This document shows, piece by piece, positions 1 to 64,000 of a stretch of DNA of 64,000 nt (the stretch's first letter is position 1; each line of letters begins with the position of its first letter). The DNA is from Arthrobacter sp. zg-Y820 (GTDB taxonomy: Bacteria; Actinomycetota; Actinomycetes; Actinomycetales; Micrococcaceae). The stretch spans positions 744,001 to 808,000 of the forward strand of contig NZ_CP126247.1 of the NCBI RefSeq assembly GCF_030142155.1, in the 5' to 3' direction. Made by a program: the position numbers and the translations under genes. A model generated the notes under the pieces. It saw only the letters and a list, made by a program, of their open reading frames with translations, was not told where the DNA came from and searched no databases.

Positions 1-988
1 TGTTTCGCTCTCCACGATTTCGAAAGTTCTGAACGGCAGGAGCGACGTTTCCCGGGAAACCCGCACGAAAGTTGAGGGACTGCTGGATGAACACGGCTAT
101 CGTCGGCGCGGCTCCCGCACGCCGAAATCCCGCCTGTTGGAGCTGGTTTTTCACGAACTCGAGAGCGCTTGGGCGCTGGAGATCATCCGGGGCGTGGAAA
201 ACGTGGCCCGCGAAAACGGGCTCAGCGTGGTGCTGACGGAAAGCGGAACCCGGCATGCTCCCGGCCCCGAGTGGGTGGAGGGCGTCATTGCCCGCCAGCC
301 CGCCGGCGTCGTACTGGTGTTTGCTGACCTGGCCCAGGATTGCCGGCGGCGGCTGGAAGCGCGCTCGATTCCCTTCGCGATCATCGACCCGGCCGGGGAT
401 CCGGCGCCGGATGTGCCGTCGGTGGGATCCGCCAACTGGGCCGGCGGGATGATGGCGACCCGGCACCTGATCGACCTGGGGCACACGCGGATCGCGGCCA
501 TTACCGGGCCGGAGGACGTGATGTGTTCACTGGCCCGGATTGACGGTTACCGGACGGCGCTGAACGCGGCAGGGCTGCCCTTTGACCGGCAGCTGATCCG
601 CTACGGGAACTTCCATGTTGACGGCGGCCGCGGCCATGCGCTGGAACTGCTGCGCCGGCCCAACCGGCCCACGGCCATCTTCGCCGGCAGCGACATTCAG
701 GCGCTGGGCGTGCTGGATGCGGCCCGCCAGCTCGGCATCTCCGTGCCCGGCGAGCTCTCGATCGTGGGATACGACGATCTGCAGGTGGCCCGCTGGTCCA
801 GCCCGGCGCTGACCACGGTGCATCAGCCGCTGATCGAGATGGCCGAGGAAGCCGCGCGCATGGTGCTAATGCTCCGGGAGGGTGAGGTACCGAACAATCT
901 CCGCCTGGATCTGGCGACGAGCCTGGTGGTGCGGCAGAGCACGGGGCCAGCACCGGAAGCCGTGCGTCCACTGGCCGCGGCGGGATAG
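1..988 (+). CDS. LacI-family transcriptional regulator, 5'-truncated by window edge
   Basis: DNA-binding repressor of the LacI/GalR family, expected to control a sugar-utilisation gene set. The reading frame is open from base 2. The first visible codons read VSLSTISKVLNGRSDVS, the second half of a LacI helix-turn-helix with its hinge, so the gene starts a few codons before the window. A TTG at 137 is not a real start, because it would remove the DNA-binding domain. The rest is the periplasmic-binding-like effector domain (MMATRHLIDLGHTRIAAITGP near the middle, SIVGYDDLQVARWSSPALTTVHQP near the end). Its target lies outside the window or is unknown. A LacI-like operator occurs at 31695, but the 30 kb distance gives no reason to link the two. 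Confidence 0.9.
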   Translation, partial: VSLSTISKVLNGRSDVSRETRTKVEGLLDEHGYRRRGSRTPKSRLLELVFHELESAWALEIIRGVENVARENGLSVVLTESGTRHAPGPEWVEGVIARQPAGVVLVFADLAQDCRRRLEARSIPFAIIDPAGDPAPDVPSVGSANWAGGMMATRHLIDLGHTRIAAITGPEDVMCSLARIDGYRTALNAAGLPFDRQLIRYGNFHVDGGRGHALELLRRPNRPTAIFAGSDIQALGVLDAARQLGISVPGELSIVGYDDLQVARWSSPALTTVHQPLIEMAEEAARMVLMLREGEVPNNLRLDLATSLVVRQSTGPAPEAVRPLAAAG

Positions 989-1070
989 GCCGGCGCATCG
1001 ACACCGGGGCGCCGCGAAACGGCACGACGGCGACACCGGCCGCCATGGTTCAGCGGGCGGCCGCTTCCGC

Positions 1071-2351
1071 TCAGGCCGGCTTGGTGGCTTCCGCCTCGGC
1101 GGCCGCCCGGCCGCCCTCCAGTGCCGCCATGCCGCCGCGCCGGTAGGCGGGAGTCGCCGCGGCGAGGATCAGCGTCATCAGCGCGCAGCAGCCGATGATC
1201 ACTGCTGACATTGCCAGGGCCCGGCCGCCGAAGACACCCACCAGCGGGCTGACGACGCCGGCAACTCCCACCTGCAGCGCACCGATCAGGGCCGCGGCGG
1301 AACCGGCCATGTGCCCGTAGTTGCCCAGCGCCATGACCGTGGCGTTCGCCGCGATCAGTCCGTGCATGCCCAGTACCAGCCACAGGCCAGCGGCCAGGCC
1401 GAAGACCCCGCCGAACCCGGTGGTGATGATGACCGGCAGCAGCAGGGACAGCCCCAGCAGGATGGGCACGGCGATGCGCAGGATGCTCATCGGCGACGCG
1501 CGGTGGACCAGGGCGGCATTGGCCTGGGCGGAGATGACCATGCCGGCGCCGTTGATCGCAAAGACCAGCGCGTACTGCCCGGCGGTGAGGCCGTACTCGT
1601 CCTGGAACACGAACGGTGAACCCACCACATAGCTCATGATGACTGCCATCCCGAGGCCGGGAATGAAGGCCAGGGCTAGGAAATGCCGGTCCCGCAGCAG
1701 CACCCGGTAGCCGGTGAAGGCGCTGGGCCCGCCGCTGCGCCGGCGCCGTTCGGCCGGCAGCGTTTCGGGCATGAACCGCCAGACGATCAGCACCAGGATG
1801 AGCCCGATCAGGGCCAGCGCCACAAAGACCGCCCGCCACTGCCAAATGCCGGCCACGGCCTGCCCGAGGGTGGGAGCCAGCAGCGGTGCCAGTCCGATGA
1901 TCAGCATCAGCCGGGACAGCAGCCGCGCGGCGTCGGAGCCGACAAAGCGGTCCCGGATCACGGCAATTGCCACCACGCCGGCGGCGGCGTTGAAGAATCC
2001 CTGCAGGATCCGCAGCGCGATCAGCGAACCGATGCCGGGAGCGACGGCGCACAGCAGCGACACGATGACGTGCAGGCTGATGCCGATCAGCAGCGGCAGC
2101 CGCCGCCCAAACCGGTCCGAGAAGGGCCCGATGACCAGCTGCCCGACGGCGGCGCCGATCAGTGTGCCGGACATGGTGAACTGGGCCGCGGCCTGGCTGG
2201 TCTGCAGATCCGCCGCCACGGTGGGCAGCGACGGCAGGTACATGTCGGTGGTGACCGCAGGCAGCGCCGCCAGGGCACCGAGCATCAGGATGTACTTGAT
2301 CCCTGGACGGTAAGAGGGTCGGGTGCCCTGTGCCCTGGCGGGGTTGCTCAA
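1071..2351 (-). CDS. Bcr/CflA-type multidrug efflux MFS transporter
   Basis: Inner-membrane proton antiporter of the drug-resistance (DHA1, Bcr/CflA) branch of the major facilitator superfamily. It has 426 aa with about 12 hydrophobic segments. Family signatures are DMYLPSLP in helix 1 (residues 36-43, with the conserved acidic D36) and motif A GPFSDRFGRR at 75-84. The start is TTG at 2351, chosen because AAGGAG lies six bases upstream on the minus strand and the protein then begins just before helix 1. It stands alone, divergent from the DUF5996 gene and convergent with the LacI gene. Substrates of this family (bicyclomycin, chloramphenicol, sulfonamides) cannot be told apart from sequence. 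Confidence 0.88.
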   Translation of the reverse strand: MSNPARAQGTRPSYRPGIKYILMLGALAALPAVTTDMYLPSLPTVAADLQTSQAAAQFTMSGTLIGAAVGQLVIGPFSDRFGRRLPLLIGISLHVIVSLLCAVAPGIGSLIALRILQGFFNAAAGVVAIAVIRDRFVGSDAARLLSRLMLIIGLAPLLAPTLGQAVAGIWQWRAVFVALALIGLILVLIVWRFMPETLPAERRRRSGGPSAFTGYRVLLRDRHFLALAFIPGLGMAVIMSYVVGSPFVFQDEYGLTAGQYALVFAINGAGMVISAQANAALVHRASPMSILRIAVPILLGLSLLLPVIITTGFGGVFGLAAGLWLVLGMHGLIAANATVMALGNYGHMAGSAAALIGALQVGVAGVVSPLVGVFGGRALAMSAVIIGCCALMTLILAAATPAYRRGGMAALEGGRAAAEAEATKPA

Positions 2352-2641
2352 GCGGCGCTCCTTGCGGTGGTGAAAAGGAAAGAAAAGGGGGAGGGAGGCC
2401 CAAACGGGCCCTGTTCAGCCTAGGGCCGGACCGCAGGCGGGAACAAGGGCGCAGGGCAGTGGCGTGTGCCACTCCGCTCCGGGGCGGGGACGGCCTGCGG
2501 CGGTCCCCGTGACGCGTTTCTGCTGCGGATCCGGAGGTTGGAAGTTCGGTGCAGCCGGACCCGCCGACATCGTTGACCGGGCCCGAAGCACGCCACACAC
2601 TGGAATTATCCTGCCGCGCCGCCTTTCGAGAGGTGAACTCC
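2352..2641. other. Divergent intergenic region, 290 bases
   Basis: Lies between the start of the Bcr/CflA exporter and the start of the DUF5996 gene, so it must hold both promoters. A small GC hairpin (GGCCC-aaac-GGGCC, 2397-2410) sits in it. I see no convincing -10/-35 pair, no repeated operator and no small gene. Confidence 0.5.
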
Positions 2642-3550
2642 ATGGACAAGAGATTCCTGAACTATCCGGAATGGCAGGACACGGCCGACACCCTGCACAT
2701 GTTCCTGCAGATGGCCGGCAAGGTGAAGCTGGAGCGCAGCTACAAGCGGCCCGGATGGTCGCATGTGCGGTTGGACCTGACGATTCAGGGCATCGGCACC
2801 GGCATCATCCCGGTCGAGGACCGGAATTTCGAAATCTTCTTCAATCTCGCCCAGCATCATGTGAACGTGCAAAACAGCTTGGGGACGCGGGCCCGGATTC
2901 CTTTGGGTGACGGGCTGAGCGTTGCGGCGTTCCATCAGCAATTAATGGGAGCGCTGGACGACATCGGCACGCCGACGCCGATCAACACGACGCCGCAGGA
3001 GTTCTACGATCCCATCCCCTTCGACGAGGACTACCAGCACCACGCCTACGATCAGGAGGCGGTGGAACTCTTCCTCGCGAACCTGCACTTTGCCCACCGT
3101 TCCCTGGCCGGGTTCCTTTCCCCGATGCGCGGGAAAATCGACATGCCGGCGTTCTGGTTCGGCACCATGGACCTGGCCGGCAATGTGTTCAGCGGCCAGC
3201 CGGCGCCGTATTCGGGTTCGGACACGATCGGCAGGAACTGCTACGACGAGCGGTTCTGCGAGGTCGGATTCTGGCCCGGCGACACCAAAACCCCGGAACC
3301 GTCGTTTTATGTTCTGCCGTATCCGTTCCTGGCGAGCATCGGCAGCTACGGGACGCTGCTGATGCCGGAGCGGGCACAGTTCCTGGCCTCCGAGAACGAG
3401 TTCCTTTTCAGCTTGGAGGATGCCTTCGCGGCGCCGGATCCGCAGCAGGCGGTGCTCGACTTCTGCCGGTCCAGCTTTGGCATCCAGCAGCGGCTGGACC
3501 GGTGGAAGGACCTGGACTGGATCACCGAGCCGCTGACCTACCCCAAGTAA
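2642..3550 (+). CDS. DUF5996 family protein
   Basis: Uncharacterised protein of 302 aa matching the DUF5996 family from memory of its landmarks: WQDTADTLHMFLQMAGKVKL near the N-terminus, DPIPFDEDYQHHAYD in the middle, FWFGTMDLAGNVFSG and the late GFWPGDTKTPEPSFY segment. It is soluble, with no signal peptide. The ATG at 2642 is preferred because GAGAGGTGA precedes it. The longer frame from 2549 adds 31 low-quality residues ahead of that ribosome site. The function of the family is unknown to me, and the isolated position gives no hint. Confidence 0.85.
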   Translation: MDKRFLNYPEWQDTADTLHMFLQMAGKVKLERSYKRPGWSHVRLDLTIQGIGTGIIPVEDRNFEIFFNLAQHHVNVQNSLGTRARIPLGDGLSVAAFHQQLMGALDDIGTPTPINTTPQEFYDPIPFDEDYQHHAYDQEAVELFLANLHFAHRSLAGFLSPMRGKIDMPAFWFGTMDLAGNVFSGQPAPYSGSDTIGRNCYDERFCEVGFWPGDTKTPEPSFYVLPYPFLASIGSYGTLLMPERAQFLASENEFLFSLEDAFAAPDPQQAVLDFCRSSFGIQQRLDRWKDLDWITEPLTYPK

Positions 3551-3574
3551 CGGGCCGACTCGAGGCAGTCCGCC

Positions 3575-3940
3575 TCATTGGAATTCGGTGAAGGCAACAA
3601 GGATGAAGACGGATCCGCCCACCACGAAGGCCGCGCCGATCAAACGTACGAACCCCGGCGAGGGCGCGAAGGGACGGGAGGCGCCCGTGCCCATCGGCCG
3701 GTAGCCGCCTGCGGCCTCGGCGGTGGCCCGGGCTGAGGAATTGAGATCGACGGCAAGGCAGATGCCGACCAGCACAACGACGGCGCCCATGGCGGCAAAC
3801 CATAGGGGAAAGACGCCGCCGGAGCCATCGGTCGTGACCATCTGCACGATGGATGCCGCGAACCCCACCCCGAAGACGGCAAAGGCCAGAACGTACAGCG
3901 CCTTGAGCGGCTGAGGCAGGGACTTGATGAACTTGACCAC
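3575..3940 (-). CDS. Small membrane protein, hypothetical
   Basis: A 121-aa protein with three clear hydrophobic segments: ALYVLAFAVFGVGFAASIV near 14-32, PLWFAAMGAVVVLVGICLAV near 45-64, and a last one at the C-terminus. The first segments are separated by a short polar loop. There is no enzyme motif and no lipobox. It converges on the DUF5996 gene with a gap of 24 bases and has its own promoter region at 3941-4120, in which I see nothing recognisable. No family name can be given. Confidence 0.7.
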   Translation of the reverse strand: MVKFIKSLPQPLKALYVLAFAVFGVGFAASIVQMVTTDGSGGVFPLWFAAMGAVVVLVGICLAVDLNSSARATAEAAGGYRPMGTGASRPFAPSPGFVRLIGAAFVVGGSVFILVAFTEFQ

Positions 3941-4120
3941 GGCTGTCCCCCAAGACTGTATGAGTGTCGGCTGCTCGCACAGCGTCCGGTATGGCCGTCA
4001 CCCGCTTTTGAATGAGTGTAACCCCGAGTATCCGTCCGATGAGGAAGGTTCTCCGGACATGCGCTACCTGTTCTCCTCAGGAAAGGCTGACCGTCCGAGG
4101 CTGTCGGTGACTTCCAGGAG

Positions 4121-5023
4121 CTATATTTCTGTCGATTCAAGGGCGAGAACAAGAAAATCTACAAAACTTGCCAGTGCTATAGGTAGGTCTCGTCCCGCTT
4201 TCGTCTGAACCTGCAGGTTTCGTTGACCGAGTTCCTGCTCCTTGAGCGGGATGGAGATCATATCGCCATCCGCAATATTGCGCGCGACCGTGATACGTCC
4301 CAACAAGGTCACTGCATCACTTCCCCTGAGGAAACTCAGTAGGGCGTCAGGATTGTCACAAACGAAGACAGGCTCAAGGGTGTCGCTTCCGGACTCACGG
4401 ACAAGATCGAATAGGCGGCGGTTCGTCGTGTTGGGCGTCAGGAGTGCAAGGGGATAGGGAACCAAATCCTGCAGAGCTACCACCGACTCGGACATCAACG
4501 GATGTCCCTGCCTGACAACAGCAACCAGTGGTGCTCGGCGCGAATACATAATGGTGACGCCGGGATCGATCGTGAGATTGAACGTAATGCCCACATCGAC
4601 TGTTCCCTCGCGGACGAACCGTGTTACCAGTGCTGGCTCTGTTACGTGGAGGTTGAACCGCACCGTGGGATGGAGTTCACGGTACTGCGCAGCAACTCGA
4701 GGCAGAAAGTCGTGACCTGTCCCGTTGGATGCCGCAAGCGTTATTGTGGCTTCCGCTGTCTGCTGCTCAAAAATTTCGTCTTTCAAGTGGCTTGCCTCAC
4801 GTATTACCTGTCGGGCAAATACGGAAAACAGCCTGGCCGCATCGGTTGGAGCTACTCCTGAGGGAAAACGCTCGAAAAGAGGAGATCCAATCTCTTTTTC
4901 CAATCTCCCCACTTGACGGCTAACGGCCGAGGCAGAGACGTATAACTGCCTGGCGGCCGCGTTTATGGACCTGGTTTCGTACACAGCCAGGAAGTAGCGG
5001 AGTGCAGGATCATAGAGCGCCAT
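4121..5023 (-). CDS. LysR-type regulator of the adjacent peptidase/transporter pair
   Basis: A 300-aa LysR transcription factor. The winged HTH at the N-terminus reads ALRYFLAVYETRSINAAARQ then SASAVSRQVGRLEKEIGSPLF, followed by the usual co-inducer domain (FLPRVAAQYRELHPTVRFNLHV onward). It is divergent from the M20 peptidase gene, the standard LysR layout, so it most likely controls the 5219-7953 pair and itself. A perfect 21-bp palindrome at 5041-5061, just ahead of its own start, is the best operator candidate. Base composition is more AT-rich than the surrounding genome, as in the two genes it faces, which suggests that the three moved together. Confidence 0.9.
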   Translation of the reverse strand: MALYDPALRYFLAVYETRSINAAARQLYVSASAVSRQVGRLEKEIGSPLFERFPSGVAPTDAARLFSVFARQVIREASHLKDEIFEQQTAEATITLAASNGTGHDFLPRVAAQYRELHPTVRFNLHVTEPALVTRFVREGTVDVGITFNLTIDPGVTIMYSRRAPLVAVVRQGHPLMSESVVALQDLVPYPLALLTPNTTNRRLFDLVRESGSDTLEPVFVCDNPDALLSFLRGSDAVTLLGRITVARNIADGDMISIPLKEQELGQRNLQVQTKAGRDLPIALASFVDFLVLALESTEI

Positions 5024-5040
5024 GGAGACACGGTATCCGT

Positions 5041-5061
5041 GCGTTGCCGGTCCGGCAACGC
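5041..5061. promoter_or_regulatory. Perfect 21-bp palindrome, candidate LysR operator
   Basis: Ten-base arms GCGTTGCCGG and CCGGCAACGC surround a single T. It lies 18 bases upstream of the LysR start, in the 195-base divergent region shared with the M20 peptidase. No T-run follows on either strand, so it is not a usual terminator. LysR proteins bind dyads of the form T-N11-A, and this dyad contains nested versions of that form. Confidence 0.6.
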
Positions 5062-5218
5062 GTGTGTGTCCTAAATTCTACTGGTCCCGGACTCGTTTCC
5101 TCTTGTCTGGACCCTACTTGAGTGTCAATGTGTGGGCACAAATGGCGCAGTTATGTCCGGCAATTCTGAATCGGACTGCCTCATACAAATATCCCTTTTG
5201 TGATCCATAGGAGGAAGA

Positions 5219-6658
5219 ATGAATCGCATAACTGCGATCGAATCTGCAACTGAATACTTCGATTCAGGGCAATTCGAGGCAGACCTGAGTCGAAAAATCG
5301 CCTACCGAACCGAAAGCCAGGACCCCACTAGTGGGCCGACAATGCATGCCTACCTTGCGGAAGAAGTAGGACCTCAGCTTGAACGAATGGGGTTCACGTC
5401 CAAAGTGATCGATAACCCGTTGTCTGAGCGTCATCCCTTCCTCTTTGCGAAGCGTCAAGAGGACGCAGCTGCACATACGGTACTCACCTACGGGCATGGC
5501 GATGTGCAGTTAGCGCATGCCGGGGACTGGGACGCGGCAAACAATCCATGGCGTATCAACGTAGACGGCGACCGCTGGTACGGGCGCGGGACAGCAGATA
5601 ATAAGGGGCAGCACACTATCAACTTGGCGGCCCTCGAGCATGTGATAGAGGCGCGTGGCGGAACTTTGGGATACAACATTGCGCTACTGATGGACATGGG
5701 GGAAGAATTTGGTTCCCCGGGGCTCAATGAGGTCTGTGAACAGCTAAAAGATGACCTCTCCGCGGACGTCCTCATCGCTTCGGACGGTCCGCGCATATCG
5801 GCCGAGCAACCAACCATCTTTCTGGGTGCACGAGGAGCAGTGAACTTCACGCTCACAGTCAACCCGCGGAATGAGAGCCATCACTCCGGCAATTGGGGGG
5901 GAGTGCTGAGCAACCCGGCAACTGTGCTGTCCAATGCGCTGGCGACCCTCGTTGATAAACAGGGGCGCATTAGAGTGGAGGGCCTGATCCCGCCACCTAT
6001 TCCGGATGCTGTGCGGTCAGCGCTGGCGGAGATAACCGTCGACAGTTCACCCGAGAGTCCGTCAATCGATAAGAATTGGGGCGAGCCGGGCCTGAGTCCG
6101 AGCGAGCGTCTTTTTGGATGGAATGCATTAGAGATACTGGCAATGACTTCAGGTAACCCTGAAGGCCCGGTGAACGCCATCCCGGCATCCGCACGTGCTC
6201 ATTGCCAGTTACGCTTCGTCGTTGGCACCGACTGGGAGTCGACGGGTGAAATTCTGAGGAGGCACTTTGAGACTCAGGGGCTCCCAATGGTTGAGGTGCA
6301 GGTCGAGTTTGCTATGGCTGCAACCAGGCTCGATCCCGAGAACAAATGGGTCTATTGGTCATTGGCTTCGTTGGAGGAAACAACTGGAAAAACCCCAGTT
6401 CTGTTGCCGAATCTGGCCGGGTCACTACCGAATGAAGCGTTTAGTGATGTACTCCGGCTGCCCACAATTTGGATTCCACATTCTTATCCCGGTTGCCTGC
6501 AGCACGCTCCAAATGAGCACAATCTCGGGCCTCTAATGCGTGAAGCGATACAGATAATGGCAGGAATATTTTGGGACCTGGGTGAGCTGGGCCCGGACTT
6601 CATCTCGGAGGGTGAACTCAGCGTTGTCCAAACAGCACATGCCGAAGAAGGAGAATAG
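5219..6658 (+). CDS. M20-family metallopeptidase (dipeptidase/deacylase)
   Basis: Zinc-dependent exopeptidase or amidohydrolase of the M20 family, 479 aa, cytoplasmic. Metal and catalytic residues are in their usual order: YGHGDVQ (H93, D95), GRGTADNKGQ (D127), GEEFGS (E162, E163), SDGPR, and a late H in APNEHN. The inserted dimerisation domain lies between. It probably cleaves a dipeptide or N-acyl amino acid that the next gene imports. The start is firm because TAGGAGGAAG sits just upstream. The stop is two bases from the transporter start, so the two form an operon. The coding sequence uses codons rare in this genome, such as TTA (6128-6130) and ATA (6134-6136), a sign of transfer. Confidence 0.88.
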   Translation: MNRITAIESATEYFDSGQFEADLSRKIAYRTESQDPTSGPTMHAYLAEEVGPQLERMGFTSKVIDNPLSERHPFLFAKRQEDAAAHTVLTYGHGDVQLAHAGDWDAANNPWRINVDGDRWYGRGTADNKGQHTINLAALEHVIEARGGTLGYNIALLMDMGEEFGSPGLNEVCEQLKDDLSADVLIASDGPRISAEQPTIFLGARGAVNFTLTVNPRNESHHSGNWGGVLSNPATVLSNALATLVDKQGRIRVEGLIPPPIPDAVRSALAEITVDSSPESPSIDKNWGEPGLSPSERLFGWNALEILAMTSGNPEGPVNAIPASARAHCQLRFVVGTDWESTGEILRRHFETQGLPMVEVQVEFAMAATRLDPENKWVYWSLASLEETTGKTPVLLPNLAGSLPNEAFSDVLRLPTIWIPHSYPGCLQHAPNEHNLGPLMREAIQIMAGIFWDLGELGPDFISEGELSVVQTAHAEEGE

Positions 6659-6660
6659 TT

Positions 6661-7953
6661 ATGGTGAGTAGGACAGAAGGCAGCCCATCTGCGGCAGCTA
6701 AACCAATCAGCACCTTTCGAATTATTGGCGCCGCATGTGTCGGGAACGCGTTGGAATGGTATGACATTGCTATTTATAGTTTTTTTGCCGTATACATTTC
6801 TCGGGTGTTTTTTCCATCAGAGGACCCGGCATTTTCGCTTGTCCTCGCCTTAGGGACGTTCGCAGTTTCTTTCCTCATCCGGCCGGTGGGAGCCCTTGTC
6901 CTGGGCTCGTACGCCGATCGGGTTGGGCGCAAGCCCGCGCTAACGCTGTCCCTTGGTCTGATGGTGGTGGGTACACTGCTCATCTGCGTTATGCCGTCCT
7001 ACGCATCCATCGGTGTGCTGGCTCCGATCGGCATCCTTGTCGCACGGCTCATCCAAGGATTCGCGGCAGGGGGCGAGTTTGGCAGTGCCACTGCGATGAT
7101 GGTTGAGCACCTACCGGGACGCCGTGGATTCGCGGCAAGTTGGCAGTTTACGAGCCAGGCCATGGCGTCGCTGATGGCAGCAAGTATCGGGACCATCTTG
7201 ACTATTTCATTGAGTGCGGAACAAATCGAATCATGGGGTTTTCGCATACCATTTTTATTTGGACTGCTTGTCGGGCCGGCGGGTCTTTATATTCGACGAC
7301 ACGTGCCAGAAACGCCAGAGGCGATTATTCGCTTGGAAAATGATGTTCCTAACAAGCCGATCCGAACAATACTTCGTGAGCAGAAGTTGATTGTTCTGCT
7401 CACTATTGGAGTGCTTGCGGTCACTACGTGCCTGAACTACATGATTACGTACATTCCTACATATGCCATCGCAACACTGAAACTGCCGGATTCCAGCGGA
7501 TTTGTTGCAACGTTAGTGGGTGGTTGCGTTCTGCTCTTGGTCACACCATTCTCGGGTCACTTCTCCGATAAGGTGGGCCAGCTGAGGATAATGATACCGG
7601 CGGCCGGGGCTGTATTGATTCTCATTTACCCAATGTTTGCTTTCATGGTTGCCGTTCCTGCACTAAGTGTGCTTCTTATCGTGGTTTTCCTTATGGCTCT
7701 ATTGAAGGCTTGTTATTTTGGGCCGATGGGTGCTGTCATGGCATCCCTATTTCCGGCGGAGACCCGAGCTACCGGAATGGCAGTTGGCTACAATATTGGG
7801 GTTACCATATTCGGCGGCTTTACCCCCTTGATTGCTACGCTGCTAATCGATAGGACAGGAAACGATATGGCGCCGAGTTTTTGGGTTATCTTCGCTGCGA
7901 TTGTCAGTCTGGTGTCCATGCTCACCATCTGGAAAAAGCTGGGCCTGCGTTAG
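6661..7953 (+). CDS. MHS-family MFS transporter (metabolite:H+ symporter)
   Basis: A 430-aa proton symporter of the metabolite:H+ symporter family (KgtP, ProP, ShiA relatives). Helix 1 carries the family signature GNALEWYDIAIYSFFAVY (29-46), and motif A is GSYADRVGRK (82-91). About 12 membrane segments are visible. It is translationally close to the M20 peptidase (two-base gap), so the substrate is likely a peptide or acylated compound that the peptidase splits. The sequence is AT-rich for this window: bases 6781-6840 contain 26 G/C of 60, and a TTA leucine codon is at 6850-6852. This supports recent acquisition. Confidence 0.88.
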   Translation: MVSRTEGSPSAAAKPISTFRIIGAACVGNALEWYDIAIYSFFAVYISRVFFPSEDPAFSLVLALGTFAVSFLIRPVGALVLGSYADRVGRKPALTLSLGLMVVGTLLICVMPSYASIGVLAPIGILVARLIQGFAAGGEFGSATAMMVEHLPGRRGFAASWQFTSQAMASLMAASIGTILTISLSAEQIESWGFRIPFLFGLLVGPAGLYIRRHVPETPEAIIRLENDVPNKPIRTILREQKLIVLLTIGVLAVTTCLNYMITYIPTYAIATLKLPDSSGFVATLVGGCVLLLVTPFSGHFSDKVGQLRIMIPAAGAVLILIYPMFAFMVAVPALSVLLIVVFLMALLKACYFGPMGAVMASLFPAETRATGMAVGYNIGVTIFGGFTPLIATLLIDRTGNDMAPSFWVIFAAIVSLVSMLTIWKKLGLR

Positions 7954-8003
7954 GAACCGCCGCTCACCCGCGTGTTAGCGCTTCTGGCAGGAAGTATGAG
8001 CAC

Positions 8004-8034
8004 CGGTGCCGCCGGGAAAGCTCCGGCGGCATCG
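8004..8034. terminator. GC-rich hairpin downstream of the MHS transporter
   Basis: Arms GCCGCCGG (8008-8015) and CCGGCGGC (8023-8030) with a seven-base loop, extended outward by a few further pairs. There is no T-tract, which is common for actinobacterial terminators. It marks the 3' end of the peptidase-transporter operon. The remaining bases up to 8176 contain no gene or operator that I recognise. Confidence 0.5.
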
Positions 8035-8176
8035 GGCGAACCAACTACGACTTGATCTTGCTCGCACAGGCAGGTTGGCGTGGGGGCCGGCGGCGCCCGC
8101 CGCGATACGATACTGACAACCCGTTGGTATCAACTCCGGCGGTATGGCAGCAGCACCTCCCAACCGAGAGAGCCCG

Positions 8177-8632
8177 ATGACCCCCCGCACTTTGTTCCGC
8201 ACCCTGGCCTTCGCCGAGGCCGTCACCTGGACCCTGCTCCTGGCCGGCATGTTCGCCAAGTACGTCCTGGGCAACGAGGCCTTCACCCCGATTGCCGGCG
8301 GCCTTCACGGCTTCGTGTTCCTGTCCTACGCCGCGAGCACCGTCTTCGTGGGCATCAACCAGAAGTGGTCGCTGGGCACCATCGGCCTGGGCCTGGCCAC
8401 TGCTGTCATCCCGTATACGACCATTCCCTTCGAACGGACCATGGACCGCCGGGGACGGCTGGCCGGCGGGTGGCGGCTGGCCCCCGGCGGCGAAACCCCG
8501 GTGAGCTTCCCCGAGAAGGTCCAGGCCGTGGTGCTCCGCCGTCCGGCCGCCTCGGCGGTCGTGGTGCTGGCCGGCATCGCCGTCGTCTTCGGCGTGCTGC
8601 TCCGCCTGGGCCCGCCCGTTTCGCTGAGCTGA
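8177..8632 (+). CDS. DUF3817 family integral membrane protein
   Basis: A membrane protein of about 151 aa matching the DUF3817 family. It has an N-terminal helix with FRTLAFAEAVTWTLLL, a second pair of helices around GGLHGFVFLSYAAST and SLGTIGLGLATAVIPYTTIPFE, and a last helix near the C-terminus. Polar RRGRL and related stretches follow the third helix. An in-frame ATG at 8144 would add eleven residues (AAAPPNRESP). The ATG at 8177 is preferred because the protein then opens directly on the conserved helix, but the ribosome site is weak for both. The function is unknown. Confidence 0.8.
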   Translation: MTPRTLFRTLAFAEAVTWTLLLAGMFAKYVLGNEAFTPIAGGLHGFVFLSYAASTVFVGINQKWSLGTIGLGLATAVIPYTTIPFERTMDRRGRLAGGWRLAPGGETPVSFPEKVQAVVLRRPAASAVVVLAGIAVVFGVLLRLGPPVSLS

Positions 8633-8640
8633 TCCGTCCG

Positions 8641-8696
8641 CGAAATGGCAGAAGGTGCGCGTCCCAGCGCTGGGAAGTGCACCTTCTGCCATTTCG
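8641..8696. repeat. Long intergenic hairpin with a nested palindrome
   Basis: Perfect 18-bp arms at 8641-8658 and 8679-8696 (right arm GCACCTTCTGCCATTTCG) enclose a 20-base loop, which itself holds the 14-bp palindrome TCCCAGCGCTGGGA (8661-8674). It follows the DUF3817 stop by eight bases and has G-rich rather than T-rich flanks. It may end transcription. It also resembles the word-repeating elements at 25503 and 53311. Confidence 0.65.
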
Positions 8697-8811
8697 GGGG
8701 AGTTTGGGGGTCCCGGGGTGTTCCGCCGAGCCCGTCCCGGAGCGTCTGGGGGCCTGCCCAACTACAGTGGAACGAGGATTATTCGCAGTGGCACCGTTGG
8801 AGGGTTAGGGC

Positions 8812-9609
8812 ATGACAATCGGAAACCGAGGCGCCCCGCTGGTGGTGGGTCACCGCGGCAACAGCGGGCTGGCGCCGGAGAACACCGCCGTGGCCTTCGC
8901 GCAGGCCCGGGCGGCGGGCGCGGCCATGGTGGAAACCGATGTGCGCCTCACCGCTGACGGCGAGCTGTTCCTCTTTCACGACGGCACCGGCCGCCGCACC
9001 ACCAATGTGGCGGAGGTCTTTCCGGAGCGTGCCGATGCTCCGATCGTTTCCTTCACCGCTGCGGAACTGCGGCGGCTGGACGCCGGGTCCTGGTTCGGTG
9101 AACAGTTCACCGGGGAGCCGATCCTGTTCCTCTCCGAGCTGCCGGCCACGGTTGGCTTCGGCATGGGCATCAACCTGGAGATCAAGGCTCCGCAGGACTC
9201 ACCCGGCGTGGAGACCGCCCTCGCCGCCGCGCTGACCGGACCGGACTGGGTGCGCCTGCTGGAACACCACCCGGTCACCGTCAGCTCCTTTGACCGGGCA
9301 GCTGTCCGCACCTTCGCCGCGGCCGCTCCCGGTCTGCCGGTGTGGCAGTTGGCGGGGCGGGTTCCGTCGGCACGGTTGCTGGCCCAGCTCGCCGGCCGCG
9401 GTGTGCGGGGAGTGGTGGCCGAGCACCGCTTCCTGACCCAGTCCGGCGCCGCCGCCATCCGGGCGGCGGGCCTGGGCCTGTGGGTCTACACGGTCAATAC
9501 CGTTCCGGAGATGACCCGGGTCATGAACCTGGGCGTGGAGGCAATCATCACTGATTTCCCCGGCACCCTCGTGGAGCTGCTGGACGGCGCGGGTTCCGTC
9601 GCCGGCTAG
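8812..9609 (+). CDS. Glycerophosphodiester phosphodiesterase
   Basis: Hydrolyses glycerophosphodiesters to glycerol-3-phosphate and an alcohol (GDPD family, TIM barrel), 265 aa, with no signal peptide. Catalytic features are HRG at 14-16, PEN at 22-24, ETD with E41 and D43 as metal ligands, FHD with H57 as general acid/base, and the later NLEIKAP acidic strand. The ATG at 8812 is supported by GGAGGGTTAGGGC upstream. It stands alone, convergent with the epimerase gene, and could serve phospholipid head-group recycling. There is no partner transporter nearby. Confidence 0.9.
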   Translation: MTIGNRGAPLVVGHRGNSGLAPENTAVAFAQARAAGAAMVETDVRLTADGELFLFHDGTGRRTTNVAEVFPERADAPIVSFTAAELRRLDAGSWFGEQFTGEPILFLSELPATVGFGMGINLEIKAPQDSPGVETALAAALTGPDWVRLLEHHPVTVSSFDRAAVRTFAAAAPGLPVWQLAGRVPSARLLAQLAGRGVRGVVAEHRFLTQSGAAAIRAAGLGLWVYTVNTVPEMTRVMNLGVEAIITDFPGTLVELLDGAGSVAG

Positions 9610-9660
9610 CGCCCCGACTAGCGCCGCCGGCTAGGTCCGCCGCCGGCTAGGGCAGACTAG
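9601..9660. repeat. CTAG-rich degenerate repeat between convergent genes
   Basis: GCCGGCTAG occurs at 9601-9609 (including the stop of the upstream gene), 9626-9634 and 9642-9650, with two further CTAGs at 9618 and 9657. This gives five CTAG tetranucleotides in about 55 bases. It fills the gap between two converging genes. Confidence 0.6.
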
Positions 9661-10514
9661 GGGTGCCGGACGCCGTCGCCGGCCAGCACCGCCCGGTACC
9701 CTTCCCGGAACGTCGGATAGGCGAACTCGAAACCGGTGCCGCGCAGCCGGGCGTTGGACAGTTTCCGGTTTCCGCCGCGGCTGGATTCAGTGCTGGAGTC
9801 CGCCGGCGCGTCCGGCAGCTCGGCGGCCAGTTCGGCCGCGAGGAACCGCAGCACCTCGGCCAGGTCCACCGGCTCGTCGTCGACGCCCACATACAGCTGC
9901 GCGGGATCCGGTACCGCAGTGGTCAGGTGCACGATGGCCGCCGCGGCGTCGTCCCGGTGGATCCGGTTGGTCGGCTGCGGCCGGTTGGGCACGACGGCGG
10001 TGCCTCCGGTGACGGCATCGATCAGCCGGGTGCGGCCCGGCCCGTAAATGCCTGACAGCCGGAGCACGACGGCGTCTGGCCGGCGCGTGTGCAGCAGTTC
10101 CTCGGCCTCGAGGATCACGGCACCGGTCACCGTCGCCGGGGCGGCCGGCGTTTCCTCGTCCACCACACCGCCGTCGGCGTCGCCGTACACCGCGGTGGAG
10201 GAGACGAACAGGATCCGCCGCGGCCGCACGCCGTCGCGCTCCAGCGCATCCAGGACGTTCGCCGTGCCGTCCACATACGCTGCACGGTAGGCCGATTCAC
10301 TGCGGCTGCCGGCGGCCACGGCGATGACGACGACGCCGGTATCGGCAGGAATCCGCGGCAGCTCGCCGCGGGTCAGGTCGGCGGCCTGGCCGGTGAGCGG
10401 AGCGGGGATTTTCTCCGGGGAACGGCGCCAGCCGAGCACGGAAAAGCCGGCCGCGGCGAACCGCAGGCCGGCTTCCGTGCCCAGATCGCCGCAGCCGGCA
10501 ATCAGGACGGTCAC
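9657..10514 (-). CDS. NAD(P)-binding epimerase/dehydratase-like protein (extended SDR)
   Basis: A 285-aa Rossmann protein of the extended/atypical SDR group that includes YeeZ. The nucleotide loop is GCGDLGTEAG (7-16), and SSTAVYGD with Y110 is the equivalent of the active-site tyrosine strand. LSGIYGPGR and IHRDDAAAAIVHL follow, as in nucleoside-sugar epimerases. The substrate cannot be named. The GTG start at 10514 lies nine bases after the DJ-1-like gene stop. It is the last gene of the aldo/keto reductase - DJ-1 - epimerase operon, which suggests a role in handling reactive carbonyls rather than in sugar nucleotides. Confidence 0.8.
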   Translation of the reverse strand: MTVLIAGCGDLGTEAGLRFAAAGFSVLGWRRSPEKIPAPLTGQAADLTRGELPRIPADTGVVVIAVAAGSRSESAYRAAYVDGTANVLDALERDGVRPRRILFVSSTAVYGDADGGVVDEETPAAPATVTGAVILEAEELLHTRRPDAVVLRLSGIYGPGRTRLIDAVTGGTAVVPNRPQPTNRIHRDDAAAAIVHLTTAVPDPAQLYVGVDDEPVDLAEVLRFLAAELAAELPDAPADSSTESSRGGNRKLSNARLRGTGFEFAYPTFREGYRAVLAGDGVRHP

Positions 10515-10523
10515 AGTGGGCTT

Positions 10524-11225
10524 CTACTCGGCCAGTGCGGCGAGGACGGCCTTGGCCACGTCTTCGCTGGACTGCGGGTTCTGGCCGGAAATCAGGTTCC
10601 GGTCGCGGACCACGAAGCTGGACCAGGCGGGGCCGGTTTCCACTTCGGCGCCCTTGTTGCGCAGCACTTCCTCGACGAACCAGGGGGTGTTCTCCCCGGT
10701 GCCGCCATTGAGTTCTTCCTCATCGGTGAAGACGGTCATCTTGCGGCCGGCAAAAACGAAGTCGCCGTTCTCCGTCTCGGCGCTCAGCAAGCCTGCCGGG
10801 CCGTGACAGAACGGAGCGATGATCTTTCCGTCGGTGTCGGCTGCAATCAGAATCCGGCCCAGGTCCTTGTCGGAGGCCAGGTCGGACATGGGGCCGTGCC
10901 CGCCCGGCATGATCACGGCGTCGTACTCCGCCGGATCCGCGTCAGCCAGGGTCAGCGGAGCGGAGAGCTCGGCGTCGATGAACGAGAGGTAGTTGGTGAA
11001 GGCCACGGCCTTTTCCTCGCCGCCGGCGGACGCCGGGTCCAGGCTGACCTGGTCAACGGTGGGCTTGACGCCGTTCGGGGTGGCGATGCGGACGGTGTGG
11101 CCGGCTTCACGCAGGACGCGGTGGGATTCCACGAGTTCCTCGGCCCAGTAGCCGGTGGGATGCTCGCTGCCGTCCTTCATCGTGAGTGAATCGGCTGCTG
11201 AAACGACCATGAGGATGTTAGCCAT
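10524..11225 (-). CDS. DJ-1/PfpI family protein (Hsp31-like, glyoxalase III type)
   Basis: A 233-aa class I glutamine-amidotransferase-like protein. The nucleophile elbow APFCHGPAGLL carries C140 next to H141, and IMPGGHGPM precedes it. The acidic partner is expected in the GYWAEEL segment near residue 29. Relatives detoxify methylglyoxal without glutathione or act as deglycases or chaperones. The start is ATG at 11225, because GGAGA lies at the right distance and the protein then begins on strand 1 (MANILMVVSA). The frame runs on upstream but without sense. Its position between an aldo/keto reductase and an epimerase supports a carbonyl-stress role. Confidence 0.88.
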   Translation of the reverse strand: MANILMVVSAADSLTMKDGSEHPTGYWAEELVESHRVLREAGHTVRIATPNGVKPTVDQVSLDPASAGGEEKAVAFTNYLSFIDAELSAPLTLADADPAEYDAVIMPGGHGPMSDLASDKDLGRILIAADTDGKIIAPFCHGPAGLLSAETENGDFVFAGRKMTVFTDEEELNGGTGENTPWFVEEVLRNKGAEVETGPAWSSFVVRDRNLISGQNPQSSEDVAKAVLAALAE

Positions 11226-11317
11226 GGGAAGGTCTCCTTCGGTGGGGGAAAAGTGGGGGAAGGTGGGGAAATGGTGGTGCGTGTGCCGGGCGGGTGGTGC
11301 GCTGCCGCGGCGGGTGC

Positions 11318-12199
11318 CTACTTGCCGGAAGCGCTCTTGCTGGCGGCGTCGAGCTCGGCGTACGTGGCGTCGTCGAGCACCAGGTCCGCGGCGGCGAGGT
11401 TTTCCTCGAGGTGCTTGATGGAGCCGGTGCCCGGGATCGGCATGATCACGGGGGAGCGGCGCAGCAGCCAGGCCAGGGCCACCTGGGAATCGGTGGCGTT
11501 CAGGCGCTGCGCGGCTTCGGCCACGGGGCCGCCCGGCTGGGCCAGTTCGCCGGCGGAGATCGGAGCCCACGGAATGAAGCCGATGCCGTTGGCCTCGGCG
11601 TATTCCAGCACGTCCTCGGAGGAGCGGTCGGTGAGGTTGTAGCGGTTCTGCACAGTGGAGACGGTGAAGTACTTGTCGGCGGCCTTGAGCTGCTCCACCG
11701 AAACCTGGGACAGGCCCAGGGCCTTGATCTTGCCTTCCTGCTGCAGGTCGCGCATCACGGCGAACTGCTCTTCGGCCGGAACCTCGGGGTCGATGCGGTG
11801 CAGCTGGAACAGATCCAGGGAATCCACCTTGAGCTTGCGCAGGCTCAGTTCGACCTGCTGGCGCAGGTACTCCGGGCGGCCCAGGGGCACCCAGACGTCA
11901 GGTCCGGTGCGGGCAAAGCCGGCCTTGGTGGCGATGCGAACGCCGTCGGGATACGGATACAGCGCCTCGGCGATGATCTCCTCGCTGACGTTGGGGCCGT
12001 AGGAATCGGCGGTGTCGATGAAGTCAACACCCAGCTCCACGGCCCGGCGGACGACGTCGACGGCGGTGCCGCGGCTTTCGGGCTCGCCCCAGATGCCGGG
12101 GCCCACGATGCGCATGGCGCCGAAGCCAAGACGGCGGACCGTGCCCAGGTCCTTGAGATCAATGGTCAGGGGGACGGGGGTTACGCTCTGCTCTGTCAT
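11318..12199 (-). CDS. Aldo/keto reductase
   Basis: NADPH-dependent reductase of the AKR superfamily, 293 aa. The catalytic tetrad is complete: D62 and Y67 in [11 protein letters not shown]92 in IATKAGF, H134 in [27 protein letters not shown] near the C-terminus binds the cofactor. The ATG at 12199 gives the normal family length. The open frame continues upstream through the CCCT repeat, but only because that repeat is stop-free. It is the first gene of a three-gene operon with a DJ-1-like protein and an epimerase, and its promoter region contains the (CCCT)11 tract. Confidence 0.9.
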
Positions 12200-12255
12200 A
12201 TAGGCGGCAACACGGGCTGCCGCGGGCTTATTCCTCAGCACACTGAGGTTTCGTT

Positions 12256-12299
12256 CCCTCCCTCCCTCCCTCCCTCCCTCCCTCCCTCCCTCCCTCCCT
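12256..12299. repeat. Perfect tetranucleotide microsatellite, (CCCT)11
   Basis: Eleven uninterrupted copies of CCCT (AGGG on the minus strand), followed by a decayed CCT-CT. It lies 57 bases upstream of the aldo/keto reductase start and 90 bases upstream of the divergent VOC gene. Tracts of this purity are rare in high-GC chromosomes and usually change length by slippage. The AGGG strand also meets the pattern for a G-quadruplex. Confidence 0.9.
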
Positions 12300-12388
12300 C
12301 CTCTCGCGGAGGTTTCCGGAGCGGTCGCGGACCGTATCTGACCGCGGCACCGTTCCCCGCCGTCGTCGGCGGTTCTACCGTGGATGCC

Positions 12389-12781
12389 ATGGACTGGAAA
12401 ATTGAGCTGGTACCCGTGCCGGTCTCCAACGTGGATGCCTCCAAGGCGTTCTACGTGGACCAAGTGGGATTCAACGCTGACTACGACGAACGCATTAGTC
12501 CGGAACTGCGGTTTGTGCAGCTGACGCCGCCGGGATCTGCGTGTTCGGTGGTGATCGGTCCGGGGACAACGGACATGGTGCCCGGAACCCAGCGGATCCA
12601 GATCGTGGTGCCCAACGCCGCCGAGGCGCGGCAGCACCTGGTGGACCACGGCATTGAGGCCAGCGACATTGCGCCGCTGGACTGGGGCACGTTCGTCTAC
12701 TTCAGCGATCCGGACGGCAACCAATGGTCGCTGCAGGAGCTTCCGGAAATCGCCCCGGCGCTGCCGTCGGACTCCTCCTGA
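12389..12781 (+). CDS. VOC-family (glyoxalase/bleomycin-resistance fold) protein
   Basis: A 130-aa single-domain vicinal-oxygen-chelate protein with the paired beta-alpha-beta repeats. It starts [19 protein letters not shown] and ends [17 protein letters not shown], where a glutamate in the last strand is the usual metal ligand. The first repeat has valine where a histidine ligand often stands, so catalysis is not certain and a binding or resistance role is possible. The ATG at 12389 is the only start that removes the repeat-encoded proline/serine peptide. It is divergent from the carbonyl-stress operon, which fits glyoxalase-like chemistry. Confidence 0.82.
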
Positions 12782-12845
12782 CGGGGACTCTTTGCAGTGT
12801 TACGGGCAGGGAGGCAGCCCACCCGCCCCCGACTAGGATCGAGGG

Positions 12846-13517
12846 ATGGCCCTTACGGATGACGCGATAACCAAGATCAAGGACATGATCATCGGCGGAG
12901 AGCTGTCCCCGGGGGACCGGCTGCCGCCCGAGAAGGAACTCAGCGAGCAATTGGGTCTGTCCCGCAACTCGCTGCGGGAAGCGGTCAAGGCGTTGGAAGC
13001 CGTCCGGGTATTGGACGTCCGGCGAGGCGACGGCACATACGTCACCAGCCTTGAGCCTCGGCTGCTGCAGGAATCCACCGCGTTCATGGTGGACCTGCAT
13101 TCGGACACCTCGCTGGTGGAGCTCTTCGAAGTCCGGCGCATCCTGGAATCCTCGGCTGCAGGCATGGCGGCCAGACGGATCACCCAAGCGGAGCTGGCCG
13201 GATTGGAGGCGGACATCGCAGGCGTGGACGCGGGATCCGTGGATGACCTCATCGAGCATGACCTGCGGTTCCACGAGAGCATTGCCGACGCCGCGGGCAA
13301 CGGCTACCTCTGCGGGCTGCTTTCAGGCCTGAACAGTCGAACGGTCCGGGCACGGATCTGGCGCGGCCTCACAGAGCAGGGCGCGGTGGAACGCACTCTG
13401 GCGGAGCACAGGAGCATCGTCGCGGCCCTGCGGTCGGGGGACGCAGAATTGGCGCGCGCCGCCACCATGCTGCACGTGAGCGGCGTGGAACAGTGGGTCA
13501 AGGAGGCGCTCGGCTGA
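12846..13517 (+). CDS. FCD-domain GntR regulator, probable L-fucose pathway repressor
   Basis: A 223-aa FadR-subfamily regulator. The winged HTH is at residues 1-70 (LPPEKELSEQLGLSRNSLREAVKALE, then the wing VRRGDGTYV). An all-helical FCD effector domain follows, with the metal-binding pattern D and H in EHDLRFHESIADAAGN and a later AEHRSIVAAL. It converges on the fucose catabolic operon and ends at a shared terminator (13551-13584). FCD proteins of this type usually sense a sugar acid of the adjacent pathway, here plausibly L-fuconate or KDF. A likely target is the inverted repeat at 20455-20480. Both the effector and the target are inference. Confidence 0.88.
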   Translation: MALTDDAITKIKDMIIGGELSPGDRLPPEKELSEQLGLSRNSLREAVKALEAVRVLDVRRGDGTYVTSLEPRLLQESTAFMVDLHSDTSLVELFEVRRILESSAAGMAARRITQAELAGLEADIAGVDAGSVDDLIEHDLRFHESIADAAGNGYLCGLLSGLNSRTVRARIWRGLTEQGAVERTLAEHRSIVAALRSGDAELARAATMLHVSGVEQWVKEALG

Positions 13518-13550
13518 CAGACGCCAGCCGCGTAAGTCGGGCTGGTCAAA

Positions 13551-13584
13551 CGGGAAGGTCCGGTGCGCGCACCGGACCTTCCCG
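13551..13584. terminator. Strong hairpin terminator between convergent genes
   Basis: A 34-bp perfect palindrome with 17-bp arms (left arm CGGGAAGGTCCGGTGCG) and no unpaired loop base. On the plus strand it is directly followed by TTTTT, so it ends the GntR transcript. On the minus strand three T residues follow, so it can also end the fucose operon transcript. Confidence 0.9.
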
Positions 13585-13607
13585 TTTTTACGTCTTGAGG
13601 GGTGAGG

Positions 13608-14366
13608 CTACGCGCCGACGGGCCTCAGCCGCAGACCGTCCATGCCACCGTCGACCGCCAGGCAAACGCCTGCGGTGGACTTGTTCCGAGGACTGGCCAG
13701 GTAACAGATCGCCTCGGCGACCTCTTCGGGCTCCACCATCCGGCCGTGCGGCTGGCGGGCGTTCAGTGCTGTCCGCTCCGCCTCGGGATCAGCGGCTTTG
13801 CTCAGCAGCCCCCCGATCCACGGAGTGTTGGCCGTGCCGGGGCTGACGCAGTTCACCCGGATCCCTTCGCGGATGTGGTCGGCGGCCATCGCCAGCGTCA
13901 TGGAGCGGATGGCACCCTTACTCGCGGAATACAGTACCCGCTCTGGCAGCCCGGCTGCAGCGGCAATCGAGGAGGTGTTCACAATCGCAGCATGCGCTGA
14001 TTCGCGCAGGTAGGGCAGCGCCTCACGGGATACCCGGGCCACGGACAGCACGTTCACGTTCAGAACGCGGGCCCATTCGTCGTCGTCATTCGCCGCGACG
14101 TCGCCCTGGGCGCCAATGCCCGCGTTATTGACGACGACGTCGATGCCTCCCAGCACCCGGGCGGCCTCGGCGACGGCGGAGCGCACGGAATCGGAATCCC
14201 CGACGTCGCAGCGGATTCCCACCGCCCCTGCGGGCGCCTGTTCCGGACGCAGGTCCAGGACGCCAACCTTTGCACCCGACTCCAGCAAGCGCTGCACCGT
14301 TGCTGCCCCGATGCCGGAGGCTCCGCCGGTGACGATCGCTGCCAGTCCCTCAAATTCCGCTGCCAT
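13608..14366 (-). CDS. SDR dehydrogenase, probable 2-keto-3-deoxy-L-fuconate dehydrogenase
   Basis: Classical short-chain dehydrogenase, 252 aa. The cofactor loop is TGGASGIG (13-20), and D38 at the end of strand 2 points to NAD. NNAG is at 80-83 and the active site is S132/S133, Y146 and K150 (YSASK). In this operon it should oxidise 2-keto-3-deoxy-L-fuconate to the 2,4-diketo acid, the step before hydrolytic cleavage. The evidence for that substrate is position, because all other steps of the route are encoded beside it. Its ATG overlaps the stop of the FAH-family gene by one base (TAATG), so the two are translationally coupled. It is the last gene of the operon. Confidence 0.85.
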   Translation of the reverse strand: MAAEFEGLAAIVTGGASGIGAATVQRLLESGAKVGVLDLRPEQAPAGAVGIRCDVGDSDSVRSAVAEAARVLGGIDVVVNNAGIGAQGDVAANDDDEWARVLNVNVLSVARVSREALPYLRESAHAAIVNTSSIAAAAGLPERVLYSASKGAIRSMTLAMAADHIREGIRVNCVSPGTANTPWIGGLLSKAADPEAERTALNARQPHGRMVEPEEVAEAICYLASPRNKSTAGVCLAVDGGMDGLRLRPVGA

Positions 14367-15220
14367 TACTTGCCCGCCTCAATCCGGTTGTACTCCTGGC
14401 GCTGTTTGCCCAGCCCCTCGATTTCAATCTCGGTGACGTCCCCGGCCTGCAGGTAAGGGAAGCGTCCGGAGAAGGCAACGCCCTCCGGGGTGCCGGTGCA
14501 GATGATGTCGCCCGGCTCGAGTTGCATGTACTGGGAGAGGTCGCGGACGATATCCGTCACGGAGAAGATCATGTCCCGGGTGGACGAGTCCTGCCGCGGC
14601 TCCCCATTGACCCAACTGCGCAGCCGCAGGTCCGCGGGATCAATGCTGTCGGCTGTGCGGAGCACCGGTCCGGCGGGCAGGAAATCCTTCACGCATTTGC
14701 CCTTGCTCCACTGACCGCCGGAGACGTCCATCTGGTAGCTCCGCTCCGAAAGGTCGTTCACCGTCATGTACCCGCCGATGGCGTCAGCGGCCTCGGCATC
14801 GGACTGCAGGTAAGCGGCGGGCTTGCCGATGACGATGGCCAGTTCCACTTCCCAGTCGGTTTTTTCCGAGGCCGGCGGGATGCCCACGGCGTCGTAGGGC
14901 CCGGTCAGCGTGTTCGGCGTCTTGAGGAAGACAATCGGGTGCGTCGGCGGCTGCGCACCGGATTCCGCGGCGTGCGCGGCGTAGTTCTGACCGATGCAGA
15001 TGATCGCCGAGGGACGGGCGACCGGAGCGCCGATCCGCTGCCCGGCCGGGTTGACGGCGGTCAGCTCGCCGGCCGCGAGAGCTTGGGCCACCCGCGCCGG
15101 GCCCTCGGACCAGAAGTCGGGATCGATGTCCGCGACAATGCCGGCCAGCGAGTAGGAGGTGCCGTTCTCCACGACAACGGGGGTTTCCGAGCCCTTGGGC
15201 CCGATGCGCATGAATTCCAT
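14366..15220 (-). CDS. FAH-family hydrolase, probable 2,4-diketo-3-deoxy-L-fuconate hydrolase
   Basis: Fumarylacetoacetase-fold hydrolase, 284 aa. Metal ligands are E124 and E126 in DWEVELAIVIG and D156 in MTVNDLSER, with IGQNYAAHA ahead of them and the conserved GDIICTGTPEGVAF near the end. Close relatives cleave 2,4-diketo-3-deoxy-L-fuconate or -rhamnonate to pyruvate and L-lactate, and that reaction closes the pathway encoded here. The N-terminal 60 residues form the small lid domain typical of the long forms. It lies 60 bases after the L-fucose dehydrogenase gene, with AGGAA as ribosome site. The sugar-acid specificity is inferred from context. Confidence 0.87.
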   Translation of the reverse strand: MEFMRIGPKGSETPVVVENGTSYSLAGIVADIDPDFWSEGPARVAQALAAGELTAVNPAGQRIGAPVARPSAIICIGQNYAAHAAESGAQPPTHPIVFLKTPNTLTGPYDAVGIPPASEKTDWEVELAIVIGKPAAYLQSDAEAADAIGGYMTVNDLSERSYQMDVSGGQWSKGKCVKDFLPAGPVLRTADSIDPADLRLRSWVNGEPRQDSSTRDMIFSVTDIVRDLSQYMQLEPGDIICTGTPEGVAFSGRFPYLQAGDVTEIEIEGLGKQRQEYNRIEAGK

Positions 15221-15280
15221 AAGGTTCCTGTTCGATCGATGGTGCGTTGGTTCAGCCGGTGGTGTGTGGGCAGGTTTTGG

Positions 15281-16246
15281 TCAGCGGATGAAACCGAGGG
15301 CGGCTGCATCGGCCCAGAATTGTTCGGGGATGGCGGCGCCGCTCAGGGCAACATTTTGTTCCACCTGTTCCGCCGTGCGCATGCCCAGGACGATGGCGGC
15401 CACCGCCGGTTCCCGATAAGGGAAGGCGAGGGCAACTGCGGGAAGCGTGGTGTCGTGCTTCTCCGCCAGATCGGCCAGGGCATTGGCACGCTCCAACATC
15501 TCCGGCGGCGCGGGGGCGTAGTTGTAAGTGGCGTCGGGGGCCGGCCGGTCCTTGGACAGCAGCCCGGAGTTGAAAACGCCCACGTCCACAATGCCCACCC
15601 CGCGCTCGCGGCAGGCGCTTATCAGGTTCCCGGCGGCGGCCTGTTCCAGCAGCGTGTAGCGGCCCGCAAGCATGACGACGTCGACGTCGGTCTCCCGGAC
15701 AAAGCGTTCCAGCATCGCCGACTGGTTCATCCCGGCGCCGTAGGCACCGATCACGCCCTGGTCCCGAAGCTCTGACAGGGCAGGAACGGCGCCGGCCACT
15801 GCCTCGTCCCAGTGTTCGTCCGGGTCGTGGATGTACACCACGTCCAAGCGGTCCGTGTTCAGCCGGACCAGGCTCTCCTCAATGGAGCGCAGCACTCCGT
15901 CGCGGGTGTAGTCATAGATCCGGGTGAGGTCATCGGGTACGTCAAAGCCCTCCGTGTCCCTGCCCCCGGGTGCCGGGTTGGGGCGAAGCAGCCGCCCCAC
16001 CTTGCTGGATAGCAGATAGCTGTCCCGGGGTTTTCCGGACAGCACCTGCCCAAGCCGGCGTTCAGCCAGTCCCAGGCCATAGTGGGGTGCGGTGTCGAAG
16101 TGCCGGATGCCCTGCTGCCACGCTGTTTCGACGGCGTCCAGAGCCTCGGCGTCTGGTACGGCACGGTAGAGGTTGCCGATGGGGGCTGCGCCGAAGCCCA
16201 GCGCGCCGGTGCTCCGGATGCGCTCCACGGTTTGGTTTTCACTCAT
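15281..16246 (-). CDS. Aldo/keto reductase, probable L-fucose dehydrogenase
   Basis: A 321-aa AKR that should oxidise L-fucose to L-fucono-lactone (D-threo-aldose 1-dehydrogenase type). The tetrad is D51 and Y56 in HFDTAPHYG, K82 in LLSSKVG and H140 in VVYIHDPDE. The GFGAAPIGNLY opening and the YDYTRDGVLRSIEESL segment are typical of the galactose/fucose dehydrogenase branch. Its start overlaps the end of the lactonase gene by eight bases. With FucU before it and the lactonase beside it, the substrate assignment is strong, although other 6-deoxy or galacto sugars could also be oxidised. Confidence 0.87.
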   Translation of the reverse strand: MSENQTVERIRSTGALGFGAAPIGNLYRAVPDAEALDAVETAWQQGIRHFDTAPHYGLGLAERRLGQVLSGKPRDSYLLSSKVGRLLRPNPAPGGRDTEGFDVPDDLTRIYDYTRDGVLRSIEESLVRLNTDRLDVVYIHDPDEHWDEAVAGAVPALSELRDQGVIGAYGAGMNQSAMLERFVRETDVDVVMLAGRYTLLEQAAAGNLISACRERGVGIVDVGVFNSGLLSKDRPAPDATYNYAPAPPEMLERANALADLAEKHDTTLPAVALAFPYREPAVAAIVLGMRTAEQVEQNVALSGAAIPEQFWADAAALGFIR

Positions 16247-17114
16247 GCGTTGTTCCTGCTTTCATGTAAATCCGTTCGGCGTTGCCTTCGGCAACAGCTT
16301 CGCGGTCCGGTGCGCTGAGCACGCAGAGCGTATCCTCCAGCAGCAAGGTCCACCAGCTCGCATAGGTGTCCCGCGGTGCCCGGGCCGTGGACACCGGCCA
16401 GTCACTGCCCAAGAGCAGCCGGCCCGGGTCCGCGATCTCCAGGGCCGCGGCCAGGAACGGTCGTATCTGTGCTTCGAGCGGTCTCTCCGGAGCGGCCTCC
16501 GGCGCAAGTCCCGAAATTTTGACCGTCACATTGGGGCAGTCCGCCAGCCGCTGCAGGTCCCGCGCCCAGGGTCCGACGACGCCGGAAGCCACCGGGGGCT
16601 TGCCCAGATGGTCCAGCACAATGGTCAGTTCGGGAACCTGCCGGGCGAAGGCTTCCAGCTCCGGGAGCTGACCTGAGCGAACGGTGGCATCAAAAACCAA
16701 TCCGGCAGCGGCCACTGCCCTTGCACCGGCAATCATGGCCGGTGCAACGAGGGCACCGGGTTCCAGCGACTGGAAATTACGCCGGACGCCGCGCACCAGC
16801 GGAATCCGGCTTAGCCGGTCCAGCTCCGTGGACAGGCGGGTGTCGTCCTCCAGCGTCACTGCCGCCACGACCGCACCGATCCGGGGATCCCGCCGGGCCT
16901 GGTCCTGCAGCCACAGGGTTTCGTCCACGGCCTGATCGGAACGACAGCCGGCTTCAACGAGCACTATTTTCCGCACCGGCGACATGTCCGCGTCCAGCCC
17001 TGGGCACAGATCGGCGGCCAGACGGGGGACGTTCAGGACCGGACGGTCCTCCAGCCATGGGTAGGAAAACCGCCGCGGATCCCAGAAATGGACGTGGGTG
17101 TCCGTGATCCGCAC
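16239..17114 (-). CDS. Amidohydrolase family L-fuconolactonase
   Basis: A 291-aa TIM-barrel metal hydrolase of the COG3618 lactonase group. It opens THVHFWDP (H7, H9), continues with FDATVRSGQLPEL, LDHLGKPP (H169), VKISGLAPEA and GSDWPVS (D238), the full ligand set in order. It hydrolyses L-fucono-1,5-lactone to L-fuconate. The GTG start at 17114 is one base after the FucU stop, and its own end overlaps the dehydrogenase start, so it is tightly coupled to both. The family also includes other sugar lactonases, but the operon content makes fuconolactone the best substrate. Confidence 0.88.
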   Translation of the reverse strand: MRITDTHVHFWDPRRFSYPWLEDRPVLNVPRLAADLCPGLDADMSPVRKIVLVEAGCRSDQAVDETLWLQDQARRDPRIGAVVAAVTLEDDTRLSTELDRLSRIPLVRGVRRNFQSLEPGALVAPAMIAGARAVAAAGLVFDATVRSGQLPELEAFARQVPELTIVLDHLGKPPVASGVVGPWARDLQRLADCPNVTVKISGLAPEAAPERPLEAQIRPFLAAALEIADPGRLLLGSDWPVSTARAPRDTYASWWTLLLEDTLCVLSAPDREAVAEGNAERIYMKAGTTHE

Positions 17115-17115
17115 G

Positions 17116-17556
17116 CTAGGCTCCCGGCAGCGAGGAGCCGGTTGTCCGCACGCCGATGGTCAGGAGCAGATTGGCGTACTGTCGCTGGTCCCCGCTGGCG
17201 ATCACCACGCCGACGTCGGATCCCCGGGCGGCCTCGTAAAACGCGTGCCGCTCGTGGCCGAGCACCGGAACCTCCCGCCCCAGGAGGGCCCGGTAGCCGC
17301 CGACGCACGGTGCCCAGGCGCCGTCGTCGTCGGTCATGATTTCCGCTGACTCAATCGGACTGCTGACCGCCAGGACTTCCAGAATCTGGTCCACGGTGAG
17401 CAGGCCGGGACGCAAATTCAGGGCGATGCGCCGGGCGGACGCGGGGGCGCCGGTGTTGTGGGGATAGTTGCCGTCGGCGATGAGCACTTTGGTGCCGTGG
17501 CCGGACGACGCCAGCGCCTGCAGCAGGTCGGGGTGGGTGAGTTCGAAGCTGAGCAT
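17116..17556 (-). CDS. fucU: RbsD/FucU family L-fucose mutarotase
   Basis: Interconverts the anomers of L-fucose so that the dehydrogenase receives its preferred form. It has 146 aa, the normal length. Family landmarks are LTHPDLLQALASSGHGT with the catalytic H20, IADGNYP, the LRPGLLTVDQILEVLAVSSP strand, HAFYEAARGSDVGVVIASGD and the closing YANLLLTIGV. AAAGGA precedes the ATG. It sits between the transporter and the lactonase genes in the same transcription unit, which fits a first intracellular step. Confidence 0.92.
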   Translation of the reverse strand: MLSFELTHPDLLQALASSGHGTKVLIADGNYPHNTGAPASARRIALNLRPGLLTVDQILEVLAVSSPIESAEIMTDDDGAWAPCVGGYRALLGREVPVLGHERHAFYEAARGSDVGVVIASGDQRQYANLLLTIGVRTTGSSLPGA

Positions 17557-17598
17557 GGGTTTTTCCTTTAGCTGGACCGGTGAGGCAGGAGGATCGAA

Positions 17599-18981
17599 TC
17601 AGCCGGCGGCGGCCAGTTTCCGGTCTTCCTCCACGCGCCAGTACTCCTCGATCTCCTCCAGGGACTTTCCTGAGGTTTCCGGGACGCGGCGCACCACATA
17701 GAAGAAGCCGGCAGCCGAAAGGACCGCGAAGAGCAGGAACACGACCGGACCGAAGCGCTCCATGGCCACCGGGAAAGCCGAAGCAAACACGGCGTTGAAG
17801 AGGTATTGCGTGAAGGTGATAACGCCCATGCCAATGGCACGCATCCGCAGCGGGAGCACCTCGGGGATGTACAGCCAGAACACCGGACCGAGACCGAAGC
17901 CGAAGGCAAAGGTGTACACGAAGACGGCGGCAATGCTGACAAAGCCCATATCCGGGAAAAGCCAGAGCACCACCATGGCCACAGCCTGGCCGGCCATGCT
18001 CACGGCCAGCATCTTGACCCGGCCCAGCCGGTCAATCAGCGGCAGCGAGATGGCGGTGGAGACCACCAGGGCGATGCCGACGCCGTAGTTGGCGATCATG
18101 CCGGCGTTTTCGCCCATCGATTCAATGTCAGCGAAGATGATCGGCGCGTAGTAGACCACCGCGTTGATGCCGGTGAAGACCTGGAAGAAGGTAAGGATGA
18201 ACAGGACCGTCATTGCCGGCCGGGCCGAGCGGAAAAGCTGCCCGACGCCGGCGCCCTGGTTCTGCAGGCTGCCTTCGATCTCGGCGACTTCAGCCGCGGC
18301 GAGTTCGCGGGTGGCCCGCAGCTTGGTCAGGACGGTGAGGGCTTCCTCGCGGCGGCCGCGCATGATCAGCCAGCGGGGGCTGGCCGGGCTGAGGTACATG
18401 CCGACCAGGAAGATGATGGCAGGAAAAGCGCCGGCTCCGAGGATCCACTGCCAACTGCCGGAGGCCTGCAGCGCGTCGCCTGCGATGTAGGCGCACAGGA
18501 TGCCGACGTTGACGGAGAGCTGGTACAAAGCGGTCAGCAGTCCCCGAATGCGGGTCGGGGCGAGTTCGGCCAGATAGATCAGGCCGAACATGTTGGCGAT
18601 GCCCACAGCCAAGCCCAGGAAGAACCGGGCGTACATCAGGACCGTGATGTTCGGAGCCAGGGCGCAGGCAACGGAGCCGACGACGAAGATCACCGCGGCG
18701 ACCAGCAGCAGATGGCGACGGTCGAACCGGCGGGCGGCGAGCGTGGCGCCGATGATCGCGGGCAGCGCTCCCCAGAGCAGCAGCGAGGTAACCAGACCCT
18801 GGGTTCCGGCGTCGATTCCGAAGTCGTTGATCAACAGGGGCAGGGCACCGGATATGGCGCCGGAGTCGTAGCCGTACAGCAGGCCTGAAAACCCGGCAAG
18901 GACGGCGATGAAGACCACCGCTTTGGGGATGGTTTCCTTGCTGTGGTCGCGCTGGTGAAGCTGGTCTGGATCCTGGATCAT
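17599..18981 (-). CDS. Sugar-porter MFS symporter, probable L-fucose importer
   Basis: Sugar:H+ symporter of the SP branch of the MFS, about 460 aa, 12 segments. Signatures are [16 protein letters not shown] in helix 1, [22 protein letters not shown] (the usual PESPRWL), [10 protein letters not shown] in helix 7, and the C-terminal [15 protein letters not shown]. Neighbours make L-fucose the likely cargo, although this is not the FucP family known from enterobacteria. An in-frame TTG one codon earlier (18984) is possible; the ATG at 18981 is preferred. It is the second gene of the operon after fuconate dehydratase. Confidence 0.87.
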
Positions 18982-19076
18982 CAAAGGTCTCTTCTATGAG
19001 GCTGAAAAAGGCAGGGAAGAACGAGCGGAACTAACGTGGGGCCGAGGCGGACGCCGGGGCGGGGTCGGCTGGGACC

Positions 19077-20372
19077 TTAGGACCAGACGGAGCCGGTGGG
19101 GTAGAGGTAGCCGGCCACGGAGGACTGGATCATTTCCATTCCGGCACCGGGTGCTGCCGGCGGCCAGTAGCGGCCGGCACGCACGTCGACCGGAACGGTG
19201 AAGTGCTCGTGCAGGTGGTCGACGAACTCGATCATCCGGCCGTCCATGGCACCGGAGACTGACACATAGTCGAACATGGAGAGGTGCTGGACTGCTTCGC
19301 AAAGCCCCACTCCTCCGGCGTGAGGGCAGACCGGGACTCCGAATTTGGCCGCGAGCAGCAGGATGGCGATGTTCTCGTTAACGCCGGCAACGCGGGATGC
19401 ATCGATCTGGAGCACCTGCAGGGAACCGGCCTGCAGCATCTGCTTGAAGATCACGCGGTTCTGCACATGTTCTCCGGTGGCAACCGGGATCGGGGCGATG
19501 GCCCGGGCGATGGCTGCGTGGCCCAGGACGTCGTCGGGGCTGGTGGGCTCCTCGATCCAGGCTGGATTGAAGGGGGCCAGATGAGCCATCCATTCGATGG
19601 CCTGGTCCACGTCCCAGCGCTGGTTGGCGTCCACTGCAATCCGGAAGTCCGGACCGCAGACCTCGCGCGCCACCCGCAGGCGGCGGATGTCGTCGTCGAG
19701 GTCGGCGCCGACTTTGAGCTTGATTTGTTCGAAGCCGTCAGCCATTGCTTCCCGGCACAGACGGGTGAGCTTCTCGTCGGAGTAGCCCAGCCAGCCGGGC
19801 GTGGTGGTGTATGCCTCGTAACCGACCCGCTTGAGGGTGCTGATGCGTTCCTGCCGGCCCGGCTCGGCTCGCCTGAGGATGTCGAGGGCTTCGGCAGGAG
19901 TCAGGGCATCGGTGAGGTAGCGGAAGTCCACCAGGCCCACGATTTCCTCCGGGCTCATTTCGGCTAACAGAAGCCACAGGGGCTTGCCTTCGCGCTTGGC
20001 CCGCAGATCCCACAGTGCGTTGATGACCGCACCGATTGCCATGTGCATCACGCCCTTTTCCGGTCCGAGCCAGCGCAACTGTGAATCGTGGACAAGTGTC
20101 TTCCAGAAACCGCCGAGGTCTGCCAGCGTCTCTTCAACGTTGCGGCCGGTGAGGTAGCCGGCAAGGGCAGTGATTCCGGCGGCCTGGACGTCATTGCCGC
20201 GGCCGATCGTGAAGACGAATCCGTTTCCGGTCAGGCCGTCATCGGAGTCTGTCCCGATGCTGAGGTAGGCGGCGGAGTAGTCCGGGTCCGGGTTCATTGC
20301 ATCGGAGCCGTCCAGGTCCTGCGACGTCGGGAATCGGATGTCCTGGATATCCACGCGGGTGATGGTGCTCAA
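19077..20372 (-). CDS. L-fuconate dehydratase (enolase superfamily)
   Basis: Converts L-fuconate to 2-keto-3-deoxy-L-fuconate. The 431-aa sequence keeps every catalytic residue of the characterised Xanthomonas enzyme at the same numbers: K220 in IKLKVG, metal ligands D248 (VDANQRWD), E274 ([10 protein letters not shown]) and E301 (ATGEHVQNR), H351 ([11 protein letters not shown]), and E382. This makes it the best-supported enzyme of the pathway. The start is a TTG at 20372. It is the first gene of the fucose operon, and the bases upstream hold a GTGA-N6-TCAC site and a second inverted repeat. The numbering match is counted from this sequence; the Xanthomonas values are from memory. Confidence 0.93.
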
Positions 20373-20417
20373 GAACTGTGCCTGCCTAACAAGTCAGCCG
20401 GCTCGAAGGTGCCGGAA

Positions 20418-20433
20418 CGTGATCGATATCACG
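20418..20433. promoter_or_regulatory. CRP/GlxR-type dyad upstream of the fucose operon
   Basis: CGTGATCGATATCACG contains GTGA-N6-TCAC, the core of the cAMP-receptor family site TGTGA-N6-TCACA. It lies about 46 bases upstream of the fuconate dehydratase start. The same core is found at 27416 and 31655 in front of other catabolic genes. Confidence 0.6.
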
Positions 20434-20454
20434 AGCTAAACATCCTATGTTCGT

Positions 20455-20480
20455 AGTGTCAAACTGCGACGTGTGACACT
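20455..20480. promoter_or_regulatory. Inverted repeat AGTGTCA-N12-TGACACT, candidate fucose operator
   Basis: Seven-base arms AGTGTCA (20455-20461) and TGACACT (20474-20480) are separated by 12 bases. Another GACAC half-site follows at 20506-20510. On the minus strand the left arm overlaps a perfect TTGACA hexamer (20462-20457) that could be the -35 element. This is the best place for the 12846 GntR protein to act. I could not fix the -10 element. Confidence 0.5.
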
Positions 20481-20625
20481 CCCAAGGCATGGAGAGGCCG
20501 TATCGGACACTAAGCAGGCTGAACTTGGCTGCATGACATCGGGTCAATATTGAATCCACCGTACAGTGCCTTCGTTGCCGGCTCCGTTCAGGCTCAACCC
20601 GTGCGCGGAGCAGCAGTCCCCGCAC

Positions 20626-23445
20626 CTACCGCGTCGCCTCCGCCAGATACTCGAGCACGTGCCGGTAGGTGTGGCCGGTGGCCTTGGACATGCCGATCTC
20701 GCAGGTCCGGTTCACCGAGGCGTAGGCAGCGAACTCGCGCTCGTTGATTTCCGCCGCCTGCCGGTCGGTGGCCGAGTCCGTCAGCTCCGGATGCAGCAGC
20801 CCGCGGTCGCCGGCAAACGCGCAGCAGCCCCAGCTCTGCGGCACGAACACCTCGTCCGCCACCGCATCGGCCACGGCGTGCAGCGCCTCGTTGGCGCCAA
20901 GCTGGGTGGACGAGCAGGTGGGATGCAGTGCCATCGACGGCAGCTTCGCCGTCACGGCCAGCTGCGGCAGCACCGCGTCCCGCACGAACTCGACCGAATC
21001 GACGAACTGCAGCCCCGGGTAATCCGGGCTTTCCCCGGCCAGCCGCTTCATGGTGTCCAGACCCTCCGTGCAGGACGCGGCGTCGCAGACCACCGGCAGT
21101 GCCCCGCCGCCGGTGGCTTCCCACAGGTTGGCCAGCACGCGTTCGGTCATCACCGAGTAGCCCTTGGCGAAACCCTTGGACTTCCAGGGCGTTCCGCAGC
21201 ACAGCTCGCCGATGCCGTTCGGGATGCGCACGCCCACCCCGGCGCGGCCGCACAGTTCCAGGAAGGCTGCGGACACGCCGTCGCCGGTGCCGGCCGGACC
21301 AAACATGGTGCCGATGCAGGCAGGGAAATACACGGCCACAGCGGCCGGATCCTCCAGCGGCCGCCGCTTTGAACCGCCGGCCGGCAGCACCGTGGCGTAG
21401 GCCGGAACGGTATCGCTGCCGGCAACGGCGCGCGCGACGGCGGTGGCCGCCTTGGGCAGCAGCGGCGGCATCGCCTTGGCCAGGCTGAGGGCCTTGCCGC
21501 CGGCCACGGTCACCGTGGACCAGTGCTCGGCAGCGGTCTTCCAGCCGATGTCGGCGACGGGATTGGCGTCCTCCTTGCGCAGCCGGCGGACCAGGTCTCC
21601 GGTGTTGATCAGGACCGGGCAGGCGGTGACGCACATGCCGTCGACGGCGCAGGTCTGGACGCCGTCGTAGTCGTAGTCCTTGCGCAGCTCCTTGGCCAGG
21701 GCCGCGTCGCCGCGGGCTTCGGCGGCGGCGATCTCGCGGCGCAGGACAATCCGCTGGCGCGGAGTGGTGGTCAGGTCCTTGCTGGGACAGACCGGTTCGC
21801 AGTAGCCGCACTCCACGCAGCGGTCCACTTCCGCCTCCACCGTGGGCGCCACCTTGAGGTTCTCGATGTAGGCCAGCGGGTCTTCATTGATGAGCACGCC
21901 GGGGTTGAGCAGATTCGGCGGATCGACCAGGGACTTGAGCTCGCACATCACCGCGTACAGTTCATCGCCGTACTGGCGGCGGACAAATGCGGCCATGATC
22001 CGGCCGGTGCCGTGCTCGGCCTTGAGCGAGCCGCCGTTGCCCAGCACCAGGTCAACCATTTCCTCGGTGAACGCCTGATAGCGGGCAAGCTCCACCGGAT
22101 CGTCGAAGCGTTCGTTGAGCATGAAGTGGACGTTGCCGTCCTTGGCGTGGCCGAAGATGACCGAATCGCGGTAGTGGTGTTCGGTGAAGAGCCGGGACAG
22201 CTCCCCGCAGGTGGCCGCCAGGGAGGGGACCGGCACCACGATGTCCTCGAGCAGGGCATTGGTTCCGGACGGGCGGGCGCCGGCCACCGTGGTGTACAGG
22301 CCCTTGCGCAGGTGCCACATGGCGGCCCGGTCCTTCGCGACCGACGTCATGGCGAACGGGGCGGCCAAGGGAAGGGACTCATAGAGTGCCCGCGAGTTCT
22401 CCCGCTTCTCCGCCAGCTCCTCGGCGGTGCGGGCCTGGTGCTCCACCAGGAGGGCGGCGTGGTCGGAGATCTGCAGCTCGCGCAGCTCCGGGGGAGCGGT
22501 CGGGTCGGCGGCGGCCACGCGCAGCGACGTCGAATCCATCAGCTCAATCGTGGCCAGTCCGGAGGCGACCAGTTCCGGCAGGGCGCTGGCGGCGCGGTCC
22601 AGCGAGTCAAAAAACATCAGCCCGGTGGCCACCTTGGGCAGCGCCGGAACCGTCCGGAACGTCGCTTCGGCCACGAAGCCCAGCGTGCCTTCGCTGCCGA
22701 CCATCAGATGGGTGAGGATGTCCAGCGGGCTCTCGTAGTCCAGGAAGGAGTTGAGCCCGTAGCCCATGGTGTTCTTCATGGAGAACAGCCGCTCGATGGT
22801 GGCCACTGAATGCGGGTTGGCAACGATCCGGCCGCGCAGCCGCAGCAGCCCCTCGACGAGCGCCGGTTCCAGGGTGCGCAGCTTGGTTTCGGCGTCGGGC
22901 GCTGCCGTATCGAGGACCGTGCCAGAGGGCAGGACCAGGGCCATGGACTCGATGGTCTGGTAGGTGTTGAACTCGGTGCCGCAGGCCATGCCGGAGGAAT
23001 TGTTGGCGACGACGCCGCCGATGGTGCAGGCGATTTCCGACGCCGGATCGGGCCCGAGCTTGTAGCCGTGCGCGGCCAGCCGGGAGTTCACGGCGCGCAC
23101 CGTGGCTCCGGGCTGCACGCGGACCCGGGCACCGCCGTCGAGCACCTCGATGCCGCGGAAGTGCTGGCGGGTATCGATCAGGAGGCTGTCGCTCTGGCTT
23201 TGGCCGGAGAGGGAGGTGCCGCCGGAGCGGAAGGTGGCAGGGATGCCCAGCTTCCGGCTGCGGCTCAGCAGGGCGGCGACCTCCTCCGCCGTGCGCGGCG
23301 TCGCCACGGCCTCAGGGATCATCAGATAGTGGGAAGCGTCGTGCGCCATTTTGCGCCGGTCGATTTCCCGGGTGCTGATGTGTTCGGTGCCGAGGTCGGC
23401 GACGGAGGTCGCTGACGGGACGGGGGCTTCCGTGTGAAGGTTCAT
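20626..23445 (-). CDS. FAD-linked, iron-sulfur D-lactate dehydrogenase (GlcD-GlpC-like fusion)
   Basis: A 939-aa respiratory 2-hydroxyacid dehydrogenase, most likely oxidising D-lactate with electron transfer to quinone. Residues 1-250 hold the PCMH FAD domain (TFRSGGTSLSGQSQSD, IGGVVANNSSGMACGT). The FAD-oxidase C domain follows (HAKDGNVHFMLN, EHGTGRIM). Next come two 4Fe-4S clusters (CVECGYCEPVCPS and CAVDGMCVTACPV), then a CCG-type domain (FPACIGTMFG, CCGTPWKSKG, HPTCSSTQ, CCAFAGDRG). ATG 23445 is preferred to the TTG at 23490, which has no ribosome site. The perfect TGGTCAGACCA palindrome at 23521 ties it to the lactate regulon. Glycolate or another hydroxyacid cannot be ruled out. Confidence 0.88.
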   Translation of the reverse strand: MNLHTEAPVPSATSVADLGTEHISTREIDRRKMAHDASHYLMIPEAVATPRTAEEVAALLSRSRKLGIPATFRSGGTSLSGQSQSDSLLIDTRQHFRGIEVLDGGARVRVQPGATVRAVNSRLAAHGYKLGPDPASEIACTIGGVVANNSSGMACGTEFNTYQTIESMALVLPSGTVLDTAAPDAETKLRTLEPALVEGLLRLRGRIVANPHSVATIERLFSMKNTMGYGLNSFLDYESPLDILTHLMVGSEGTLGFVAEATFRTVPALPKVATGLMFFDSLDRAASALPELVASGLATIELMDSTSLRVAAADPTAPPELRELQISDHAALLVEHQARTAEELAEKRENSRALYESLPLAAPFAMTSVAKDRAAMWHLRKGLYTTVAGARPSGTNALLEDIVVPVPSLAATCGELSRLFTEHHYRDSVIFGHAKDGNVHFMLNERFDDPVELARYQAFTEEMVDLVLGNGGSLKAEHGTGRIMAAFVRRQYGDELYAVMCELKSLVDPPNLLNPGVLINEDPLAYIENLKVAPTVEAEVDRCVECGYCEPVCPSKDLTTTPRQRIVLRREIAAAEARGDAALAKELRKDYDYDGVQTCAVDGMCVTACPVLINTGDLVRRLRKEDANPVADIGWKTAAEHWSTVTVAGGKALSLAKAMPPLLPKAATAVARAVAGSDTVPAYATVLPAGGSKRRPLEDPAAVAVYFPACIGTMFGPAGTGDGVSAAFLELCGRAGVGVRIPNGIGELCCGTPWKSKGFAKGYSVMTERVLANLWEATGGGALPVVCDAASCTEGLDTMKRLAGESPDYPGLQFVDSVEFVRDAVLPQLAVTAKLPSMALHPTCSSTQLGANEALHAVADAVADEVFVPQSWGCCAFAGDRGLLHPELTDSATDRQAAEINEREFAAYASVNRTCEIGMSKATGHTYRHVLEYLAEATR

Positions 23446-23520
23446 TTTTCGATCCAACCGTTCCAGGGAGCTGCGGTGCTCCGCCTCCAAATGTAGGCCT
23501 GATCACGCCCCGGCGAAAGT

Positions 23521-23531
23521 TGGTCAGACCA
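23521..23531. promoter_or_regulatory. TGGTCAGACCA operator upstream of the D-lactate dehydrogenase
   Basis: An 11-bp perfect palindrome (TGGTC and GACCA around a central A), 76 bases upstream of the ATG at 23445. The same 11 bases occur twice in the lctP/lutA divergent region. TGGT-N-ACCA half-sites are the known target type of FCD-domain GntR proteins such as LldR and FadR. Confidence 0.8.
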
Positions 23532-23590
23532 CATGAAGGGGCGATGCAGCTCCTTCAGCCGGATTTGGAGGACTTACCCGAGTAGCGCGG

Positions 23591-24103
23591 CTACCGGATC
23601 CCGCGGTCCGCCAGCAGCTTTTCCAGCCGCTCCTCCAGCAGCTCGAGCGCGGCGGCCACGGTGGAGTGGATGACGGTTTCCGGATCCCCCTCGAAGAACC
23701 GTTCAATGACGTCGGGGTGCTCCTGGTTGGCGGCGGTCAGGCCGAAAAAGACGGTGCCGGGCTCCTGGTCGTCCTGCGGTTCGGGGCCGCCGGAGCCGGT
23801 GACCGCCAGGACCAGGTCGGCGTCCAGCAGCTTGGCCGTGCCCGCGGCCATCTGGGCCGCCGATTCCTCCGACACCACTGCCTCGGCCGTCACGCCCAGG
23901 ACCGTGCGCTTAACGGAGGTGGCGTAGGCGGTGAGCCCGCCGAGGAACCAGTCCGACGACGACGGCGCGGCCCCCAGGAACGAGGCCAGCATCCCGCTGG
24001 TCAGGGATTCCGAAACCCCGATGGTCACGCCGGTGCCCTGGATGCGCTCGGCAATGCGCTCAGCAGTTTCGGTGGAAACCGTGTCCTGGCTGGAAGTGGA
24101 CAA
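23591..24103 (-). CDS. CinA C-terminal domain protein (PncC-like NMN amidohydrolase)
   Basis: A 170-aa stand-alone CinA C-domain, the PncC type that deamidates nicotinamide mononucleotide in NAD recycling. Characteristic segments are GVSESLTSGMLASFLG, the LGGLTAYATSVKRTVLGV strand, VVSEESAAQMAAG, and TGSGGPEPQDDQEPGTVFFGL. The TTG at 24103 is the likely start because AGGAGAA stands six bases upstream. It lies between the D-lactate dehydrogenase and the LldR-like gene but carries no operator of that set, so it is probably a bystander. Confidence 0.87.
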   Translation of the reverse strand: MSTSSQDTVSTETAERIAERIQGTGVTIGVSESLTSGMLASFLGAAPSSSDWFLGGLTAYATSVKRTVLGVTAEAVVSEESAAQMAAGTAKLLDADLVLAVTGSGGPEPQDDQEPGTVFFGLTAANQEHPDVIERFFEGDPETVIHSTVAAALELLEERLEKLLADRGIR

Positions 24104-24238
24104 GGACTTCTCCTGTTCGTCGGTGCTTTGTGATGACCGAGATTTTATCAGGCTGCTTACCAGTTTTAGGTGCGTTGGAGCCGGGTCGGAGCGGCTGCGC
24201 CTGGGTGGGGCCGGCGGCCGGTTTGCAGCGGGTCGGAG

Positions 24239-24988
24239 CTAGGCGGAGCCGGCGGATTTTTCGTCAGCGGAGTCCTCGTCGGGAATCTGCGCATAGAACC
24301 ACTCGATGTGCTCGCGCAGCAGGCGGGCGGCGTCGTCGCCCCGGCGGTTTGCCACCGCCTCGTGGATGCCGTGGTGCTGGGCCTGCAGCTGGGTCATGAC
24401 GGCGGGCCAGTTTTCCATGCCGTCGACGGCGTTCTTGACGTAACCGCTGATGGCTCCGCTCAGGGACGCCATCATGGTTTCGATGACGGCGTTGCCGGCC
24501 AGCGAGCTGAGCTCCACATGGAACTGGGCGTCCAGCAGGTGGAAGGCTTCGCGCTCAATATCCGGGGCATCCATGGCCTCCAGCAGTGCGGCGGCCCGGG
24601 CCAATGCGGCGTCCGCGGCCTCCGACGGCGGCCGGGCGGCGGCGGTGGTGGCCGCCCAGGTTTCCAGCAGGACACGGGTCTGCACGATGTCCGCCACCGG
24701 CAGCCGGCTGCTGGCCATGTGCAGGCGCAGGGCGGAGGACAACCCAGCCGAAGGTTCGGAGATGATGATGGCGCCGGACTTCGGCCCGGACCCGGAGGAG
24801 GACCTCAGTACGCCCATGGCGTCCAGGATGCGGATGCCTTCCCGGACGGAGGCACGGGAAATGCCGTAGGTTTCGGCCAGCGTCCGCTCGCCGGGCAGCT
24901 GGTCGCCCAGTGCGATGGCGCCGGAGCGGAGGTCGGCTTCAATGTTTTCCAGCAGCAGGTCGTAGCTGCGGCGCGGGTGCTCTGTCAC
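24239..24988 (-). CDS. FCD-domain GntR regulator, probable LldR of the lactate regulon
   Basis: A 249-aa FadR-type regulator with the HTH in LPGERTLAETYGISRASVREGIRILDAMGVL. An FCD domain follows with metal ligands expected in HLLDAQFHVELSSLAGN and HGIHEAVANRR. It lies between the D-lactate dehydrogenase and lactate permease genes, the usual place for LldR/LutR. It is therefore the best candidate to bind the TGGTCAGACCA sites, with lactate as effector. The GTG at 24988 is chosen because GGATGGAG precedes it and the protein then opens on the HTH. The frame upstream to 25132 is a GC-rich run of unlikely residues. No TGGTCAGACCA site was seen before its own start. Confidence 0.87.
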   Translation of the reverse strand: MTEHPRRSYDLLLENIEADLRSGAIALGDQLPGERTLAETYGISRASVREGIRILDAMGVLRSSSGSGPKSGAIIISEPSAGLSSALRLHMASSRLPVADIVQTRVLLETWAATTAAARPPSEAADAALARAAALLEAMDAPDIEREAFHLLDAQFHVELSSLAGNAVIETMMASLSGAISGYVKNAVDGMENWPAVMTQLQAQHHGIHEAVANRRGDDAARLLREHIEWFYAQIPDEDSADEKSAGSA

Positions 24989-25116
24989 CGCTCCATCCTG
25001 CCATGCGCCGATGCGGTGGGGTGCCGGGGTGTCGGTGCCGGTGCCGGGACGCCGATGCGGCAGGGCGGCCGGGTGCGCTCCTTCAGTCATGCTGGCACCG
25101 GCGGAGCCGAGGAGCT

Positions 25117-25151
25117 GCGGAAAATCGGCCACCTCGGGGTGAATCGTCCGG
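25117..25151. repeat. 34-bp direct repeat, copy 1
   Basis: Begins GCGGAAAATCGGCC and ends CGGGGTGAATCGTCCG. It agrees with the copy at 25467-25500 at 30 of 34 positions, with three of the four changes in the middle. The two copies bracket the word-repeat cluster between them. Confidence 0.75.
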
Positions 25152-25218
25152 GTGCCTTCCGCTCGCCGGCGAACCTTGCGCCATCATCTCCAGAACCCGG
25201 CCCTCGCGCTTGTACTGG

Positions 25219-25356
25219 ATCTCTCGTGCAGATAATGCACTGACCGGGGCTCCGCCGGAGTCTCTCGTGCAGATAATGCATTGAAAAGGAGTCATTTCGG
25301 AGAAAGGAGGCCCTGATCTGCACGAGAGATTTCGCCAGACTGCATTATCTGCACGA
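25219..25356. repeat. Intergenic word repeat, two direct and two inverted copies
   Basis: The word TCTCGTGCAGATAATGCA is perfect at 25222-25239 and 25263-25280. Inverted copies follow: ATCTGCACGAGAGAT at 25316-25330 (left half of the word) and TGCATTATCTGCACGA at 25341-25356 (right part). The flanks between copies are unrelated. No T-run follows, and the spacing is too irregular for a CRISPR array. Confidence 0.8.
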
Positions 25357-25466
25357 AGGATGCGCGCCGGCCGCCGCCACCGCCGAGGGACGCCGGCCGC
25401 CACCATCGCCGTGGGGCAGCGGCCGCCACCAGAATCGGGCGGGCGCCGTTTTCCGCGGGGATAACC

Positions 25467-25500
25467 CCGGAAAATCGGCCGCACCGGGGTGAATCGTCCG
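25467..25500. repeat. 34-bp direct repeat, copy 2
   Basis: Second copy of the repeat at 25117-25151, beginning CCGGAAAATCGGCC. It ends three bases before the 25503 hairpin. Confidence 0.75.
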
Positions 25501-25502
25501 GT

Positions 25503-25563
25503 TGGGGAATCTGCCGCCGGTCCGCAGCGGCAGCAGATTCCAAAACGGCAGCAGATCCCCAGA
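25503..25563. repeat. Hairpin and tandem word repeat after lctP
   Basis: A GGAATCTGCCGCC arm (25506-25518) pairs with GGCAGCAGATTCC (25529-25541) with one mismatch. The second arm belongs to two tandem 18-base units, CGGCAGCAGATTCCAAAA (25528-25545) and CGGCAGCAGATCCCCAGA (25546-25563). It stands 22 bases past the lctP stop and may terminate that transcript. Confidence 0.7.
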
Positions 25564-25584
25564 AAGCGGCGGAGCCGGCAGGAC

Positions 25585-27330
25585 CTACGGCAGCATCCAG
25601 CCCAGGATCGGCGTGGACTGCAGGTACACCAGGGTGCACAGCACCAGCAGCAGGCCCAGGCTCCAGCCGACGACCTTGCGCAGCAGCACCGATTCCTGGC
25701 CGTCCAGCTTCACGGCGGTCACGGCGATGGCGAGGTTCTGCGGGCTGATCAGCTTGCCCACGACGCCGCCGGAGGTGTTGGCAGCCACCAGCAGGTTCGG
25801 ATCAATTCCGGCTTCGATGCCGGCGGTCTGCTGCAGGCGGGCGAAGAGGGCGTTGGCGGAAGTGTCGGAACCGGTGACGGCGGTGCCGATCCAGCCCAGC
25901 ACGGGGGAGAGGAACGCGAAGAACGCTCCGGTGCCGGCCAGCCAGGTGCCGATGGCCACGGTCTGTCCGGAGAAGTTCATGACGTAGGCCAGGGACAGCA
26001 CGGAGAGGATGGTCAGTCCGGCCCAGCGCATGTTCCAGATGGTCCGGAAGATCTCGGCCACACCGTTGCCCACGCTCATGACGTACCGGCCGCCGTCGTC
26101 GTACTTGGCGTAGACCGCGCTCACGATCAGGCCGGTGAACAGCAGCAGCGTTCCGGGGCTGGAAAGCCAGTTGAACGTGTAGATGGTGGAGGAGACGGGC
26201 TCGCCGGAGGCATCCAGGAGCCGGTCGTGCAGCCAGGGCCACGGAACCTTGATGTCGGTGGAGGCCAGGAGGGCGGGAATGTCCGCGCCCCACTTCCACA
26301 GCTTGGCGATGCCGAAAATCAGGATCACCAGGAAGTAGGGGAACAGGGCCAGCAGCGTGCGGGAGCGGGTGAGGGAGTTGCCGTCCCGAACCGCAGCGGC
26401 GGCACCGCGGCCGGCGCCGGACTGCGAGCCGGCCGATCCGGTGACCGAGCCGGTGACCGAGGCGGCGAGGGCGGGCAGGCCCATGCGCTCGCGGGCGGCT
26501 TCCCGGCCGCGGGGCTGCCAGAACCGCAGGAAGACGACGGCAGCACCGAGGCCGGCCAGGGCTGCCACGATGTCGGTGAGTTCGTAGGAGAAGAAGGTCG
26601 AGCAGAGGACCTGGGCCGTGGCAAACGCGACGCCGGTAATGACGGCGGCGGGCCAGGTGTCCCGCACGCCGCGGCGGCCGTCGAGGATGAAGACCAGGAT
26701 TAGCGGGACGAAGATGGCCAGCAGCGGTGCCTGGCGGCCCACGATGGTGCCGATGTGGTCGGCGTCCAGACCGGTCAGCGAGGCTGCGGTGGTGATCGGA
26801 ATGGCCATGGCGCCAAAGGCCACGGGGGCGGTGTTGGCCACCAGCACGGCGGCGGCTGCCTTGAGCGGCTTGATGCCCAGGGCCACCAGCATGGTGGCGG
26901 TAATGGCCACCGGTGCGCCGAATCCGGCCAGGGCTTCCAGCAGGCCGCCGAAGCAGAAGGCGACCAGGATGGCCTGCACGCGCACATCCCCGCCGCCGAT
27001 CACGTCGAACACCCGGCGCAGGTCCTCGAACCGGCCGCTGAGCACGGTGATCTGGTAGAGCCAGATGGCCATGATGACGATCCACAGCACCGGGAACGCG
27101 CCGAAGACGGCACCCTGGGTGGCGGAGAGCGCCGCCAGTCCGGCCGGCATCTGGTAGGCGAAGACGGCGACGGCGAGGGCCACCAGCAGGGCGATTCCGC
27201 CCGCGAGGTGGGCCTTGACCTTGACGTAGGCCAGCAGCACAAAGAAGGTCAGCAGTGGCACCAGGGCCACCAACGCCGAAACGGCAACACTATCGAGCAC
27301 TGGATCGGTGCTGGGGATGAATGACTCCAC
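25585..27330 (-). CDS. lctP: L-lactate permease
   Basis: Lactate:H+ symporter of the LctP family, 581 aa with about 13-14 membrane segments. Typical stretches are GRFEDLRRVFDVIGGGDVRVQAILVAFCFGGLLEALAGFGAPVAI (core helices), VAFGAMAIPITTAASLTG, MNFSGQTVAIG, FLSPVLGWIGTAVTGSDTSANALF and the final NTSGGVVGKLISPQNLAIA. The GTG at 27330 is preceded by GGAGG. It is divergent from lutABC, and the shared region holds two perfect TGGTCAGACCA sites and one CRP-type site. Uptake of lactate and its oxidation are thus under one control. A second paralogue at 45657 lacks that operator. Confidence 0.93.
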   Translation of the reverse strand: MESFIPSTDPVLDSVAVSALVALVPLLTFFVLLAYVKVKAHLAGGIALLVALAVAVFAYQMPAGLAALSATQGAVFGAFPVLWIVIMAIWLYQITVLSGRFEDLRRVFDVIGGGDVRVQAILVAFCFGGLLEALAGFGAPVAITATMLVALGIKPLKAAAAVLVANTAPVAFGAMAIPITTAASLTGLDADHIGTIVGRQAPLLAIFVPLILVFILDGRRGVRDTWPAAVITGVAFATAQVLCSTFFSYELTDIVAALAGLGAAVVFLRFWQPRGREAARERMGLPALAASVTGSVTGSAGSQSGAGRGAAAAVRDGNSLTRSRTLLALFPYFLVILIFGIAKLWKWGADIPALLASTDIKVPWPWLHDRLLDASGEPVSSTIYTFNWLSSPGTLLLFTGLIVSAVYAKYDDGGRYVMSVGNGVAEIFRTIWNMRWAGLTILSVLSLAYVMNFSGQTVAIGTWLAGTGAFFAFLSPVLGWIGTAVTGSDTSANALFARLQQTAGIEAGIDPNLLVAANTSGGVVGKLISPQNLAIAVTAVKLDGQESVLLRKVVGWSLGLLLVLCTLVYLQSTPILGWMLP

Positions 27331-27360
27331 TGGGTCCTCCGCGTAGTTCTGGACAGGGCA

Positions 27361-27385
27361 TGGTCAGGCCACAGTGGTCAGACCA
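27361..27385. promoter_or_regulatory. Double TGGTC-GACCA operator in front of lctP
   Basis: A perfect TGGTCAGACCA is at 27375-27385, and a near-copy TGGTCAGGCCA (one change) is at 27361-27371, 14 bases apart. On the minus strand a TAGACT hexamer (27397-27392) lies just before the perfect copy and may be the lctP -10 element. A repressor bound here would cover the transcription start. Confidence 0.75.
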
Positions 27386-27415
27386 TTGGCGAGTCTAGCG
27401 CAGAACTCCGATTTC

Positions 27416-27431
27416 TGTGATGGTAGTCACC
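27416..27431. promoter_or_regulatory. CRP/GlxR-type dyad between lctP and lutA
   Basis: TGTGATGGTAGTCACC contains GTGA-N6-TCAC, with the outer T of the consensus on the left. It lies roughly midway between the two divergent promoters and partly over the expected lctP -35 position, so it could serve both directions. Confidence 0.6.
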
Positions 27432-27474
27432 AGCACCGAGGGCCCGGATGTGACAGGCCCAACATGTTCTACTA

Positions 27475-27485
27475 TGGTCAGACCA
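27475..27485. promoter_or_regulatory. TGGTCAGACCA operator in front of lutA
   Basis: A perfect copy exactly 100 bases from the one at 27375. It overlaps the last base of a TACTAT hexamer (27470-27475) that is a good -10 element for lutA, and it is 35 bases from the lutA start. This is a classical repressor position. Confidence 0.8.
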
Positions 27486-27519
27486 CACGTACGGGGTGTC
27501 GCCCCGCTGAAAGGCAGCC

Positions 27520-28320
27520 ATGAGAATCGCTCTATTCGCCACCTGCATCGTGGATGCCATGTATCCGCGCACCGCCCGGGCCACCGTGGACATTCTGGAG
27601 CGGCTGGGCCACGAAGTCGTGTTCCCCTCCGGTCAGGCCTGCTGCGGGCAGATGCATGTGAACTCCGGCTACCTGCCCGAAGCCGTGCCGGTGGTCCGCA
27701 ACCACATCGAGGCCTTCGAGTCCCAGGAGTACGACGTCGCCGTCGCACCTTCGGGCTCCTGCGTCGCCTCCGTCAAGCACCAGCATCCGATGGTCGCCCG
27801 GTCCTGCGGCGATGCCAACCTGGCGGCCCGCGCCGAGGCGGTTGGCGCCAAGACCTACGAGCTCTCCGCACTGCTCACCGACGTCCTGGGCGTCACCGAT
27901 GCCGCCGCGCAGCTGGGGTCCTGGTTTCCGCACAACGTCACCTATCACCCCAGTTGCCACGGCATGCGCCTGCTGCGGTTGGGCGACCGGCAGCTGAACC
28001 TGCTGCAGAGCGTGGAGGGCATCACCGTGGCGCCCCTGCCGCAGGCCGACCAGTGCTGCGGCTTCGGCGGCACCTTCTCCATGAAAAACGCCGACGTCTC
28101 CACCGCGATGCTCGAGGACAAGGCGGCAAACATCAAGGCCACCGGCGCTGACCTGTGCTCCGGCGGCGACGCCTCCTGCCTGATGCACATCGGCGGCGGG
28201 CTGTCCCGGCAGGGCAGCGGCGTCTCCACCCTGCACTTTGCTGAAATCCTTGCCAGCACTCGGGACAATCCGGTGTCCGTCACCGGTGACGTCCTGGTCG
28301 GCGGAAAGGCCTCCCGATGA
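27520..28320 (+). CDS. lutA: LutA, L-lactate utilisation Fe-S subunit
   Basis: First subunit of the LutABC complex, which oxidises L-lactate to pyruvate. It has 266 aa with two CCG (cysteine-rich) domains: FPSGQACCGQMHVNSGY in the first half, HPSCHGMRLLRLG and CCGFGGTFSMKNADVS in the second, ending SCLMHIGGG. AAAGG precedes the ATG. The stop overlaps lutB by four bases (ATGA). The gene lies directly under a TGGTCAGACCA operator. The set is intact, with no frameshift. Confidence 0.93.
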   Translation: MRIALFATCIVDAMYPRTARATVDILERLGHEVVFPSGQACCGQMHVNSGYLPEAVPVVRNHIEAFESQEYDVAVAPSGSCVASVKHQHPMVARSCGDANLAARAEAVGAKTYELSALLTDVLGVTDAAAQLGSWFPHNVTYHPSCHGMRLLRLGDRQLNLLQSVEGITVAPLPQADQCCGFGGTFSMKNADVSTAMLEDKAANIKATGADLCSGGDASCLMHIGGGLSRQGSGVSTLHFAEILASTRDNPVSVTGDVLVGGKASR

Positions 28321-29855
28321 GCACCACGTACCTGGGCATGCCCACCCTCCCGGTCTTCGGGCAGGGCAACCTCAACGCCGTCGAGCCCTTTCCCCGGGCC
28401 GCCAAACGCGAACTGGGCAACAGCCAGCTGCGCGCCAACCTGGGCCACGCCACGCACACCATCCGCGACAAGCGGCTGCGCGTGGTCGGAGAGCTGCCGG
28501 ACTGGGAGGACCTGCGCAACGCCGGCAGCGCCACCAAGGAAGCGGTCATGGCCCAGCTGCCCGAACTGCTGGAGCAGTTCGAGAAGAACTTCACCGCCCG
28601 CGGCGGCATCATCCACTGGGCCCGCGACGCAGCCGAGGCCAACGAAATTGTCCGCGACCTCATCCGGGAGCAGGGCGTGGACGAGGTGGTCAAGGTCAAG
28701 TCCATGGCCACCCAGGAAATCGGGCTGAACGAATACCTGGAAGAACAGGGGATCGCCGCGTTCGAAACGGACCTCGCCGAACTGATCGTCCAGCTCGACC
28801 ATGACAAGCCCAGCCACATCCTCGTGCCGGCCATCCACAAGAACCGCACCCAGGTCCGGGACATCTTCCTGCGCGAAATGCCAGGGGTCGATCCGGACCT
28901 CACCGACAACCCCGCCAAGCTGGCCGAGGCTGCGCGGGCGCACCTGCGCCGCAAGTTCCTCTCCGCCAAGGTTGCCGTCTCCGGCGCCAATTTCGCGATT
29001 GCCGACGCCGGCACCCTCGCCGTCGTCGAATCCGAGGGCAACGGGCGGATGTGCCTGACGCTGCCCGAAACCCTGATCACCGTGATGGGCGTGGAGAAGC
29101 TGCTGCCGTCCTGGCAGGACCTTGAGGTGTTCATGCAGCTGCTGCCGCGCTCCTCCACGGGCGAGCGGATGAATCCGTACACCTCCCTGTGGACCGGCGT
29201 CACCGAAGGCGACGGACCGCAGAACGTGCACCTGGTGCTGCTGGACAACGGCCGCAGCGCCGCGCTGGCGGATGAAATGGGCCGCTCGGCGCTGCACTGC
29301 ATCCGCTGCTCGGCCTGCATGAACGTGTGCCCGGTCTACGAGCGCACCGGCGGCCATGCCTACGGCTCCACCTATCCGGGACCGATCGGCGCGATCCTCT
29401 CACCGCTGATGACGGGCATCGTCTCCGAGGAGAACAACTCCCTGCCGTACGCGTCCTCGCTCTGCGGCGCCTGCTACGACGCCTGCCCGGTGAAGATCAA
29501 CATTCCCGAAATCCTGGTGCACCTGCGCGCGGAGGACGTGGACAGCAAGCGCGGCAAGAAGAAGCTGCCCACCCAGATGGACCTGCTGATGAAGGGCGCC
29601 TCCTGGGCGTTCTCCTCCGGCAAGCACCTGGGCCTGCTGGAAAAGGGCCTGCCGCTGGGCCGGATCGCCGCCGGCCGGAAGAAGAAGATCACCAAGCTGC
29701 CCGGCATCGCCGCCGGCTGGACCCAGAGCCGGGACATTCCGGCCCCGCCGGCCTCGTCCTTCCGTGACTGGTGGGCCAAGGAGCACGAAACATCAGCAGC
29801 CGGCGGCGCGGACGCTGCGGCGCAAACCATCACCAAGACTGAGGATCAGGCATGA
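28317..29855 (+). CDS. lutB: LutB, L-lactate utilisation Fe-S subunit
   Basis: Central 512-aa subunit of LutABC. The N-terminal half is the LutB/LutC-like domain (RGGIIHWARDAAEANEIV, then SKAKVAVSGANFAIADAGT-like strand, GNGRMCLTLPE). The C-terminal third holds two 4Fe-4S ferredoxin clusters, CIRCSACMNVCPVY and CGACYDACPVKI, followed by basic linker helices. ATGA overlaps at both ends show that lutA, lutB and lutC are one translationally coupled operon. The length and cluster spacing are those of working family members. Confidence 0.93.
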   Translation: MSTTYLGMPTLPVFGQGNLNAVEPFPRAAKRELGNSQLRANLGHATHTIRDKRLRVVGELPDWEDLRNAGSATKEAVMAQLPELLEQFEKNFTARGGIIHWARDAAEANEIVRDLIREQGVDEVVKVKSMATQEIGLNEYLEEQGIAAFETDLAELIVQLDHDKPSHILVPAIHKNRTQVRDIFLREMPGVDPDLTDNPAKLAEAARAHLRRKFLSAKVAVSGANFAIADAGTLAVVESEGNGRMCLTLPETLITVMGVEKLLPSWQDLEVFMQLLPRSSTGERMNPYTSLWTGVTEGDGPQNVHLVLLDNGRSAALADEMGRSALHCIRCSACMNVCPVYERTGGHAYGSTYPGPIGAILSPLMTGIVSEENNSLPYASSLCGACYDACPVKINIPEILVHLRAEDVDSKRGKKKLPTQMDLLMKGASWAFSSGKHLGLLEKGLPLGRIAAGRKKKITKLPGIAAGWTQSRDIPAPPASSFRDWWAKEHETSAAGGADAAAQTITKTEDQA

Positions 29856-30487
29856 GCGCACGGGCAGACATCCTGGAGCGGCTGCGGTCGGCGCTGCGCG
29901 ACAGCCCGGCCGTCCCGGAGATTCCGCGGACCTACCGCGAGGACTCCGGCATGAGCGCCGAGGAACGCATCGAGATGCTGGTGGACCGGCTGGTGGACTA
30001 CAAGGCCGGCGTCACGGTGGTGGACCGGGCCGGGTTGGCGCCGCGGATTGCCGAACTGCTGAGCGGCGCCGCCAGCTATGTGGTTCCGGCGGGGATCGAC
30101 GCCGGCTGGCTGGCCGCCGCCGAAGCCGCCGCGCCAGGCCGCCGACGCACCGACGACGCTGCCGCGCCGCTGAGCGTGGCGCAGCTGGACGCGGTGGACG
30201 CCGTCGTCACCGGCAGTGCCGTCTCGGTGGCCGAAACCGGCACGATCATCCTGGACGGCAGTCCCAACCAGGGCCGCCGCGCCATCACTCTGGTGCCCGA
30301 CCATCACATCTGCGTGGTGGGAGCCGACGACGTCGCCGGCATCCTTCCGGAAGCCCTGCGCCGGCTGGACGGCACGCGGCCGCTGACCTGGATCAGCGGG
30401 CCCAGCGCCACCTCCGATATTGAGCTCGAACGCGTGGAAGGCGTGCACGGACCGCGGAACCTGGACGTGGTCATCGTCCGGTCCTGA
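29852..30487 (+). CDS. lutC: LutC, L-lactate utilisation subunit
   Basis: Third subunit of LutABC, 211 aa, LUD domain only and no Fe-S cluster. Family stretches are the middle SVAETGTIILDGSPNQGRRA and LVPDHHICVVGADDV, and the closing TWISGPSATSDIELERVEGVHGPRNLDVVIV. It starts inside the lutB stop (ATGA). Its last 184 bases are also covered, on the other strand, by the tail of the alpha/beta hydrolase frame, an unusual convergent overlap. Confidence 0.93.
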   Translation: MSARADILERLRSALRDSPAVPEIPRTYREDSGMSAEERIEMLVDRLVDYKAGVTVVDRAGLAPRIAELLSGAASYVVPAGIDAGWLAAAEAAAPGRRRTDDAAAPLSVAQLDAVDAVVTGSAVSVAETGTIILDGSPNQGRRAITLVPDHHICVVGADDVAGILPEALRRLDGTRPLTWISGPSATSDIELERVEGVHGPRNLDVVIVRS

Positions 30488-31512
30488 GGCCGCGCCGCGC
30501 CTGCGGTGACGTCCTCCAGGAAAGCGACGGTTTCCTGCAGCGACTCCCTGGCCTCGGGCCGGTGCAGCTGGAACTGGTACTCGTGTCCCAGCGCCGGCCG
30601 GTAGCCCTTCGGCCAGAACCGGCGGATCACCGGCACCCCCACTTCCTCCAGCCGGTCCGCCAGGGGCACTGACTGCGTGCTGGTCAGGTAGTCGCCGTTT
30701 CCGCCGGAAATGTAGGTGGGCGGAAAGCGGTGATCCACGTGCTTCGGAATGGACATGTGCCCCGCGGCGGGGGTGGCGGCCCAGTCCTTGGACCCGGTGT
30801 AGGCCCAGAGCGCCTTCTTGAGCCCCCAGCCCACGGGGCCGGTCAAGCGGGCCTCGGACGTAAAGTCGTAAACGCCGCAGTGCAGCAGGATTCCGCGCAG
30901 TTGCTCCGGGGCGGCGGCGGGAACCACCCCGGTCTCGCCGGCGTACTCCGGGTTGGTGATGGCCAGGGCCAGCTGTGCGGCCAGCTGCGCACCGGCGGAG
31001 TCACCGGCCAGGACAATCCGATGGGGATCGAGCCCGTACTTGTCTGCGTGTTCGCGCACAAAGCCCAGGGCGGCGTTCAGCTCTTTCACGGCGGCCGGAT
31101 AGATGACTTGGGGCGAGATCGAGTATCCGACGCCCACCACGGCGTACCCGTACCCGGCGAGGATCCTCAGATACGGCGCCACATCTTCCTTGGAGCCGGA
31201 AATCCATGCCCCGCCGTGTATCCACATCACCACCGGCAGCGGTTTCCGGTCCGGAGCATCCGGCAGGAACAGGTCCAGGGTCGGCTTGGCCCCGGACCCC
31301 AAATACGGCAGGCCCCGGTGTCCGGTCACTCGGAGCCCGGGAATATGGGGGTGGATCTTTTTCAGCGGGAAGTTGCCCACGCCGGAGAAGAGTCCGCGGA
31401 TGAGCATCGCGGAGGGGCGGGGATCCCGCTGCAGCGGGACAGCGGCAGCAATTCCGGCAGCGGCGACCACTCCGGCCAGGAGCCCCGCAGTGGTGAGCGA
31501 GGAGAACTTCAT
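30304..31512 (-). CDS. Alpha/beta hydrolase (HSL-like esterase) with an antisense-encoded tail
   Basis: Carboxylesterase or lipase of the HSL/alpha-beta hydrolase fold-3 group, probably exported or membrane-anchored (helix at residues 8-27 after MKFSSLTTAG). It shows the oxyanion motif HGGAWISGS, nucleophile GDSAGAQLA and a C-terminal histidine in LGHEYQF. The normal fold ends near ETVAFLEDVTAG. The frame then continues about 64 residues through the end of lutC on the opposite strand, giving an Arg/Ser/Thr/Pro-rich tail. The ATG at 31512 removes 37 unlikely N-terminal residues. Either the stop was lost or the converging genes truly overlap. The substrate is unknown. Confidence 0.8.
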   Translation of the reverse strand: MKFSSLTTAGLLAGVVAAAGIAAAVPLQRDPRPSAMLIRGLFSGVGNFPLKKIHPHIPGLRVTGHRGLPYLGSGAKPTLDLFLPDAPDRKPLPVVMWIHGGAWISGSKEDVAPYLRILAGYGYAVVGVGYSISPQVIYPAAVKELNAALGFVREHADKYGLDPHRIVLAGDSAGAQLAAQLALAITNPEYAGETGVVPAAAPEQLRGILLHCGVYDFTSEARLTGPVGWGLKKALWAYTGSKDWAATPAAGHMSIPKHVDHRFPPTYISGGNGDYLTSTQSVPLADRLEEVGVPVIRRFWPKGYRPALGHEYQFQLHRPEARESLQETVAFLEDVTAGAARPQDRTMTTSRFRGPCTPSTRSSSISEVALGPLIQVSGRVPSSRRRASGRMPATSSAPTTQM

Positions 31513-31650
31513 CTTTTTAACGTAGGAGTCGGCACCGGGCGGCCTTTGGCCGTTTCGCCGCCAGGAAGCGGCAGCGGAGCGGCGGCTGCGAGGAATCTCA
31601 TGGCCGCCGGTGTTCGGCGGCACTGCCGGAAGCAGGCCGGCGGGATTTCC

Positions 31651-31706
31651 TTGACGTGAGCGGGATCACGCCCCTACGATCAGACGAGCCCGTTTGAAAC
31701 GGTTCA
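31651..31706 (+). promoter_or_regulatory. Promoter with CRP-type and LacI-type sites before the sugar ABC operon
   Basis: TTGACG (31651-31656) and TACGAT (31675-31680) are 18 bases apart and form a good -35/-10 pair. The dyad CGTGAGCGGGATCACG (31655-31670, GTGA-N6-TCAC) lies between them. TGAAACGGTTCA (31695-31706), one change from the LacI-family dyad TGAAACGTTTCA, lies just past the expected start point, where a repressor would act. The ABC gene starts at 31749. Confidence 0.65.
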
Positions 31707-31748
31707 TTCGGTTCCTGTCCCGTCGGCCGCAAAGGTGCGCATCACTGA

Positions 31749-33269
31749 ATGTCAGACACGCCAGCCACTTCGGAAACCGCAGTCCTGACCCTGTCCGGGG
31801 CCTTGAAAACCTTCGGGCCGGTCATCGCGCTGGCGGACGGCACCATCGAACTTCGGGCCGGAGAAATCCACGCCCTCTGCGGGGAAAACGGTGCGGGCAA
31901 GTCGACCCTGGTCAAGATCCTCGCCGGACTCTACGCCCCTGATGAGGGAGCCTTCAGCGTTGCGGGCCGCCCGGTGAACTTCCGCTCCGTCGCGGACAGC
32001 AAGGCCGCGGGCATCTCCGTCATTTACCAGGAGCCCACGCTGTTTCCCGACCTGTCAGTGGCGGAGAACATTTTCATCGGACGCCAGCCGCGTAATCGGA
32101 TCGGACTGATCGACCACGCCCGCATGCGCGACGGCGCCGCGGAACTTTTCGCCAGGCTCGGCGTGGACCTTGATCCGGCCCGGACAGCTGAAGGGCTGTC
32201 CATCGCCGACCAGCAGATCATTGAGATTGCCAAGGCCATTTCGCTGGACGCGAGCGTCCTGGTCATGGACGAACCGACGGCGGCCCTGAGCGGGGTTGAG
32301 GTGGAGAGACTCTTTACCGTCGCCCGCTCGCTGCGCGGAGACGGCGCGGCGATTCTTTTCATCTCGCACCGCTTTGACGAGGTGTTCAGCCTCGCTGACC
32401 GGATCACCGTGATGCGTGACGGCCGCTACATCGCCACCCATGCCACGGCATCAACCAGCATCGAGGAAATTGTCCGGGACATGGTGGGGCGGGAGGTCGA
32501 TTCGCTGTATCCCAAGGGCGAGACCGAGGTCGGTGAGCCCGTCCTTACCGTTGAAGGGCTGCAGCGCCGGGGTGTGTTCACCAGCATCGGTTTTGAAGTC
32601 CGGGCCGGAGAGATCGTGGCTCTCGCGGGCCTGGTGGGCGCCGGGCGCACGGAAGTTGCGCGGGCCATTTTCGGCATCGACCGGTACGACGCCGGCAGCG
32701 TGTCCATCAGGGGACGGAAGCTCAAACCCGGCCAGCCGAAGGCCGCCATCGCAGCCGGCGTCGGCTTTGTCCCCGAAGACCGCCGCAAACAGGGACTCGT
32801 GATGGGCCTGTCGGTCGGCCGCAACACCACCCTGACCCTCCGGGACCGGTTCCGCACGCTGGGGCTGATCAACGGGCGGGCCGAGCAGGCCGCGGCCCGG
32901 GAATGGACGACCAAGCTGCAAGTGAAGGCCTCAACCCTTGAGCAGCCCGTCAGCACGCTGTCCGGCGGAAACCAGCAGAAGGTGGTCCTGGCCAAGTGGC
33001 TCGCCACCAAACCGGCGCTCCTGATCATCGACGAACCCACCCGGGGCATCGACGTGGGCACCAAGAGCGAGGTGCATCGGCTGATCTCCGAGCTGGCCGG
33101 CCAGGGGCTGGCGATCCTCATGATTTCCTCCGAACTGCCGGAGGTCCTGGGCATGGCGGACCGGGTCCTGGTGATGCACGAGGGCCGGATCTCGGCTGAG
33201 CTGGACCGGAGCGGAGCCAGCGCCGAAGCCGTCATGCATGCAGCCACCGGCTCCGGCGGGCACCGATGA
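31749..33269 (+). CDS. Sugar ABC importer ATPase, two-domain (RhaT/RbsA type)
   Basis: A 506-aa double ATPase of the carbohydrate uptake class 2 importers. The N-terminal domain has Walker [10 protein letters not shown], signature [14 protein letters not shown] and Walker [12 protein letters not shown]. The C-terminal domain has the degenerate GLVGAGRTE, then [15 protein letters not shown] and [14 protein letters not shown]. It heads a five-gene operon and overlaps the next gene by four bases. With the substrate-binding protein and permeases it most resembles the L-rhamnose importer RhaSTPQ. That reading comes from memory of the family and is not certain. Confidence 0.9.
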
Positions 33270-34318
33270 GCACGCCAACGGCCCAGACTCCCGCGGCGAA
33301 GCAGCCCCGGGCTCTCCCGCTCCGCCGGCAACGGCAGTTTCCCAACGTGTTCCGGCTCCGGGAGTTCCCCGTCACCGCAGCCCTCGCGGTGCTGGTCGTG
33401 GCCACCGCCGTCGTCAATCCGCTGTTCCTCTCGCCGCAGGGCTTGAAGGACCTCATGCTCAACGCCACTGTGATGGTCATCCTGGCCGTTGGGCAGACCA
33501 TGGTGATTGTCACCCGCAACGTGGATCTGTCCGTCGGGTCGATTCTCGGCCTGGTCGCCTTCGGCACCGGTGCGGTCTTTGCCGGTGCGCCGGACATGCC
33601 GATTCTGGCGGTGGTCTTGCTGGGCATGGCCTTCGGCTCTGTCCTGGGTCTTTTCAACGGCCTGCTGGTGACGCTGGCCAAGGTCCCCGCACTGGTCATC
33701 ACGCTGGGCACGCTGTACATCTACCGCGGTGTCAACAATGCCTGGGCCGGCGGAACCCAGTACTTTGCCGGCGACCGGCCGGAGGCCTTCGGAGCCCTGT
33801 CGGTGGATACCTTCCTGGGCATTCCGATGATTACGCTCGTGGCCATCGCTGTGGTGATCACCGCCGCCGTCTTCATGTCGGGCACCCGCTCCGGACGGGA
33901 TTTTTACGCCGTCGGCTCGGACCCCGAGGCAGCCAGGCTCTTCGGCATTCCGGCGTCCAAGCGGATCCTGACGGCCTTCCTTGTCAACGGAGCCCTGGCC
34001 GGGCTCGCCGGCGTCCTCTACGCGAGCCGCTTCAACGCGGTGGGCGCGACAACCGGATCCGGGCTGGAACTGGACGTCGTCGCAGCGGCCGTGGTTGGCG
34101 GCGTCGCGATCTTCGGCGGAAGCGGCACGGTGGTCGGCGCGGCGATCGGCGCCCTGCTGCTCAACACCATCACCAGTTCGCTCACCGCCATTCGGGTCGA
34201 CAAGTTCTGGCAGCAGGCCGTGGTGGGCACCCTCATCCTGGCCGCCATCCTGATCGACCGCCTCGCCGGACTGCGCCGCGCACGCAACCTGCGCGAGAAG
34301 GAAGGCCGAAATGTCTAG
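33266..34318 (+). CDS. Sugar ABC importer permease 1 (RhaP/RbsC type)
   Basis: A 350-aa inner-membrane permease of the BPD_transp_2 family. The N-terminus is basic and Pro/Arg-rich (about 35 residues). The membrane core follows, with [18 protein letters not shown], the [22 protein letters not shown] segment and the coupling loop [19 protein letters not shown]. Near the C-terminus it has [28 protein letters not shown]. It overlaps the ATPase by four bases and the second permease by eight bases, so the three are tightly coupled. Confidence 0.9.
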
Positions 34319-35402
34319 CCCCGCCATGCCGCGAGCCGCGGCGGCCGTGGACACCAGCACACCGCTCAGCGGCGTCGAAAAAATCCGGGGCCCGCGGTGG
34401 TGGGCCGGCCGCGACGCGGTCATGGTGTACCTCCTGGCTGCGTTTGTCCTCTACGCGATCATCACCATTCCGCGCTTCGCGTCACCGGTGACCACCGGCT
34501 TCCTGCTCCTGGACGTGATTCCCACGCTGCTGATCGCGATGCCGATGACCCTGATCATCATCACCGGGGAAATCGACCTGTCAGTGGCCAGCGTTGCCGG
34601 GGTCTCCAGCGCCGTCCTGGGCGTGCTGTGGGCGGGAGGGACGGGCATCTGGGCGGCGATCGCCGTCGCGCTGGTGTGCGGGCTGGCTGCCGGAGCACTG
34701 AACGGTGCCCTGATCGCCTTTCTGCAACTGCCCTCCCTGGCCGTCACCATCGGGACGCTCGCGTTGTTCCGCGGGTTGGCGCTCGTGGTCATCGGCGACA
34801 ACGCCGTGGCTGATTTTCCGGTGGAACTCACCTCGCTGGCATCGGACAAACTGGGCGGAACCGGCATTCCGGTCCTGATGCTTCCGGCGCTGGCCCTGGT
34901 CGTTGCCGCCGGGCTGGTCCTGCACAAGAGCTCCTTCGGCCGCGGCCTGTATGCCATGGGCTACTCCAAGGAAGCCGCGCAGTTTGTCGGGATCAGCGTC
35001 GAATGGTCCAAGTTCTGGCTCTACGTTGCCAGCGGCCTCGTATCGGCAGCGGCCGGCATTTTCTGGACCTTCCGCTACACCAGCGCCCGCAGCGACAACG
35101 CCTCGGGGCTCGAACTGCTGGTTATTGCGGCGGTGCTGCTGGGCGGAGTCTCAATCTTCGGAGGCAAGGGGAGCATCGTCGGCGTCGTTGCCGGCGTGCT
35201 GCTGATCGGCAGCCTGAACTACGCGCTGCGGCTCGACCGGGTCTCCGACGTCGTCCTGGTGACCCTGACCGGGATGCTGCTCATCGCGTCCGCCGTGGCA
35301 CCGAGCATCGGTGCCGCCATCGGACGCAGGCGCCACGATCGTCGGCTGCGCCGACGCTTGGCCGAAGAACCCATCAAACCCGGCGGACCGTCCGCTGAGT
35401 GA
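34311..35402 (+). CDS. Sugar ABC importer permease 2 (RhaQ type)
   Basis: A second BPD_transp_2 permease, 363 aa, forming the heterodimeric channel with the preceding one. Diagnostic strings are MPMTLIIITGEIDLSVASVAG, LQLPSLAVTIGTLALFRGLA, the coupling loop YAMGYSKEAAQFVGISV, and LLVIAAVLLGGVSIFGGKGS. The C-terminus is a basic and proline-rich tail. Two different permeases with one double ATPase are typical of the rhamnose-type importer, while ribose importers usually carry one permease. Confidence 0.9.
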   Translation: MSSPAMPRAAAAVDTSTPLSGVEKIRGPRWWAGRDAVMVYLLAAFVLYAIITIPRFASPVTTGFLLLDVIPTLLIAMPMTLIIITGEIDLSVASVAGVSSAVLGVLWAGGTGIWAAIAVALVCGLAAGALNGALIAFLQLPSLAVTIGTLALFRGLALVVIGDNAVADFPVELTSLASDKLGGTGIPVLMLPALALVVAAGLVLHKSSFGRGLYAMGYSKEAAQFVGISVEWSKFWLYVASGLVSAAAGIFWTFRYTSARSDNASGLELLVIAAVLLGGVSIFGGKGSIVGVVAGVLLIGSLNYALRLDRVSDVVLVTLTGMLLIASAVAPSIGAAIGRRRHDRRLRRRLAEEPIKPGGPSAE

Positions 35403-35417
35403 AGGAAGGAAACAAAG

Positions 35418-36461
35418 ATGTTCACTCCCCGCTCCACCGCCCGGCGGCGCATCACCGTCATGACGTCCCTCGCGGCCGCCGCGGCCCTCGCGCTCTCCGG
35501 TTGCGCCGGCAGCGAAGACGACGGATCCGGCAGCACCGACGACGCCACGGTCACCTTCATTCCCAAGCAGCTGAACAACCCCTACACCGACGTCGTGCTG
35601 GGCGGCGGCGAGCAGGGCGCCACCGACGCCGGCTTTGCCGAAAGCAACGTGGTGGGACCGCTGGAGGCCTCAGCCTCCAGCCAGGTCACCTTCATCAACG
35701 CCGAAACGCAGGCAGGAACCAACGCCATCGTCCTGGCCGCCAATGACCCGGACGCCGTCTGTTCGGCGCTGGGCGAGGCGCGCGACGCCGGGGCCAAGAT
35801 TGTTGCCTTCGACTCCGACACCAACCCGGACTGCCGCGACGTGTTCATCAGCCAGGTGGTGGCCAAGGACGTGGCCCTCATCCAGACCGAGCTCATTGCC
35901 GAGCAGATCGGCGGCGCGGGCAAGATCGCCATCCTCTCGGCCACCGCCAACGCGACCAACCAGAACGAATGGATCAAGTACATGGAGGAGGAGCTCGCCT
36001 CCAACCCCGAGTACTCGGAAATTGAACTGGTGGCCAAGGTCTACGGCGACGACGACGACACCAAGTCGTTCCAGGAAGCGCAGGGCCTGATGCAGGCGCA
36101 TCCGGACCTCAAGGGCATCATCTCGCCGACAACCGTGGGAATTGCGGCCACGGCACGCTACCTCTCCACGTCGGACTACAAGGGCAAGGTGGCGCTGACC
36201 GGGCTGGGGCTGCCGAACGAAATGCGCTCCTTCATCAAGGACGGCACGGTTTCCGAGTTTGCCCTCTGGGACCCGGCGCAGCTGGGAACCGTTGCCGCGT
36301 TCGCCGCCAAAGCGCTGGTGGACGGCTCCATCAGCGGTGAACCCGGTGACACCTTCACCGCCGGCGAGCTGGGGGAGCGGACGGTCGAGGAGGACGGCGT
36401 GGTGATCGTGGGTCCGCCTACGGTGTTCAACGCCGAGAATATTGACGACTACGACTTCTGA
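35418..36461 (+). CDS. Sugar ABC importer substrate-binding lipoprotein (RhaS-like)
   Basis: A 347-aa periplasmic-binding-protein-type-1 lipoprotein anchored outside the membrane. The signal peptide ends in LALSGC with the lipidated C29. The mature part contains FIPKQLNNPYTDVV, IVAFDSDTNPDCRDVFISQ, LGLPNEMRSFIKDGTVSEFALWDP and the ending FNAENIDDYDF, all of which I associate with rhamnose-binding RhaS proteins. AAGGAAGG lies in front of the ATG. The substrate is likely L-rhamnose or a related 6-deoxyhexose, but the next gene is not a rhamnose enzyme. Confidence 0.88.
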   Translation: MFTPRSTARRRITVMTSLAAAAALALSGCAGSEDDGSGSTDDATVTFIPKQLNNPYTDVVLGGGEQGATDAGFAESNVVGPLEASASSQVTFINAETQAGTNAIVLAANDPDAVCSALGEARDAGAKIVAFDSDTNPDCRDVFISQVVAKDVALIQTELIAEQIGGAGKIAILSATANATNQNEWIKYMEEELASNPEYSEIELVAKVYGDDDDTKSFQEAQGLMQAHPDLKGIISPTTVGIAATARYLSTSDYKGKVALTGLGLPNEMRSFIKDGTVSEFALWDPAQLGTVAAFAAKALVDGSISGEPGDTFTAGELGERTVEEDGVVIVGPPTVFNAENIDDYDF

Positions 36462-36466
36462 CAGCC

Positions 36467-37912
36467 ATGAACCTGTCCCCGGGCAGCATGGCAGCGGTTA
36501 CCGCACCCATCCGCCACCGCGCGAGGATTGGCCTGGTCTCCGGAGGGTTGGGCGCCTACTGGCCGCAATTCCCCGGGCTGCTGCCGCAGCTGAGGGAGTC
36601 GGCGGCATACGTCGGCCAACGTTTCGAGGAGACCGGCAACGACGTCGTTGACGCCGGTTTTGTTTCGGACGCCCAGGACGCGGCCCGGGCCGCGGAACGG
36701 CTGCGGCAGGCGGACTGCGACCTGATTGTCCTGTTCGTGGCGACCTATCTGACCTCCTCCATGGTCCTGCCCATTGCGCAGCGTTCGGGCACCCCGGTGC
36801 TGGTGGTTGACCTGCAGCCCACTGAAGCGATGGACCATGCCCGCACCGGCACCGGGGAATGGCTCGCCTACTGCGGGCAGTGCCCGGTGCCTGAGCTGGC
36901 CAACGTCTTCCGGCGGGCCGGCATCCCCTTCCGGTCGGTTTCGGGCTACCTGCGGCAGGAAGCGGCCTGGGACCGGATCACGAGCTGGGTTCGGGCGGCA
37001 GCGGTGCGCGGACGCCTGCGCACCGCGCGGCACGGCCTCATGGGGCATCTCTATCCGGGGATGTTGGACGTGTCAACGGACCTGACCACTGTCAGCGCCA
37101 CCTTCGGCTCGCACGTCGAGGTGCTGGAGTTCGATGACCTGCGCGAACGCGTCAACGCCGTCACGGAGCGGGAAACCGCGGACCGGGTGGCCCTGGTGCG
37201 GGAAGTCTTCGAGCTGGACCGCTCGGTTCACCTGCCGGAGCTGGAATGGGGTGCCCGGGTCTCGGTTGGCCTGGACCGCCTGGTGGACGACTTCGCCCTG
37301 GATTCGCTGGCCTACTACCACCGCGGACTGGCCGGAGAACTTCACGAACGGCTGGGTGCGGGGATGATCCTGGGAGCCTCGCTGCTGACCGCCCGCGGGG
37401 TGCCGATGGCCGGCGAGTATGAACTGCGGACCTCCGTGGCCATGCTCGCCGCCTCGGCCCTGGGCGCCGGAGGGTCGTTCACCGAAATCCAGGCGCTGAA
37501 TTTCTTCGACAACGTGGTTGAAATGGGCCACGACGGGCCGGCGCATCTGCAGATCTCCGCCCGGCAGCCGCTGCTGCGCGGCTTGGGCGTTTACCACGGC
37601 AAGCGGGGCTGGGGCGTGTCGGTGGAATTCGATGTCCGGCCCGGTCCGGTGACCGCTTTCGGAATCGGCCAGGACCGGGACGGCAGCTACGTCTTCGTCA
37701 GTTCCGAAGGCACCGTGACCGAGGGCCCGCTGCTGCAAATCGGGAACACGACGTCGCGGGTGGACTTCGGCGGGGATCCCGGGCTGTGGGTGGATCTCTG
37801 GGCTGCCACCGGCGTCGGGCATCACTGGGCGCTGTGCCTGGGCCACCGCCGGGCGGAACTGGCCGCCGCCGCCTCGTTGCTTGGCCTCGAGCATCGGCAT
37901 GTTCAGCTCTGA
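36467..37912 (+). CDS. L-arabinose/L-fucose isomerase family protein
   Basis: A 481-aa aldose-ketose isomerase homologue of the AraA/FucI fold. Candidate Mn ligands are in AraA order: E317 (PMAGEYELRTS), E340 (FTEIQALNFFDN), H355/H360 (MGHDGPAHLQ) and the pair H452-H453 (GVGHHWALCLGH). The N-terminal Rossmann-like domains resemble FucI/AraI (GLVSGGLGAYWPQFPGL, LIVLFVATYLTSSMVLP). It lies five bases after the binding-protein stop, with no clear ribosome site, so the true start may be the ATG at 36488. The known RhaI has another fold, so the isomerised sugar is an open question. It could be an L-arabino, L-fuco or D-altro type sugar. Confidence 0.8.
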   Translation: MNLSPGSMAAVTAPIRHRARIGLVSGGLGAYWPQFPGLLPQLRESAAYVGQRFEETGNDVVDAGFVSDAQDAARAAERLRQADCDLIVLFVATYLTSSMVLPIAQRSGTPVLVVDLQPTEAMDHARTGTGEWLAYCGQCPVPELANVFRRAGIPFRSVSGYLRQEAAWDRITSWVRAAAVRGRLRTARHGLMGHLYPGMLDVSTDLTTVSATFGSHVEVLEFDDLRERVNAVTERETADRVALVREVFELDRSVHLPELEWGARVSVGLDRLVDDFALDSLAYYHRGLAGELHERLGAGMILGASLLTARGVPMAGEYELRTSVAMLAASALGAGGSFTEIQALNFFDNVVEMGHDGPAHLQISARQPLLRGLGVYHGKRGWGVSVEFDVRPGPVTAFGIGQDRDGSYVFVSSEGTVTEGPLLQIGNTTSRVDFGGDPGLWVDLWAATGVGHHWALCLGHRRAELAAAASLLGLEHRHVQL

Positions 37913-37956
37913 CTCCGGAGGTGCCGTGCTGTAAAGGTGTCAGCTGCCGGGGCCGG

Positions 37957-38841
37957 CTAGGTGCTTGGTGTCCGCAGAAGCTCGAGCACCCGGCCCAGCG
38001 CCGGGTTGGCGGAATCCCGGTTCCAGATGGCGTGCAGCTGCACCGCATCCGAGGCCTCTCCCGCCAGCGGCAGATAGGAGACGCCCTCAAACTGGAGGAT
38101 CCGGGCGGATTCCGGGACGATGGCGACACCCCGGCCGGCAGCCACCAGCGCCACCATCGTCAGGATCTGGCTGACGGTGTGAATGACGTTGTGGTGTTCA
38201 ATCGGAATCAGGCGCACGGCCAGGTCGTAAAAGTATCTGGCCTTGGTGGAGGAGTGCATGATCAGCGGCGTATCGCGGAGATCCGCGGCGGTGATGGGCC
38301 GGTTCAGGGCGTCGAGGGGATGGCCGGACGGGACAGCCAGCCGCAGGTCCTCGGAAAACAGCAGGTGGGACTCGAAGCGTTCGGTGTCAAAGGGCGGCCG
38401 GGCCAAGCCAAGATCCAGATCGCCGTGGGACAGCGCCTGGATCTGCTCGCTGGTCACAAGCTCCTCCAGCTCCACGTCCACGCCCGGCAGGGCTTCGGCG
38501 ATCTCCCGAAGGATCGGTCCCAGCCGGCTGTAGCCGGCGGCGGCCGTAAAGCCGATCCGGATGATGCCGGCGCTGCCCTGCGCCATCCGCCTGGCGGTGC
38601 GCGGGGCGCGGTCGGCCGCCGCGACCAGCTTCCGTGCCTCAATCAGGAAAGCGCGGCCGCCGGCGGTCAGGACCACATTGCGCTTGTCCCGCTCGAGCAG
38701 TTCCACGCTGACTTCCCGTTCCAGCTTCTGGATCTGCCGGCTGAGCGGAGGCTGGGTCATGTTGAGCCGGACGGCAGCCCTGCCGAAGTGCAGTTCCTCG
38801 GCGACGGCGATGAAACTCCGGGCCTGATCCAAAGTAAACAT
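37957..38841 (-). CDS. LysR-family transcriptional regulator (CatM/BenM-like)
   Basis: A 294-aa LysR regulator with HTH RSFIAVAEELHFGRAAVRLNMTQPPLSRQIQKLEREV cut here into its parts: the recognition helix is QPPLSRQIQKLE, followed by LTAGGRAFLIEARKL. The effector domain begins IIRIGFTAAAGYSRLGPILREI. This N-terminal pattern (FIAVAEELHFGRAA) belongs to the aromatic and multidrug LysR branch. It converges on the isomerase gene and is not divergent from any gene in the window, so its target is unknown. The promoter lies in 38842-38932, where I see no clear dyad. Confidence 0.88.
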   Translation of the reverse strand: MFTLDQARSFIAVAEELHFGRAAVRLNMTQPPLSRQIQKLEREVSVELLERDKRNVVLTAGGRAFLIEARKLVAAADRAPRTARRMAQGSAGIIRIGFTAAAGYSRLGPILREIAEALPGVDVELEELVTSEQIQALSHGDLDLGLARPPFDTERFESHLLFSEDLRLAVPSGHPLDALNRPITAADLRDTPLIMHSSTKARYFYDLAVRLIPIEHHNVIHTVSQILTMVALVAAGRGVAIVPESARILQFEGVSYLPLAGEASDAVQLHAIWNRDSANPALGRVLELLRTPST

Positions 38842-38932
38842 AATGCCTTCCAGGTCTCGCGCAGTGCAGTAACCGTTCCCGGCCCGCTGATAGCTGTCTT
38901 CACTTCACCCGGGAGACCCCATGAAACGCAAC

Positions 38933-40399
38933 TCAGAACCGGCCGGAGCTGCCTGCTCCGGAGAAACTGCCGCCCGAGCTGCCGTATCCGGTGGAGCTGG
39001 AACCCGACTCGGAGGAACGGGCCGATTCCACGCTGCTGGTGCCGTGCTGGATGCCGGAGTTGAAGCTGCCCACCGAGTAGTAGAAGTAGGCGGGAAAAGC
39101 GGTGTCCACGATGCCGGGGCGGTAGCCGTCCCGGTGCAGGCGGCGCGGCTCGGCGGCCTTCTTCAGTTCCTCCTGCATGAGTTCCCGCTCGGCGCCGGAC
39201 TTTGTTTGGGCGGCGATCACGGTTTTTGCATGGTGCTTGAGCAGCTCCGAGAGCTCGGTGCGGCTGGCCTTGATGCGGTCAAGCGCCTGCTCGGGGGTGA
39301 TCCGGTCCTCCGTCAGCGCCGTGGAGGCCGCCGCGAGCTGCTCCCGGGCCTGCTGCCGGAACGCGCGCAGCGCGTGCGCCGTGGCGGAGTCCTTCTCGGC
39401 CGCGCCCCTGCCTTCCAGCTGGTCGTCGAGCAGGTCAAGGTCTTCGAAGAGCGGTCCGGTTTGGCGGTCCCAGGCGCGTTCCCAGCCCGGCGCCTTGTTC
39501 AGCAGCGCGTTGGTGTCAGCGATGACGTCGTCCAGGCCGTCCAGCTCCATGGCGGCGTCGGCATACTGTTCCAGCACGGTGGTGCTGGAGCGCTGCTTCA
39601 GGTCCTTGTCGGTGAGCGCGTGTGCCGCATTGTTGAGCTCGGTCGCAGTGTTGTAGCGGACCATGAAGGTTCGGTATTCCTCCAAGACGCGAGCACCGTA
39701 GGAAGAATCCGCCGGAATGGTGTTGGCGTTAACCTCCGTTGCGTCCAGATCGTGGGTCACGCTGGAGTAGCTGGCATCGGCGTCGGCCAGGAGCCTGCGG
39801 TTTTTGCGCTGCCGGTTCCAGCGCACCAGCACGTACGTGATGGACGAGACCAGGCCTGCAAGCACCGCAGCGCCGGCACCGAGAATAACGGCGGGGGAGA
39901 GGTACCAGGGCCGGTTGATCAGCTTTGCCGCCTCCTCGACGGCGGCGATGGTGCCCTCGGTCCAATTGGCCTCGGCGAAGAGGCTGTTCGTCTCCTCCCT
40001 GATGTCTTCCTGCTGGCTCAGGGGAATTTTCCGGTCCTCGCCGTAGTACGTTCCGGTCCAGCGGCCCGTCGGATCCAGCGCGAAGATGAACAGTCCGTCC
40101 GCCCACTTCTGCCCGTCCCCGCTGAGCCACTCCGGATGCTGCTCCCGGGCGAAACGGAGCACTTCGGCGTTGAGGACGGTGCCGTCCTCGTTGCCAGCCG
40201 GGCCGTTGTAGGTATAGACGGCCACCGTTGTCGGTTCCCGGAACTCGATGTCTTCCAGGGCGGGCAGGAGCGTGTTGGCGTCCAGCACGCCGGCCGTGTC
40301 CTCCACAATCACCTCCTCCGGGGTCACGGCGGCCGCTGCCGCCGCACCTCCCGTCAGCGTGATGAGGCTCAGCAGTAAAGCGGTCAGTGCCCGGCGCAT
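38933..40399 (-). CDS. DUF5129/TPM-like membrane protein
   Basis: A 488-aa envelope protein. A signal peptide (RRALTALLLSLITLTGGAAAAAA) is followed by an extracytoplasmic TPM-like domain (VEDTAGVLDANTLLPALEDI, YTYNGPAGN, DGLFIFALDPTG). A single membrane helix follows near 170-190 (YLSPAVILGAGAAVLAGLVSS), then a long helical cytoplasmic part rich in Leu, Ala and Glu. The last 35 residues are Gly/Ser-rich with SGGSFSGAGSSGRF, as in TPM-domain proteins. I associate this architecture with the actinobacterial DUF5129 family. The function is unknown, and it stands alone. Confidence 0.8.
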   Translation of the reverse strand: MRRALTALLLSLITLTGGAAAAAAVTPEEVIVEDTAGVLDANTLLPALEDIEFREPTTVAVYTYNGPAGNEDGTVLNAEVLRFAREQHPEWLSGDGQKWADGLFIFALDPTGRWTGTYYGEDRKIPLSQQEDIREETNSLFAEANWTEGTIAAVEEAAKLINRPWYLSPAVILGAGAAVLAGLVSSITYVLVRWNRQRKNRRLLADADASYSSVTHDLDATEVNANTIPADSSYGARVLEEYRTFMVRYNTATELNNAAHALTDKDLKQRSSTTVLEQYADAAMELDGLDDVIADTNALLNKAPGWERAWDRQTGPLFEDLDLLDDQLEGRGAAEKDSATAHALRAFRQQAREQLAAASTALTEDRITPEQALDRIKASRTELSELLKHHAKTVIAAQTKSGAERELMQEELKKAAEPRRLHRDGYRPGIVDTAFPAYFYYSVGSFNSGIQHGTSSVESARSSESGSSSTGYGSSGGSFSGAGSSGRF

Positions 40400-40525
40400 G
40401 GTTCTCCCCGTGTCGGTGGCGGATTTCTGGACGAGCCTAGCGCGGATCAGTGTCCGGAGCAGCAGGGTCCCGGTTTCCGGCGCGGGAGCGGCCCTGCGGA
40501 GGCGCGCCCAGGGAAGAGCAAGACC

Positions 40526-41218
40526 CTAGATGAGCATTGCGGAGCGAACCGTTTCCGCGGCACCCGCACCTCCGCTGCCGGTGGAACTCACCCGCCCGGC
40601 CGCCAGTACGTAGTAGGTGTCCGCCGCCTGCAGCGCGAACCCGATGTGCTGTTCCACCAGCAGCACATGCATGCCTGAACGCGACGCCAGATTCATGATG
40701 GTGTGCTCAATTTCCGCCACCACGTTGGGCTGGATGCCCTCGGTGGGCTCGTCCAGGATGAGCAGCGCCGGTTCGGTGATCAGTGCGCGGGCAATGGCCA
40801 GCTGCTGCCGCTGCCCGCCGGACAGCAGCCCGGCCCGGCGGCCCAGCAGCGGTTTCAGCGCCGGAAACATGTCCAGCGACTCGTCCACGAGCGCCTTGCC
40901 GCGCTTGCGCCCGTCGGCCACCAGCCGCAGGTTTTCCATTGTCGTGAGCGGGCCGAAGGACTGCTGGCCCTGCGGAACATACGCCAGCCCGCGCGCCACG
41001 CGCTGGTGCGGCCGCAGCCCGGAAATATCTTCACCGTTGAACCGGATGGTCCCGGCGGTGGGTCTGATGATGCCGACGACGGCGCGCAGCAGCGTGGATT
41101 TCCCGGCGCCGTTGTGCCCCAGGACGGAGGAGACGGCGTCGTCGGGCACGGTCACCGAGACGCCGTGCAGCACCTCGGTGCGCCCGTATCCGGCCTTGAG
41201 CTCCTGAATTTCCAGCAT
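40526..41218 (-). CDS. urtE: Urea ABC importer ATPase UrtE
   Basis: A 230-aa LivF-type ATPase. Walker A is GHNGAGKST, signature LLSGGQRQQLAIARAL and Walker B LLILDEPTEGIQPNVVAEIE. It ends the urtABCDE operon, and its start overlaps the urtD stop by one base (TGATG). The assignment to urea rather than branched amino acids rests on the five-gene order and on the UrtA sequence. No urease genes are in the window. Confidence 0.92.
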   Translation of the reverse strand: MLEIQELKAGYGRTEVLHGVSVTVPDDAVSSVLGHNGAGKSTLLRAVVGIIRPTAGTIRFNGEDISGLRPHQRVARGLAYVPQGQQSFGPLTTMENLRLVADGRKRGKALVDESLDMFPALKPLLGRRAGLLSGGQRQQLAIARALITEPALLILDEPTEGIQPNVVAEIEHTIMNLASRSGMHVLLVEQHIGFALQAADTYYVLAAGRVSSTGSGGAGAAETVRSAMLI

Positions 41219-42036
41219 CAGTGTCCTTTCGCGGGCGTGGTGCCCAAATAGACTTCCTGCACGCGCGGATCGGCCTGGACGTCGGCCACGCTGCCCTCGC
41301 TGAGGACCTTTCCGGCGGCCAGGACGGTCACCGAGGTGGCATATTCGCGGACAAAATCCATGTCGTGTTCAATGACCAGGGTGATCCGGTTGGCGCCGAT
41401 GCGCCGCAGCAGCTCGCCGGTCTGGGCGCGCTCGTCCTGGCTCATGCCGGCAATGGGCTCGTCCAGGAGCAGCAGCTCGGAATTCTGCACCAGCAGCATG
41501 CCGATCTCGAGCCACTGCTTCTGCCCGTGGGCCAGGGTGCCGGCCTGCGCGGAGGCCAGATGCTCCAGCCCGATAATCTCCAGCGCCTCCTCCACTGCCG
41601 GTTCGGTGCCGCGGCGCCTGCGCAGCAGCTCAAGCGGCTTTCGGCGGGAGCCTGCCGCGATGTCCAGGTTCTGCAGCACCGAGAGGTTCTCGAAGACGCT
41701 GGCGGTCTGGAAGGTGCGGCCGACGCCCAGCTTGGCAATCTGATGCACCTTCCGGCCCAGGATTTCGGTGCCGGTGTGGTTGACCGACCCGGTGGCCGGA
41801 ACCAGGCCGGTGATGGCGTCGATCATGGTGGTCTTTCCGGCGCCGTTGGGCCCGATCAGGAACCGCAGGTCGCCCTGGGTGACGTCCAGATTGACGCCGT
41901 CGACGGCCGTGAACCCGTCGAAGACCACGCGGAGGTCGCGGATTTCCAGGTACTGCGGACGGCCGGTGCGCTGTCCGCCGGCCACCGGCTCGCCCTGCGG
42001 CAGCAGTGCGGTGGAGCGTGCGGCTGAGTCGTTCAT
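41218..42036 (-). CDS. urtD: Urea ABC importer ATPase UrtD
   Basis: A 272-aa LivG-type ATPase. Walker A is GPNGAGKTT, followed by AKLGVGRTFQTASVFENLSVLQN, signature TLAHGQKQWLEIGM and Walker B LLLLDEPIAGM. The Q-loop and the signature with HGQKQWLEI are typical of UrtD. It is two bases after urtC and couples to urtE through an overlapping stop/start. Confidence 0.92.
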   Translation of the reverse strand: MNDSAARSTALLPQGEPVAGGQRTGRPQYLEIRDLRVVFDGFTAVDGVNLDVTQGDLRFLIGPNGAGKTTMIDAITGLVPATGSVNHTGTEILGRKVHQIAKLGVGRTFQTASVFENLSVLQNLDIAAGSRRKPLELLRRRRGTEPAVEEALEIIGLEHLASAQAGTLAHGQKQWLEIGMLLVQNSELLLLDEPIAGMSQDERAQTGELLRRIGANRITLVIEHDMDFVREYATSVTVLAAGKVLSEGSVADVQADPRVQEVYLGTTPAKGH

Positions 42037-42038
42037 GG

Positions 42039-43229
42039 TCAGGACTCCTTCGAAGCGGAGGGCAGGGAACCGTCGTCGGCATCATCTTTGCGCCGCCGCA
42101 TCCGGCCGAGCAGCCCGGGCAGCGAGGCCAGGCCTCCGGGCAGGAAGCCGATGACCAGCACGAACAGCAGGCCCTGGAAGTACACCCAGAACGACGGGAA
42201 GGTCGAGGCCAGCGAGGTCTGCGCAATGGCCACGCCCAGCGCACCGAGCACCGGACCCAGGACCGTGGCCCGGCCGCCGATCGCCACGCCGATCAGGAAG
42301 GCAATCGAGGGGGTCACCCCGACGTCGGCCGGGGAAATGATGCCCACCAGCGGCACGAACAGCGCGCCGGCGACGCCGGCCATCACGGCGGCCAGAACGT
42401 AGACCACGGTTTTGACTGTTGCCGGATCGTAGCCGAGGAACCGCACCCGCTCCTCCTGGTCACGCACCGCGACCAGCAGCTCGCCGAAGCGGCTGTGCAT
42501 CAGCTGCCGGGCTGCGGCCACCACGACCAGGAGCACGACGGCGGCGAGCAGGTACAGCATCCGCTTGTTGGCCGGATCGGCCAGGTCCAGGCCGAAGAAG
42601 GACCGGAAACCGCTGAGCCCGTTGGATCCGCCGGTGGTGGCCTGCTGCCCAATCAGCAGCACCGCAAACGCGGCAGCCAGCGCCTGGCTGAGGATCGCGA
42701 AGTACGCGCCCTTGACCCGGCGTTTGAAGATCGCCAGGCCCAGCACCAGGGCCACCAGTCCGGGCACCAGCACGACGGCGGCAAGCGTCACCACCGGGCT
42801 GCGGAACGGTTCCCACCAGCCCGGCACGGTGCCGGAGCCGTAGAGCATCATGAAATCCGGAACCCCGGTGCCGCCGAAGAGCGCGGCGTCGGCAAGCTTC
42901 ATGTGCATGGCCATGATGTAGGCGCCGAGGCCGAAGAACACGCCCTGGCCCAGGGTGAGCATGCCGCCCCGGCCCCAGGCCAGGCCGATGCCCACGGCCA
43001 CGATCGCGAAACAGATGAACTTGCCGAGCAGGGTCAGGCTGAAGATCGGCAGCAGCGCGGGAGCGGCCACCAGGAGCAGCGCGGCGCCGGCGGCAAATCC
43101 GGTGAGGACACCGGACCGGGACCGGCCGAAGGCCGCCAGCTGCCCGGACAGCCGCGGTGTGCCTGCGGCTCCGTTGCCCGCTGCGCCGGCGCGGGCGGTG
43201 TGTGCTCTGCGTGCTGTTGCGGTGCTCAT
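42039..43229 (-). CDS. urtC: Urea ABC importer permease UrtC
   Basis: A 396-aa LivM-type permease with about ten membrane segments. Marks of UrtC are AIVAVGIGLAWGRGGMLTLGQGVFFGLGAY with the MHMKL that follows, WWEPFRSP, TTGGSNGLSGF and the coupling stretch RDQEERVRFLGYDPATVK. Its start overlaps the urtB stop by four bases. The N-terminal 40 residues are a basic, Ala-rich cytoplasmic extension. Confidence 0.92.
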   Translation of the reverse strand: MSTATARRAHTARAGAAGNGAAGTPRLSGQLAAFGRSRSGVLTGFAAGAALLLVAAPALLPIFSLTLLGKFICFAIVAVGIGLAWGRGGMLTLGQGVFFGLGAYIMAMHMKLADAALFGGTGVPDFMMLYGSGTVPGWWEPFRSPVVTLAAVVLVPGLVALVLGLAIFKRRVKGAYFAILSQALAAAFAVLLIGQQATTGGSNGLSGFRSFFGLDLADPANKRMLYLLAAVVLLVVVAAARQLMHSRFGELLVAVRDQEERVRFLGYDPATVKTVVYVLAAVMAGVAGALFVPLVGIISPADVGVTPSIAFLIGVAIGGRATVLGPVLGALGVAIAQTSLASTFPSFWVYFQGLLFVLVIGFLPGGLASLPGLLGRMRRRKDDADDGSLPSASKES

Positions 43230-44110
43230 GCCAGGCTCCTGGTCTTGAGGGTGAAGATGCCCTGCGGGCGGACCTGCAGGAAAATCACGATGGCCGCCAG
43301 GATCAGCACCTTGCCGATGCTGGCGGTGGTGGAGAACTCGAACACCGACTGCAGAACGCCCAGCGCAAACGCCGCGATGGCCGCCCCCTTGATCTGGCCG
43401 ATCCCGCCGGCCACGACCACCAGGAAGGCGTCAACGATGTAGTTCGGTCCGAGATAGGGGCTGGTGGAACCGATCAGCGTCACCGCCACCCCCGCGACTC
43501 CGGCCAGGCCGGAGCCAATAAAGAAGGTGAGCTGATCGGTGCGGCGCGAGGAAATGCCGCTGGCTTCGGCCAGATCCCGGTTGACGACGACGGCGCGGAT
43601 CCGCCGGCCCAGTGGCGTGGCCTTCAGCAGCAGGGCCAGCGCCGCGAGGCAGGCCAGGGCCAGGGCGAGGATGAACAGCCGGGTCAGCGGAATCGGCGCA
43701 CCCAGCAGTTCCACGTTGCCCTGCAGCCAGGACGGCACCCGGACGTCCACGCTCGGTGCGCCGAAGACGTCGCGGGCCACCTGCTGCAGGATCAGCGAAA
43801 CCCCGAAAGTCACCAGCAGGGTGTCCAGTGGCCGGTGGTACATCCGCTTCAGCAGCAGGCCCTCCAATGCCAGCCCCATGACCCCGCCCACGAGGAAGGC
43901 TGCCGGCAGGGACACCAGCAGTGACACCCCGGCGCTGCCCAGGCTCTGCTGCACCACAAAGGCGGTGTAGGCGCCGGCCATGATGAACTCACCGTGCGCC
44001 ATGTTGATGACGCCCATCTGGCCGAAGGTCAACGACAGGCCCAGTGCTGCAAGCAGCAGCACCGAGCCGAGGCTGAGCCCGGCAAACATCTGTCCGATCA
44101 GCAGTTCCAT
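43226..44110 (-). CDS. urtB: Urea ABC importer permease UrtB
   Basis: A 294-aa LivH-type permease. Landmarks are LSLTFGQMGVINMAHGEFIMAGAYTAF (helices 1-2), LVTFGVSLILQQVARDVFGAPSV, and the C-terminal PNYIVDAFLVVVAGGIGQIKGA. It is separated from urtA by 85 bases, which hold a small hairpin over its ribosome site and a G-rich tract. Together these may lower permease expression relative to the binding protein. Confidence 0.92.
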   Translation of the reverse strand: MELLIGQMFAGLSLGSVLLLAALGLSLTFGQMGVINMAHGEFIMAGAYTAFVVQQSLGSAGVSLLVSLPAAFLVGGVMGLALEGLLLKRMYHRPLDTLLVTFGVSLILQQVARDVFGAPSVDVRVPSWLQGNVELLGAPIPLTRLFILALALACLAALALLLKATPLGRRIRAVVVNRDLAEASGISSRRTDQLTFFIGSGLAGVAGVAVTLIGSTSPYLGPNYIVDAFLVVVAGGIGQIKGAAIAAFALGVLQSVFEFSTTASIGKVLILAAIVIFLQVRPQGIFTLKTRSLA

Positions 44111-44124
44111 AAAGGTGGACCTTT
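44111..44124 (-). promoter_or_regulatory. Small hairpin over the urtB ribosome site
   Basis: AAAGGT-gg-ACCTTT is a 14-base inverted repeat directly before the urtB ATG. On the message, GAAAGG, the probable ribosome site, is one arm. Pairing would hide it. The stem is short and its effect would be modest. Confidence 0.4.
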
Positions 44125-44156
44125 CACAGGGGAAGCGGAAGCTAAGACGGCGCCGC

Positions 44157-44185
44157 GGGGACGCCGGGCGGGGACGCCGGGAGGG
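44157..44185 (+). promoter_or_regulatory. G-quadruplex-type tract between urtA and urtB
   Basis: On the plus strand five G-runs of three or four stand in the order GGGG-5-GGG-1-GGGG-5-GGG-1-GGG, made by a tandem GGGGACGCCGGG. It lies just after the urtA stop on the template strand of the operon. A structure there could slow RNA polymerase after urtA. Confidence 0.45.
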
Positions 44186-44195
44186 AGCGGTACGG

Positions 44196-45458
44196 CTAGG
44201 ACAGGCCCGAGGCCCAGTCGTAGCTCAACAGGAACGGATCCGGTTCCACGGCTTCGGGAGCTTCCCAGACGGTTTCGATCAGCCCGTCCGGGGTGATCTT
44301 GCCGATGCGCGGGGTCTTGGTGATGTGGTTGTTCTCGCCGTTGACGGTGACGGTGCCTTCGGGCGCTTCGACACTCACGCCGTCGGCCGCGTCCTGCACC
44401 TTGTCCACGTCGAAGGATCCGGCCTTTTCCACCATGGCCTTCCACAGGTAGAGCGAGGTGTAGGCGGCTTCCATCGGGTCGCTGGTGACGCGGTCGGCGC
44501 CGTACTTGTCCTTGAAGGCGGTGACGAAGGCGGTGTTGGCCGGGCTTTCCAGGGTCTGGTAATAGTCCCAGGCGGTGAGCTGGCCTTCGATGTTTTCCAG
44601 TCCGATGCCGGGGACCTCCTCCTCGGCAATGGAAACGGAGACCACGGGCATGGCGTCCGCCGTCAGGCCCACGCTCTTGTACTGGCGGAAGAAGGCCACA
44701 TTGGAGTCGCCGTTCAGGGTGTTGAACACGGCGTCGGCTCCGGAGTCGCGGACCTTGTTGACGATGGTCGAGAACTCGGTGGAGCCCAGGGGCGTGTATT
44801 CCTCGCCGACAATTTCCATGCCGTGCGCCTCGGCGTAGGCATTGATGATCTTGTTGGCGGTCCGCGGAAACACATAGTCGCTGCCAACCAGGAAGATCGT
44901 TTTGGTGCCCTGCTCCGCCAGATAATCAAGGGCCGGGATGATCTGCTGGTTTGTCGTGGCGCCGGTGTAGAAAATGTTCTCCGAAGATTCCAGGCCCTCA
45001 TACTGCACCGGATAGAAAAGCAGTGAATTGTTGGACTCGAACACCGGCAGCATGGCCTTGCGGGAGGAGGAGGTCCAGCCGCCAAACACCGCGGCGGTGC
45101 AGTCCTGCTGGATCAGCTTGCCCGCCCGCTCCGCGAACTTGGTGGGCTCGGAGGCGCCGTCTTCGCTGATGACCTCCAACTGCTTGCCCAGCACGCCGCC
45201 GTCAGCGTTGATTTCCTCGGCCGCCAGGGACAGCGAATCGAACACGGTGCTCTCGGAAATGGCCATGGTGCCGGAAAGGGAATTCAGAAACCCGACCTTG
45301 ACGCTGTCGCCGGAGGTGTCCACGCAGGACTCGGGGCCGCCGGTTGCCTCCCCGGCCTCGGCAGGGTCGCTGATCTGCGAGCCGCAGCCGGCCAGCGTGG
45401 CCGCCAGCACTGCCGCTGCCACAGGGATGAAAGCGCCTTTTTTGCCGTGTACTTTCAT
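44196..45458 (-). CDS. urtA: Urea ABC importer substrate-binding lipoprotein UrtA
   Basis: A 420-aa extracytoplasmic receptor. The signal peptide ends LAGC (C25, lipidated). Mature-domain strings typical of UrtA are [77 protein letters not shown] and [17 protein letters not shown]. The ATG at 45458 is chosen over the upstream in-frame start because AGGTG precedes it and the signal peptide then begins MKVHGKKG. It is the first gene of the operon, and the region upstream carries five GAAAC half-sites. Confidence 0.93.
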
Positions 45459-45486
45459 AACGCACCTATTTCTGAGGGGCCGCACT

Positions 45487-45599
45487 GTTTCAGCAGCGCA
45501 GACAATTGAGCGGGCCCTTTCCGGGCCGTTTCCCTCAACTTAGGTCACTCGTGTTTCATGTTTTGGCGACTAACGTTTCCCTGATATTTCTTTTGTTTC
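45487..45599 (-). promoter_or_regulatory. urtA promoter region with five GAAAC half-sites
   Basis: GAAAC on the minus strand (GTTTC on the plus strand) starts at 45487, 45528, 45553, 45575 and 45595. The last three are 22 and 20 bases apart, about two helical turns. GAAAC is one half of the actinobacterial GlnR box. I do not find the second half (GTnAC) at the usual six-base gap, so the identification is tentative. Confidence 0.4.
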
Positions 45600-45656
45600 C
45601 GGTGCTTTTCCGGGGCGTGTCAATTGCGCACACCCACCGCCGGGTTCCGTTGCGTA

Positions 45657-47393
45657 CTACGGAAGCATCCAGCCCAGCACCGGCGTGGACTGCAGGAAGA
45701 CGATCACGCACAGCACCAGCAACAGTCCAACGCTCCACCCCAGCACCTTGCGGAACAGGACGGATTCCTGCCCGCTCATGTTCACCGCCGCCGCGCCGAT
45801 CGCCAGGTTCTGCGGGCTGATCAGCTTGCCCATCACCCCGCCGCCGGTGTTGGCGGCGACCATCAGCTTCGGGTCGAGTCCTGCCTGCGCGCCGGCCGTT
45901 TCCTGCAGCTTGGCAAACAGGGCATTGGCCGAGGTGTCCGAACCGGTGACGGCGGTGCCGATCCAGCCCAGCACGGGGGAGAGGAACGCGAAGAAGGCGC
46001 CGGTGCCGGCGAGCCAGGTGCCGATGGAGACCGTCTGGCCCGAAAAGTTCATCACGTAGGCCAGCGCCAGGACCGCCAGGATGGTCAGCGCGGCCGAACG
46101 CATCCGGACCGCGGTGAGGCCGATTTCCCGAACTGCCGCGCCTATCGTCAGGGGATACCTGCCGTTGTCGTTGAACCTGGAATAGACCAGTGCCACGATC
46201 AGGCCGCTGATCAGCAGCAGCGTGCCGGGACTGATCAGCCATTCAAAGTCGTAGATTGTGGAGGACTGTTGCTGCCCGTTGGCGTCCAGCAGGGACTCGT
46301 GAAGGACAGGCCAGGGGATCTCGATGGTGGTTTTCGCCAGGGCCTCGGGAATGTCGACGCCCCACGTCCAGAGGTTCACGATGCCGAAAATGACAATCAC
46401 CAGGACGTAGGGAAACAGGGCCATCCAGGCCCGGCCGGGGGTGAGCCGGTCCGCGGCGGTGTCGCTCGCGGCCGTGCCGATGTCCGAGGAGCCCGCCCCC
46501 GACGGAGTCCAGCCCGAGGCCCGGGCCTCGGCGAGTTCCTTGCTCATCCGGGCGTCGGCTTCCTGCCCGTTTCGGGGATGCCAGATCCGCAGGAAACCCA
46601 CGGCGGCGGCCATTGCGACCAGCGACGCCAGAATGTCGGTCAGTTCGTAGGAGAAGTAGTTCGAGCACAGGAACTGGGCCACGGCGAACACGAGGCCGGT
46701 GAACAGTGCCACCGGCCAGCAGTCCCGCACCCCGCGTTTGCCGTCCAAAATGATCAGCAGCACCAGCGGGATGAAGACGGCCAGCAGCGGAGTCTGGCGT
46801 CCCACGACTGCAGCGATTTCGTCCCCGGTGTAGCTGGTGAGGTTGGCCGCCGTCGTAATCGGGATGGCGAGCGCGCCGAAGGCGACCGGCGCCGTGTTGG
46901 CCACCAGGACGGCGCTGGCGGCCCGGACCGGAGCGATGCCCAGGGCCAGCAGCATGGTGACGGTGATCGCCACGGGGGCGCCGAAGCCGGCCAGCGCCTC
47001 CAGCAGCCCGCCGAAGCAGAAAGCCACCAGGATGGCCTGGACGCGCAGGTCCCCGCCGCCGACGGCGTCGAACACGCGGCGCAGATCCTCGAACCGGCCG
47101 CTGAGCACCGTGACCTGGTAGAGCCAGACGGCCATGATGATGATCCAGACGACCGGAAACAGGCCAAAGGCAGCGCCCTGCGTGGCGGACAGCAGGGCCA
47201 GTCCCACCGGCATGCCGAACCCGAGGACCCCGATGACCAGGGCGGCGAGCAGTGCCCACGCCCCGGCAACATAGGCTTTGGTCTTGGCGAAGGCCAGCAG
47301 GAGGAAAAACACGAGGAGGGGGACGAGGGCCAGCAGCGCTGACAACGTCACGCTGTTGGCTACCGCATCGGTGGTGGGTGTGAAGCTTTCCAT
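45657..47393 (-). CDS. L-lactate permease, second copy
   Basis: A 578-aa paralogue of the permease at 25585, with the same core: GRFEDLRRVFDAVGGGDLRV, AGFGAPVAITVTMLLALG, VAFGALAIPITTAANLT, FLSPVLGWIGTAVTGSDTSANALF, and the same ending VLGWMLP. The sequence differs most in the loop near residues 290-330 (a Ser/Ala/Asp-rich insert). The ATG at 47393 has GGAGG in front. The open frame to 47759 upstream is not protein-like. No TGGTCAGACCA site is seen upstream, so it is probably not in the same regulon. Glycolate or another 2-hydroxyacid is a possible substrate. Confidence 0.9.
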   Translation of the reverse strand: MESFTPTTDAVANSVTLSALLALVPLLVFFLLLAFAKTKAYVAGAWALLAALVIGVLGFGMPVGLALLSATQGAAFGLFPVVWIIIMAVWLYQVTVLSGRFEDLRRVFDAVGGGDLRVQAILVAFCFGGLLEALAGFGAPVAITVTMLLALGIAPVRAASAVLVANTAPVAFGALAIPITTAANLTSYTGDEIAAVVGRQTPLLAVFIPLVLLIILDGKRGVRDCWPVALFTGLVFAVAQFLCSNYFSYELTDILASLVAMAAAVGFLRIWHPRNGQEADARMSKELAEARASGWTPSGAGSSDIGTAASDTAADRLTPGRAWMALFPYVLVIVIFGIVNLWTWGVDIPEALAKTTIEIPWPVLHESLLDANGQQQSSTIYDFEWLISPGTLLLISGLIVALVYSRFNDNGRYPLTIGAAVREIGLTAVRMRSAALTILAVLALAYVMNFSGQTVSIGTWLAGTGAFFAFLSPVLGWIGTAVTGSDTSANALFAKLQETAGAQAGLDPKLMVAANTGGGVMGKLISPQNLAIGAAAVNMSGQESVLFRKVLGWSVGLLLVLCVIVFLQSTPVLGWMLP

Positions 47394-47616
47394 GGTGACC
47401 TCCGGGTCGCGCCGCACGGCGGCGCCAACGGAAAAACACGGCGTGGTGTGGGTACAGTCCAACTGCGGCAGCGAGAGCGGACAGGGCAGGCCGGTCCACC
47501 ATTCAGCGTAGGCCGGTACGCCGGAGTCGGCGCCGACTGCCGGTGAAATACCCGCCATCGGCGGCACGGGGTTGACGACGGCGGAAAGCAGGCGGCGGTC
47601 CGGCGGGCGCGCGCGG

Positions 47617-48171
47617 CTACAGGGGGTCGGTGTACCAGCCGCGGGCCAGATAGATGTCGGTGTACGATCCGCGGTCGACGTCGAGATCCTCGCGGCGGGT
47701 GAGCCCGGCCGCGAGCGCCGTCTGCTGCGAACCGAGGTTGTCAGCGGTGGTGTAGGCAATCACCGGCAGCCCCGGCAGCAGCTTTTCCGCCAGCCGGACC
47801 GCTTCCCGGGCGCCTTCCGTGGCGTAGCCCCGGCCCCAGGCCTCCGGAACGTAGCGGTAATAGAGGTTCAGTGCGGGCCGGGACTGCACGAGCCGGTGGG
47901 AGAGCCCGGTGAATCCGATGAGTGTCTGCGGGTCCGCCTGCGTGGTCACCGCCCAGACGCCGAAGCCGTGGCGGTACCAGTGCAGCCCGATTTCGTGGAA
48001 AATCCGGGCCGACGACGCCCGGGTCACTGAGCGCGGCGCCGGATGGTGAACGTTGGTGCGCGGGTCCGTGTGCAGGTCCAGGGCCGCCGGTTCATCGGCG
48101 CCTTCCGGACGCCGCAGGATCAGCCGGTCGGTGAGGACCGGGGTCCAATCGGCAACATCCTGTGCGGGCAT
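47617..48171 (-). CDS. GNAT-family N-acetyltransferase (RimJ/RimL type)
   Basis: A 184-aa acetyltransferase. It opens LTDRLILRRPEGADEPAAL, as in RimJ/RimL-like enzymes, has the acetyl-CoA stretch YRYVPEAWGRGYATEGAREAVRLA with the Q/R-x-x-G-x-A/G form GRGYAT, and ends NLGSQQTALAAGLTRREDLDV. Targets of this group are N-terminal amines of proteins or small amines and cannot be predicted. It stands alone, 223 bases from the second lctP start; that gap holds no clear signal. Confidence 0.85.
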   Translation of the reverse strand: MPAQDVADWTPVLTDRLILRRPEGADEPAALDLHTDPRTNVHHPAPRSVTRASSARIFHEIGLHWYRHGFGVWAVTTQADPQTLIGFTGLSHRLVQSRPALNLYYRYVPEAWGRGYATEGAREAVRLAEKLLPGLPVIAYTTADNLGSQQTALAAGLTRREDLDVDRGSYTDIYLARGWYTDPL

Positions 48172-48225
48172 GGACCAACTTTAAGGCAGAAACGGCGCCT
48201 GGTACACCGGCGCCCCCGCCCGGGG

Positions 48226-48942
48226 CTATCCGGCCTCGGTTGCCGCTTTCGCACCTGCCGCGCTTTCGCGGTGATGGCGCACGTAGCCGGCCGCCGCCAC
48301 CGCAATGGAGATCGCTGCGGACACGGCCAGCCCCAGCCACAGTCCGACTTTCAGCGCGGCAGCCCCGGCGACGGCGCCCGCCAGGATCAGCGCGACAGCC
48401 AGCGCACGCCGCTGCCAAAACCGGCTGTCGCCGCCGGCCAGCTTCGAATCCGAGGCCAGCCCGGTGATGGTGGACGTCACCACCACCGTGGTGATCTCGG
48501 CGACTTTCAGCCGTTTGGCAGTGGCGGCCTGAACGCCCATGACCGTGGCCATCGAGGAAGTGGTGAGGCTGCCCAGCGTGGAGTTGCCCTGGACATCGGC
48601 GACTGCCACGAAGACCGCGAGCGCCGTGAGCCCGGCGGCCACCACAATCAGCGCGATGGAGGTGCGCGAAGACCAGCCCTCGGGACCCTTGCGCAGCATG
48701 CGGCCGGCCAGGGCGGCTCCGAGCATGAAAAAGATCAGCGCCAGCGTGGGCCGCAGAATCGGCAGCTGCCCTCCGTCGGCAAAGGCCATGCCCAGGAGGA
48801 CGACGTTTCCCGTCATATTTCCGGTGAACACCCGGTCCAGTCCGAGATAGCCGACGGCGTCCACCACCCCGGTGGAGAACGTCAGCGCAAGCATCAGCCA
48901 CAGGTGCACCCGGTCGGTGGGCACCGCATTCAATCGCTTCAC
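48226..48942 (-). CDS. YoaK/DUF1275 family membrane protein
   Basis: A 238-aa membrane protein with six or seven segments. The family hallmark is near the start, FSTGVVDAVGYLGLDRVFTGNMTGNVVLLG, and is repeated in part in the middle (VMGVQAATAKRLKVAEITTVVVTSTITGL), reflecting an internal duplication. The function of the family is not known; a transport role is often proposed. It is divergent from the gamma-glutamyltransferase homologue with 119 bases between. Confidence 0.87.
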   Translation of the reverse strand: MKRLNAVPTDRVHLWLMLALTFSTGVVDAVGYLGLDRVFTGNMTGNVVLLGMAFADGGQLPILRPTLALIFFMLGAALAGRMLRKGPEGWSSRTSIALIVVAAGLTALAVFVAVADVQGNSTLGSLTTSSMATVMGVQAATAKRLKVAEITTVVVTSTITGLASDSKLAGGDSRFWQRRALAVALILAGAVAGAAALKVGLWLGLAVSAAISIAVAAAGYVRHHRESAAGAKAATEAG

Positions 48943-49061
48943 GTTGTAAAACTCCCGTACCTAGAGGATGCTGCCGGCAACTGTATCCGAAGTTCCGGGT
49001 GTAGCTTCGTTGGTATTGACCCCCGGCCCGCCGGCTTCCAGCGACAGGAACACCAGCCACC

Positions 49062-50882
49062 GTGACTTTCACAGCACCCGATTCCTTCACCACCCGTCCC
49101 ACGCTCCAGGGCACCTTCGGCATGAGCGCCTCCACCCACTGGCTGGCCACGGCCTCCTCGCAGGCGGTGCTCGAACGCGGCGGCAACGCCTTTGACGCCG
49201 CCGCGGCGGCAGCATTCGTCCTGCACGTGGTCGAACCGCACCTGAACGGGCCGGGCGGGGACATGACAGGGATTTTCGTTACCGCCGCCAACCCCTCCGA
49301 ACCAGTGGTCCTGATGGGGCAGGGCCCGGCTCCGGCGGCGGCGACGCCGGAGCACTACCGCGCCGAGGGCCTGGAGCTGGTGCCCGGCGCCGGTGCCCTG
49401 GCAGCTGCCGTTCCGGCCGCCGTCGACGCCTGGCTGATGCTGCTCCGGGACCACGGCACCTGGGAACTTGCCGACGTGCTGGCCTACGCCGTCGGCTACG
49501 CCCGCGACGGGCATCCGGTGCTGGGCAGGGTCGGCGCCACGATCGCCTCCGTCGCTGACCTGTTCGCCCGGCACTGGCCCACCTCCGCGGAGCAGTGGAT
49601 GCCCGGCGGACGGATTCCGCAGGACGGGGAGATCATCCGCAACGAGGCCTATGCGGCGGTCCTGGACCGGTTGGCGGCGGCCGGCAGCCCGGAGGGCAGC
49701 CGGGAGGAGCGCATCGATGCGGCCCGCCGCGAATGGCGCGAAGGGTTTGTGGCCCGTGCCGCCGTCGACTTCCTGTCGGTGCCGCACCGCCATTCGTCCG
49801 GCTCGGATCACGCCGGGGTGCTGACCCTGGCGGACTTTGCGTCCTGCAGTGCAGCCTACGAGCCGGCGCTGACCTTTGACTTCCGCGGCCACACCATTGC
49901 CAAGACCGGACCCTGGGGCCAGGGGCCGGCGCTGCTGCAGACCCTGGCCATCCTGGCCGGCTTTGACGACGAGCGGCTGGATCCCTCCACCGAGCTGGGC
50001 GCGCACACCATCCTGGAAGCGCAGAAGCTGGCCATCGCCGATCGGGAGGCCTACTACGGCGATGCCGGAGACACGCGGGCCGGGGTTCCCCTGGACTACC
50101 TGCTCAGCGAGGAGTACGCCGCCGGGCGCCGCGCCCTGATCACCGACCGCGCTTCCCACGAGTTCCGGCCCGGAACGGTCCCCGGCCGCACGCCGTTTGT
50201 GCCGCCGCTGCGCACCGAATACCTCGCGCCGGCGCTGGCGGGCGCGGCCTTCGCCGGAGTGGGCGAACCGACGGTTCTACCCACGGGGGAGACCCGCGGC
50301 GACACCTGCCACATCGACGTCGTGGACCAGTGGGGCAACATTGTCTCCGCCACGCCGTCGGGCGGCTGGCTGCAGTCCTCGCCCACCATTCCGGACCTCG
50401 GGTTCTGCCTGGGGTCGCGGCTGCAGATGACCTGGCTGGAAGCCGGTGCTCCGTCCACCTTGGCGGCCGGCAGGCGCCCCCGGACCACGCTCACGCCCAC
50501 GCTGGTGCTTCGGGACGGCCGGCCGGTCACGGCGCTGGGTTCGCCCGGGGGTGACCAGCAGGACCAGTGGCAGCTGCTGTATCTGCTGCGCACGCTCGTC
50601 GGCGGCTATACACCGCAGCAGGCAGTGGACGCGCCGGCCCTGCACACCACCTCGCTTCCCGGGTCCTTCTATCCCCGGACCTGGACACCCGGCGGCGCAG
50701 TGGTCGAAGACCGGCTCGGCGACGCCGTCATCGAGGGCCTGTCCCGGCGCGGACACGTGATCACCCGGGCCGGGGACTGGGCCCTGGGCCGCCTCTCCGC
50801 GGTGGTTAGCGATCCGGAGACCGGCCTGCTGCAGGCAGCCGCCAACCCCAGGGGAGCGCAGGGGTACGCCGCCGGCCGCTAG
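49062..50882 (+). CDS. Gamma-glutamyltransferase family protein, cytoplasmic
   Basis: A 606-aa Ntn-hydrolase of the gamma-glutamyltranspeptidase family. The small-subunit nucleophile is T415 in GDTCHIDVVDQWGNIVSATPS, where autoproteolysis before T would split the chain. AVLERGGNAFDAAAAAAF and LNGPGGDMTGIF mark the large subunit. The glycine-rich SPGGDQQDQWQLLYLL lies near the C-terminus. There is no signal peptide, unlike the classical periplasmic enzyme, so it belongs to the cytoplasmic group active on varied gamma-glutamyl or N-acyl compounds. The start is GTG at 49062 with a weak ribosome site. The substrate is unknown. Confidence 0.87.
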   Translation: MTFTAPDSFTTRPTLQGTFGMSASTHWLATASSQAVLERGGNAFDAAAAAAFVLHVVEPHLNGPGGDMTGIFVTAANPSEPVVLMGQGPAPAAATPEHYRAEGLELVPGAGALAAAVPAAVDAWLMLLRDHGTWELADVLAYAVGYARDGHPVLGRVGATIASVADLFARHWPTSAEQWMPGGRIPQDGEIIRNEAYAAVLDRLAAAGSPEGSREERIDAARREWREGFVARAAVDFLSVPHRHSSGSDHAGVLTLADFASCSAAYEPALTFDFRGHTIAKTGPWGQGPALLQTLAILAGFDDERLDPSTELGAHTILEAQKLAIADREAYYGDAGDTRAGVPLDYLLSEEYAAGRRALITDRASHEFRPGTVPGRTPFVPPLRTEYLAPALAGAAFAGVGEPTVLPTGETRGDTCHIDVVDQWGNIVSATPSGGWLQSSPTIPDLGFCLGSRLQMTWLEAGAPSTLAAGRRPRTTLTPTLVLRDGRPVTALGSPGGDQQDQWQLLYLLRTLVGGYTPQQAVDAPALHTTSLPGSFYPRTWTPGGAVVEDRLGDAVIEGLSRRGHVITRAGDWALGRLSAVVSDPETGLLQAAANPRGAQGYAAGR

Positions 50883-50914
50883 ATGCACCGCGGGATCAGT
50901 CGGCCACAGCAGTA

Positions 50915-51640
50915 TCAGGCCGCACCCGCAGCCGGGGCGGGCGGGCCGGCCGGCCCGCCGCGCGCAATCCGCCGGCGCTGCCACAGGGTCCAGACCAGCC
51001 AGATGCCCCACACCAGCAGCAGCACCGCGGCTCCGGCGAGGGCCGTTGACCAGCTCAGCGGCCCGGTCCGCCCGGCGATCACCAGAAAGCCCCACCAGGA
51101 CACCGCGGCGACGGCCAGCAGGTTCACCAGCGGGCCCAGGACGGCGGCCCCGCTGCGGGTGCGCACTGCGGTGACCACGACGTCGGCCGCCATGAGCACG
51201 GCCACTGCACAGACCGTGCCGGCGGCGAAGGCAGCGACCTCGGGGGACACATCGCGGTCCGCAAACCAGAGGATCAGCAGGATGACCGCTGCGGCCAGCG
51301 CCAGTGCCTCGATGACGGCGCCCAGCAGGTTCAGGCCGCGGAGCTGGCGCTCGTTGTCCCGCCGCTTGGCCGGGATGAAGCCCCAGGCCGACCGCCGGAA
51401 GTAGGCGGAAGCCAGGTTCGCGAAGAGCAGGGTGGCGCCGGCGGCGACAAACGGAGCCACGAAGTTGTTGCTCAGCACCCAGACCAGGGCGGCAACGGCA
51501 GCGAAGACCTGCGGCGAGCCCAGGATGCCGAGTCCCCAGGCGATCAGGAACGGCCGCCGGGCCGGCTCGAGGTCCAGCGGATGGACAAGGTAGTGGGTCT
51601 TGGCGTCCGGCAGTGCAACGCGCTCGTTGATCGGATTCAC
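50915..51640 (-). CDS. Hypothetical integral membrane protein, paired with an HTH gene
   Basis: A 241-aa protein with about six membrane segments. A short cytoplasmic N-terminus (HYLVHPLDLEPARRP) is followed by helix pairs at about 30-75, 105-150 and 165-215. The tail is Arg- then Pro/Ala-rich. No family is recognised. The GTG at 51640 has GGAGG upstream and overlaps the stop of the HTH gene by four bases (GTGA), so the two proteins are made together. The nearest picture is a small regulator with a membrane partner. Confidence 0.75.
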   Translation of the reverse strand: MNPINERVALPDAKTHYLVHPLDLEPARRPFLIAWGLGILGSPQVFAAVAALVWVLSNNFVAPFVAAGATLLFANLASAYFRRSAWGFIPAKRRDNERQLRGLNLLGAVIEALALAAAVILLILWFADRDVSPEVAAFAAGTVCAVAVLMAADVVVTAVRTRSGAAVLGPLVNLLAVAAVSWWGFLVIAGRTGPLSWSTALAGAAVLLLVWGIWLVWTLWQRRRIARGGPAGPPAPAAGAA

Positions 51641-52104
51641 GGGGACCTCCAGGGAACCGTGTCCAGATGCGGCCCACGCAGGCCGCCCCTGGCGATTTCG
51701 TAGATTTTCTGCCGGGACACGCCCAGCTCTTCCGCTACCGTGACCGCACTGAAATCCTCCAGCAGGTCGGCGGCAGCCAGGGATCTGATGCCCGATGCCC
51801 TGCGGCCCAGCTGCGCCGCAAGAGCACCGACTTCGGCGGCCAGCAGGGCAACGGCGAGGGTGCCGCCAAAGGGGACGGCCCACCCCGGCTCCCCGGCCGA
51901 GGCGGCAGCATAAAGGTGGTCGCCGCCGTCGGACAGGACCGACTGAACCATGGCCGCGGACAACCCCGCCGCCTCGAAACGGGCGGCAGCGGCGGCGCGA
52001 TCGGGCGCCGGCCGGTGGGACAGCACCCTGTCCCAGGTTGTTCCGTCCTTGGCTGTTCGGCGGGAGTCCGGTCCGCTGTTGTCAGCCCGGGGGTTACTGA
52101 TCAT
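51637..52104 (-). CDS. Small HTH protein, probable regulator of the paired membrane protein
   Basis: A 155-aa protein with a C-terminal helix-turn-helix, AVTVAEELGVSRQKIYEIARGG, near residues 118-139, like the HTH of sigma-factor region 4 or resolvases. The middle is Ala/Leu-rich (AVALLAAEVGALAAQLGRRASG) and probably helical. The first 35 residues are polar and may be disordered. An earlier in-frame start at 52209 adds residues that are unlikely. It is divergent from L-lactate dehydrogenase, so it might control that gene as well as its own partner; this is inference. Confidence 0.7.
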   Translation of the reverse strand: MISNPRADNSGPDSRRTAKDGTTWDRVLSHRPAPDRAAAAARFEAAGLSAAMVQSVLSDGGDHLYAAASAGEPGWAVPFGGTLAVALLAAEVGALAAQLGRRASGIRSLAAADLLEDFSAVTVAEELGVSRQKIYEIARGGLRGPHLDTVPWRSP

Positions 52105-52274
52105 GGTTCGAGTGTGCGAGCTTCGGGCAGCGGCGTAAACCCCCTGGTGACAATTTCGTGCTGCGGCCTTTGAACGGTCCGCCGGTCCCGGTGCCGGGGC
52201 CGTTCCCAAGCCCGGACCCCGCGCCTACCATTGCTAGGAAGAGGAATTCCTCCAATCGTGAGCGGGGCTCTGCC

Positions 52275-53237
52275 ATGGCCAACATCACCACCAGACCGGT
52301 TACCAAGCTGGGAATTGTCGGTGCGGGAAGCGTGGGAACATCGCTTGCCTACGCCGCCATCATCCGGGATGCCGCGCGGGAGATCGCCATCTACGACATC
52401 GACGCCACCCGTGCGGAGGCCGAGGGCCTGGACCTGGCCCACGGCACGCAGTTCACCGGCGCGAACACCGTGACCGGCGGCGGGCGCATCGAGGCCCTCG
52501 CCGGTTCGGACGTCATCGTGATCACCGCCGGGGCGCGTCAAAAGCCGGGGCAGACCCGGCTGGAGCTGGCGGGCGTCAACGTGGACATCATTTCAAAGCT
52601 GATGACGCAGTTAATGGAGCAGGCTCCGGACGCCGTTTACATCCTGGTGACCAATCCCTGCGACGTGCTGACGGTGGCCGCGCAGAAAGTTTCCGGGCTG
52701 CCGCGGAACCGGATCTTCTGTTCCGGCACCGTGCTGGACACCTCCCGCCTGCGGCTGCTCCTCGCCCGGGAAGCGCATGTGCTGATGACCAGCGTGCACG
52801 CCACCATCATTGGTGAGCACGGTGATTCCGAGTTCCCGGTCTGGTCCAACGCCACCATCGGTCCGGTGCCCATCCGGGACTGGAAGATCAGCGGCCGGCA
52901 GGTTTTCACCCAGACGTATCTGGACGCGGTCACCGACGACGTCATCAACGCCGCGTACCGGGTGATCGAGGGCAAGGGCGCCACCAACTACGCCATCGGG
53001 CTCGCCGGCGTTCGGATCGTGGAAGCCGTGATGCAGGCCGAAAACGCGGTGCTTCCCGTCTCGGCGTCCCTGCAGGGCGAATACGGCATCAGCGGCGTCG
53101 CGCTGTCCCTGCCCTCGATCGTGGGCATCAACGGCGTGTACGACATGCTGGAGATGCCGCTGGACGACGCCGAGACCAAGAAGCTGCAGGACTCCGCGGA
53201 GACCCTGCAGAACACGCTGGCCCAGCTCGGGGTGTAG
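52275..53237 (+). CDS. ldh: L-lactate dehydrogenase
   Basis: NAD-dependent L-lactate dehydrogenase, 320 aa. The cofactor loop is GAGSVG (16-21) and the acidic D41/D43 ends strand 2. The mobile loop AGARQKPGQTRLE contains Q89, which selects pyruvate over oxaloacetate, and the catalytic R95. D155 and R158 follow, and H182 is in GEHGDSEFP. The ATG at 52275 is chosen because the protein then starts right before strand 1. It reduces pyruvate to L-lactate, or runs in reverse when lactate is high. It is the third kind of lactate enzyme in this window, 22 kb from lutABC, and has no TGGTCAGACCA site. Confidence 0.93.
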   Translation: MANITTRPVTKLGIVGAGSVGTSLAYAAIIRDAAREIAIYDIDATRAEAEGLDLAHGTQFTGANTVTGGGRIEALAGSDVIVITAGARQKPGQTRLELAGVNVDIISKLMTQLMEQAPDAVYILVTNPCDVLTVAAQKVSGLPRNRIFCSGTVLDTSRLRLLLAREAHVLMTSVHATIIGEHGDSEFPVWSNATIGPVPIRDWKISGRQVFTQTYLDAVTDDVINAAYRVIEGKGATNYAIGLAGVRIVEAVMQAENAVLPVSASLQGEYGISGVALSLPSIVGINGVYDMLEMPLDDAETKKLQDSAETLQNTLAQLGV

Positions 53238-53277
53238 GGCGTGCGCCATGGCCGCCTTAACGCGAACGACGGCGGAT

Positions 53278-53295
53278 ACCTGCGAAACCTGCGAA
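53278..53295. repeat. Tandem 9-mer
   Basis: ACCTGCGAA occurs twice in a row (53278-53286, 53287-53295), about 40 bases past the ldh stop. It is the first of several short repeats in this 287-base convergent gap. Confidence 0.6.
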
Positions 53296-53310
53296 AGGGG
53301 CTGTCATTCT

Positions 53311-53381
53311 CCTGCCAGTTCGGAGGATCCCTGCCACTTTGGAAGATCCCTGCCACTCCGCAGTGGCAGGGAACTTCCAAA
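53311..53381. repeat. Tandem and inverted 19-bp word element after ldh
   Basis: Two tandem units, CCTGCCAGTTCGGAGGATC (53311-53329) and CCTGCCACTTTGGAAGATC (53330-53348), are followed by a partial third copy and an inverted copy. The last copies form a hairpin: arms CCCTGCCACT (53348-53357) and AGTGGCAGGG (53362-53371), extended by TTTGGAAG (53338-53345) and CTTCCAAA (53374-53381) after one mismatch. It may end the ldh transcript. No T-run follows. Confidence 0.75.
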
Positions 53382-53524
53382 CCGGTCGATTTATACCAAA
53401 CCGGAGGGATTCGGGCCGGCCGGCTGCGTTGGCCCACCTATTCGCTCCAGGACGGCGTCCATGACCCCGGAACCCCGGACGCCGGAACCACAACCGGCCG
53501 GAGCCCCGGAGGGCGCGCGCGGAA

Positions 53525-55036
53525 CTAGACGCGGGCGGGCTCTGCCGGTGCGGCGCCGCCCTTGGCGATTCGCACGGCGTCGTCGAACTCGGCGTCGATC
53601 TCAGCTGAGGGCTTGTACGTCAGCCGGCTGACCACCACGGTGAGCACCAGGTTGATGATGAAGCCCGGAATAATTTCGTAGACATCGCCGAGGACGCCTG
53701 GCATTTCGAACGTGCCCCACAGGAAGGCAACCGCGGCGCCGGCGATCATGCCGGTCAGCGCGCCGGCAGTGGTGAGCCGGCGCCAGTAGAGGGCGAGCAG
53801 GATGGTGGGGCCGAAGGCCGCGCCGAAGCCGGCCCAGGCAAAGCCCACCAGTTCCAGGATCGAGGCGTTGCGGTCCAGGGCGATCAGGATCGACACCACC
53901 GACACCAGCAGCACACCCATGCGGCCGAGCATCACCAGGGACCGCGGCGAAGCATCGCGCTTGAACGCAATCTTGTACAGGTCCTCCACCAGGGCCGAGG
54001 ACGTCACAATCAGCTGGGAGGAAATCGTGCTCATGATCGCGGCCAGCACGGCGGCCAGGACAAATCCGGCCACCAGCGGGTGGAAGAAGAACTGGGCCAG
54101 GCTCAGGAACACTGCCTCGGGATCGGCCAGCGTGAGGTCGTTCTGTTGGAAGTACGCAGCGCCGATCAGTGCCGTCATGATGGCGCCGATCACGGTCAGG
54201 AGCATCCAGGCGACGCCGATCCGGCGTCCGGCCACGGCATCCTGCGGGGAGCGCAGGGCCATGAAGCGCACGATGATGTGCGGCTGGCCGAAGTAGCCCA
54301 GGCCCCAGGCCAGGGCAGAGATGACGCCCACCGCGGTGCCGCCGGCAATCGGGTCCAGCATGTCCGGGTTGATCTCGCGCAGTGAATCGGTCATGCCGCC
54401 CAGGCCGCCGACCTGGGTCAGGCCGACCAGCGGCACCATAACCAGTGCAACCAGCATCATCAGGCCCTGGACGACGTCGGTGTAGCTGGCGGCGAGGAAA
54501 CCGCCGAAGAGGGTGTAGGCAATGGTCACGCCGGCCACGATCAGCATGCCGATCAGGTAGCTGGAGCCGAACGAGCTCTCAAAGAACACGCCGCCGGCCA
54601 CCATTCCGGAGGAAACGTAGAACGTGAAGAAGATCAGGATGATCAGGCCGGAGACCACGCGCAGCACGCGGGAGCGGTCCTTGAGCCGGTTCTCCAGGAA
54701 GCTGGGCACCGTGATGGAGTTGTTCGACACCAGGGTGTAGGACCGCAGCCGCGGGGCTACGAACTTCCAGTTCAGCCATGCGCCGGCGGTGAGGCCGACG
54801 GCGATCCAGCCTTCCACCAGCCCGGAAACGTAGATGGCGCCCGGCAGTCCCATCAGCAGCCAGCCGGACATGTCGGACGCGCCGGCGCTCAGCGCGGCAA
54901 CTCCGGGCTTCAGGTCCCGGCCCGCCAGCATGTAGTCGTCGAGGTCGGTGGTGCGCCGGTAGGCCCACCAGCCAATCGCCAACATGGCGAGCATGTAGAT
55001 CGCCATGGCGATCAGCTTGTATGTCTGGTCAGTCAT
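53525..55036 (-). CDS. Sodium/solute symporter, PutP type
   Basis: A 503-aa Na+ symporter of the SSS family with 13 segments, closest by motif to the proline transporter PutP: WWAYRRTTDLDDYMLAGRDLKPGVAALSAGASDMSGWLLMGLPGA in helices 1-2, GYFGQPHIIVRFMALRS in helix 6, and AAIMSTISSQLIVTSSALVEDLYK in helix 8 with the sodium-binding Ser/Thr residues. It lies 95 bases downstream of the aldehyde dehydrogenase gene on the same strand and could be read with the amine operon. Proline is the likely but unproven cargo. Confidence 0.88.
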   Translation of the reverse strand: MTDQTYKLIAMAIYMLAMLAIGWWAYRRTTDLDDYMLAGRDLKPGVAALSAGASDMSGWLLMGLPGAIYVSGLVEGWIAVGLTAGAWLNWKFVAPRLRSYTLVSNNSITVPSFLENRLKDRSRVLRVVSGLIILIFFTFYVSSGMVAGGVFFESSFGSSYLIGMLIVAGVTIAYTLFGGFLAASYTDVVQGLMMLVALVMVPLVGLTQVGGLGGMTDSLREINPDMLDPIAGGTAVGVISALAWGLGYFGQPHIIVRFMALRSPQDAVAGRRIGVAWMLLTVIGAIMTALIGAAYFQQNDLTLADPEAVFLSLAQFFFHPLVAGFVLAAVLAAIMSTISSQLIVTSSALVEDLYKIAFKRDASPRSLVMLGRMGVLLVSVVSILIALDRNASILELVGFAWAGFGAAFGPTILLALYWRRLTTAGALTGMIAGAAVAFLWGTFEMPGVLGDVYEIIPGFIINLVLTVVVSRLTYKPSAEIDAEFDDAVRIAKGGAAPAEPARV

Positions 55037-55131
55037 TAGGAATGCCGTTCACTCTGGTTACGTATCTCGGTCCGGCCCGAAGGCCCGTCCAAGTATGCCA
55101 AGGGTCACACGGGGCGGGAAATCGCGGCGGT

Positions 55132-56658
55132 TCAGCGCAACCGGAAGACGGTGTCCTGCCAGTCCTTGTGGGCCGCGGTGTCCCGGCTCATCATGACGTG
55201 CTTGATGTTGGTGTAGTCCTGCAGCGAGTACGCGGACATGTCCTTGCCGAAGCCCGATCCCTTGTACCCGCCGTGCGGCATTTCCGAGATGATCGGAATG
55301 TGCTCGTTGATCCAGACGCAGCCCGCTGAAAGTTCCGCCGCGGCGCGCAGCGACCGGTTCAGGTCCCGGGTCCAGGCGGAGGCCGCGAGCCCGTACGGGG
55401 TGTCGTTGGCCAGCGCCAGTCCCTCGTCGTCGGTGTCAAAGGGCAGGGCGGTGAGCACCGGGCCGAACACCTCCTGCTGCACGATTTCCGACTCCTGCGC
55501 GGCACCGGCCACCAGCGTCGGGCGGTAGTAGGCGCCGGCGGCCAGGGGGCCGCCCGGCGCGCTTCCGCCGGCCAGGATCCGCGCTCCGGCGTCCCGGGCG
55601 CGGGTGACGAAGCCGGCCACCCGGTCCCGGTGCGCATGCGAGATCAATGCGCCCAGATCCGTGGCCTCATCCCGCGGATCGCCCAGGACCACCCGGTCCA
55701 TGAGCTCGGCCACGCGTGCGGTGAAGGCCTCGAACAGCGGGCCCTGGATGTAGGCGCGGGTGGCGGCGGTGCAGTCCTGGCCGCCGTTGATGATGGCCGC
55801 GGCCACGGCACCGTGGGCGGCCGCCTCAACATCGGCGTCGTCGAAGACCACCAGCGGTGCCTTGCCGCCGAGCTCCAGATGCACGCGTTTGCCGGTGCGG
55901 GCGGCCAGCGCCATGATGTGGCGGCCGACGGCGGTGGACCCGGTGAAGGACGTCATGGCCACGTCCGGATGGGTCACCAAGGCCTCGCCGGCGGTCCGGC
56001 CGGAGCCGGTGACAATGTTGATCACCCCGTCCGGAATCCCCGCCGCAGCTGCCGCCTCCGCGAACAGCAGCGAGGTTCCCGGGGTGAGTTCGGAGGGCTT
56101 GAGCACAATGGTGTTGCCGGCTGCGACGGCCGGCAGGATCTTCCAGCCCGCCATCTGCAGCGGATAGTTCCACGGCGTTATGGAACCCACCACCCCGACG
56201 GCTTCGCGCCGGATCATGGAGGTGGCGTCCCGGGCGTACTCCCCGGCGGAGAGACCGTCCAGGGCACGGGCCGCACCGGCGAAGAACACCGCGTTGTCGA
56301 TGGTTCCGGGCACGTCAAACCCGGAGGCCAGCCGGATGCTCTTGCCGGTCTGCTCGGATTCGACGGCCGCGAGCAGATCCGCGCGGTCCCGCAGCTGCGC
56401 GGCCAGCCGGTGCAGGGCATCGGACCGCTCGGCGGGGGTGGAGCGGGACCACGCGGGAAAAGCAGCCCGGGCAGCGCCGACCGCAGCGTCCACATCGCCG
56501 GCATCCGCGTAGCGCAGGGTTTCCGCGGTGTCCCCGGTGGCGGGGTTGATGCGCTCAGCTTCCTCCCCGTGGCCGTGCCGGTAGGTGCCGTTGATGAACT
56601 GGTGGCCGTCGGGAAAGGCCTGCCCGCCGGAGAACCGGGCGGTTGCTTCGCCGCTCAT
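55132..56658 (-). CDS. Aldehyde dehydrogenase, probable gamma-aminobutyraldehyde dehydrogenase
   Basis: A 508-aa NAD(P)-dependent aldehyde dehydrogenase. Catalytic residues are E262 in VHLELGGKAPLVVF and C296 in NGGQDCTAATR; the cofactor is bound by TPWNYPLQMAGWK and SFTGSTAVGRHIM. NGGQDC is the form seen in aminobutyraldehyde and betaine-aldehyde dehydrogenases. In this operon it should oxidise the aminoaldehyde made by the transaminase or the amine oxidases. The start overlaps the preceding FAD oxidase stop by four bases (ATGA). It is the last gene of the Lrp-headed operon unless putP is included. Confidence 0.88.
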   Translation of the reverse strand: MSGEATARFSGGQAFPDGHQFINGTYRHGHGEEAERINPATGDTAETLRYADAGDVDAAVGAARAAFPAWSRSTPAERSDALHRLAAQLRDRADLLAAVESEQTGKSIRLASGFDVPGTIDNAVFFAGAARALDGLSAGEYARDATSMIRREAVGVVGSITPWNYPLQMAGWKILPAVAAGNTIVLKPSELTPGTSLLFAEAAAAAGIPDGVINIVTGSGRTAGEALVTHPDVAMTSFTGSTAVGRHIMALAARTGKRVHLELGGKAPLVVFDDADVEAAAHGAVAAAIINGGQDCTAATRAYIQGPLFEAFTARVAELMDRVVLGDPRDEATDLGALISHAHRDRVAGFVTRARDAGARILAGGSAPGGPLAAGAYYRPTLVAGAAQESEIVQQEVFGPVLTALPFDTDDEGLALANDTPYGLAASAWTRDLNRSLRAAAELSAGCVWINEHIPIISEMPHGGYKGSGFGKDMSAYSLQDYTNIKHVMMSRDTAAHKDWQDTVFRLR

Positions 56659-58091
56659 GAGTCAAACCCCATTCCTGCGTAATCCAGCGCCTTGAGCCAC
56701 GGCCCGCGCCGGCCCTGCCGGCGGTCGGCGCGGACCATTGCCGCCGTCGTCGCCTTGATGCCCAGCCAGGCCGCCGGTTCCGGCGGAAACGGCAGCGGTT
56801 TTTTCCGAACCATTTCCAGCCGGGTGCGTTCGGTTTGCGTGCCGGAGAGCAGGTCCAGCAGCACGTTGGCGGCGAAGCGCGTGGCTCCCACACCCAGTCC
56901 GGTGAAGCCTGCGGTGTACGCGACAGCGGACTGGTGGGCGGTTTCGAAGAACGGAAAGAACCTGCTGCAGGTGTCCACCGCTCCGCCCCAGGCGTGGCTG
57001 AAGGCAAGGCCGTCGAGCTGGGGAAAGGTGGCGCGGAAGTGCGCGGCCAGCCGGTCGAAGGTTTCCCGGCGCTGGTCGTAATCGGGCCGCAGCGTCCGGC
57101 CGTAGTGGTAGACCGCGTCGTAGCCGCCGAACAGGATCCGGGGCCGGCCGGAGGCGTCGGTGGTCAGGCGGTAGTAGTGGAACCGGTTGTTCAGGTCGCT
57201 CAGTCCCTGCCGGTTGTGCCAGCCGACGGCGGCGAGCTGGCCGTCGCTGAGCGGTTCGGTCATCAGGGCGTAGTCGTAAACCGGCACCGTGTGCAGGCGG
57301 GTCCGGCGCAGCAGCGACGGAAACGCATTGGTGCCCAGCGCCGCGTGCCGAGCGGTGACGGTGCCGCCGTCGGTGGTCAGCCGAATCCGGTTTCCGTCCG
57401 GGTGCAGCGCCCGGACGGGGGTGTTTTCGCAGATCACGACGCCGGCCTCCCGGCAGGCGCGCGCCAGGCCCCACGCCAGCCGGGCCGGGTTGAGCAGTGC
57501 TGTGCTTTCCCGATCCCACAGGCCGGCGAGGTAGAGCGGGGAGTCCACCTCCTTGCGGACGGCTTCCCCGTCCAGGAAGACCAGTCCCGGATCGTCCGCT
57601 GCCTCCTCCGCGAGCTCCGCCACCTGATGCGCTTCGGTGGCCACTGACAGGCTTCCGGTCCATTCGAACCCGCAGTCGATCCCGTACCTCTTAACGGTCT
57701 CCGCCAGCTCGTGCAGGTTCTCCCGCCCCAGCTGCTCCAGCCGATGTGCCTCGCCGGGCAGGTGCTTTTCGCCGTTGGCCTTGCCGTGCGTCAGGCTGGC
57801 CTCGCAGAATCCGCCGTTGCGCCCCGACGCTGCCCAGCCGATCCGGCGGCCCTCCAGCAGCAGCACCCTTCGGCCGGGATCGCGTTCCTTGGCCATCAGC
57901 GCCGTCCACAGGCCGGTGTAACCGCCGCCCACGACGGCCAGATCGGTGTCCGTGCCGGCCTGCAGGGCGGGCAGCTCGGCCGGCCGGTCGGGGTCGTCCA
58001 GCCAGTAGGGGAGGGCCGCCGCACCTGCGAGGGCGCCGGCGACACGGTGCGGCGGATGCCGGCGTTCGGCTAGGTCATAGACGGTGGGCAT
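56655..58091 (-). CDS. FAD-dependent amine oxidoreductase (DAO family), copy 1
   Basis: A 478-aa flavoenzyme of the DAO family, similar in plan to gamma-glutamylputrescine oxidase. The dinucleotide loop VVGGGYTGLWTALMAKERDPGRRVLLLEG is at about residues 52-80, followed by GWAASGRNGGFCEASL. The C-terminal half holds HAWGGAVDTCSRFFPFF and TAGFTGLGVGATRFAANVLLDL. It shares the GYTGLWTA...GRNGG layout with the next gene, so the two arose by duplication but are now far apart in sequence. The substrate is probably a primary amine or amino acid derived from polyamines. Confidence 0.83.
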   Translation of the reverse strand: MPTVYDLAERRHPPHRVAGALAGAAALPYWLDDPDRPAELPALQAGTDTDLAVVGGGYTGLWTALMAKERDPGRRVLLLEGRRIGWAASGRNGGFCEASLTHGKANGEKHLPGEAHRLEQLGRENLHELAETVKRYGIDCGFEWTGSLSVATEAHQVAELAEEAADDPGLVFLDGEAVRKEVDSPLYLAGLWDRESTALLNPARLAWGLARACREAGVVICENTPVRALHPDGNRIRLTTDGGTVTARHAALGTNAFPSLLRRTRLHTVPVYDYALMTEPLSDGQLAAVGWHNRQGLSDLNNRFHYYRLTTDASGRPRILFGGYDAVYHYGRTLRPDYDQRRETFDRLAAHFRATFPQLDGLAFSHAWGGAVDTCSRFFPFFETAHQSAVAYTAGFTGLGVGATRFAANVLLDLLSGTQTERTRLEMVRKKPLPFPPEPAAWLGIKATTAAMVRADRRQGRRGPWLKALDYAGMGFDS

Positions 58092-58132
58092 GGGTTCTCT
58101 TTCTCAACGGTCAGGGTGGTTCGGTCGGATGC

Positions 58133-59488
58133 TCATCGGCCGGAGACCAGGTCAGCGGCGCGTGCCAGCGGGGAGGTGGCTGCGCTCCGGGTGCGGTTTT
58201 CCCGCCGGTCGGCGGCGTAGTACGCCTGGTACATGGCTCTCACGCCCAGCCAGCGCAGCGGTTCCGGCTCCCAACGGCGGACCGTCCGGTTCACCCAGGG
58301 CATGACGGTCAGCTCCGTGTCCTCGCCCAGGACCAGGTCCCGCAGCGTGCGTCCGGCCAGGTTGGCCGCAGCCACGCCGGTCCCCACGTAGCCGCCGGCC
58401 CAGCCGACGCCGGTGGACGGATCCAGTCCCACCGTTGCCTTCCAATCGCGCGGCACGCCCAGGACACCGGACCAGGCCTGCTCGATCCGGGTGTCGCGCG
58501 CCGCGGGGAACATTTCGCCGAGCAGGGAGTGCAGCCGGCGGACGGTGGCGGGCGCCGTGGCGCCGTCGTCATCCGTGCGGGAACCGAACCGGTAAGGAAC
58601 GCCGCGTCCGCCCAGGGCGATCCGGCCGTCCGCCGTGCGCTGGGCATACATGTAGGCGTGGGCCATGTCGGCGATGGCTTCCATGCCGTTCCAACCGATC
58701 TCCGCCCAGGCGCTCGCCGGAAGCGGCTCGGTAACGATCATTGAGGAGTTCATCGGCAGCCAGTCACGGTGAGAACGCCGCAGCCCAGCGGTGAATCCCT
58801 CGGTGGCCCGCAGGACGTGGCGGCACCGCACGACGCCGCGGGAGGTCACCGCGGTGCCGGTGCGGATTTCTGTGACGGGCGTGTCCTCGTAGAGCCGCAC
58901 GCCCATCGCCTCGACTGTGCGGGCCAGTCCGCGGACGAGCTTGGCCGGCTGCACCCGCGCGCAGTGCGGCTGGTACAGGCCGCCGAGGGAGCCGGCCACC
59001 GCTGCCCGGCCGTCGGCCTCGCGGCGGTCCAGCAACCGGGCTCCGGCTTCGGGCCACTGCGCCTCGTCGGCGGCCCAGGCCTGCAGCCGCGCGAGCTGCG
59101 CCGGGTTCCGCGCCAGGTTCAGCTCGCCGCCCTTGACGATGTCGGCGTCGATTCCTTCCGCCGCCGCCACGCTGATCACCTCGTCCACGGTGTCGTTGAG
59201 CAGCTCCTGGAACCGGCCGACGACGGCGCGGCCGGAGGTTCGGACGTACTGGGTGCGGCCCCCGGTGATGCTGTTGGTGAGCCAGCCGCCGTTGCGGCCC
59301 GAGGCGCCGAACCCGGCGAACCGGGCTTCCAGCACGGCAATGTCGAGCCCGGGTTGGGCCTGCTTCAGGTAGTACGCGGTCCACAGGCCGGTGTAGCCCG
59401 CACCGACAATAACGACGTCGGCGGTCGAGTCCCCCGCCAGCGCGGGCCGGGGCTGCGGCAGCCCCTCGGCTGCGTGCCAGAAGGACAC
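58133..59488 (-). CDS. FAD-dependent amine oxidoreductase (DAO family), copy 2
   Basis: A 451-aa flavoenzyme of the same family as the neighbour. The FAD loop is VIVGAGYTGLWTAYYLKQAQPGLDIAVLE (29-57), then GFGASGRNGGWLTNS. Near the end come EQAWSGVLGVPRDWKATVGLD and GGYVGTGVAAANLAGRTLRDL. The start is a GTG at 59488 with a weak ribosome site, 25 bases after the transaminase gene. Two oxidases in one operon suggest that two amine substrates, or two successive oxidations, are handled. Confidence 0.83.
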   Translation of the reverse strand: MSFWHAAEGLPQPRPALAGDSTADVVIVGAGYTGLWTAYYLKQAQPGLDIAVLEARFAGFGASGRNGGWLTNSITGGRTQYVRTSGRAVVGRFQELLNDTVDEVISVAAAEGIDADIVKGGELNLARNPAQLARLQAWAADEAQWPEAGARLLDRREADGRAAVAGSLGGLYQPHCARVQPAKLVRGLARTVEAMGVRLYEDTPVTEIRTGTAVTSRGVVRCRHVLRATEGFTAGLRRSHRDWLPMNSSMIVTEPLPASAWAEIGWNGMEAIADMAHAYMYAQRTADGRIALGGRGVPYRFGSRTDDDGATAPATVRRLHSLLGEMFPAARDTRIEQAWSGVLGVPRDWKATVGLDPSTGVGWAGGYVGTGVAAANLAGRTLRDLVLGEDTELTVMPWVNRTVRRWEPEPLRWLGVRAMYQAYYAADRRENRTRSAATSPLARAADLVSGR

Positions 59489-59513
59489 CCGCCCGTTGAC
59501 GGTCGGCGCATGC

Positions 59514-60950
59514 CTAGAGATGGTTCATCCCCTCGCTGAGCACGCTGCGCAGGATCGCCTCGATCTGGTCGAATTCCGGCTGGCCCATGGTCAGGGGCGG
59601 GGCCAGCTGAATGACCGGATCGCCTCGGTCATCGGCGCGGCAGTACAGGCCGGCGTCGTACAGGGCGGTGGACACGTAGCCGCGCAGCAGGCGCTCGGAC
59701 TCCTCGTCGGTGAACGTTTCCTTGGTGGTTTTGTCCTTCACGAGCTCGATCCCGTAGAAGTAGCCCTCGCCGCGGACGTCGCCCACGATCGGCAGGTCCA
59801 GGAGCCGTTCCAGCGTGGCGCGGAAGGCCGGGGCGTTGGTCCGGACCCGGTCGTTGAGCTGCTCCCGGTCGAAGATGTCCAGGTTGGCCATGGCGACGGC
59901 GGCGGAGACCGGATGCCCGCCGAAGGTGTAGCCGTGGTAGAAGGTGGTGTCGCCCTTGGTGAACGGTTCGAACAGGCGGTCGGTTGCGATCATGGCGCCG
60001 ATGGGGGCGTAGCCGCTGGTCATTCCCTTGGCGCAGGTGATGATGTCGGGCTGAAAGCCAAAGTCGGTGGACGCGAACATCGAGCCGATGCGGCCGAAGG
60101 CGCAGATGGTTTCGTCAGCGACCAGCAGGACGTCGTACTGGTCGCAGATCTCCCGGACCCGGGCGAAGTAGCCGGGGGGCGGCGGAAAGCAGCCGCCGGA
60201 GTTCTGCACCGGCTCCAGGAACACTGCCGCCACGGTGTCGGCGCCTTCGAATTCGATGGCTTCACCGATCCGGTCCGCCGCCCAGCGGCCAAAGGCCTCC
60301 GGATCGGACAGGCCGGCGGGCGCCCGGTACTGGTTGGTGTTGGGGACCCGGAAGGCGCCGGGAACCAGCGGTTCAAAGGGTGCCTTCATGTCCGGGATGC
60401 CGGTGATGGACAGGGCGCCCTGCGGAGTGCCGTGGTAGGCGACGGCCCGCGAGATGACCTTGGTCTTCCCCGGCTTGCCGGTCAGCTTGAAAAACTGCTT
60501 GGCCAGCTTCCACGCGGACTCGACGGCCTCGCCGCCGCCGGTCGTAAAGAAGACCCGGTTCAGGTCCCCGGGAGCCCCGGCCGCCAAACGCTCCGCCAAA
60601 TCGATGGCCGGCGGATGCGCATAGGACCACAGCGGCATGAAGGCCAGCTCCCGGGACTGCCGGGCAGCGGCCTCGGCCAGCTCTTCGCGGCCGTGGCCCA
60701 CCTGGACGGCGAAGAGGCCGGCCAGGCCGTCGATCAGTTCATGCCCTCGGTCGTCGTAGAGCAGGTGGCCGCTGCCGCGGGTGATGATGGGAACGTTGCC
60801 GCCGGCGGCGGAGCCGGAGTGGCGTGCCATGTGCATCCACAAATGGTCCCGGGCGGCCTGCTGCCGGTCGGTGCCGCGCGGGGTGACAGCGCCGCGCGGC
60901 GTGCGGGCCGGGGTCGGCTCGATTGAAGGCTGAACTGTTGTATCGGTCAT
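59514..60950 (-). CDS. Class III PLP aminotransferase, probable polyamine/omega-amino acid transaminase
   Basis: A 478-aa fold-type I transaminase. The PLP lysine is K308 in ITCAKGMTSGYAPIGA, and D279 in VADETICAFGRIG pairs with the pyridine nitrogen. FTTGGGEAVESAWKLAKQFF binds the phosphate. The sequence pattern is that of putrescine/beta-alanine/GABA:pyruvate transaminases (the YapP-like omega group). It overlaps the Lrp gene by four bases, so regulator and enzyme are translated together. The substrate is inferred from the importer and aldehyde dehydrogenase nearby. Confidence 0.87.
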   Translation of the reverse strand: MTDTTVQPSIEPTPARTPRGAVTPRGTDRQQAARDHLWMHMARHSGSAAGGNVPIITRGSGHLLYDDRGHELIDGLAGLFAVQVGHGREELAEAAARQSRELAFMPLWSYAHPPAIDLAERLAAGAPGDLNRVFFTTGGGEAVESAWKLAKQFFKLTGKPGKTKVISRAVAYHGTPQGALSITGIPDMKAPFEPLVPGAFRVPNTNQYRAPAGLSDPEAFGRWAADRIGEAIEFEGADTVAAVFLEPVQNSGGCFPPPPGYFARVREICDQYDVLLVADETICAFGRIGSMFASTDFGFQPDIITCAKGMTSGYAPIGAMIATDRLFEPFTKGDTTFYHGYTFGGHPVSAAVAMANLDIFDREQLNDRVRTNAPAFRATLERLLDLPIVGDVRGEGYFYGIELVKDKTTKETFTDEESERLLRGYVSTALYDAGLYCRADDRGDPVIQLAPPLTMGQPEFDQIEAILRSVLSEGMNHL

Positions 60951-61408
60951 CTTGTGCCCCAGTTGTAGGCCTGCTTCCGCAGGGAGAGATACATGAACGT
61001 TTCAGTGCCGGTGACGCCGGGAATGGCACGGATCCGGTTGACCAGCGCCATCAGGTCCTCATCATTGGCGCAGACCACTTCCGCAAAAATGTCGAAGGAG
61101 CCGGCGGTCACCACGCAGTAGTCCACCTGCTCAAGCGCGGCGATCCGGTCCGCCGTTGCCACCACCTCGCCGCTGGTCCGAACGCCCAGCATCGCCTGCC
61201 GGGCGAACCCGAGCTGCAGCGGATCCGTGACGGCAACAATCTGCATGACCCCGGCGTCGGTGAGCTTTTGGACCCGCTGCCGGACTGCCGCCTCCGAGAG
61301 GCCCACAGCCTTGCCGATGGCCGCATAGGACCGGCGCCCATCCGCCTGGAGCTGTTCAATGATGGCTTTGGAGGCTTCGTCAACGCCCGACGCCGGTGCG
61401 GATTCCAC
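60947..61408 (-). CDS. Lrp/AsnC-family regulator of the amine operon
   Basis: A 153-aa feast/famine regulator. The HTH is IIEQLQADGRRSYAAIGKAVGLSEAAVRQRVQKL given here in its parts: scanning helix YAAIGKAVG, recognition helix SEAAVRQRVQKL. An RAM domain follows (VVTAGSFDIFAEVVCANDEDLMALV, then IPGVTGTETFMYL). The GTG at 61408 has GAAAGG ahead. It is the first gene of a five-gene operon and divergent from the PotD gene. The shared region is AT-rich and contains paired half-sites at two-turn spacing, so it probably controls both directions in response to an amine or amino acid. Confidence 0.9.
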   Translation of the reverse strand: MESAPASGVDEASKAIIEQLQADGRRSYAAIGKAVGLSEAAVRQRVQKLTDAGVMQIVAVTDPLQLGFARQAMLGVRTSGEVVATADRIAALEQVDYCVVTAGSFDIFAEVVCANDEDLMALVNRIRAIPGVTGTETFMYLSLRKQAYNWGTR

Positions 61409-61463
61409 AGTTTGGAGTGCCTTTCTGTTCGCTTTTCGTACACGGCCGGGCCGCGCCTGAGTG

Positions 61464-61569
61464 TTATTGAAGCCCGTAATTCGTCAATAAACAAGGGTTT
61501 GAAAACGGATTACATAGGTATTGAGCGGCGTATCAAATGGAAACCGTTGTGTAACAAAAGTTTTACAAC
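61464..61569. promoter_or_regulatory. AT-rich divergent control region with nested inverted repeats
   Basis: TTATTGA (61464-61470) and TCAATAA (61484-61490) are perfect 7-base arms with centres 20 bases apart. TTGA (61521) and TCAA (61533) form a second, weaker pair. GTTGT (61546-61550) and ACAAC (61565-61569) enclose a third, with inner TGTAA and TTACA. Spaced AT-rich dyads of this kind are typical targets of Lrp octamers. The stretch is strikingly AT-rich compared with both flanking genes. Confidence 0.6.
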
Positions 61570-61650
61570 TAAAAACCTTGTCCACCCCTGTGTCCTCTGG
61601 CACTATCAACGCAACAACATCCGTCCAGAGCGGTTCAGCAAGGAGCCTCC

Positions 61651-62865
61651 ATGCCCAAGCGCCCGATCACCGATCCGATGCTCCGAAGCATTGTTAACGC
61701 CCAGCTCTCGCGCCGCAGGATGCTGATGGGCGCCGGCGGGCTGACTCTCGCGTCCATGCTGGCCGCCTGCGGCACGGGCGGCGGCACCGGGGGGCGGGCC
61801 GACGCCGCGGTGACCGCGGCCGCCGACTTGTCGGAGACCGAGAAATCCGTTCGCTGGGCCAACTGGACGCTCTATCTGGATTACGACGACGCCGCCGGCA
61901 CCTACCCGTCGCTGGACGCCTTCAGCGAAGCCACCGGCATCGAGGCGGACTACTCGGAGGACATCGACGGCAACGACACCTATTTCGGCAAGGTGCAGGG
62001 CCAGCTGGCCGCCGGCCAGGACATTGGAGCGGATATCGTCACGCTCACTGACTGGATGGCCGGACGGCTGATCCGGCTGGGGTACACGCAGGAACTGGAC
62101 CGGGGCAACCTGCCCAACGCCGGGAATCTGCTGGCCGGGCTGCAGGACGTGGATTTTGATCCCGGGCGGAAGCATTCCCTCACCTGGCAGTCCGGGTTCG
62201 CCGGCATCGTGTGGAACAAGGAGGCGTTCCCGCAGGGGCTGCGGAATGTCTCGGACCTGTGGCAGCCGGAGCTGAAGGGGCGGGTTGAAGTCCTGGATGA
62301 AATGCGGGACACCATGGGGCTGCTGATGATGGAAAACGGCGTTGACGTCACGGGGAACTGGGGCAGCGATGAGTTCGAAAATGCCCTCGATGTTCTCGCC
62401 AAGCAAATCTCGGACGGACAGATCCGCCAGGTCAAGGGCAATTCCTACAAGGAGGACCTGATTTCCGGCGACGCCCTGGCCGTCATCGGCTGGTCCGGCG
62501 ACATCACCCAGCTGAACTTCGAGGAGGGCGACAAATGGGGGTTCGCCCTGCCCGAAGCGGGCGGCACCCTCTGGTCCGACAACCTGCTGGTTCCGATCGG
62601 CTCGCCGCACAAGGCCAATGCGGAGAAGCTGATGAACTATTACCTGGAGCCGGAAAACGCTGCGACGGTCGCCGCTTACGTCAACTACATCTGCCCGGTG
62701 GAGGGTGCCCGCGAAGCGATGGAATCCATCGATCCCGAACTGGCGGAGAACCCGTTGATCTTTCCCACCGAGGACTACCTGTCCCGCGCCCATGTGGTCC
62801 GCACCCTCACCCCCGATGAGGAAACGGACTTCAGCGACCGGTTCCAGACCGCAATCGGCAACTGA
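61651..62865 (+). CDS. Polyamine ABC importer substrate-binding lipoprotein (PotD/PotF-like)
   Basis: A 404-aa receptor. The N-terminus has a twin-arginine signal (SRRRMLMGAGGLTLASML) ending in the lipobox LAAC, so the protein is exported folded by Tat and then lipidated. The mature part shows the PotD pattern: VRWANWTLYLDYDD, DYSEDIDGNDTYFGKVQGQL, the DIVTLTDWMAGRLI strand, WNKEAFPQGLRNVSDLWQPELKGRV and MNYYLEPENAATVAAYVNYICPV. AAGGAG precedes the ATG. Its stop overlaps the ATPase start by one base. Putrescine or spermidine is the likely cargo, in keeping with the divergent catabolic operon. Confidence 0.9.
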   Translation: MPKRPITDPMLRSIVNAQLSRRRMLMGAGGLTLASMLAACGTGGGTGGRADAAVTAAADLSETEKSVRWANWTLYLDYDDAAGTYPSLDAFSEATGIEADYSEDIDGNDTYFGKVQGQLAAGQDIGADIVTLTDWMAGRLIRLGYTQELDRGNLPNAGNLLAGLQDVDFDPGRKHSLTWQSGFAGIVWNKEAFPQGLRNVSDLWQPELKGRVEVLDEMRDTMGLLMMENGVDVTGNWGSDEFENALDVLAKQISDGQIRQVKGNSYKEDLISGDALAVIGWSGDITQLNFEEGDKWGFALPEAGGTLWSDNLLVPIGSPHKANAEKLMNYYLEPENAATVAAYVNYICPVEGAREAMESIDPELAENPLIFPTEDYLSRAHVVRTLTPDEETDFSDRFQTAIGN

Positions 62866-64000
62866 TGGCCGCCGTAGATCTGCTGCCGGAGCCCGGATCC
62901 CGCCAGGAGGCTGCCGGGGGAGACCTGGTGCTCAGCGGACTCTCCAAGCGCTTTGCCGGGTTCACCGCCGTCGACCAGTTGGATCTGGTGATTCCCGCGG
63001 GCTCCTTCTTCGCGCTGCTGGGCCCCTCCGGCTGCGGCAAGACCACCACCCTGAGGATGGTCGCCGGGCTGGAACAGCCCACTGCCGGGACCATCAGCAT
63101 CGGCACCCGGGACATCACCGCGGCCGGGGCGCATCAGCGTCCGGTCAACACGGTGTTCCAGAACTATGCACTCTTTCCCCACATGAGCGTCCTGGACAAC
63201 GTGGCCTTTGGGCTCAAGCGGCGCAAGGTGCGCGATGCCGAAGCCCAGGCCAAAGCGGCGCTGGAACTGGTGGAACTGGGACACCTGGGCAGTCGCCGTC
63301 CCGCCCAGCTCTCCGGCGGGCAGCAGCAGCGCGTGGCCCTGGCCCGCGCCGTCGTCAACCGCCCTGCCGTCCTCCTGCTGGACGAACCGCTGGGCGCCCT
63401 GGACATGAAGTTGCGCCGGCAGATGCAGGGGGAGCTGAAGAAGATCCAAACCGAAGTCGGCCTGACCTTCGTCCACGTCACGCACGATCAGGAGGAGGCC
63501 ATGACCATGGCCGACACGGTCGCGGTCATGAACAGCGGACGGGTGGAACAGATGGGAGCACCCCGGGAACTGTATGAATTGCCGCGTACGGCCTTCGTGG
63601 CGAACTTCCTGGGCAAGTCCAACCTGATGCCCGCCGAGGTCATCGGAGAAGACGGGGAACACCTGCTGCTCCTGGCCGGCGGGCACCGCCTGCAGGTGCG
63701 CAAGGACAGGGCCACTGACCACAGCGGCCGGGTGCTGATCGGCATCCGGCCCGAAAAGCTGCTGATGAGGCCGGGTGCGGCGGAACCGGCCGGGACAACT
63801 CTGCGGGGACTGGTCCTGGACGCCTCGTTCACCGGGGCCAGCACCGAGTACCTGGTGGAGGTGGAAGGGATGGGCCCGATGGGTGTCTTCAGCCAGAACC
63901 ACGGCGGTGTCCTGGCGGCGGCGGGGGACCGGGTGGCACTGAGCTGGGACGCCGGGCACGCGTTTGGGCTCAGTGGCACCGAGGACCGCGACGCCGGCGC
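62865..64000 (+). CDS. Polyamine ABC importer ATPase (PotA-like), 3'-truncated by window edge
   Basis: The frame is open from ATG 62865 to the window end (378 full codons). It encodes a PotA/spermidine-type ATPase: Walker [11 protein letters not shown]-loop [13 protein letters not shown], signature [16 protein letters not shown], Walker [12 protein letters not shown] and the switch histidine in [14 protein letters not shown]-terminal TOBE_2 domain follows ([37 protein letters not shown]). The domain is nearly complete, so only the last residues are missing. The start overlaps the PotD stop (TGATG). The permease genes should follow outside the window. Confidence 0.93.

Follow-up and report, generated by a model that had tools for sequence, protein, structure and literature searches.

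In Escherichia coli, the LldR box is described as AAnTGGTCnGACCAnTT, with two boxes in each target region (PMC10272880). The LldR of Corynebacterium glutamicum is presented as a FadR-type repressor of cg3226-lldD, an operon for a putative lactate permease and an L-lactate dehydrogenase, with L-lactate as the effector (PMC3022706), and the LldR of Pseudomonas aeruginosa is reported to repress lldPDE, encoding a permease together with L- and D-lactate dehydrogenases, with both lactate isomers acting as inducers (PMC11389411). For Shewanella, a lactate-utilization regulon has been predicted in which the regulator is listed as LldR*, and the lactate system is portrayed as a case of non-orthologous replacement of the regulator (PMC3223726). 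The 11-nt palindrome discussed below has also appeared in print, as a predicted site for MSMEG_0596 (PMC2018728). In the literature that we covered (titles and the openings of abstracts, with most subscription journals outside the scope), we found no work on a lactate regulon in Micrococcaceae. The Shewanella lactate regulon of Pinchuk's 2009 study reportedly contains lut-type genes as well as a gene for a large D-lactate dehydrogenase of the Fe-S type.

Three exact copies of the palindrome TGGTCAGACCA are present in a 64-kb window of the Arthrobacter genome, the window being the whole stretch of DNA that was analysed. Judging from sequence and genome context, we consider it very probable that these palindromes are operators of an LldR-type GntR regulator encoded at 24239-24988. 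The forward strand carries lutA (27520..28320), for the CCG protein of L-lactate oxidation (PF02754), lutB (28317..29855), for an Fe-S/LUD protein, and lutC (29852..30487), for a LUD-domain protein (PF02589); the CCG protein, the LutB-type Fe-S/LUD protein and the LUD protein thus follow each other in the order that defines a LutABC operon. LutB scored above the equivalog cut-off of TIGR00273 (457 vs 445 bits), and LutC had no match in NCBIfam. On the reverse strand, lctP (25585..27330) encodes a lactate permease (PF02652, E=1.4e-131; TIGR00795 above cut-off), and the gene at 20626..23445, which we call dld, encodes a candidate D-lactate dehydrogenase with FAD and Fe-S domains (939 aa; FAD_binding_4, FAD-oxidase_C, Fer4_8, CCG), in which an FAD-oxidase half and an Fe-S/CCG half are joined in a single chain. 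Such a fusion is the architecture of the FAD/Fe-S type of D-lactate dehydrogenase. Among solved structures, the dld product best matches a probable D-lactate dehydrogenase (E=2.5e-30), closely followed by a glycolate oxidase and, lower down, by a 2-hydroxyglutarate enzyme; because enzymes for these other substrates are among the matches, we infer D-lactate as the substrate from similarity and context together. The product remained below the NCBIfam cut-offs for GlcD (196 of 568 bits) and YdiJ (166 of 1350 bits). A CinA-C-like gene (23591-24103) lies between the regulator gene and dld and, among the named relatives, is found in L048 only.

The regulator gene (24239..24988, reverse strand) encodes a GntR/FCD protein of 249 aa and is linked to lctP, lutABC and the candidate dld, the linkage expected of an LldR gene. 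Both Pfam domains exceed their cut-offs (GntR, PF00392, 50.4 bits; FCD, PF07729, 66.8 bits), and the top solved match is 2di3 (E=2.4e-42, 148 bits, residues 8-235), followed at a distance by a match with E=6.4e-12 and 49 bits. The entry 2di3 is the LldR of C. glutamicum (PMC4494728). At the level of sequence similarity, this match settles the family: the regulator belongs to the FadR subfamily of GntR proteins. Considering that it misses the cut-off of PRK10421, the NCBIfam model of the E. coli-type LldR equivalog, with 87.1 of 311 bits, we class it as LldR-like of the Corynebacterium type and not as an E. coli-type equivalog. In the FCD ligand/metal pocket, an Asp and three His residues line up by eye with those of 2di3, the Asp and one His coming from the motif DAxFH, and these four residues are putative metal ligands. 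The genome encodes nine FCD regulators in all, one of them with its FCD domain at window positions 13119-13481, and any of the other eight might bind the palindromes, leaving the 24239-24988 protein a bystander. When the C. glutamicum LldR (CGL2915; residues of 2di3) was compared with the nine, the 24239-24988 protein was the best match (37%, 5.9e-33; next, 1.5e-18), and the site accompanies a gene of this type at lutA across the family, as set out below. A TKGT/ACMA consensus with a 3-nt gap is described as common to the FadR subfamily (PMC4494728), which gives the bystander reading some room; on balance we regard it as quite unlikely.

A pattern search placed the exact copies of TGGTCAGACCA at 23521-23531, 27375-27385 and 27475-27485 and a one-mismatch copy, TGGTCAGGCCA, at 27361, bearing out the initial observation of three identical 11-mers with a degenerate fourth. 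With up to one mismatch allowed on both strands, the window contains 9 matches to TGGTCAGACCA, compared to a mean of 1.03 and a maximum of 5 in 100 shuffles. Under an order-1 model of the window composition, with both strands counted, 0.026 exact occurrences would be expected in 64 kb and 1.54 in the whole genome. The whole genome (3,792,570 bases) has three exact copies, all of them at lactate promoters and clustered within 4 kb, and one occurrence of the backwards-read control; a genome scan had been proposed at the outset as a check for random scatter, and it found every exact copy at a lactate promoter. Together with the FCD domain and the 2di3 match, the scan supports as the best reading what the original prediction held, namely that an FCD-domain GntR protein with TGGTnnnACCA operators is encoded among its lactate targets. 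The numbers of sites in the genome are ordinary: TGGTNNNACCA is not enriched (28 sites vs 108 for the backwards pattern), nor are TGGTCNGACCA (3 vs 5 in the reversed control) and TGGTCAGACCA at one mismatch or less (19 forward vs 25 control). The other 25 of the 28 TGGTNNNACCA sites all lack the CnG core, and we claim no additional regulon member among them. An open-frame and GC3 filter divided these 25 into 14 coding and 11 non-coding sites, a crude separation given that the TGGTNNNACCA site at window position 7538 was scored as non-coding while lying inside the ORF 6661-7953.

The finding that no form of the pattern is numerically enriched in its own genome would be in line with chance or structural repeats that have no regulatory role. 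This reading is already contradicted by the conservation of the operators: an alignment of eight divergent regions from the own clade shows no variation in 30 of 33 operator columns, as against 67 of 156 other columns (p=2e-7), and in 85 family stretches around lutA, TGGTCNGACCA occurs 153 times over the full length and its reversed form not once. The place of the operator at the lutA -10 hexamer is conserved as well, and we consider a chance origin extremely improbable. The signal resides in the placement and conservation of the TGGTCAGACCA copies. The shorter pattern TGGTNNNACCA gave 193 sites in the same 85 stretches vs 49 reversed; 28 of the 193 represent one recurrent sequence, TGGTAGAACCA/TGGTTCTACCA, often inside lctP by position, and since this repeat inflates the TGGTNNNACCA count, the strict core TGGTCNGACCA was used instead.

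To relate the operators to the regulator, we compared 149 genomes of the family, of which 116 have a regulator match (E up to 1e-35) and 84 a lutA match (E up to 1e-60; 86 places, 85 of them fetched, with G067 left out). Where the fetched stretch includes the regulator, the 900 nt upstream of lutA contain the strict core at 68 of 73 loci; where it does not, they contain the core at 2 of 12. The reversed core is present there at 0 of 85 loci. The Fisher test for this association treats the genomes as independent, which they are not, so that its p value of 5.6e-8 is only indicative. The two exceptions with a site and with the regulator outside the stretch are L136, where the stretch comprises just 2,441 bases, and L253, whose regulator is encoded beyond lut, on its far side. 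Of the 20 genera in which lutA was matched (E up to 1e-60), 18 combine the regulator with the site, and in the genera with both kinds of locus (g1, g6, g25 and g29) the site is found at 13 of 14 loci with the regulator and at 0 of 9 without. Part of the lutA relatives without the regulator are in other gene settings, e.g. L149 and L154 beside apparent sugar genes (by eye); the contrast at lutA therefore mixes setting with regulator, and loss of regulator and operator is not a clean pair. Among 22 named loci, mostly from Arthrobacter (12) and Sinomonas (6), 15 have TGGTCNGACCA. The strict core is found somewhere in 147 of the 149 genomes; counted over whole genomes, it often fails to exceed the reversed control. 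Within the genus, comparison of places by hand assigned 18 of 24 TGGTCNGACCA sites to the lactate locus in six regulator-bearing genomes (own genome, 3/3; G146, 3/3; G117, 4/7; G100, 2/3; G058, 3/4; G032, 3/4) and 0 of 3 in two genomes without a regulator match (G080, 0/1; G131, 0/2), with an unrelated background of zero to three copies per genome in these eight.

Several loci depart from this simple picture. The strict site is missing at 5 of the 73 lutA loci with the regulator (L138, L178, L198, L200 and L205); L138 and L198 have near-sites instead (TGGTTAGACCA and TGGTCGAACCA, respectively), and the other three have no TGGTNNNACCA within 300 nt of lutA. Seven of the 22 named regulator-homologue loci have no TGGTNNNACCA outside the gene, among them L052 and L053, where the homologue shows 64-66% identity and lies beside lctP and dld relatives. 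In a selection of 40 stretches from the regulator matches away from lutA (L253 being included for its nearby lutA), TGGTNNNACCA is found outside the gene in 28, with the strict core in 14, and is absent from 12. These 12 include six g25 genomes (L217-L222) in which a homologue of 55-59% identity lies away from lutA with no site nearby; the homologue sits elsewhere, so the regulator is not absent from those six genomes. Most of the 40 homologues are more distant, have other neighbours and may regulate other genes. A scan of 13 site-less homologue loci with chosen one-mismatch forms revealed no consistent alternative operator. Direct autoregulation was also considered and rejected for the own clade, where the 150 nt upstream of the regulator gene contain no TGGTNNNACCA. 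In a sister group (L226-L245 without L234; 43-52% identity), all 19 loci carry TGGTNNNACCA in this 150-nt region.

At lutA, the exact TGGTCAGACCA at 27475..27485 is predicted to be an operator lying over the -10 hexamer, TACTAT (27470..27475, forward strand), which was read from the sequence and is conserved in relatives. The overlap, noted from the start, amounts to one nucleotide, the last T of TACTAT at 27475 being shared by both elements; a consensus promoter scan differed here, pairing GTGACA at 27450 with TATGGT ending at 27478. Of the 58 family loci whose exact site is less than 130 nt away from lutA on the upstream side, 48 share this arrangement, in which the operator begins with the final T of a TAnnnT hexamer. 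On the lctP side, the predicted operator at 27375..27385 (exact TGGTCAGACCA) is located just downstream of a predicted -10 element, TAGACT (27392..27397, reverse strand), assigned from the block TCTAGCGCA conserved in eight sequences, and a degenerate operator, TGGTCAGGCCA (27361..27371, one mismatch), forms the tandem half nearer the lctP start. The 14-nt period from 27361 to 27375 is kept in relatives, and the GG variant is found in either half depending on the lineage: in the window, the half closer to the lctP start is the weak one, and in L051 and L066 it is the more distant half. Counting as a tandem pair one exact copy and a second with two mismatches or fewer, at a period of 14 or 15 nt and within 900 nt upstream of lutA, 45 of the 85 loci have such a pair, as a rule on the lctP side; both copies are exact in 20 pairs at 14 nt and in 7 at 15 nt. 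A tandem operator upstream of lctP is also present in L054, L055 and L216, where the regulator is beside lctP and the stretch is without lutA. By the predicted -10, the lctP tandem would cover about +1 to +25 of the transcript, a position that suits a repressor, and two dimers 14 nt apart would be rotated by about a third of a helical turn from each other and could bind as a pair. The distance of exactly 100 nt between 27375 and 27475, to which the original prediction drew attention, is correct for this genome and is not conserved: in 40 lutA-lctP regions of the family it varies between 58 and 228 nt, with no preferred helical phase (R=0.25 for all values, 0.06 for distinct values). The round value thus carries no meaning, and we rejected a looping or phasing signal.

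The third exact TGGTCAGACCA, at 23521..23531, is a predicted operator upstream of dld, 25 nt from a predicted -10 element, TACATT (23490..23495, reverse strand). It is kept in all ten own-clade genomes (own, G146, G100, G117, G032, G058, L047, L048, L051 and L066), exactly in five and as the one-mismatch form TGGCCTGACCA in five, with identical genomes counted once (L067 = G117, L049 = G058, L050 = G032, L059 = G084). The 25-nt distance from the operator end to the predicted -10 is conserved in 9 of the 10, the exception being L275 (G058) with 19 nt; five distances were obtained by script and those of L271, L047, L051 and L066 by eye. Operators at dld were examined at the best-scoring 30 of 64 dld places, a set without Sinomonas, and among these the 24 loci outside the genus have no exact TGGTCNGACCA upstream of dld and a one-mismatch site in four cases (L281, L285, L292, L293). 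The proposal that one regulator connects D- and L-lactate oxidation thus holds, as judged by the dld operator, in all ten own-clade genomes and not across the family, though Sinomonas has sites of its own. In Sinomonas (genus g7), dld of L059 and L060 is flanked by lutA and lctP, and its operator overlaps a -10-like hexamer (by eye); L183 and L185 have further sites near dld, and L199 has dld without an operator. In L135 and L139, from two other genera, dld comes after the regulator in the same orientation and has no strict operator itself, an arrangement that suggests an operon; L139 has TGGTAGAACCA about 100 nt upstream of dld, probably inside the regulator gene. On this comparative evidence, the regulon has a broad L-lactate part and a lineage-specific D-lactate part, the latter either by repeated gain or by loss.

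The geometry at dld raises the question of whether the regulator activates at least this gene, with the lutA and lctP sites remaining repressor-like. With 25 nt between its end and the predicted -10, the operator is centered at about -43, a classic activator position; the spacing is conserved as described, the -35 element is poor (TTTCGC), and E. coli LldR is said to activate several genes (PMC10272880). A dimer at -43 could equally block the -35 element, the dld -10 is itself a prediction, and the Sinomonas dld operator on its -10-like hexamer occupies a repressor position. We therefore regard activation of dld as possible and rather improbable, and prefer repression at all three promoters. 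A broader evolutionary reading is also possible, though less likely than not: LldR control of D-lactate oxidation may have been gained more than once within one family, in Arthrobacter through an operator upstream of the -35 (possibly for an activator), in Sinomonas through one on the -10, and in two genera through placement of dld behind the regulator, and lctP would be controlled by pairs of dimers on tandems of 14-15 nt, the weaker half of which switches sides by lineage.

The arrangement suggests the following mechanism. Without lactate, a dimer of the LldR-type regulator would occupy the lutA -10, and two dimers would lie side by side over the lctP transcript start with a period of 14 nt, such that both divergent promoters are shut by bound dimers; another dimer would be bound immediately upstream of the -35 region of dld. 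Once imported by LctP, lactate would bind the FCD domain and release the regulator, switching on LutABC for L-lactate oxidation, LctP for uptake and Dld for D-lactate oxidation together.

These predictions amount to a precise and testable set of operators for lactate use, covering Arthrobacter and 18 of the 20 sampled genera in which lutA was matched, and they show the LldR box defined in E. coli to be retained in actinobacteria. The broad L-lactate core and the lineage-specific D-lactate branch together make a compact case of regulon growth. The operator core was known already from the E. coli LldR box, and what is added here is the lineage-specific extension to D-lactate. The E. coli box, as described, shares the 11-nt core TGGTCnGACCA with the three exact copies, which the regulator is predicted to bind; its outer AA/TT arms are not kept here, the Arthrobacter lctP operators form a 14-nt tandem, and the regulator reaches 87 of 311 bits with the E. 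coli equivalog model, below the cut-off. In C. glutamicum, L-lactate oxidation is assigned to LldD and dld is reported as constitutive (PMC3022706), whereas Arthrobacter has LutABC and a dld with an operator. The system described for P. aeruginosa is similar in that LldR is tied to a permease and to enzymes for both L- and D-lactate (PMC11389411); there, these functions are presented as a single operon with LldD, whereas in Arthrobacter they are distributed over three predicted promoters with separate operators, and L-lactate oxidation is assigned to LutABC.

In a sister group of regulators that are 43–52% identical to the LldR-like GntR/FCD protein of the window (24239–24988, minus strand), the palindrome pattern of the predicted operators, TGGTNNNACCA, was found at most 150 nt upstream of the regulator's own gene in 19/19 loci (L226–L245, L234 excluded), and the sites are often paired, 23–38 nt apart. 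This recurrent placement suggests that the sister-group regulators control their own genes as well as other targets. Two closer homologues (L052 and L053, 64–66% identity) adjoin relatives of the lactate permease gene lctP and of dld, the candidate D-lactate dehydrogenase gene, and TGGTNNNACCA was not found across 14.7 kb at these loci, suggesting either a changed operator or a different target. Relatives of lutA also occur without the regulator: in L154 the lutA relative is preceded by a rhamnulokinase-like gene, and in L149 its neighbours are genes for sugar transport and for a DeoR-like regulator, all named by eye from their translations, and these lut genes apparently serve in sugar pathways.

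The gap between lctP and the regulator gene contains three copies of a repeat, TCGTGCAGATAATGCA, at 25224–25356, two direct and one inverted. Genome-wide, CTCGTGCAGATAATGCA occurs in 15 copies with at most one mismatch, compared to 0 for the control, often spaced by 41 or 77 bp, and the repeat is missing from the corresponding gap in all 7 relatives that were examined. The TCGTGCAGATAATGCA/CTCGTGCAGATAATGCA element looks like a dispersed intergenic repeat.

Between the divergent lctP and lutA promoters lies TGTGATGGTAGTCACC (27416–27431), a CRP/GlxR-like sequence that, by its resemblance to the consensus, is a putative CRP site. Its distance from the predicted lctP -10 element is 18 nt, a spacing conserved among the own-clade sequences compared by eye. 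At two other lutA loci (L202 and L203), TGTGA-N6-TCAC sites are located immediately 5' of the predicted lutA -10 element, possibly representing a catabolite-control overlay.
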